DNA of 25,399 bases from a virus. The translations under genes and the position numbers were made by a program. Of this stretch, positions 1-25,399 are shown in pieces. The DNA lies in IMG/VR virus record IMGVR_UViG_3300020468_000066, positions 1 through 25,399 of that record; one strand, written 5' to 3'. Within the stretch, counting starts at the first letter, position 1; each line of letters starts with the position of its first letter. Under the pieces are notes generated by a model that was not told where the DNA came from, made no database searches, and saw only the letters and a program-made list of their open reading frames with translations.

Positions 1-99
1 CAAATCAAGAAAGATTTGAAGAAACACCCAACAGGCACACCATTACGTAAGAGAGATAGAATAGATGTCAAGGAAGATACTAAACGTAAAGGAAAGTAA
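1..99 (+). CDS. 3' end of a small unknown protein (partial)
   Basis: An open frame enters from the left edge and stops with TAA at 97-99, giving the last 32 residues of a protein. The visible tail is strongly basic (many Lys/Arg, including KKDLKKHP and LRKRDR) with no recognisable domain. The next gene starts inside it at 65, a 35-base overlap of the kind common in compact phage genomes. Function unknown; a nucleic-acid-binding basic tail is only a guess from composition. Confidence 0.5.
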   Translation, partial: QIKKDLKKHPTGTPLRKRDRIDVKEDTKRKGK

Positions 100-310
100 T
101 ACAGCACCATTATTTCCTTCATTCACATTTACTGAAGAAGAACTACAGTGTTTACGAGTGTGCTTACAAAATGCACCTTGCCCTTATGACATAGGCAAGA
201 AGAAACTAGTATCAACATTAGAGGATAAGATAGGATTACCAATTAAACCAAAGGTAGAACCAATGGAACTACCCAAGTATGATTTAACTAAGTATGGAAT
301 AGATCCATGA
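65..310 (+). CDS. Hypothetical protein, 81 aa
   Basis: ATG start preceded by a purine-rich AAGAGAG stretch; the frame is open to TGA at 308-310. The protein has a mid-segment with three cysteines (ELQCLRVCLQNAPCPYD, about residues 26-42) and a Lys/Pro-rich C-terminus ending in YDLTKYGIDP. No signal peptide or membrane segment is visible. It overlaps the upstream gene by 35 bases, so it probably belongs to an operon that begins left of the window. I do not recognise the family. The spaced cysteines might bind metal, but there is no clear zinc motif. Confidence 0.6.
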   Translation: MSRKILNVKESNTAPLFPSFTFTEEELQCLRVCLQNAPCPYDIGKKKLVSTLEDKIGLPIKPKVEPMELPKYDLTKYGIDP

Positions 311-357
311 TATTTCTATTAGGACTACATGTAATGATATTCAATGAAGGATTTGTT

Positions 358-591
358 ATGCTTCGTCATGTATCACCAATAGCAGCACAATTACGTCAAG
401 AACTTATCAAAGACTGGGGTAAACAATGGCAACAATTACATTCAACACTTGATTGGTTATGGATAGCATTAGTTGCACTTGGCATGTACTTAGATAGTGG
501 ACATAGATGGTGGGATGCAGCATACTTATTGTTGTTTTGGGGTAGTGCTTTGATGTTCATTTACATACCTATGTGGGTGAAGGATAGTTAA
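358..591 (+). CDS. Small membrane protein, 77 aa
   Basis: The start is placed at the ATG at 358 because GAAGGA lies 6 bases upstream. An alternative ATG at 307 overlaps the previous stop and would add 17 hydrophobic residues. The protein has a short amphipathic start (HVSPIAAQLRQELIKDWGKQ) followed by two hydrophobic helices, roughly LDWLWIALVALGMYL and AAYLLLFWGSALMFIYIPMW, separated by a short charged turn. It is therefore likely a two-pass inner-membrane protein of the host cell. Function is unknown; small phage membrane proteins often act in lysis timing or superinfection exclusion, but nothing here decides between them. A 7-bp hairpin (582-588/596-602) overlaps its stop codon and has no T-tract. 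Confidence 0.65.
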   Translation: MLRHVSPIAAQLRQELIKDWGKQWQQLHSTLDWLWIALVALGMYLDSGHRWWDAAYLLLFWGSALMFIYIPMWVKDS

Positions 592-639
592 GGATACTAT
601 CCATTCCACACCGTTATCCGCACACTGCAATGACTGAGT

Positions 640-670
640 TTTTCCACAGTTTTAGAGGTGTTGTGGAAAA
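640..670. repeat. Inverted pair of DnaA-box-like 9-mers, copy 1
   Basis: TTTTCCACA at 640-648 faces its exact complement TGTGGAAAA at 662-670 with a 13-base spacer; flanking bases extend the match to roughly 11 bp per arm. TTTTCCACA is one base from the E. coli DnaA box TTATCCACA and matches the DnaA-box form reported in cyanobacteria. A near-match TTATCCGCA lies at 614-622. It could equally be a stem-loop or operator. Confidence 0.55.
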
Positions 671-956
671 CTTTTGAAATCATTAAAAAAATATAGGTAA
701 GGTGCTCTCACGATGCTGTCTAAGCCTGCCACCTACCGAACGATTTGTCAACCCTCTGAAACACTCTGTAACAATCCGAGGACACTTCAGGAACTGGCAC
801 AAGGTACGCCCCAAACCCCTGAAAGTCTGTTATTATTAAAACATGGACATCAGAGAAACTGAGAAAACTCACTTTTTTACTTTTTTGAGTTTTTTATAAA
901 CTTATAAAAGTTAAATTTATGACTTTTTCAGTTTTTGGGAGTTCTTATTTAATGAC

Positions 957-988
957 TTTTCCACATATTTACTAAAACCTGTGGAAAA
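957..988. repeat. Inverted pair of DnaA-box-like 9-mers, copy 2
   Basis: TTTTCCACA at 957-965 and TGTGGAAAA at 980-988 repeat the arrangement of the pair at 640-670 with a 14-base spacer, 317 bases further on and just upstream of the gene at 1021. The spacer sequence differs, so the arms are what is conserved. A single further TGTGGAAAA occurs at 2969-2977. Confidence 0.55.
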
Positions 989-1020
989 CTCTTCTATTCA
1001 TTCATTTATTCACAAAAAAC

Positions 1021-1263
1021 ATGGCTATTTACTCAAATTTTGAATCTACAGCTGTAAAATCTATTGAAACACTGCCAAATACAGTAAAAGTAGTATATAA
1101 TACTAATGAAAGTAAAGAATATGCATTTGACTGTGAAAATGTACTAGATTTTGCTAATGAACTATGTGCAGTCCTTGTTGATCAAGAATTGGGACGCTCT
1201 GGGGGATCTGTTGGTCGCTTCTTGCATCGCAGCATCTCTGATTCAGTGCTCACACCCCAATAA
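1021..1263 (+). CDS. KTSC-like small protein, 80 aa
   Basis: The ATG lies after an A-rich stretch with no clear Shine-Dalgarno; the frame ends with TAA at 1261-1263. Residues 8-50 (STAVKSIETLPNTVKVVYN then a short acidic loop and EYAFDC) resemble the KTSC domain layout: a Ser/Ile start, two short beta strands and an aromatic strand followed by a helix (VLDFANELCAVLVDQ). The C-terminal 25 residues are Gly/Ser/Arg-rich and look disordered. KTSC domains are small and of unsettled function in phages and bacteria. The resemblance is by eye and moderate. It sits directly downstream of the second DnaA-box-like pair. Confidence 0.6.
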   Translation: MAIYSNFESTAVKSIETLPNTVKVVYNTNESKEYAFDCENVLDFANELCAVLVDQELGRSGGSVGRFLHRSISDSVLTPQ

Positions 1264-1290
1264 ATAAAGACAGTTTAGTAAACTTGCCAC
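1259..1290 (+). promoter_or_regulatory. Possible late promoter plus dyad
   Basis: AATAAATA at 1259-1266 resembles the T4-type late promoter and overlaps the stop of the KTSC-like gene. It is followed by a dyad AGTTT-AGT-AAACT (1272-1284) and TTGCCA (1284-1289), related to the elements of the downstream cassettes. No TATAAT box lies at the expected distance, so this may be a decayed or variant cassette. Confidence 0.35.
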
Positions 1291-1297
1291 CTGAACT

Positions 1298-1459
1298 ATG
1301 CCACGGCGTAAGAATATCAATTCCTCTGATGTTTCATTGGAGGAATCTGATCAATATCTAAAGGATCAAGGATTTGAAGTCAACAATGCAAAGAGAGGTA
1401 AGAAGAAAAGAATAGCAAAGTATAAGAAAGAAAGCAGCTGGCAGGAGGACAGATATTAA
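1298..1459 (+). CDS. Basic small protein, 53 aa
   Basis: ATG to TAA (1457-1459). The protein starts MPRRKNINSSDVSLEESDQ, has a short acidic middle, and a very basic C-terminal half (AKRGKKKRIAKYKKESSWQ). It lacks cysteines and membrane segments. The composition suggests an RNA- or DNA-binding small protein, but no family is recognised. Its stop codon lies inside the dyad of the first terminator-promoter cassette (1448-1503), as for the other genes in this array. Confidence 0.55.
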   Translation: MPRRKNINSSDVSLEESDQYLKDQGFEVNNAKRGKKKRIAKYKKESSWQEDRY

Positions 1460-1503
1460 ACTGTCACACACCCCCTTTACAGGGGGTTTTTTATTGCTAT
1501 AAT
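1448..1503 (+). promoter_or_regulatory. Terminator-promoter cassette 1
   Basis: Dyad GACAG (1448-1452)/CTGTC (1461-1465), then hairpin CCCCCT/AGGGGG, then TATAAT at 1498-1503. The hexamer TTTACA (1476-1481) inside the hairpin could serve as a -35 element with a 16-base spacer. The dyad centre (1456.5) is 41.5 bp upstream of the -10 box. The upstream gene's stop codon is inside the dyad. Confidence 0.7.
1470..1493 (+). terminator. Rho-independent terminator
   Basis: A 6-bp GC-rich stem CCCCCT/AGGGGG (1471-1476/1481-1486) with a TTAC loop, extended by one A-T pair, is followed by TTTTTT. It ends the transcript of the 53-aa gene and at the same time overlaps the next promoter. Confidence 0.8.
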
Positions 1504-1565
1504 GAATATGGGAAACAAATGCTACGGTATTTTGTTTCTCGCACCTAATCTACGATCCTCTCTAA

Positions 1566-1697
1566 ATGAAAGTTTCTCTTAAGAACACTAAAGCAGAATT
1601 ATTTGATGCAGTTCTCAAGAATGACACATACAGACAAGAAAGAAATGCACTTGCATGGATTCTAAGCTTTGTCTCTGTATGGGCGATCCTATTCTAA
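1566..1697 (+). CDS. Small single-pass membrane protein, 43 aa
   Basis: ATG at 1566, stop TAA at 1695-1697 directly before the next dyad. The N-terminal half is polar and helical (KNTKAELFDAVLKNDTYRQERNA) and the C-terminal 15 residues are hydrophobic (AWILSFVSVWAILF), consistent with a tail-anchored single-pass membrane protein. No Shine-Dalgarno is visible; the predicted leader from the TATAAT at 1498 is about 56 bases. A 24-codon frame starting at 1508 overlaps it and is considered unlikely to be the gene. Function unknown. Confidence 0.55.
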   Translation: MKVSLKNTKAELFDAVLKNDTYRQERNALAWILSFVSVWAILF

Positions 1698-1755
1698 CCA
1701 GTTTACAAACTGTCCACTAAGCACCCCACTAGGTGCTTTTTTCATGTATTATAAT
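1698..1755 (+). promoter_or_regulatory. Terminator-promoter cassette 2
   Basis: Perfect dyad CAGTTT-AC-AAACTG (1699-1712), hairpin AGCACC/GGTGCT, and -10 box TATTAT (1747-1752; overlapping TATAAT 1750-1755). The dyad centre to the TATTAT hexamer is 41.5 bp. The expected transcription start coincides with the ATG at 1759, implying a leaderless message. Confidence 0.7.
1720..1742 (+). terminator. Rho-independent terminator
   Basis: Stem AGCACC (1720-1725)/GGTGCT (1732-1737), 6-base loop, and a run of six T ending at 1742. It terminates the 43-aa gene's transcript just ahead of the next -10 box. Confidence 0.75.
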
Positions 1756-1758
1756 AAT

Positions 1759-1941
1759 ATGAATACAAACACCAAAGCATTAAGAGTTTTTAAACTCACA
1801 GACAATCAAGTCTCTATGATGTGTGAATCTATCATGTTTGCATATGAAATGGACATTGAAGAGCGTAACGAATGGGATTCAGATGAATTCAGTTCTATGA
1901 TTGACGAAGTTGTCAACTCTTACAAGGAGAATGTATTATGA
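1759..1941 (+). CDS. Acidic small protein, 60 aa
   Basis: The start is taken as the ATG at 1759 because the open frame upstream runs through the terminator and promoter. The protein begins MNTNTKALRVFKLTDNQVS and continues as predicted helices rich in Asp/Glu (MDIEERNEWDSDEFSSMIDEVV). It has no cysteine cluster or membrane segment. TGA at 1939-1941 overlaps the next ATG (ATGA), so the two genes are probably translationally coupled. The -10 box TATTAT at 1747-1752 puts the transcription start at about the first base of the ATG. Family not recognised. Confidence 0.65.
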   Translation: MNTNTKALRVFKLTDNQVSMMCESIMFAYEMDIEERNEWDSDEFSSMIDEVVNSYKENVL

Positions 1942-2135
1942 CTCAAGATTACAAACAACAAATTGAACTTGATGGTTACATCAATATCTGGGAAGTAATA
2001 CCAGAGGATGAGCATAACCATATTTCTAACAAGATATGGGAAGCACTTGACAGAGCAGGTATTACATTATCTCAAGATGCTGAATTATCAGTTAGAGTGT
2101 ATGATACTATTAGTAACAATGCAACCAGTTCATAA
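1938..2135 (+). CDS. Small protein, 65 aa
   Basis: ATG overlaps the previous stop and is preceded by AAGGAG (1924-1929), a strong ribosome binding site 8 bases away. The protein is acidic and probably mixed alpha/beta (LDGYINIWEVIPEDEHNH, then a helix ISNKIWEALDRAGI). Its last residues, ATSS, are encoded by the start of a 24-base repeat that also forms the end of the 45-aa gene at 2722. Function unknown; co-expressed with the 60-aa gene. Confidence 0.7.
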   Translation: MTQDYKQQIELDGYINIWEVIPEDEHNHISNKIWEALDRAGITLSQDAELSVRVYDTISNNATSS

Positions 2136-2145
2136 AGTGGCACAC
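2122..2145 (+). repeat. 24-base direct repeat, copy 1
   Basis: Identical at all 24 positions to 2846-2869. It starts CAACCAGTTCATAA and ends GTGGCACAC, includes the stop codon (2133-2135) of the upstream gene and the dyad of cassette 3, and diverges immediately outside. Confidence 0.9.
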
Positions 2146-2183
2146 ATGCGGTTGCAACTCACTGGCATCTGTGTCATTATAAT
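2125..2183 (+). promoter_or_regulatory. Terminator-promoter cassette 3
   Basis: Imperfect dyad at 2125-2140 (CCA.TT....AA.TGG), then a stem CACACATGC (2141-2149)/GCATCTGTG (2165-2173) with one C-C mismatch, then TATAAT at 2178-2183; TTGCAA at 2152-2157 may be a weak -35. Dyad centre to -10 is 45.5 bp, the only cassette off the 41.5 spacing. There is no T-tract, so termination is doubtful here. Confidence 0.6.
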
Positions 2184-2209
2184 ATTAGTTCACTCATCAC
2201 CTTTCTTTT

Positions 2210-2533
2210 ATGCGTAAAATTGAATCACAAATGACAACAGCAATCTCACGCCGTGACAATTGGTCTAAATCCAATACACAGGTTACAACAGATTCAAATG
2301 GTGATTCTAGCGTATACCTACACGGTCACAGAATCGCAACTGTTCACAGTAACAACGATATCACATTATCGTCATGCGGTTGGGAGACTGTCACAACCAA
2401 ATCTAGACTAAATGCAATCCTTGATGATTTTGCATATGGTCTACGTATTTTCCAACGTGACTGGTGCTGGTACATCGGTACTAGTGATAAGGATAAGCAA
2501 TTATTCTTTGACGGATTCAAAGTTATTCGCTAG
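2210..2533 (+). CDS. Hypothetical protein, 107 aa
   Basis: ATG 27 bases after the TATAAT box, with no Shine-Dalgarno in the short pyrimidine-rich leader; an internal ATG (residue 8) is an alternative start. The protein has an N-terminal Ser/Thr-rich segment, then alternating strands (SSVYLHGHRIATVHSNNDITLSS), and an aromatic C-terminal part (DFAYGLRIFQRDWCWYIG) ending in FFDGFKVIR. It appears to be a compact soluble beta-rich domain. I do not recognise the family. A strong terminator follows at 2567. Confidence 0.7.
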   Translation: MRKIESQMTTAISRRDNWSKSNTQVTTDSNGDSSVYLHGHRIATVHSNNDITLSSCGWETVTTKSRLNAILDDFAYGLRIFQRDWCWYIGTSDKDKQLFFDGFKVIR

Positions 2534-2566
2534 AATGTAAGAGAGACTGAGACAATATACCGCTTA

Positions 2567-2598
2567 GGTCCCCTGAGTATTCAGGGGATCTATTTTTT
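2567..2598 (+). terminator. Rho-independent terminator
   Basis: Stem TCCCCTGA (2569-2576)/TCAGGGGA (2581-2588) with a GTAT loop, followed by TCTATTTTTTAT. It is the strongest terminator in the early region. Confidence 0.85.
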
Positions 2599-2657
2599 AT
2601 CCTTTACCTAATAACACAGTGACTGAAGCACTCATTAAGACGAGTTGTAACGATGAG

Positions 2658-2686
2658 TTGCAACTTTGGGGGTTGTATGTTATAAT
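2658..2686 (+). promoter_or_regulatory. Sigma70-like promoter
   Basis: TTGCAA (2658-2663), 17-base spacer, TATAAT (2681-2686). A stem ACTCAT/ATGAGT (about 2630-2635/2653-2658) lies upstream. This promoter lacks the dyad at the cassette distance, so it is a variant unit. The leader to the ATG at 2722 is about 29 bases. Confidence 0.65.
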
Positions 2687-2721
2687 TAGATATACATTCT
2701 TTCGTAGAAGGAAATCCAGCC

Positions 2722-2859
2722 ATGCATAAGATCCTAACTTTTAAAGAGTACCTAGAAGGGGAACTCAAGTATTATGATGAGCACCCCGAAGAAGAAGAGA
2801 TTGAAGCCCATACTAACGGATCAAGCTGCCTGGATGTTGACTATTCAACCAGTTCATAA
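2722..2859 (+). CDS. Very acidic small protein, 45 aa
   Basis: ATG preceded by AGAAGGAAA (AAGGA 9 bases upstream) and TATAAT at 2681. The protein has an N-terminal helix (MHKILTFKEYLEGELKYYDE) and a highly acidic middle (HPEEEEIEAH), ending STSS. The stop codon lies in the second copy of the 24-base repeat, so its C-terminus is shared with the cassette. Acidic small early proteins in phages are often inhibitors or DNA mimics, but no specific role can be assigned. Confidence 0.65.
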   Translation: MHKILTFKEYLEGELKYYDEHPEEEEIEAHTNGSSCLDVDYSTSS

Positions 2860-2869
2860 AGTGGCACAC
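2846..2869 (+). repeat. 24-base direct repeat, copy 2
   Basis: Exact copy of 2122-2145. It again spans an upstream stop codon (2857-2859) and a cassette dyad, 724 bases from copy 1. Confidence 0.9.
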
Positions 2870-2903
2870 TCATTCCCCATTGATAGGTAGAATGAGTTAT
2901 ATT
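2849..2903 (+). promoter_or_regulatory. Terminator-promoter cassette 4
   Basis: Imperfect dyad 2849-2864, perfect 8-bp stem ACTCATTC (2868-2875)/GAATGAGT (2890-2897), and TATATT at 2898-2903 (alternative TATAAG 2903-2908). Dyad centre to TATATT is 41.5 bp. It would drive a transcript starting near 2910, at the left arm of the structured leader. Confidence 0.6.
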
Positions 2904-3064
2904 ATAAGAGTGGAAGACAACGCAAGGCAGGGGTGAGAAACAATTCAGGAGCATCTTTGATTGCACACTGTGGAAAACTTCTCTTTATGTTTGGAGACCT
3001 CTTGTACTCACGGTAACTCATCCGTTATAAAAATATGAGTTTTGAAGATGTCTTCCACTCTTAT
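2904..3064 (+). ncRNA. Candidate structured leader or small RNA closed by a 16-bp inverted repeat
   Basis: Positions 2904-2919 are perfectly complementary to 3049-3064. With a predicted start near 2910, the RNA keeps at least 10 bp of this closing stem. Inside are a 7-bp hairpin AACTCAT (3015-3021)/ATGAGTT (3035-3041), a GTGAG (2933-2937)/CTCAC (3007-3011) helix and small stems, so a multi-branch fold of about 150 bases is possible. No gene is seen inside. The following gene starts 18 bases after the right arm, so this is either its 5' leader or a separate small RNA; the right arm is followed by a T-rich but not classical tail. It matches no RNA family that I can identify by eye. Confidence 0.45.
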
Positions 3065-3081
3065 TCTTTACAATTCAGTTT

Positions 3082-3261
3082 ATGTCATTTTTCAAGCACG
3101 TCAAACTTCATGAGTACGATATAACAGACCTTGGCATTATGCAAGCATGTTATGATGAACTAGTCGCAGATGGTAACAACAGCGATGAAAAGCAATTACG
3201 TATTCTAGCACGTGCTATGAGAGAAGAGTTCAAAGATTACATGCGACCTCTATTCGCATAG
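3082..3261 (+). CDS. Small protein, 59 aa
   Basis: ATG after a T-rich leader with no strong Shine-Dalgarno, stop TAG at 3259-3261 directly before the next dyad. The protein is mostly helical: MSFFKHVKLHEYDITDLGIM, then QACYDELVADGNNSDEKQL and LRILARAMREEFKDYMRPLF. It has one cysteine and balanced charge. Translation may be influenced by the structured leader at 2904-3064, whose right arm lies 18 bases upstream. Not recognised. Confidence 0.65.
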   Translation: MSFFKHVKLHEYDITDLGIMQACYDELVADGNNSDEKQLRILARAMREEFKDYMRPLFA

Positions 3262-3317
3262 ACCAGTTTTCAAACTGTCCACTATTCCCCCATTTGGGGG
3301 CAATGGGTGGTTATAAT
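3262..3317 (+). promoter_or_regulatory. Terminator-promoter cassette 5
   Basis: Perfect dyad CAGTTT-TC-AAACTG (3264-3277), hairpin CCCCC (3287-3291)/GGGGG (3296-3300), and TATAAT (3312-3317), 41.5 bp from the dyad centre. The transcription start should fall on or next to the A of the ATG at 3324. There is no T-tract after the hairpin. Confidence 0.7.
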
Positions 3318-3323
3318 GTGTAT

Positions 3324-3503
3324 ATGAACGAAACACATTTCAACGAGTTCTATCCCCAACTTACTCAAAAGGGATACACACACAGAGAGGTTACTACTTC
3401 AAAGACAGTTGAAGAAGTGCCACAGTGGTATCTTGACAGATACGGCAATACAACATATAATGAATATGTTGAACACCTTTCAGATTATCTCAACGGACTT
3501 TAA
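3324..3503 (+). CDS. Small protein, 59 aa (probably leaderless)
   Basis: The ATG at 3324 is 12 bases from the first base of the TATAAT box, so transcription and translation should start at the same place. An in-frame TTG at 3294 lies in the hairpin and is rejected as the start. The protein is polar and aromatic (MNETHFNEFYPQLTQKGYTH, VPQWYLDRYGNTTYNEYVEHL). No family is recognised. It is followed 3 bases later by the next gene, so it heads a four-gene operon (3324-4104). Confidence 0.65.
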   Translation: MNETHFNEFYPQLTQKGYTHREVTTSKTVEEVPQWYLDRYGNTTYNEYVEHLSDYLNGL

Positions 3504-3506
3504 ATC

Positions 3507-3686
3507 ATGAGTACACTTCATCACGAGTCCTTACTTGAAACATGCTTTGACGAAGCATGGGAGAATTTCAGGACTCACAACAAGTTAACCGAAGACGAAT
3601 TAAATTGGTTAACTAACAACACTCTAGGCACAATAGATGCTATAGAGAAACAAGCACAAAGACTCTTTGAGGGTTTGTGCCAATGA
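3507..3686 (+). CDS. Small helical protein, 59 aa
   Basis: ATG three bases after the previous stop; TGA at 3684-3686 overlaps the next ATG. The sequence is helical and acidic (ESLLETCFDEAWENFRTHN, LTEDELNWLTNNTLGTIDAI), with two cysteines and no membrane segment. It is the second gene of the operon begun by the leaderless gene at 3324. Function unknown. Confidence 0.65.
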   Translation: MSTLHHESLLETCFDEAWENFRTHNKLTEDELNWLTNNTLGTIDAIEKQAQRLFEGLCQ

Positions 3687-3838
3687 GAATTTTAGAACTC
3701 ACAGAGAAACAAGAGGAAGCACTTGCTTCCTGTCTTGTCATGATCGCTGACCTAGGGGTTCCCGATCATATAGATGAAAAATCTTTTCATGAACTGTTTG
3801 ACACAGTAACCGAACCAGCACCTTGGGATTACAAATGA
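3683..3838 (+). CDS. Small protein, 51 aa
   Basis: Start and stop both overlap neighbouring genes by ATGA, implying translational coupling. The N-terminus MRILELTEKQEEALASCLVM forms a likely amphipathic helix, followed by IADLGVPDHIDEKSFHELFDTV and a short aromatic tail (EPAPWDYK). The layout resembles small phage early regulators, but no family is recognisable. Confidence 0.65.
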   Translation: MRILELTEKQEEALASCLVMIADLGVPDHIDEKSFHELFDTVTEPAPWDYK

Positions 3839-4104
3839 TTTTATCAAGACAGCAAAGAACCGAACTCACAGAGCAATTTGTTGAAATTGTGGTGGATAAC
3901 ATGTCGGAAGAAGTTCTCGTATCCTATGCACAGGAGATGATGACAGAAAATTGTGATCATTTAATGCAACAAGAATTAAAAGAAATGGTTCTCTTATATG
4001 ATGAGGAACTATGGGACGAATTAGTGGAGAATGTCCATACTACCACGTATGGTCTAGAAGTGGGCGAATCAATTTCATTTCCTGTCCACAATCCAGACAG
4101 TTAA
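3835..4104 (+). CDS. Acidic helical protein, 89 aa
   Basis: ATG at 3835 overlaps the upstream TGA; an in-frame upstream TTG at 3823 is less likely. The protein is strongly acidic and almost all helix: MILSRQQRTELTEQFVEIVV, NMSEEVLVSYAQEMMTENCD, QQELKEMVLLYDEELWDELV, then a strand-like tail (TTYGLEVGESISFPVHNPDS). It is the last gene of the four-gene operon; its stop (4102-4104) lies within the next dyad. Function unknown; the C-terminal GESISFPV motif is common in small phage proteins but not diagnostic. Confidence 0.7.
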   Translation: MILSRQQRTELTEQFVEIVVDNMSEEVLVSYAQEMMTENCDHLMQQELKEMVLLYDEELWDELVENVHTTTYGLEVGESISFPVHNPDS

Positions 4105-4151
4105 CAAACTGGTACACTCATTGCCCCACTCATGGTCAGGCGATGTATAAT
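4098..4151 (+). promoter_or_regulatory. Terminator-promoter cassette 6
   Basis: Dyad CAGTT-AACA-AACTG (4098-4111), stem CATTGCC (4119-4125)/GGCGATG (4139-4145, one G-T pair), then TATAAT (4146-4151) with no gap. Dyad centre to -10 is 41.5 bp. TTGCCC (4121-4126) may act as a weak -35. Confidence 0.7.
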
Positions 4152-4178
4152 TAAAGAGTACACCACACAGGAGACCAT

Positions 4179-4484
4179 TTGAAAAGACTTGAACTAATCA
4201 TGGGTCGCAACATTCCCGATAACGGAACTGTTACCGATAGCATGATGAACGATTTCATCAAACGTGAGGTCATGCCACATTTTGAATATGGCACGTTCAT
4301 AGATGGCGAAGGTCTCTGGAAGGGTGAACTTGAGAACACCAAGATTTTTTATCTTGAGTGTCCAGATAATGAGGTTGAAGATCATCTCCTCTCTATGCAC
4401 TGCATCGCAGCAGCATATAAGAAACAATTCAGACAAGATTCTGTATTGATTTCCACAGTCCAAACAAACGCAGTTTTTAACTAA
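4179..4484 (+). CDS. DUF3574-like protein, 101 aa
   Basis: A TTG start is chosen because AGGAG (4169-4173) lies 5 bases upstream; the first ATG is codon 8. The sequence fits the DUF3574 pattern as I know it: NIPDNGTVTDSMMNDFIKRE near residues 11-30 (polar turn followed by a helix), VMPHFEYGTFIDGEGLWKG at 31-49 (a strand with a conserved Gly-rich turn), and a C-terminal helix plus strand with IAAAYKKQFRQDSVLISTVQ near 76-95. The family's biochemical function is not established. It stands between cassettes 6 and 7 with one downstream partner, so it is probably expressed early. Confidence 0.65.
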   Translation: MKRLELIMGRNIPDNGTVTDSMMNDFIKREVMPHFEYGTFIDGEGLWKGELENTKIFYLECPDNEVEDHLLSMHCIAAAYKKQFRQDSVLISTVQTNAVFN

Positions 4485-4642
4485 TGACTTCTTCTACTTC
4501 AACCGCTATTAGATATTGGACTGATTACGATCAGTTCAACCCTAGGCGTATCACGTTCAACACTTATGCTAAGGCGTTGGACATGCTCACATTCTATAAG
4601 GGTGCTGGTATCAGGTGCGAACTTCTTCCACCTGGTCTGTGA
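4484..4642 (+). CDS. Small protein, 52 aa
   Basis: ATG overlaps the last base of the DUF3574-like gene's TAA. The protein starts MTSSTSTAIRYWTDYDQFNP and continues RRITFNTYAKALDMLTFYKGAGIRCELLPPGL: a short strand, a helix and a strand. The stop TGA (4640-4642) is within the dyad of cassette 7. Co-transcribed with the DUF3574-like protein; function unknown. Confidence 0.65.
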   Translation: MTSSTSTAIRYWTDYDQFNPRRITFNTYAKALDMLTFYKGAGIRCELLPPGL

Positions 4643-4696
4643 CAGTTTAATATGTGTCACAACTTGCCACGCATAGGGTACAAATCACCCTATAAT
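4638..4696 (+). promoter_or_regulatory. Terminator-promoter cassette 7
   Basis: Dyad TGTGACA (4638-4644)/TGTCACA (4655-4661), hairpin AGGGT (4675-4679)/ACCCT (4687-4691), TATAAT (4691-4696), and TTGCCA (4664-4669) as a possible weak -35. Dyad centre to -10 is again 41.5 bp. Confidence 0.7.
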
Positions 4697-4721
4697 AGTA
4701 TTATACAAAAGGATTTCAAGC

Positions 4722-4886
4722 ATGTTCAACAAAGATCTAACACCAGTTTACAACGGACGAGTCCTAGTAAACAAATCAGCGATGAAAGATCCAGCAGTTC
4801 AGGCAGCACTCGCAGCAATGGCAGCGAGAAACTTTGAACCACTGCCCACACCTCAAGGCAGTTGGAACATATCTGACAGACATTAA
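4722..4886 (+). CDS. Small alanine-rich protein, 54 aa
   Basis: ATG with AAGGA about 9 bases upstream, driven by the TATAAT at 4691. The sequence MFNKDLTPVYNGRVLVNKSA looks like a short beta element, followed by an Ala-rich helix (VQAALAAMAARNFEP) and a polar tail. It is the last gene of the early array and is followed by a strong terminator. No family recognised. Confidence 0.65.
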   Translation: MFNKDLTPVYNGRVLVNKSAMKDPAVQAALAAMAARNFEPLPTPQGSWNISDRH

Positions 4887-4899
4887 GCAGTAATTCACA

Positions 4900-4924
4900 G
4901 GGGGCAGTAAAATGCCCCCTTTTT
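4900..4924 (+). terminator. Rho-independent terminator
   Basis: Stem GGGGGCA (4900-4906)/TGCCCCC (4913-4919), 6-base loop and a T-tract. It closes the early cassette array. Confidence 0.85.
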
Positions 4925-4996
4925 GATGCTAGGTCGGATGCCGAGCGATGCCAAAAAAGTACCTTCTTTCTAACCTACAAACGTTTCCCAGACAGC

Positions 4997-5004
4997 GATA
5001 AATA
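4997..5004 (+). promoter_or_regulatory. T4-type late promoter
   Basis: GATAAATA matches the late promoter -10 of T4-type phages (NATAAATA). It precedes the small coiled-coil and PAAR genes. A 12-codon frame at 5024-5059 with a Shine-Dalgarno-like AAGGA lies in its leader; coding is doubtful. Confidence 0.5.
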
Positions 5005-5063
5005 TCAAAAGGAAAATGAAAAAATGAAAACCTTGAAACTGAAAAAATTTCTCTGGTAAAAAA

Positions 5064-5092
5064 TTGCCAAAAAAGACGAGCTATGCTACAAT
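5064..5092 (+). promoter_or_regulatory. Sigma70-like promoter
   Basis: TTGCCA (5064-5069), 17-base spacer, TACAAT (5087-5092), 18 bases before the ATG at 5111. Together with the late-type box at 4997 this suggests two modes of expression. Confidence 0.5.
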
Positions 5093-5110
5093 ACACAAAA
5101 AGGAAATAAT

Positions 5111-5425
5111 ATGACTACCCTACCCGATGGTTGCTTTGATATAGGTGACGATGACCTAGAGGATCTAAGTGAAGGAAAACGTCCTGATCTTGGAGAAGAC
5201 ACCATATCATACGAAGAAAACGCCCACAAGCAATTAATGAATGATCCTAAGTATGCCGTCCATGTGCATGAGAGTCAACTCAATCGTATCATTGAGGTAA
5301 TTGAAGAAGTATCTCAAAGACTGGTTGCATTAGAGGATAAGTTCATAGACTTAGAACTCTCTATAAGATTCAAAGAGACTAAGAGGAACGATGGTCCGCC
5401 CGAACCCCCTACACTATCTTTATAA
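5111..5425 (+). CDS. Coiled-coil small protein, 104 aa
   Basis: ATG with AGGA 6 bases upstream. The N-terminal third is acidic (FDIGDDDLEDLSEGKRPDLG), and the middle forms a coiled coil from about residue 55 to 87 (ESQLNRIIEVIEEVSQRLVA followed by LEDKFIDLELSI). The C-terminal tail is Pro-rich (DGPPEPPTLSL). The gene stands at the start of the late module, so it may be a minor structural or assembly protein. Its architecture (acidic start, then a coiled coil) is repeated by the next two overlapping frames. Not recognised. Confidence 0.7.
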   Translation: MTTLPDGCFDIGDDDLEDLSEGKRPDLGEDTISYEENAHKQLMNDPKYAVHVHESQLNRIIEVIEEVSQRLVALEDKFIDLELSIRFKETKRNDGPPEPPTLSL

Positions 5426-5427
5426 CT

Positions 5428-5664
5428 ATGGAAAAGTATGAAGACTTACTAGCAGACGAAAACAAATTTGATAAATTTTGCGATGACTTTGAAAATGCAG
5501 CAGCAGAAAGATTCTCAGGAAGAGATAATAACTCAAGAACTCCAATCACACATTCTAGTGTTGAATCAGTCACTCCAGAAGTTGTCCGAGAGGTTGAACC
5601 AATTGGAACAGAGGATCTCATCGCTGGAGAATCCACAATTGATGTACAAGCGTCCGACATGTGA
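5428..5664 (+). CDS. Acidic small protein, 78 aa, overlapping the next frame
   Basis: ATG two bases after the previous stop. The first 30 residues (MEKYEDLLADENKFDKFCDD, then FENAAAERFSG) look like a real acidic helical start; the rest is polar and probably disordered. Codon endings remain A/T-rich as elsewhere in the phage. From 5495 a second reading frame encodes a clear heptad pattern over the same DNA. Either the two proteins are both made, or the real product is a fusion of this start with the coiled coil by a frameshift. No slippery heptamer is obvious. Confidence 0.55.
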   Translation: MEKYEDLLADENKFDKFCDDFENAAAERFSGRDNNSRTPITHSSVESVTPEVVREVEPIGTEDLIAGESTIDVQASDM

Positions 5665-5758
5665 TGAGTACGAGTCTATTTCAAGTACATTAGATTATCT
5701 ACATAATACAATAGAAGATTTAAAGCAATGCCAAACTTCGTTGGGAAGGAAACAATAG
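5495..5758 (+). CDS. Coiled-coil small protein, 87 aa, in an overlapping frame
   Basis: ATG at 5495 gives MQQQKDSQEEIITQELQSHI; an earlier in-frame ATG at 5468 is possible. Residues from about 21 to 48 follow a heptad rhythm (VLNQSLQKLSERLNQLEQRI then SSLEN), too regular to be chance. After the other frame ends at 5664 it continues with phage-like codon use (LDYLHNTIEDLKQCQ). The stop overlaps the PAAR gene by 31 bases. No convincing Shine-Dalgarno is seen, so translation may be coupled to, or frameshifted from, the frame at 5428. Confidence 0.6.
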   Translation: MQQQKDSQEEIITQELQSHILVLNQSLQKLSERLNQLEQRISSLENPQLMYKRPTCDEYESISSTLDYLHNTIEDLKQCQTSLGRKQ

Positions 5759-6093
5759 ACACTGTAAGCACTGATGCTAATTGTGTATATCCTGCTTCTC
5801 CATTGGGAGGTGCTCCTAATGTTTCACAGAATGTAATTGTGAATGGTGAAAAATTGGAGTATTATACTAACACTAGTAAAATAGATCCTGTCACTGGTGT
5901 GAAGGTCAATCCACTTATACCACTGCCATGCCAACCAGGTATCAGGGTAGTCACTCCTACTGTTAACACGACAGTGTTAGTCAATGGACAATTACCAGCA
6001 GTGACTGGAGATCAGGCAGCAATGTTAGGTACACCCAGACCCTTGACAGGACCGTTCCAGCATGTTAAGATACTAATAGGTACACAATTATAA
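5728..6093 (+). CDS. PAAR-like tail spike tip protein, 121 aa
   Basis: The protein has the small, Gly/Pro-rich beta make-up of PAAR tip proteins: NCVYPASPLGGAPNVSQNVI near residue 19-38, IPLPCQPGIRVVTPTVNTTVLVNGQLPAVTGDQ at about 68-100, and a C-terminal GTPRPLTGPFQHVKILIGTQ. Residues resembling the family core are the Pro/Gly turns followed by VNG and the Thr-rich strand. In T4-type phages (gp5.4) such proteins cap the central spike beneath the baseplate and pierce the host envelope. It is placed just upstream of gp25 and gp6, where a baseplate hub component is expected. It overlaps the coiled-coil frame by 31 bases. Confidence 0.75.
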   Translation: MPNFVGKETIDTVSTDANCVYPASPLGGAPNVSQNVIVNGEKLEYYTNTSKIDPVTGVKVNPLIPLPCQPGIRVVTPTVNTTVLVNGQLPAVTGDQAAMLGTPRPLTGPFQHVKILIGTQL

Positions 6094-6094
6094 T

Positions 6095-6232
6095 ATGGCA
6101 CTTTACAGCAGTACAAATGATAAGGTCTATGCAAAACCTAAGAAGACAAGACAAGGCAGTTCAGTAAATTCAAAGGTTTCTGCAACTTCTCGTAACAATG
6201 CAAAGAAGCGTTACAGAGGACAGGGCAAGTGA
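6095..6232 (+). CDS. Small basic protein, 45 aa
   Basis: ATG one base after the PAAR stop. The protein (starts MALYSSTNDKVYAKPKKTRQ, ends KRYRGQGK) is basic, Ser/Asn-rich, and lacks hydrophobic segments, resembling small conserved proteins seen among cyanophage tail genes. I base that on memory of the pattern, not on a search. Its TGA overlaps the next GTG start. Role unknown; a minor virion or RNA-binding protein is possible. Confidence 0.65.
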   Translation: MALYSSTNDKVYAKPKKTRQGSSVNSKVSATSRNNAKKRYRGQGK

Positions 6233-6381
6233 GTACTGACGATTTACAGAGGATTGCTTCTGCACTTGAGAGGATAGCAGATTCTTTTGAGAAAGAATTG
6301 CATGTTGACATTGATCATGCCCATATAGACGATATCGGTGAAATACACGGTGACGTGATAACACATCCGAAGCAGTTCTAG
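6229..6381 (+). CDS. Small acidic helical protein, 50 aa
   Basis: A GTG start (6229) overlaps the previous TGA, with a GGACAGGG purine stretch upstream. The first half is a helix of the type STDDLQRIASALERIADSFE, a pattern met in small cyanophage proteins; the second half is His/Asp-rich (HVDIDHAHIDDIGEIHGD). TAG stop at 6379-6381. Downstream, the same frame stays open for 20 more codons to 6442. Function unknown. Confidence 0.6.
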   Translation: MSTDDLQRIASALERIADSFEKELHVDIDHAHIDDIGEIHGDVITHPKQF

Positions 6382-6433
6382 GGGCGTGGTCTCCGACCCG
6401 AACGCCGAGGGACTCTAAAATACTTTACAAACT

Positions 6434-7156
6434 ATGTTAATTAATAAGATTGAAGTTGATGAAGGTCGTGATATTATTATCATGGATAAGGCTTTCAAAT
6501 TTGGTGATCATCAAGCATTATACGACACGTGTATGTCGTTGAAGTATTCTTGTGCGAATACAAGTAACTTTGATATACAAGACATAAGTGATAAGAGGAT
6601 GAGAGCAGATCTACCTCAACTTGATCAAGTACAAATACTGGCAACGGATGAAGAAGGAGCGAGACTCCGAAGATCATTGTGTCCTGAGTGTGGAAAAAAA
6701 GAAACGACAGAATCAGATGGTATGGCAAACTTTCCTGATGATAACATATTGAGATCAATATTCAGTGATACTTATCGTATGGAGAATTTTTCTCAATTTA
6801 TTGATACCACAAAATATGCTTTTACAAACGCATATGTTAACTTAGGTCTAGTCAATGATTCTCATGAGATTCATGTAGATGCTCCTAGAAAGGGTATGGA
6901 AAAAACTATGTTGATATATCCTAATATTGAATGGGGATTGAATCACGGTGGCGAGACGGTCTTCTATGAGGAAGATAGACAGGAGATAGTGTACATAAAT
7001 CCATATGTGCCAGGTAGAATATGCCTTTTTGATGGTAGTATACCTCACTGTGCAAAACCACAAGCATTAGTAGGTCCCAAGTATAGATTTACAATTGCAG
7101 TTAAATTTACACTCATGGATCAACAAGATGACGATGTATCAATAATTGAAAAATGA
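6434..7156 (+). CDS. 2-oxoglutarate/Fe(II)-dependent oxygenase, 240 aa
   Basis: The protein has the double-stranded beta-helix signature: H147-x-D149 (EIHVDAPRKG), H205 (GSIPHCAKPQ) and R218 (GPKYRFTIAVKF), the expected Fe-binding triad and the basic residue that holds 2-oxoglutarate. A Gly-rich strand GLNHGGETVFYEE (168-180) and a PGRICLFDGS strand (193-202) complete the prolyl-4-hydroxylase-like core. A CxxC pair (C83, C86) lies in the N-terminal part. Such enzymes hydroxylate protein side chains, nucleobases or small molecules; the substrate here is unknown. It ends in an ATGA overlap with the SET-domain gene, so the two are probably made together. No strong Shine-Dalgarno is visible; Met17 is an alternative start. 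Confidence 0.85.
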   Translation: MLINKIEVDEGRDIIIMDKAFKFGDHQALYDTCMSLKYSCANTSNFDIQDISDKRMRADLPQLDQVQILATDEEGARLRRSLCPECGKKETTESDGMANFPDDNILRSIFSDTYRMENFSQFIDTTKYAFTNAYVNLGLVNDSHEIHVDAPRKGMEKTMLIYPNIEWGLNHGGETVFYEEDRQEIVYINPYVPGRICLFDGSIPHCAKPQALVGPKYRFTIAVKFTLMDQQDDDVSIIEK

Positions 7157-7461
7157 AGCTACGACCAAAAGTTATAGGTTATCAAGCATTACCGAAAGAG
7201 TTGCATATAAAGGATAGTCCTATAGCAGGTCAAGGTCTTTTTGCGAAAGAAGATATTGCTGCTATGATGTACCTTGGTGTATCTCATGTGGTAGTTAATA
7301 AAGATATCATACGAACCCCTTTAGGAGGGTTCGTAAACCATTCTGACGAACCTAACTGTATTAAATGGTCTGAAGGTGATGTCTATTATATGAAAACAAT
7401 TAAAGACATTAAGAAGGGAGAAGAGTTATTTTTAAAGTATACGTTTTACAAGGTTGCATAA
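7153..7461 (+). CDS. Minimal SET-domain protein (putative lysine methyltransferase), 102 aa
   Basis: SET motifs are seen in order: the GxG turn AGQGLFAKEDI (25-35), the core GGFVNHSDEPNC (58-69) with N62-H63 expected to line the S-adenosylmethionine/lysine site, and GEELFLKYTFY (89-99) with a candidate catalytic tyrosine at Y96 or Y99. At 102 residues it is close to the smallest SET proteins; pre- and post-SET cysteine clusters are absent. The family transfers methyl groups from S-adenosylmethionine to protein lysines. It overlaps the oxygenase gene and lies just before the gp25 promoter, so a virion or host protein substrate is possible. Confidence 0.8.
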   Translation: MKLRPKVIGYQALPKELHIKDSPIAGQGLFAKEDIAAMMYLGVSHVVVNKDIIRTPLGGFVNHSDEPNCIKWSEGDVYYMKTIKDIKKGEELFLKYTFYKVA

Positions 7462-7467
7462 AAGTCG

Positions 7468-7474
7468 CTAAATA
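7468..7474 (+). promoter_or_regulatory. Late promoter of the baseplate operon
   Basis: CTAAATA (followed by A) 28 bases upstream of the gp25 ATG is the variant of the T4-type late promoter seen in cyanophages. It should drive 7502 to about 18254 as one late transcript. Confidence 0.65.
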
Positions 7475-7501
7475 ACTTTGACTTCGTATATTTGTCGGTA
7501 A

Positions 7502-7894
7502 ATGGCGAACAGATTGTCCTTCAGGGACATTAATATTAATTTTAAGAAGCATCCTGTTACTAATGACTTAGTTGTTAGTAGGGATGCTTCTGCTATTAAA
7601 CAAGCACTTATAAGTTTACTGTTAACAAACAAGGGAGAAAGGTTATTTCAACCAGAGTACGGTTCTGATATAAGAAGTCAATTATTTGAACCACTGGACT
7701 ATGCTACTGCTGCAAGTATAAAAAGTTCTATATTTAATACAATACAAACGTTTGAACCAAGAATTGCAATAACATCACTAGATTGCTTTCCTGACTTTAA
7801 TGATAATGGATTCAACGTTGAGATGTCATACAATGTGGTTGGTTCAGATATAATTCCGTCAAATATAGAATTCTTCCTAGCAAGGACGAGATAA
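7502..7894 (+). CDS. gp25: gp25-like baseplate wedge/sheath initiator, 130 aa
   Basis: The protein has the gp25 family core: SAIKQALISLLLTNKGERLF (about 30-49) with QPEYGSDIRSQLFEPLD (50-66), including the conserved GERLF-P-(E/F)YG segment, then a helix and a FEPRIAI strand (near 83-89). Length is typical of T4 gp25 (132 residues). In T4 it is part of the wedge core bundle and initiates sheath assembly. The TAA overlaps the gp6 ATG (TAATG), as expected for co-translated wedge genes. Confidence 0.9.
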   Translation: MANRLSFRDININFKKHPVTNDLVVSRDASAIKQALISLLLTNKGERLFQPEYGSDIRSQLFEPLDYATAASIKSSIFNTIQTFEPRIAITSLDCFPDFNDNGFNVEMSYNVVGSDIIPSNIEFFLARTR

Positions 7895-9696
7895 TGCCAT
7901 ATACCCAAGTAAACAATTTAGATTTTGCTGATATAAAGACTGCCATCAAAGAATACATGAGGGCAGAGACAGAATTTACTGATTATGATTTTGAAGGATC
8001 TGTCATCAGTCAGTTAGTTGATGTATTGGCATACAATACGTACTACACAGCGTTTAACGCTAACATGGTAGTCAATGAACTGTTCTTAGATTCATCCACT
8101 CTGAGAGACAACGTGGTTGCTCTGGCAAAGCAGATAGGGTATGCACCGAAATCTATTACAGCACCAAAAGCAATAGTTGACATGCAACTTATCTTAACTG
8201 GTGTTGCACCTAGTACAGTTGTACTAAAAAAAGGTACAGGTTTTATTACAAACTATGATAACGCATTATATGAGTTTGTATTGAAAGATGATTATAGGAA
8301 GGAAGTAGTTAATGATACTGTTACATTTACTGATCTACCAGTATACGAAGGTTCATTAGTTGTTACTCAGACTACAGTAGATACATCACTTAAGAATCAA
8401 AGATTCATTATTAGTAATCCTGGAGCAGATACTAGTACATTAAGTGTAAGGGTATTTGAAGCATCAAACTCAACTGTATCAACAACATATGAAAGAGCAG
8501 AAAATATCCTAGAAGTTGGATCTACTGATAAAGTATATTTCTTAAGTGAAGTAGAAGATGAGCAATATGAGGTATTTTTTGGTGATGGTGTATTAGGAGA
8601 GAAACTATCTAATCAAAATGTTGTTGAAATTTCTTATGTTGTTACTAGTGGTGTAGTTACTAATGGTGCAAAAACGTTTACATTTAACGGAACACTTGTT
8701 GATGCTAGTGATGTCACGATTACTTCTCCGTTTTCCGTAAGCAATTTATCAACAACTTCCGCAGCAAGCGGAGGTGCAGAGATTGAATCTGTTGCTAAGA
8801 TCAAATTTAATGCTCCAAAATTCTTTGGATCACAAAATAGAGCAGTAACCTCTAATGATTACTCTGCTATTGTGCGAAAGATATACCCTTCTATCAGTGA
8901 TATCATAGTATTTGGTGGAGAAGAGCAAGAACCACCTGCATATGGTAAGGTCTTTCTCTCTATAAAACCAACTGAAGCAACATCATTATCATCATTTACC
9001 AAAAATCAACTGGTAACCGAACTTAAGAAGTACACAGTTGCTTCTATTAGACCAGAATTTGTTGATCCTTCTATTCTTTTTGTTGAATTGAGTAGTGATA
9101 TTTACTTTGATGGTACAAAAACCAAATTACTTCCTACAGATATTACGTCAAAAGTAGCATCTGGTGTATTGGAGTATTTAAAAACATCAGGAACAGAAAA
9201 ATTTAACGGTAAATTTAGGTATAGTAAGTTTGTTAGTGTAATTGATAGTGTAGATCGTAGCGTTAATTCTAACGATACCTCCATAACTTTAAGAAAAGAC
9301 TTTATTGCACAGATAAACTCATCAACATACTATGAAATTTGCTTTAAAAATGAATTATTAAAGGATTGTGATGACCCTGTAGTATCATCTACTGGCATGA
9401 CAGTCTTTGAACATCCAAGTTACACTGTATATCTAGAGGATAGAAATGGTAAATTGGTGCTATATAGACTAGACTCCATCACTGGTGATAAAATCCTATT
9501 GAATGATTCAGTTGGTGATGTTGACTATGTAAAAGGTGAAATTAAAATTTATGACTTTACTATTTTAAAAGGTAGTTTTTCTGACAATCGTATTGAGTTA
9601 CGTGTCAAACCTGCTAATAAAGATATTGAAGTAAAGCGTGAGATGTATCTGGATGTAGATGTATCAAATAGTAAATTCGTTGCGTATAAAGAGTAG
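7894..9696 (+). CDS. gp6: gp6-like baseplate wedge protein, 600 aa
   Basis: The N-terminal third matches cyanophage gp6 as I know it: GSVISQLVDVLAYNTYYTAF (about 35-54), NANMVVNELFLDSSTLRDNV (55-74) and ALAKQIGYAPKS, the region equivalent to the gp6/J-like family. Strand-rich sequence then follows, including YEVFFGDGVLGEKLSNQNVV (about 227-246). The C-terminal quarter, YTVYLEDRNGKLVLYRLDS onward, is beta-rich. gp6 forms the inner ring of the baseplate wedges and reorganises during contraction. Length is near T4 gp6 (660). The upstream and downstream junctions overlap (TAATG, TAGTG). Confidence 0.9.
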   Translation: MPYTQVNNLDFADIKTAIKEYMRAETEFTDYDFEGSVISQLVDVLAYNTYYTAFNANMVVNELFLDSSTLRDNVVALAKQIGYAPKSITAPKAIVDMQLILTGVAPSTVVLKKGTGFITNYDNALYEFVLKDDYRKEVVNDTVTFTDLPVYEGSLVVTQTTVDTSLKNQRFIISNPGADTSTLSVRVFEASNSTVSTTYERAENILEVGSTDKVYFLSEVEDEQYEVFFGDGVLGEKLSNQNVVEISYVVTSGVVTNGAKTFTFNGTLVDASDVTITSPFSVSNLSTTSAASGGAEIESVAKIKFNAPKFFGSQNRAVTSNDYSAIVRKIYPSISDIIVFGGEEQEPPAYGKVFLSIKPTEATSLSSFTKNQLVTELKKYTVASIRPEFVDPSILFVELSSDIYFDGTKTKLLPTDITSKVASGVLEYLKTSGTEKFNGKFRYSKFVSVIDSVDRSVNSNDTSITLRKDFIAQINSSTYYEICFKNELLKDCDDPVVSSTGMTVFEHPSYTVYLEDRNGKLVLYRLDSITGDKILLNDSVGDVDYVKGEIKIYDFTILKGSFSDNRIELRVKPANKDIEVKREMYLDVDVSNSKFVAYKE

Positions 9697-12600
9697 TGCC
9701 AAAAACTGCGAATAAAGTCTCATTCTTAATTGAGTCTCAATTACCTGACTTCATCAACGAAGAGTATGAACTGTTTTCTAAGTTCGTACAGAAGTATTAT
9801 GAGCAAAATGAACTTCAAGGTCAACCACTGGATATTATCAGTAATATTCAGCAGTATCGTGATATAGATTTTTATGAAAAGAATGTACTTAAGCAGTCTA
9901 CCACTACTACTTCATATGTTCAAGATGTAGATACATCTATTAATGTTACTGATGCCTCTTCATTTCCTAAAAATGGTGGGTATATAAAAATTGATGATGA
10001 AATTTGTTTTTATAAAAGTAGAACAGACACACAGTTATTAGAAGTAAGTCGTGGTGTAAGTGGAAACACTAAAATTGGTGACCTGTATGAGGAGAGCACT
10101 TTTGTAACAACACAAACAGATAATCATATACTAGGATCTACTGTACAAAATATCAGTAACCTATTCTTATATTCATTAATTAAAAGTTTTGAGAAACAAT
10201 ACCTTGACAATTTCCCAGAAGCGTATCTAAAAGGGGATATTGACAAGAGAACTCTTATAAAAAATATAACTTCATTCTATAAGTCAAAAGGAACTGATAG
10301 TTCCGTTAAGTTCTTATTTAAATGTCTAATAGATAATGATCCAGAACCAACAATACTATATCCAAGAGAACATACATTAAAGTCATCAGAATCTACTTGG
10401 ATTAATAATTACTCAATCAAAGCAAAAATTTTATCTGGTGATGTAAACAATCTAATTGGTAAAAAGATCACACAAACAACAGGTAAGTTTGCTTCTGCTG
10501 TTGTGGACAATGTTATATTTACTGGTAGATTTGATGGAGAAGATCTATACGAATTAATTCTTTCAGAGTCTAGTGTAAATGGTAGATTTACTATTGCATC
10601 TAAAACAACATTAACAAAAGATGTAGGAGCAACGTTATCTGTTGGTGGTAGAGTTAATGTTTTCTCAACAATTGGATGGGAAAATGAAGGAAAGTTTACT
10701 ATTGACAATGAGGTGTTTACATTTGATGATAAAAATGTAAATCAATTTGTCGTCAAGTCTAGAACAAGTAATGGAGCATATAGTGTTGGGGATGCTGTAA
10801 CTTTTGGTTCTGATGTAAGTGGCAATGGTGTATCACTGTTAGTATATGGTATTGTTTATAACTTAGAATCAAATAATAAAGTTCCTTACTCTAATACTGG
10901 CGATTCTATTGATATATCTGAGTCAGGTTTCCTTACAGATGATATTAAAATATTTGACGATCAAAACAGTCTTAGATGGACTATTGGTGGTTCTACACCT
11001 GCTATAGCAGATTTAAATTCAAATGTTTCTGCAATATATGAAGATGTTGATTCGTATTATATTGCATCGTCTGGATTCCCCTCACATGCTATTGGCACAC
11101 TACCTTCTGATGCAGCAGATCAGAAACACTTAAAAATTATTAGAAAGAAACCAATATCTACAACTGAATCTTATGAGACACAATTTAGAGATGTTGGTAT
11201 TGCTACAAATGGTATACCGTTCTTAAGTTATAAAGACGATGAAGTAATATTGAATGGTGGACTACAAAAAATTACTTTAGATAAAAAAGGTAATGGTTAT
11301 AAGAAACCACCTTTTGTTTTAATTGATGGTGTTGCTAATCAAGCAACAACAAAACTTGCTGGTGAAGTTGTTCAGTCTGTATCAATTGTTACAGAAGGTA
11401 GTTATACATCTGTTCCTAGTGTTGAGATTTTATCTGGTAGAAATGCTACAGTAACTGCTATCATTACACAAGGTGAAATTACTAGCATTACTATTGACAA
11501 TGCTGGTGAATACTATTCATCACCACCTGAAGTAAGAATTGCTGACTTAGCAGGTAGAGGACAATTTGCTGTATATACATCAGAAGTATCAAATGCTGGT
11601 CAGTTGACTAATTTAGTTAAAGTCAATGGTGGTAAGGGATATACTTCAGGTAATGTTTTGATAGATATAATTCCTGTAGGATCTGGTGCTACTGCAACTG
11701 CTAGTATTAAAGAGTGGAGAAAGGATAGATTTAAGAAGACAACTGTAGATTCTGAAAATGGTACTTTCTTTTCTAATTTTACTGCTTCTGTAGGACAAGG
11801 GTATGGATATCTTGCATCTCCCACTACATTAAGAACAAATGATACAGGAGCATCTCATTCTCCTATTCTAGGATTTGCATATGATGGTAACCCCATATAT
11901 GGTGCTTTTGGATATACACAACCTTTAAATTCTACTAGTGCTATTTCTAAAATGACTAGTAGTTACATGCCAGTAACAACTAGAGTTGATGGACCTAATG
12001 AAACCACTTATCCAATTGGCACATTCATAGAAGATTGGGTGTATGTTCATGACAGAGGATCATTAGATAGAAATAATGGTCGTTACTGTATTACACCAGA
12101 ATTTCCAAATGGTACGTATGCATACTTCATCACATGTGATGGTACGGATACTCCAGTATTCCCTTATGTTGTTGGTAAGTGTTACTATTCATTACCAGTT
12201 GATTCCAATTACAATTCAACGTTAAATCAATATGATTTACCAACAAATGCTAAGAGACTAAGAACTACTGATATAGAAAATAACGGTGATGGTACATCGT
12301 TACAAATACAAGATGTAACAACTGGTAGTATATCATCTGCTACCGTAGAAACATCATCTGCTACATTCTCAGTTGGTTCTAAATTAATTATTGATGAGAG
12401 TGGTACTGGTGGTTCTGATGTTAAAGCAGAAGTTGATTCGGTTACAGGTAAATCAGTAATCTCAATTGAGTCTCAAACTGATAAAGTATTGTTTGTTAAT
12501 TTGACTAGTAATGCATATCTCTTTGATGGTGATAGGGTCACACAAGGGTCTGCAACAGGGCGTATAGTTGGTAATGTATTCTCTGCTACAAAGTTCCCTA

Positions 12601-15600
12601 TTCGCTCTGTAACTGGCACATGGAGTGCTACAGGAACTCTTACATCTGATACAGAAGTTCTTACATTGCTTTTAGATCAAAATGCATCATACACAAAGGG
12701 TGCAATTTTGTCATTGAACGATGGTGTAAATCTTCCTGTTGCTAAAGGAGAAGTTTTAGAAACAACATCATCACAAAATAGTGTTAAAGTAAAAGTTACA
12801 CAGACAGGTTTTACAATATCATCTACATTGTTCTTGTCTAGTTCTAATCTACTTAATACACCTGGTTCAAAAATTATTTCTATTACATCATTAAGTGAAA
12901 ATTTAGGTATTAATACAATACAAGATAATGTTGCTTTACTCTCAACAGGATCAAACCACGGTGTTGCTGAAGGTGAAAGAATTACTGTTGATGTAAATCC
13001 TAACGATACCTCTACTACAACAGAATTGCAAGTAACTTCTGCTGTTTATCAAGAAGCAGTCCTTGAAACACCTGTTGTAGCAACGACTCTCAACGACAGT
13101 GGAGTTGGAAGATTTGAAATATTAAATGGTGGTAATAACTATACGGTTGGTCAATATAATGACATTGCTTTGTCAGGTGGTAAAGGATCTGGTGCAAAAG
13201 CATCTATAAAGGTAGAACAGATAGGAAACAACACACCAGTTACTGAAGTTGTGATCACTGATAGAGGATCAGGGTATGAAAAATTTGATATTCTTACAGT
13301 TGGTGATAGTGATTTAAACAAAACTGATACTAATGAACCAAGATTGCAAATAAGTGTTGATCATGCTGGATTCTCTAAGGAAAGAACAGATCTTATAGTA
13401 ACCAGTGCAATTGGTTTTAGCGTAAATGATAAACTTGTTATTGGTAGTGAAGTTGTAACTATAACAAGTATTACTAGTAATACATTTACTGTTACTAGAG
13501 GATCTAAACCAGCAGATCATTTTAATGGTGTGACTATTACTTTACAGGATGCAGGTTTTACATTAAGTAGTGGATATTTAATTAATCAATATAGTGGTTC
13601 AGATTTAACACAACCATATGTTGTATCATATGATACAACAACACAGAAGGTTGTATTCAAGTATGGATATGGAGTAACACCTAGTTTATTGACATTGAGT
13701 TCTGTTTTTAGAGATCAAAGTCAACCTGCTAATAGATTAGTCAATATAGCAAGTGTCAGTGAACCTATTACTGCATTTGAAATTGATGGTGAAAGAAACA
13801 AAATTGTAAACATTAAAAATTACTACAAGTATAAATTTAATGTTTCACACTCTTCCATGATTGGTAAGAAGTTTGACATATCACCTAGTATTAATTTTAA
13901 TATTGTTGCAGTAGAAAAAGAGATACCTAACCTATCTGAAGTTAATATTAAAGTTGGTTTTGGTTCTAGAACTTATAACAATACATATTCATCAAAAGTA
14001 AACAGTCAATATAATAAATTCTACTATTTTGATCAAAATAATATTGTTAATGCAGAGGGTTCATATTTAAATGTTATTGATGATGATCTACAAGGTGAAA
14101 AAACAGCATTATATGTAACACCAACAAAAATTTTATATTCTACTGTTAATCCAGTTACCCATGATGGCACAGGATCTATTAGTTATACAACTAAGTCATT
14201 ATTTGCAGTAGGTAATATTAATTCTATTAGAGTAACTAACGTAGGAGGTAATTATAAAAAACTTCCTATAGTTACTGGTATTATTAATTCAGAAGGTAAT
14301 ATTGATAATACAGTTAAGTGTTACTTGTCAAGCAATGATATTGGTATACCTTCCAATATAAAAATCATTAGTAACGGTGGATTATATCACAACGATACTA
14401 GTTTACAATCTACATTTAGATCAAATAATATATTTACATTATCTGATTTTAATGAAAAACCATTTAGTGTAGGTGAGACTATTATTCAAAAATCTGGTAG
14501 TGTGGAAGTTGCTAGAGCAAGAGTTACATCATGGACAGAAGGGACTAATATACTCATAGTTGATAAAGTCACAGGTATTTTTAGAATTGATCAAAATATA
14601 ATTGGTCTTGCAAGAAATCAAATTGCAAAACTAAAGAGTATTAGTTTTACTGAGTTCTTACCTACTATTCAAACTGATTTTGACAACGTAGGATTCTATA
14701 GTTCAGATGCTGGTAAACTTAGTGATGCAAATCAAAGATTGCATGATTCTTATTACTATCAAGATTTTTCTTATACTATAAAATCAAAAACTTCAACTGA
14801 TACTTGGAGACAACTTATAAAAGAAACAACTCATCCAGCAGGTTTCCAATTGTTTGGTGAAGTTGTAATTGAATCAGAAGTTGATGCTAAGATGACTGAT
14901 AACACTGCTGTGAGTAGAGTTTCAGTAATTCAAGCATGGGATCCAACTAAAAATAAAATTACTGTAGAGAGTATAAGAAAACAGATTACACAAAACATCA
15001 TTTTGATGGACAATCTGAATGTTGAGAAAGGAGTTGGGTCTGTTGCATTAGATGCAATTAATACTAGTGAAATTATTGGCGAAGAAGTATATTTAAATGC
15101 AGCATTTAACGGTTCATTTGGTAATAAAGGTAATCGTGAAGGTCAAAAACAATTTACTTTAGTAGATATTAACAACAACGCTATTACACCATTTAATGAT
15201 CAAGCATTAGTCATAACTTTAGATGGTATATTACAAGAACCAGGTAAAGCGTACACTATATTAAATGATAATATTACATTTGCTGAAGCACCATTGACAG
15301 GTGTTACATTTTATGCTAATAAATTCCAATTTAAAACTAGTGCTTTAAATAACAAATATCTGAAAAAAATTAGAAATATCTTCCAAAGAAATGGTAGATG
15401 GTTAGATGCTTCTAATCAGATTGAGAGAAATAAAGAATTTATTCAAGAGTCAACTCTTACACATATAAAAACAGTTCATCCTACACTTTCTTGGAACTCA
15501 TTAAGTACAAAATGCTTTAGAGACATTGGATTTATAGTAGATGCATTAGCACATGATATAAGATTTGGTGGTAATGAAAAAACTATTGTATCATTAGAAA

Positions 15601-18254
15601 AATATTTCAATAATGGTATATTAGATTATATTGATGGTGAGTTAGAACCAACAATAGAAGCATTTCAATATGCTGTTGGACTTGCTAAACAGGCAATTAA
15701 TAATGAGTTATCTGGAGGATTTGCTGATTCTGATATTCTTACAGATAATGGTCCTATTAAGTGTGCAGATGTTCTTGCTGCATTAGATACTTTATCAGAA
15801 GTTATTAGAGTAATATTGACTACTGGTCCTGGTTCTGTAACATTAGGATATCCAGACTATTTTAATGGTGAGAATACTATATTTGATTTGTTCTATACTG
15901 ATGGTACACCTGTTGATACAGAAGAGAATGAAGATTTATGGATTGCATTGAGTGGTGTTTTACAAGTTGGTGATTCATATACAATTGATAGAACAAATAT
16001 ACCAAACAGAATTATATTCTCAACCCCTCCTATATGGGGTCAGTCAAAGAATACTAAAACTGTATATGAAGGTTTAGCAGTTGAAAGATTCTTTGGTCAG
16101 GGTATTGGATCTTATGACAAGTTAACTATTAGTATTACTAATGCTGGCACAGGACCTTTCCTAATTGTTGATAAAAATACTGAAATTAGATCTCTTAATA
16201 ATACTGCATTTGTTTATGTTTTCATAGATGGTATTTTACAGAGAGAAACTAAGTCATACACTATTAGCGGACCTTCTATAAGATTCCACAAAGAAATATC
16301 TCCTGAAAATAATGTTAATATCATTAGTTTATATGGAAGAGACTCAGAAACAACTTTAACTTTATTTGATTATGAAAGAAATCAATATTACAATGAACTT
16401 AAGTTAACATGTGATGCTGGTTCTCCTAATGATTTCATTAATTGGATTTCTTGGTACAATCTATCACATAATGATCATCAAGTTGCATATCAAAAGGTTG
16501 GTGGTGTTAAAAAGTATATTGGTAATGTAAAAGTATATACAAAGACTGCAAATACTTTGATTGTTACAATTGCTGGTAGTAATCAGACATTAGATGCATC
16601 AAATATATTCTTTGCTGGCAAACCAGACTTCAGTGATGAATATGAATTAGATGGAACAACAGATACACTTGTTCCAGTTAAGGATGGATTTAATGAGAAT
16701 CAAATGCAGAGAAATTCTGCTAGATGGTTATATGGTACACCTAAAGGTGATGAAGCATTCTTTGAAAGAAAAAGAGGTGGTGCTAATCTAATTTCAAATG
16801 ATTTAATCAAGATTGATGGTGAAACTGAATTTAGAACTGTTAACAAATTACCTCGTTACGTAAATCCAAAGAGTTACAATGTAGATTCTGATGTATCAAA
16901 CGATTTTTATGGTCCTCTACTCGTTTCCAAGTATTCAGGTGACACTCGTGGAATTGGTCTAAGTGTAGAATGTACAGTTACTAATGGAAATGTAACAAAT
17001 GTTACATGGAATAAAGATGCTGGTGCTATTAACGGATATGATAGTACACCTGTACTACATTTTATTCCTGAGAACAGACAAGGTGGTGGTGCAAGAGCAG
17101 AAGTAATTGTACAAGGTGGAATAGTTGTAGATATTGTAATTACTGATTCTGGTTCTGGATATACAACTGCTCCAAGAGTTGTTGTTTCTAGACAGTTCAA
17201 AGTAATCAAGAAGAATGGCAGAAAGATTGATAGTCTTATAGAATTAGGTTTTGAAAATAACCTTCTTGTTACTAACTTAAGTGTTGTTAGTGATATTACT
17301 CCAATTAAAGGAGTTGAAGGTGGTGGTGGAGGAGGTGGAGGAGGTATCATAGGACCTACTTTACCTGGTGATCCTGATAATCCTTCACATATGATACCTA
17401 GTTGGGCACAATCAGATTGGATTGGTAGTTTAACATTAATTGAAAAAGAAATTGAATTAGGTTTTACTTTACCAGCACCTGTAGCGATTCCGCAAGAAAT
17501 CACAAGATATTATCCAACTGTTGTTGATTCCGTCAGATTACCTGATACAAATCTTACATCACAAGGAATGAGCATTCTTGAACTTGGTGCTTATAATGTA
17601 CAATGTGGTTTTAGTACATTTATAGATCTAGATAGACCATCTGGAGGTAGAAGACCTGGTCCTCCTGATGGTGGAGGCGGTGGAGGCGGTGGCGGTGGCA
17701 CAACGCCTGGTGATAATGTAACTACATATCAAATGGGATTTGTTGATCATCGTTTCTATAATCCATCATACAATTCATCCCCACCTCCGCTACATAATAC
17801 AACCATGAGACCTGCTTTCTTTATGTGGGAAGGTGCTAAGTTCATGGATACAGGAGATATTTTATCTCCAGCAGGACATTCTGTTTCTGAGTATACCATT
17901 GAAGAGTTTGATAGATATGGATTCCAGTTATTAGAGTTTTCTGATTTTGCTGGATCGGGATGGGCAAACGATGGATATTCAATGAATGTTGCGTATCCAA
18001 CAATCAACAATTATCTAACTCAACTAGATACTACAGACTTACCTGACGAAAATGGTGCAGGTTATGTCGCATCAGGTGCAGTTGTGTATACAAATACAAC
18101 TAATTTCCCCGCATCTGGTAATATTTTAATTGGTAAAGAAACAATTTCTTATACCAGTAAACTAAGTGATCGTTTTATTGGATGCACCCGTGGTGCAAAT
18201 GGTTCTCTTATAGAGAGTCATACCGTGAGTGACTTCATAAGAAGTGCAAATTAA
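9696..18254 (+). CDS. Very large modular virion protein, 2,852 aa (gp7 position)
   Basis: GTG start overlapping the gp6 stop. Residues 1-70 resemble the conserved start of cyanophage proteins that follow gp6. Modules by eye: beta units with a (S/T)RG turn near 81-124, 326-370, 1230-1278 and 2798-2841; GxGY beta units near 521-678, 1137-1203, about 1508 and 2463-2508; a YHYH-like domain at about 716-835 (H721, DGNPIYG at 730-736); a helical domain near 1913-2045; DGxLQ units near 1842, 2084 and 2177. Runs of 9 and 10 glycines (2542-2550, 2659-2668) bracket a 108-residue segment before a C-terminal domain. Its place matches T4 gp7, but it is nearly three times longer. It is probably a peripheral baseplate protein, with some parts possibly fibre-like or receptor-binding. 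Confidence 0.8.
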   Translation: MPKTANKVSFLIESQLPDFINEEYELFSKFVQKYYEQNELQGQPLDIISNIQQYRDIDFYEKNVLKQSTTTTSYVQDVDTSINVTDASSFPKNGGYIKIDDEICFYKSRTDTQLLEVSRGVSGNTKIGDLYEESTFVTTQTDNHILGSTVQNISNLFLYSLIKSFEKQYLDNFPEAYLKGDIDKRTLIKNITSFYKSKGTDSSVKFLFKCLIDNDPEPTILYPREHTLKSSESTWINNYSIKAKILSGDVNNLIGKKITQTTGKFASAVVDNVIFTGRFDGEDLYELILSESSVNGRFTIASKTTLTKDVGATLSVGGRVNVFSTIGWENEGKFTIDNEVFTFDDKNVNQFVVKSRTSNGAYSVGDAVTFGSDVSGNGVSLLVYGIVYNLESNNKVPYSNTGDSIDISESGFLTDDIKIFDDQNSLRWTIGGSTPAIADLNSNVSAIYEDVDSYYIASSGFPSHAIGTLPSDAADQKHLKIIRKKPISTTESYETQFRDVGIATNGIPFLSYKDDEVILNGGLQKITLDKKGNGYKKPPFVLIDGVANQATTKLAGEVVQSVSIVTEGSYTSVPSVEILSGRNATVTAIITQGEITSITIDNAGEYYSSPPEVRIADLAGRGQFAVYTSEVSNAGQLTNLVKVNGGKGYTSGNVLIDIIPVGSGATATASIKEWRKDRFKKTTVDSENGTFFSNFTASVGQGYGYLASPTTLRTNDTGASHSPILGFAYDGNPIYGAFGYTQPLNSTSAISKMTSSYMPVTTRVDGPNETTYPIGTFIEDWVYVHDRGSLDRNNGRYCITPEFPNGTYAYFITCDGTDTPVFPYVVGKCYYSLPVDSNYNSTLNQYDLPTNAKRLRTTDIENNGDGTSLQIQDVTTGSISSATVETSSATFSVGSKLIIDESGTGGSDVKAEVDSVTGKSVISIESQTDKVLFVNLTSNAYLFDGDRVTQGSATGRIVGNVFSATKFPIRSVTGTWSATGTLTSDTEVLTLLLDQNASYTKGAILSLNDGVNLPVAKGEVLETTSSQNSVKVKVTQTGFTISSTLFLSSSNLLNTPGSKIISITSLSENLGINTIQDNVALLSTGSNHGVAEGERITVDVNPNDTSTTTELQVTSAVYQEAVLETPVVATTLNDSGVGRFEILNGGNNYTVGQYNDIALSGGKGSGAKASIKVEQIGNNTPVTEVVITDRGSGYEKFDILTVGDSDLNKTDTNEPRLQISVDHAGFSKERTDLIVTSAIGFSVNDKLVIGSEVVTITSITSNTFTVTRGSKPADHFNGVTITLQDAGFTLSSGYLINQYSGSDLTQPYVVSYDTTTQKVVFKYGYGVTPSLLTLSSVFRDQSQPANRLVNIASVSEPITAFEIDGERNKIVNIKNYYKYKFNVSHSSMIGKKFDISPSINFNIVAVEKEIPNLSEVNIKVGFGSRTYNNTYSSKVNSQYNKFYYFDQNNIVNAEGSYLNVIDDDLQGEKTALYVTPTKILYSTVNPVTHDGTGSISYTTKSLFAVGNINSIRVTNVGGNYKKLPIVTGIINSEGNIDNTVKCYLSSNDIGIPSNIKIISNGGLYHNDTSLQSTFRSNNIFTLSDFNEKPFSVGETIIQKSGSVEVARARVTSWTEGTNILIVDKVTGIFRIDQNIIGLARNQIAKLKSISFTEFLPTIQTDFDNVGFYSSDAGKLSDANQRLHDSYYYQDFSYTIKSKTSTDTWRQLIKETTHPAGFQLFGEVVIESEVDAKMTDNTAVSRVSVIQAWDPTKNKITVESIRKQITQNIILMDNLNVEKGVGSVALDAINTSEIIGEEVYLNAAFNGSFGNKGNREGQKQFTLVDINNNAITPFNDQALVITLDGILQEPGKAYTILNDNITFAEAPLTGVTFYANKFQFKTSALNNKYLKKIRNIFQRNGRWLDASNQIERNKEFIQESTLTHIKTVHPTLSWNSLSTKCFRDIGFIVDALAHDIRFGGNEKTIVSLEKYFNNGILDYIDGELEPTIEAFQYAVGLAKQAINNELSGGFADSDILTDNGPIKCADVLAALDTLSEVIRVILTTGPGSVTLGYPDYFNGENTIFDLFYTDGTPVDTEENEDLWIALSGVLQVGDSYTIDRTNIPNRIIFSTPPIWGQSKNTKTVYEGLAVERFFGQGIGSYDKLTISITNAGTGPFLIVDKNTEIRSLNNTAFVYVFIDGILQRETKSYTISGPSIRFHKEISPENNVNIISLYGRDSETTLTLFDYERNQYYNELKLTCDAGSPNDFINWISWYNLSHNDHQVAYQKVGGVKKYIGNVKVYTKTANTLIVTIAGSNQTLDASNIFFAGKPDFSDEYELDGTTDTLVPVKDGFNENQMQRNSARWLYGTPKGDEAFFERKRGGANLISNDLIKIDGETEFRTVNKLPRYVNPKSYNVDSDVSNDFYGPLLVSKYSGDTRGIGLSVECTVTNGNVTNVTWNKDAGAINGYDSTPVLHFIPENRQGGGARAEVIVQGGIVVDIVITDSGSGYTTAPRVVVSRQFKVIKKNGRKIDSLIELGFENNLLVTNLSVVSDITPIKGVEGGGGGGGGGIIGPTLPGDPDNPSHMIPSWAQSDWIGSLTLIEKEIELGFTLPAPVAIPQEITRYYPTVVDSVRLPDTNLTSQGMSILELGAYNVQCGFSTFIDLDRPSGGRRPGPPDGGGGGGGGGGTTPGDNVTTYQMGFVDHRFYNPSYNSSPPPLHNTTMRPAFFMWEGAKFMDTGDILSPAGHSVSEYTIEEFDRYGFQLLEFSDFAGSGWANDGYSMNVAYPTINNYLTQLDTTDLPDENGAGYVASGAVVYTNTTNFPASGNILIGKETISYTSKLSDRFIGCTRGANGSLIESHTVSDFIRSAN
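17319..17345 (+). repeat. Poly-glycine codon run (9 Gly)
   Basis: Nine consecutive GGT/GGA codons (residues 2542-2550 of the large virion protein). Mixed Gly codons mean the run is kept at protein level and is not a slipped homopolymer. It is a flexible linker between the last GxGY unit and the 108-residue segment. Confidence 0.9.
17670..17699 (+). repeat. Poly-glycine codon run (10 Gly)
   Basis: Ten consecutive GGT/GGA/GGC codons (residues 2659-2668), preceded by a Pro/Arg/Gly-rich stretch. With the run at 17319 it delimits a segment that could be exchanged or rotate freely. Confidence 0.9.
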
Positions 18255-18258
18255 AACG

Positions 18259-18266
18259 TATAAATA
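18259..18266 (+). promoter_or_regulatory. T4-type late promoter upstream of gp8
   Basis: TATAAATA, the canonical T4 late -10 sequence, lies 48 bases before the gp8 ATG and just after the stop of the large virion protein. It gives the gp8 and DUF4815 genes their own late transcript. Confidence 0.8.
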
Positions 18267-18313
18267 AACCTTAGATTCATCTATTATTAAGAAACTAAAC
18301 GAGACTCAGTGCT

Positions 18314-20107
18314 ATGGCAGCTATTATTTCAGAAAAATTTAGAATCTTCAATGCGAAGCAATTCTTAGAATCATTAGGTGAAGGTGCAGATGATGCCTCA
18401 GCTGATCGTACTAGAATGTACTTCTTCGTTGGAAGATCAACCAAGTGGAACGGTTACCTTGAAATTTTCAATGTAAGCGGAACATTCGCAGTTAACGATG
18501 TTATCTACACAGGTAATGATGTTAACACTGCAACATTTAAAGGTACAGTAGAAGCAGTTTATCCAAACAGTCTTCTTCTGAATACTATCTTGCCTAGTGC
18601 AACTGCAACACCTTCTTTTGGTACGGTGATAACAAACGGAACTGCAACTGCCAAGACAGGAACATATAGGTATGCAACTGAAGAAGTTCCACCTATTCCT
18701 CTAGATAATGCTTCTGAGAAAGGAGATGTGTATGATGAGATAATTGCTGCCAAGCGTATTCTTAGTGATAATGCTCGTCTAGTTGTTCCTCGTTACAACT
18801 GGAATACTCAGACGAATCCAAAATTTGATATGTACCGTCCAAACTACGCACCAACACCTGGTGGCGGTGGAGCGATTGGTACACAAACTGCTTTAGGTTC
18901 AACTTCATTGCCTGGATCTAAGTTTTATGTTATGAATAGCAACTATGAAGTATTCAAATGTCTTTATAATGGACAGGATGAAACAAACACTGCTGGACAA
19001 AACGTAACCTACGAACCAAAGTCACAACCTAGTGCTGGTCAAGGTACATTTGATAGTGCTACTGGTGTATATACAGAACCATCTGGTACTGCTGGATATA
19101 TTTGGAAGCATGTATTTACACTACCTACTGGTGATGTTCTTGCTTTCTTATCAACAGACTTTATGCCTATTGCTGCTGCAACTGATGCATCTAGGACTGC
19201 TGTAGAAGCACTTGCTGTTGATGGTGCTATTCATGTTGCTGTTGTTAGAGACGCTGGAACGAATCTTCCTGCATCTGCTACATTATACACTCCAGTTAAA
19301 GGAGATGGTACTGGTGCTATTGTTAAGTTTGAAACTAATGCTTCTGGTGAAGTATCATCTGCTTCTATGCAAGCAGTTGGATCTGGTTACACATATGGTA
19401 ATTTAATTTTAACTACTGCTACAGTATTCACTGATACTGCTCTTACAACCAATCCTGGTGCATTTACAGGTTCCGCATATATTGAAGTTGCAATTTCACC
19501 TGAAGGTGGACATGGTTCTAATGCTGATGTAGAACTCTTTGGTAAAAGAGTTATGACAAACGTGCGTTTAACATATGCAGAAGGTCAAGGTGATTTCCCT
19601 GTTGATAATGATTTCCGTAGAATAGGAATTATTCAAGATCCATTTGATTATGGTACTACAACGTATGCTGCTAATAGCACACTTCGTGGAACCCATGCAT
19701 TAAAAGTCAATGGAACTGGTGCTGATTATGTTGTTGATGAAGTTATATCCCAGACAGTAACTGGCGGTACTGCAAAAGGTACTGTAGTTTCTTGGGATTC
19801 CACTAATGGTATCTTAAAATATTTCCAATCCCCTAGTGTACATACCGATGCTGGTGTTGTATATGCATTTGAATCTAATGCTTCTAATGCAGTTAGTGGT
19901 GGTACTTCTAGTGCTTCAAGAAATGTTGTTACTACAGAGGGAACATCTGGTACACCTTCAGTAGTTGCTGATGTCTCTTTTGTAGAGGGCAAAGCAAACG
20001 CTGAGATTGAACCTAACTCTGGAGATATCGTATACATAGAGAACAGAAGACAGATTACAAGAGCTGCTGACCAGATAGAGGACATCAAGCTTGTAATTGA
20101 ATTCTAA
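18314..20107 (+). CDS. gp8: gp8-like baseplate wedge protein, 597 aa
   Basis: The start MAAIISEKFRIFNAKQFLES and the FFVGRSTKWN segment (residues 36-45) match the T4 gp8 start (KFRTEKMLNFYNS...FGRSEPW), and the last residues GDIVYIENRRQITRAADQIE...LVIEF match the gp8 end (GEMIYMENRPPIIMAMDQTE...ILFTF). Between them are PRYNWN (about 163-168) and a GYIWKHVFTLP strand (about 261-271), both gp8-like. T4 gp8 is 334 residues; the extra length lies mainly near 46-145 and 448-570, in Thr/Gly-rich beta units, with a GSGYTYG unit near 354. gp8 sits on the outer wedge. The insertions may change its partners. Confidence 0.85.
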   Translation: MAAIISEKFRIFNAKQFLESLGEGADDASADRTRMYFFVGRSTKWNGYLEIFNVSGTFAVNDVIYTGNDVNTATFKGTVEAVYPNSLLLNTILPSATATPSFGTVITNGTATAKTGTYRYATEEVPPIPLDNASEKGDVYDEIIAAKRILSDNARLVVPRYNWNTQTNPKFDMYRPNYAPTPGGGGAIGTQTALGSTSLPGSKFYVMNSNYEVFKCLYNGQDETNTAGQNVTYEPKSQPSAGQGTFDSATGVYTEPSGTAGYIWKHVFTLPTGDVLAFLSTDFMPIAAATDASRTAVEALAVDGAIHVAVVRDAGTNLPASATLYTPVKGDGTGAIVKFETNASGEVSSASMQAVGSGYTYGNLILTTATVFTDTALTTNPGAFTGSAYIEVAISPEGGHGSNADVELFGKRVMTNVRLTYAEGQGDFPVDNDFRRIGIIQDPFDYGTTTYAANSTLRGTHALKVNGTGADYVVDEVISQTVTGGTAKGTVVSWDSTNGILKYFQSPSVHTDAGVVYAFESNASNAVSGGTSSASRNVVTTEGTSGTPSVVADVSFVEGKANAEIEPNSGDIVYIENRRQITRAADQIEDIKLVIEF

Positions 20108-20139
20108 TCTTATCCAATCCAAGTTAGAAGAACAGTGAG

Positions 20140-23100
20140 ATGCCTCAGAAGACAAACCTTAACGTAGCTCCATACTACGATGATTTTGCACAAGATAAGA
20201 ACTTCTATAAGGTGCTCTTTCGTCCTGGATATTCTATCCAAGCGAGAGAGTTAACCCAATTACAGTCTGTTTTACAAAATCAGATTGAAAGTTTTGGTAA
20301 GTATGCATTTAAACAAGGCGAACTAGTTATTCCTGGCGAGGTTGGGATTAATACTAAACTGCCGTATATAAAATTATCTTCTGTATCTGAGATACCTATT
20401 AATGAAGACGGTAAAATTGTCTTCAAAAAATTTGATATTACCCAGTTAAAAGGATTAGTTCTTAAGGGTAATACATCTGGTGTGACAGCAACAGTTATTG
20501 ATGCTAATATTGCAACAGAAACTACTTCTGATGTTCTGTATGTAAATTATACTAATAGTGGTGATGCGTCTAATGAAGATACCTTTAGACAAGGTGAGAC
20601 CATAGAGGTCGTAGATGGCGTTAATACACCACTGATGGTGGTTGGAACCGATGGAAGTGTACTTCCTACTAGTATTTCTATTACTGATCCTGACACAGGT
20701 GTATCGTCAACGTTAGAAAGTCCTGCAATGGGATTTGCTTCTGCTGTTAAAGTAGAAGAAGGTATTTATTTTGTTAATGGATATTTTGTAAGAAATTCAG
20801 AACAACTATTAATTGTTGATCCATATTATAATAAACCATCTGCAAAAGTTGGTTTTAAAATTGTTGAAAGTATTGTAACAGCAGAAGAAGATTCATCTTT
20901 GTATGACAATGCTATTGGATCTACTAATTTTTCTGCACCTGGTGCAAATAGATTAAAAATTTCTCTAGATTTAGTTAAATTTAATTTAAATGCAGTTACA
21001 GATAAGAATTTTATCCAAATTCTTACAGTTAAAAATGGATCTGTACAAAGTCAAATAGTACAAACAGACTACAATCTTCTTGAGCAAACTTTAGCAAGAA
21101 GAACTTTTGATGAATCTGGTGATTATGTTGTTGAAGATTTTTCTCTTGACGTTAGAGAATATTATCAAAATAATGGAAATTTGGGTGTATATCCTTTAGA
21201 TGAATTTGGTAAAGTAAATGGTCTAACTGTTGATGATGCACAAAACAAATTAATTTCTAGTGTTAGTTCAGGTAAAGCATATGTAAGAGGTTTTGAAATT
21301 GTCAATAAAGAAACAAAATATCTTCCTGTTTCTAAAGCAAGACAAACTCTTGATAGATCTGATATTAGATTAAAAACTACAGGACTTCCTACTTATAGAA
21401 TTACTAATACTTCTGGAAGCACACCATTAAATGCTGATGGTTCTGATTTAACAGCATACCCAAACATATTTCTATCTTCTGTTTTTAATGATGGAAGTAT
21501 TGGTCTTAATGGATCAGAAAGTGTAAATGATTCAAAACAAACAAAGTCTCGTAGAGGATTATTTTTTGATCAAAATAAAGGAATTAAAACTGTTTATGTA
21601 GAAAAAGATTCTAATATAAATCTAAGCACATTAAATGGTGCTTCTAGTGGTATTGGAACTTTTACTAATAATGGTGTTGCTGATTCAAGTAGAACTGCTG
21701 GCACATATACTAATGTTGTAAGTACAACTTCACAAAATGGAACTAATGCAACATTTGATGTTGTTGTAGCAGCAGATGGAACCCCTACAATCACTTTAAA
21801 TCAAGCAGGTACTGGATATGCTGCAACGGATACTTTAAGCATCTCTGACGGCAATCTAGGTGCTGGTGGTGGTGCTGCTATAACGATTACTATTTCCACA
21901 ATATCTGGTGTAGATGCTACCGATACATTTGATGAAAGATTAACAGCATTATCAAAATTATATTGGGTTCAAGGCAGAAACGTAAGTGGAATCCCCAACA
22001 CAATAAGTGAAATTGATGTTATTGGTTACTCTGAAGTTTCTAGACCTGAATTAGATGATCCATCTGAAGCAGCAAAAACATATCTTGAATTAACACTTGT
22101 AGGAGATAAGAATCTTTTAGATAAATTCTTTACTGAATTTGATGCAGAAAATTCTAGTGATGATGGCAACAGAGAATTTTTCAGAACTAGATTAGATGGA
22201 GAAAATGATCAAAACAGATTTGGTCTCATACGAGACTACAATGAGACAGTAACACCTGTTGTTGGTATTGCTAAACCTAGTAATTTTACATTAGTAGAAA
22301 GAGGAACAGGTTTTAATACAGATTTAGATATTGTTCTTTCTAAAGGTAGAAAAAATGATGGAACTGCTGTTTATAACAGTATATTTGGTTTATCTTATTT
22401 TGATCCTCAATTCTTTACTAAAATCCTCTTAGATGACTCTATTGAGACTTCAGGTGGATTTGTATCAGGTCAATATATTTACGGTGTTACAAGCGGTGCT
22501 TATGGTGTTGTAGAAGGTTCTTCAACTGGATCATTCAGTAAGAATAAAACTTTAATGGTTAAAACACTATTTGGTAGTTTTAAATCAGGTGAAATTATTA
22601 GAGATGAAAGTAATAACTCTGTAAGAATTGCAAAAGACAATACAATATCTCATTTCATTGTTACATTTAAAGGTGCAGGTTATGAATCATCTGGATGTAC
22701 TTTACAAATTGATGGTATTACCTTTGATTCTTCTAAAATTAGTTTAGATGTATCAACAGGCAAGAAAGTATTAACAGCATCTATCATAAGTAGAGAATCC
22801 GTTAATAATGAATATGCAAAACCTCCCCTTGTAATAGTAAATCAAAAAGAAGGAAATGCAGAACCTACAAAGGTTGCAAAGATTACTCCAGTTCTTGTTA
22901 GAAACTCAGTAACCACATATACTCCTCAAAATGTAAAATCATTCTATTCAGAATTTGGTTCTGGTAATGCTAATACATTTACATCTGATATTGAGATCAA
23001 CAATGAGAAATACTCTGAAGTTATTCCTGTAACAAACTTTACATTTAGTGGTACAAAGGGTAATAAGTTTATTGAATGTAATGGTTTTGGTGGTGATAGT

Positions 23101-25399
23101 ACACGTGTACTACAACAAGGAGATATTGTACAATTCTCTGATACTACCGATACTATTGTTCGTTGTATTGTACAATATGCAACAGAACCTTCTGGTGTGT
23201 TGAAGTCAAGAATTTATTTTGATAGAGCATTACCTGATAACGTAAGTAACACAAGTGTTGTTAGAATACGTCCTTCTATTCAAAATTTCAATCAAGGAAC
23301 ATTACTTTATAAAACAGGAACAAAAGAAGTTGCTTCTATTGTAAAAGATGGTGAAGATTCTAAAATTACACATTTTGTAAGAAGAGATTTTGTAAGCACT
23401 GGTAGTTCTAGTGGTGGTAGTATTACATTTACTGCACAGTTACCTTTTGGAACACAAAGGTTTGTTGCTTTTAATGAGAGTAATTTCTTAATTACAATTT
23501 TAGATGAAGGAAGTGCTACTTCTGTTGAAAAGGGAGATATTATTTACATTACAGCAGATCAAGTTAATATTTCTGCTTCTACTGATGCTGCTAGTGGTTT
23601 AACTTCTGGTAGTGTTGTACTTACTTTACCACAAACATTCTTTGGTGGCGATGCATCTAATTACACAAAATTCCCTAAACTTAAATTAAGTGCTACTCTT
23701 GAAGTAACAAAAGCAAAACCAAGACTTAAAACAGCAAAACTTAATACAAGAATTATAATTGAATCACCTGGCGATAAAGTTATTCCTTTCCGTGGTAAAA
23801 ATTATGATACTCAAAGCATAGAAACATTTACGTATGCTGATGCATTTAAACTCAAGTATGTGTATGAAGGAACTACTCAAGATCCTCCAAATGTAGATGC
23901 ATCTGGTAATCTTGTTAGTGGAACTGATGTTAGTAACAGGTATACATTTGATAATGGACAAAGAGACACAGTATATGATGTGTCAAGAATTATTCTTAAG
24001 CCTGGCTTTGAAGCACCTGTTGGACAATTATTGATTGCATTTGATTACTTTGATCATACAACTGGCGACTTCTGTACAGTTGATTCATACTTACATGAAG
24101 CTGGTGTTGGTGCTGATGAGATTCCAACATATAATTCACCTGCTATTGGTAAGGTATCTCTTGGAGATGTCTTAGATTTCAGACCTAAAGTAGATAATGA
24201 TGCTATAATATCTGGATATCAAGACAGTGCTCTACTAGGTTCAAATAATAGTAGATCATTCTCAGGTGGTGGAGGAATTGTTTCTAGCACACCTGCTCCT
24301 GATTCTAATCTTGAATTTACTTTCTCATTCTCACAAACACAATATCTTAGCAGAATTGATGGATTGTTCTTAGACAAGAAAGGTAAATTCTATATTAAAG
24401 AAGGTAACTCATCATTAAATCCATCTAAACCTGATCCAATTGAAGATGCTATCGCTTTGTATTATTTGTACATACCAGCATTTACTCAAACAAGTAAGGA
24501 TGTAAGAATTGTACCAGTTGACCATAAACGCTATACAATGCGTGACATTGGTAAGTTGGAAAAACGTATTGAGAGACTGGAATATTACACTACGTTAAGT
24601 ATTCTTGAGCAGCAAGCACTCAACATGCAAGTCATTGATGGTAATGGCAATAACAGATTTAAGAGTGGTTTCATTGTAGATAATTTTGAAACTCATAAGA
24701 TTGGTTCATTACAATCAATTGATTACAAGTGTTCTGTTGATACACAACAATCTGTAATGAGACCTCAATCAAAAGAAGACTCATTCAAATTAGAAGAAGT
24801 TAATACTAGAAACGATCAACGAACCTCTGCTGGTTATGTTGCAAATAATCATCGTGTTACATTACCATTTACAGAATTAAAACTTTTAGGAAATGAGTTT
24901 GCAACTAAAACAATCAATCCTAATCCATTTGTAGTATTACAATATGCTGGTGATTCATTTATAGGTCCTAATGTAGATGCTTGGTATGACACTAGTGTTG
25001 CACCACTTGTTACTGATAACAATACTAATCTATATTCAATTTTCCTTGCTAAGGATAATTTAAAAGATGCATTCTCTAGTCTTTATAATTCATATAAAGT
25101 TAATTGGTTAGGTGCAAATAGATCATTCTTTAACATTGAATCATTTGGAGATACAAATAGTGATGTATCAGGTTCAAATGTTACTAATGCTTCTGTTGCT
25201 AGTTCATCTAATGTTAGTCCAGATAATAATGAAATTGGAAAGGGAATTTCTACAAAAGGTGTTGGTGCTAACGTAGTTTCTACATCACTATCTTTCTTTG
25301 CAAGAAGCATACCTGTACAATACACAATTAATCGTTTAAAACCAAACACAAGAGTTTATCCTTTCATGGAAGGACAGGACGTTTCTCGTTGGGTCAATT
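20140..25399 (+). CDS. DUF4815 tail protein (5' part, runs off the window)
   Basis: ATG 32 bases after gp8; the frame stays open for 1,753 codons to the right edge. The start MPQKTNLNVAPYYDDFAQDK and RPGYSIQARELTQLQSVLQN (about 28-47) is the DUF4815 hallmark, followed by GIYFVNGYFVRNSEQLLIVD (about 208-227) and GKAYVRGFEI (about 378-387). A GTGY beta unit with a Gly-rich loop lies near 555-580. A helical KLEKRIERLEYYTTLSILEQ motif occurs near 1472-1491, and the last visible part has NRLKPNTRVYPFMEGQDVSR. Such proteins in marine T4-type phages are long tail or fibre-associated virion proteins. Its place after gp8 suggests it is mounted on the outer baseplate, near where T4 places gp9/gp10. Confidence 0.8.
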   Translation, partial: MPQKTNLNVAPYYDDFAQDKNFYKVLFRPGYSIQARELTQLQSVLQNQIESFGKYAFKQGELVIPGEVGINTKLPYIKLSSVSEIPINEDGKIVFKKFDITQLKGLVLKGNTSGVTATVIDANIATETTSDVLYVNYTNSGDASNEDTFRQGETIEVVDGVNTPLMVVGTDGSVLPTSISITDPDTGVSSTLESPAMGFASAVKVEEGIYFVNGYFVRNSEQLLIVDPYYNKPSAKVGFKIVESIVTAEEDSSLYDNAIGSTNFSAPGANRLKISLDLVKFNLNAVTDKNFIQILTVKNGSVQSQIVQTDYNLLEQTLARRTFDESGDYVVEDFSLDVREYYQNNGNLGVYPLDEFGKVNGLTVDDAQNKLISSVSSGKAYVRGFEIVNKETKYLPVSKARQTLDRSDIRLKTTGLPTYRITNTSGSTPLNADGSDLTAYPNIFLSSVFNDGSIGLNGSESVNDSKQTKSRRGLFFDQNKGIKTVYVEKDSNINLSTLNGASSGIGTFTNNGVADSSRTAGTYTNVVSTTSQNGTNATFDVVVAADGTPTITLNQAGTGYAATDTLSISDGNLGAGGGAAITITISTISGVDATDTFDERLTALSKLYWVQGRNVSGIPNTISEIDVIGYSEVSRPELDDPSEAAKTYLELTLVGDKNLLDKFFTEFDAENSSDDGNREFFRTRLDGENDQNRFGLIRDYNETVTPVVGIAKPSNFTLVERGTGFNTDLDIVLSKGRKNDGTAVYNSIFGLSYFDPQFFTKILLDDSIETSGGFVSGQYIYGVTSGAYGVVEGSSTGSFSKNKTLMVKTLFGSFKSGEIIRDESNNSVRIAKDNTISHFIVTFKGAGYESSGCTLQIDGITFDSSKISLDVSTGKKVLTASIISRESVNNEYAKPPLVIVNQKEGNAEPTKVAKITPVLVRNSVTTYTPQNVKSFYSEFGSGNANTFTSDIEINNEKYSEVIPVTNFTFSGTKGNKFIECNGFGGDSTRVLQQGDIVQFSDTTDTIVRCIVQYATEPSGVLKSRIYFDRALPDNVSNTSVVRIRPSIQNFNQGTLLYKTGTKEVASIVKDGEDSKITHFVRRDFVSTGSSSGGSITFTAQLPFGTQRFVAFNESNFLITILDEGSATSVEKGDIIYITADQVNISASTDAASGLTSGSVVLTLPQTFFGGDASNYTKFPKLKLSATLEVTKAKPRLKTAKLNTRIIIESPGDKVIPFRGKNYDTQSIETFTYADAFKLKYVYEGTTQDPPNVDASGNLVSGTDVSNRYTFDNGQRDTVYDVSRIILKPGFEAPVGQLLIAFDYFDHTTGDFCTVDSYLHEAGVGADEIPTYNSPAIGKVSLGDVLDFRPKVDNDAIISGYQDSALLGSNNSRSFSGGGGIVSSTPAPDSNLEFTFSFSQTQYLSRIDGLFLDKKGKFYIKEGNSSLNPSKPDPIEDAIALYYLYIPAFTQTSKDVRIVPVDHKRYTMRDIGKLEKRIERLEYYTTLSILEQQALNMQVIDGNGNNRFKSGFIVDNFETHKIGSLQSIDYKCSVDTQQSVMRPQSKEDSFKLEEVNTRNDQRTSAGYVANNHRVTLPFTELKLLGNEFATKTINPNPFVVLQYAGDSFIGPNVDAWYDTSVAPLVTDNNTNLYSIFLAKDNLKDAFSSLYNSYKVNWLGANRSFFNIESFGDTNSDVSGSNVTNASVASSSNVSPDNNEIGKGISTKGVGANVVSTSLSFFARSIPVQYTINRLKPNTRVYPFMEGQDVSRWVN

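Follow-up and report, generated by a model that had tools for sequence, protein, structure and literature searches.

A palindrome at a fixed distance from the -10 box as the core of putative promoter cassettes between the small genes of T4-like cyanophages

The junctions between small genes in a fragment of a T4-like cyanophage genome carry a recurrent element, in which a palindrome of about 24 bp is followed at a nearly constant distance by a consensus -10 box, and these cassettes are probably compact, early-type, positively controlled promoters of the T4-like cyanophages. In the mechanism proposed, a dimeric regulator would bind the palindrome, centred near -53 relative to the predicted start, and would recruit RNA polymerase with the host main sigma factor to the -10 box lying 30 bp downstream; as no -35 would be needed, the -35 region would be left free and would often hold the intrinsic terminator of the preceding gene. 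In this way a cassette of about 70 bp would both end one transcription unit and start another, and recombination could remove, add or rearrange a unit made of the cassette with its gene or genes, its neighbours staying unbroken. We infer activation rather than repression, and likewise the nature of the regulator and an exchange by homologous recombination; the early timing of the promoters may be presumed from their position and from a report on Syn9.

The DNA analysed (the window) is an IMG/VR contig of 25,399 nucleotides, virus record IMGVR_UViG_3300020468_000066, whose first 5 kb hold small ORFs belonging mostly to PHROG families without known function, and which from 7.5 kb on encodes gp25-like and gp6-like baseplate proteins, a giant virion structural protein and further structural proteins. 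In Syn9, the small-gene block at 44-54 kb likewise lies 5' of gp25 and gp6, and by this likeness of gene order the window is regarded as a fragment of a T4-like cyanophage and the cassette array as its hypervariable small-gene block. The window contains 8 occurrences of the core CAGTTYAYAAASTGKCAC at up to three mismatches, where 0.44 would be expected, all of them on the plus strand and within the first 4.7 kb. A composite profile of the palindrome, the gap and the -10 box, built from several hundred copies from many contigs (including the few of the window, with P-RSM4 and Syn9 left out), retrieved all seven junctions for which the first-pass annotation had described a shared order of elements, with scores of 25.6-39.1, and gave no match in shuffled sequence or in 20 kb of structural genes of the window. 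Each junction consists of the palindrome, about 30 bp and then the -10 box; the seven junctions are borne out, but an eighth cassette at 783 had been missed (Table 1). The latter is found at the same place, just after a conserved block at 616-740, in the relatives L298, L304-L306, L310, L312 and L313. One more profile match, inside a gene at 3406 (29.1), is probably a coding coincidence, as a comparable match is found where a homologous gene encodes the same peptide. The TATAAT-like box ascribed to each junction was present throughout, with the reservations that at 2126 it sits out of register, as CATTAT at gap 31 or as TATAAT at gap 34, and that at 1699 the palindrome is one base longer (TATTAT at gap 30 or TATAAT at 33). 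Near-identical 55-bp copies of the cassette at 1450 occur in L009, L014, L021 and L023, and an exact search with its 34-bp terminator-promoter piece returned one contig.

Table 1. Cassettes and the predicted non-coding RNA in the window
Feature	Position	Strand	Elements and remarks
Eighth cassette (783)	778..836	+	dyad 778-801; -10 TATTAT 831-836; without hairpin; composite score 35.8, null 0
Cassette 1 (1450)	1445..1503	+	dyad 1445-1468; terminator 1470-1493; -10 TATAAT 1498-1503
Cassette 2 (1699)	1694..1755	+	dyad 1694-1717; terminator 1719-1744; -10 TATTAT 1747 or TATAAT 1750
Cassette 3 (2126)	2121..2183	+	dyad 2121-2144; -10 CATTAT 2175 or TATAAT 2178
Cassette 4 (2850)	2845..2903	+	dyad 2845-2868; 8-bp inverted repeat 2868-2897; -10 TATATT 2898-2903
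Predicted structured non-coding RNA	2905..3062	+	fold z -3.5; about 15 contigs
Cassette 5 (3264)	3259..3317	+	dyad 3259-3282; hairpin without T-run; -10 TATAAT 3312-3317
Cassette 6 (4098)	4093..4151	+	dyad 4093-4116; hairpin; -10 TATAAT 4146-4151
Cassette 7 (4643)	4638..4696	+	dyad 4638-4661; inverted repeat 4673-4693 overlapping -10; TATAAT 4691-4696

The extended palindrome, TGTG(a/c)CAGTT-N4-AA(C/G)TG(G/T)CACA, was derived from 602 non-redundant copies from cyanophage contigs, and the constant features of the cassettes were found to be this palindrome and its distance of 29-31 bp to the -10 box, rather than the position of a hairpin, as had been supposed. The logo of the same copies gives TATAATA at -10, a purine at +1 in 88% and T at +2 in 70%; the outer TGTG..A, the +1 purine and the +2 T lend support to the promoter because they were unselected when the copies were collected. 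The -35 positions hold less than 0.27 bit, that is, no conservation, nor is any sequence conserved at -30. Since the 602 copies were picked with the -10 box at 29-32, their gap distribution is not evidence of the spacing, which comes from two other sets. Among 166 copies fetched by the motif, with gaps of 10-60 permitted, 150 have a gap of 29-31. A further 80 contigs, retrieved through a protein and hence free of bias towards the motif, hold 297 core matches vs 18 for the reversed pattern, and a TATAAT within 70 bp downstream lies at gap 29-32 in 79 of 87 cases and elsewhere in 8, while the control patterns (reversed, spacer 3, spacer 5) gave 17-32 motif matches with at most 3 TATAAT at gap 29-32. 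The composite with a four-base loop is present in at least 120 IMG/VR stretches; the three-base-loop pattern, which served as a control, hit 27, all from unrelated chance-like families. The median 5' leader is 19 nt.

By these sequence features, the cassette resembles a promoter of the activator type whose palindrome has its centre near -53. In 14% of the copies vs 1.3% of the shuffles, a -35 matching at 5-6 positions is present, and given this proportion some copies may be ordinary sigma-70 promoters. A minor class of cassettes, seen in L078, L096 and L121, has a gap of 25 and a TTGACA-like -35 straight after the palindrome. The palindromic, operator-like site might instead serve a repressor that shuts the genes off later in infection; however, the dyad does not lie over the -10 box or the start, and a promoter without a -35 would need help and not repression, which makes this reading quite unlikely.

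Strict intrinsic terminators lie between the palindrome and the -10 box in 17.6% of the copies, compared with 0.7% of the shuffles and 0.8% on the reverse strand. Being placed inside the 30-bp gap, they are nested in the next promoter, and their strand bias indicates that they end the transcription of the upstream unit. Gap hairpins of at least 6 bp occur in 32% of the copies vs 5% in shuffles. In the window, intrinsic terminators were detected only at 1450 and 1699, two of the seven junctions, in agreement with the earlier claim of at least two classical ones; the hairpins at 2850, 4098 and 4643 have no T-run and are stronger than those of shuffles (p<=0.023), the one at 3264 is borderline by the same comparison (0.09), and neither 2126 nor 783 has a hairpin significant against shuffles. 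The stop codon that had been noticed in or beside the dyad proved to be a general trait: of 572 copies, 179 (31%) have the stop of the upstream ORF abutting or overlapping the core, vs 41 at random positions (7%).

This adjacency to the stop codon, together with the ability of some copies to fold, would suit a dyad that works as RNA, namely as a 3'-end hairpin or a processing site of the upstream mRNA. However, the arms show no positive compensatory covariation, and the pair 2/11 is even anti-correlated, to which negative association the mismatch cut-off used for collecting the copies may add. Covariation in the dyad had been suspected by eye (CCAGTT/AACTGG vs ACAGTT/AACTGT), and the test gave it no support. 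Because the arms lack compensatory pairing, the palindrome looks like an operator and not an RNA hairpin; a role in RNA, which would also leave the fixed distance to the downstream -10 box unexplained, is very improbable.

Close relatives were fetched via the gene at 4200, and in several of them the modules break at the base level in the cassettes. Thus, the homology of L289 and L290 ends at 3279/3282 of the window, inside the dyad of 3264, and resumes at 4169, 3' of the cassette 4098, which means that four genes between two cassettes are absent. In L288, the module of 3835-4104 (or to 4126) comes first, then that of 3303-3686 (or 3264-3682) and then the sequence from 4098 onward, the breaks of order falling at the dyads (3264 and 4098-4126); in L301 the modules are arranged differently again, the non-coding RNA lying behind the 3082 gene. 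Between L220/L089 and L228/L229, near identity begins at the dyad and extends over the gene that follows, whereas the sequences upstream of the dyad are unrelated. A cassette goes together with the gene that follows it more often than with the one before it, as expected of a promoter. The bulk statistics are less marked. Gene adjacency, compared with the use of mechanical gene calls, is kept at 0.16 of the cassette junctions vs 0.24 of the others (p 0.001), much of which goes with intergenic length; by identity band the values are 0.00/0.26/0.82 vs 0.19/0.45/0.80, a modest difference. Alignment ends fall at gene edges beside the cassettes and are not significantly enriched inside the cassette intervals (circular shift, p 0.2-0.3), and the junction 4484, which has no cassette, also breaks frequently. 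The comparison of gene content with cassettes in relatives, which the first-pass annotation had put forward as a check, therefore yielded clear single cases and a modest overall excess of breaks; exchange of the PeSL type at the cassettes is supported, as far as genome comparison goes, and to call them the engine by which small genes are gained and lost was too strong.

The PeSL cassettes of T4-type phages, reportedly described by Arbiol in 2010 and Comeau in 2014, combine a promoter with a stem-loop and are said to shuffle genes. Were the present cassettes of the standard kind, an ordinary sigma-70 early promoter with a terminator, their main evolved role would be to offer homology for shuffling and the dyad would be incidental. 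The clear module breaks, the terminators in 18% of the copies and the near-identical 55-bp cassettes between non-homologous flanks fit such a view, but conservation is strongest in the dyad, which keeps its distance, the -35 is not conserved, most copies are without a terminator, and the gap sequence of unrelated cassettes is near random (0.26-0.32 identity), so that outside the dyad and the -10 box there is little homology to offer. The standard PeSL is thus unlikely. The likeness seen at first holds for the promoter beside a terminator, the hypervariable block and the changes of gene content, and fails for the early -35, which is missing; the terminator is optional, and the dyad, taken at first for an extra upstream part added to a PeSL, is the main conserved promoter element.

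The motif is far above chance in the scans of the window, P-RSM4 and Syn9. In both reference genomes the small-gene block holds such sites, others precede a peptidase gene and cobS, and the structural clusters are nearly free of them; Syn9 has 13 sites at a score of at least 14 vs 0.4 in shuffles, placed at 44.8-53.0 kb and at other non-structural loci. The composite is specific to phages, with no match in 58 small cyanobacterial genomes, presumably of Prochlorococcus/Synechococcus to judge by their size, vs 20 matches in 8 phage records. Nine contigs came from a scan of GTDB; the full architecture and many copies are confined to the contigs of a single MAG, the other matches being chance-like. 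The contigs of this MAG (L267 and L270, Flavobacteriales TMED113) hold many copies of the phage promoter, and L270 holds the phage non-coding RNA as well; they are probably cyanophage contigs binned by mistake.

The regulator which the preferred promoter mechanism calls for may be a host protein hijacked by the phage. In several larger or filamentous cyanobacteria, a single conserved copy of GTGWCAGTT-N4-AASTGTCAC lies in front of a short ORF or RNA that is itself conserved, and a -10-like box follows at about 32 bp; in one genome the palindrome lies directly before a Cyano-1 sRNA. In L268/L278 and L279-L284, the cyanobacterial palindrome precedes ATGCAAGGAGTGATACC (a MQGVIPL-like short ORF or RNA) or the Cyano-1 sRNA. 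These copies form a candidate host operator and are a lead to a host regulator rather than a proof. Against a host protein speak the 58 genomes without a composite match and the GTDB result, with its chance-like matches and a single MAG with phage-like contigs, so that this origin of the regulator is doubtful. Among the small candidate regulators of Syn9 and P-RSM4, Pfam recognized no DNA-binding family.

The structured RNA at 2905-3062 begins at about the predicted start of the cassette at 2850, by which it is predicted to be driven. Its core reads GCAAGGCARGGGTGAG...CTCTTTATGTTTGGAGACCTCT, about 11 bp of pairing join its two ends in the copy of the window, and two compensatory pairs were found in the alignment; one of the 15 or so contigs that carry it comes from the phage-like MAG, and it had no Rfam match. 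Two conserved non-coding blocks were also observed, one at 616-740 (81-84% in many relatives), just 5' of the cassette 783, and another at 4966-5080 (73-78%), after the last cassette and before the ORF 5111.

Few marine viruses are as abundant as the T4-like cyanophages, whose host-takeover genes shuffle quickly and are for the most part unknown. A novel element is said, in the work of Doron et al. of 2016, to control the transcription of the early genes of Syn9 and to be widespread in T4-like cyanophages (Syn9, P-TIM40), and it is presumably the same as the cassette element described here, which also occurs in Syn9 and commonly in T4-like cyanophages (at least 120 IMG/VR stretches). To our knowledge, the nested terminators and the shuffling at the element were not part of that work. 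In the literature covered, no description was found of a link between the early element and shuffling of the PeSL type, of the fixed 30-bp geometry with nested terminators, or of base-level breaks at the dyad, while shuffling at promoter-terminator cassettes is already known as PeSL. Tentatively, and with rather less than even confidence, the cassettes might be regarded as a distinct class of activator-dependent promoters, in which a recognition site moved up to -53 leaves room in the -35 region for the terminator of the gene before, initiation and termination share an exchangeable module of 70 bp, and the regulator may derive from the cyanobacterial operator of a small gene or sRNA. With the rule of a palindrome, 30 bp and a -10 box, these promoters can be located in whatever cyanophage contig is at hand. 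If the genes are early, the regulator would be needed almost as soon as infection begins. The cassettes would also give a concrete route for swapping small genes as complete units with their own transcription start and stop.

Among the known systems, the T4 early promoters comprise UP, -35, TGn and -10 elements and the middle promoters a MotA box at -30 (PMC2988021), and marine T4-like cyanophages lack motA and/or asiA (PMC5780444). The cassettes resemble the T4 middle promoters in that a phage-specific element replaces the -35 before a consensus -10 box at a tight distance (PMC2988021), but the MotA box is non-palindromic and centred at -30, where the cassettes have no conserved sequence, their palindrome being centred near -53. 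A low density of PeSLs was noted in the cyanophage S-PM2 (PMC4503421). With PeSLs the cassettes share a compact promoter, in part of the copies with a stem-loop, and a location between small genes in hypervariable regions where genes are exchanged and gene content differs between related phages. They differ in that a host-type early promoter with both -35 and -10 is not conserved in the 602 copies, the palindrome at -53 being the key element instead of a conserved sigma-70 early -35. The terminator, present in two of the seven cassettes first noticed in the window and in 18% overall, is optional.
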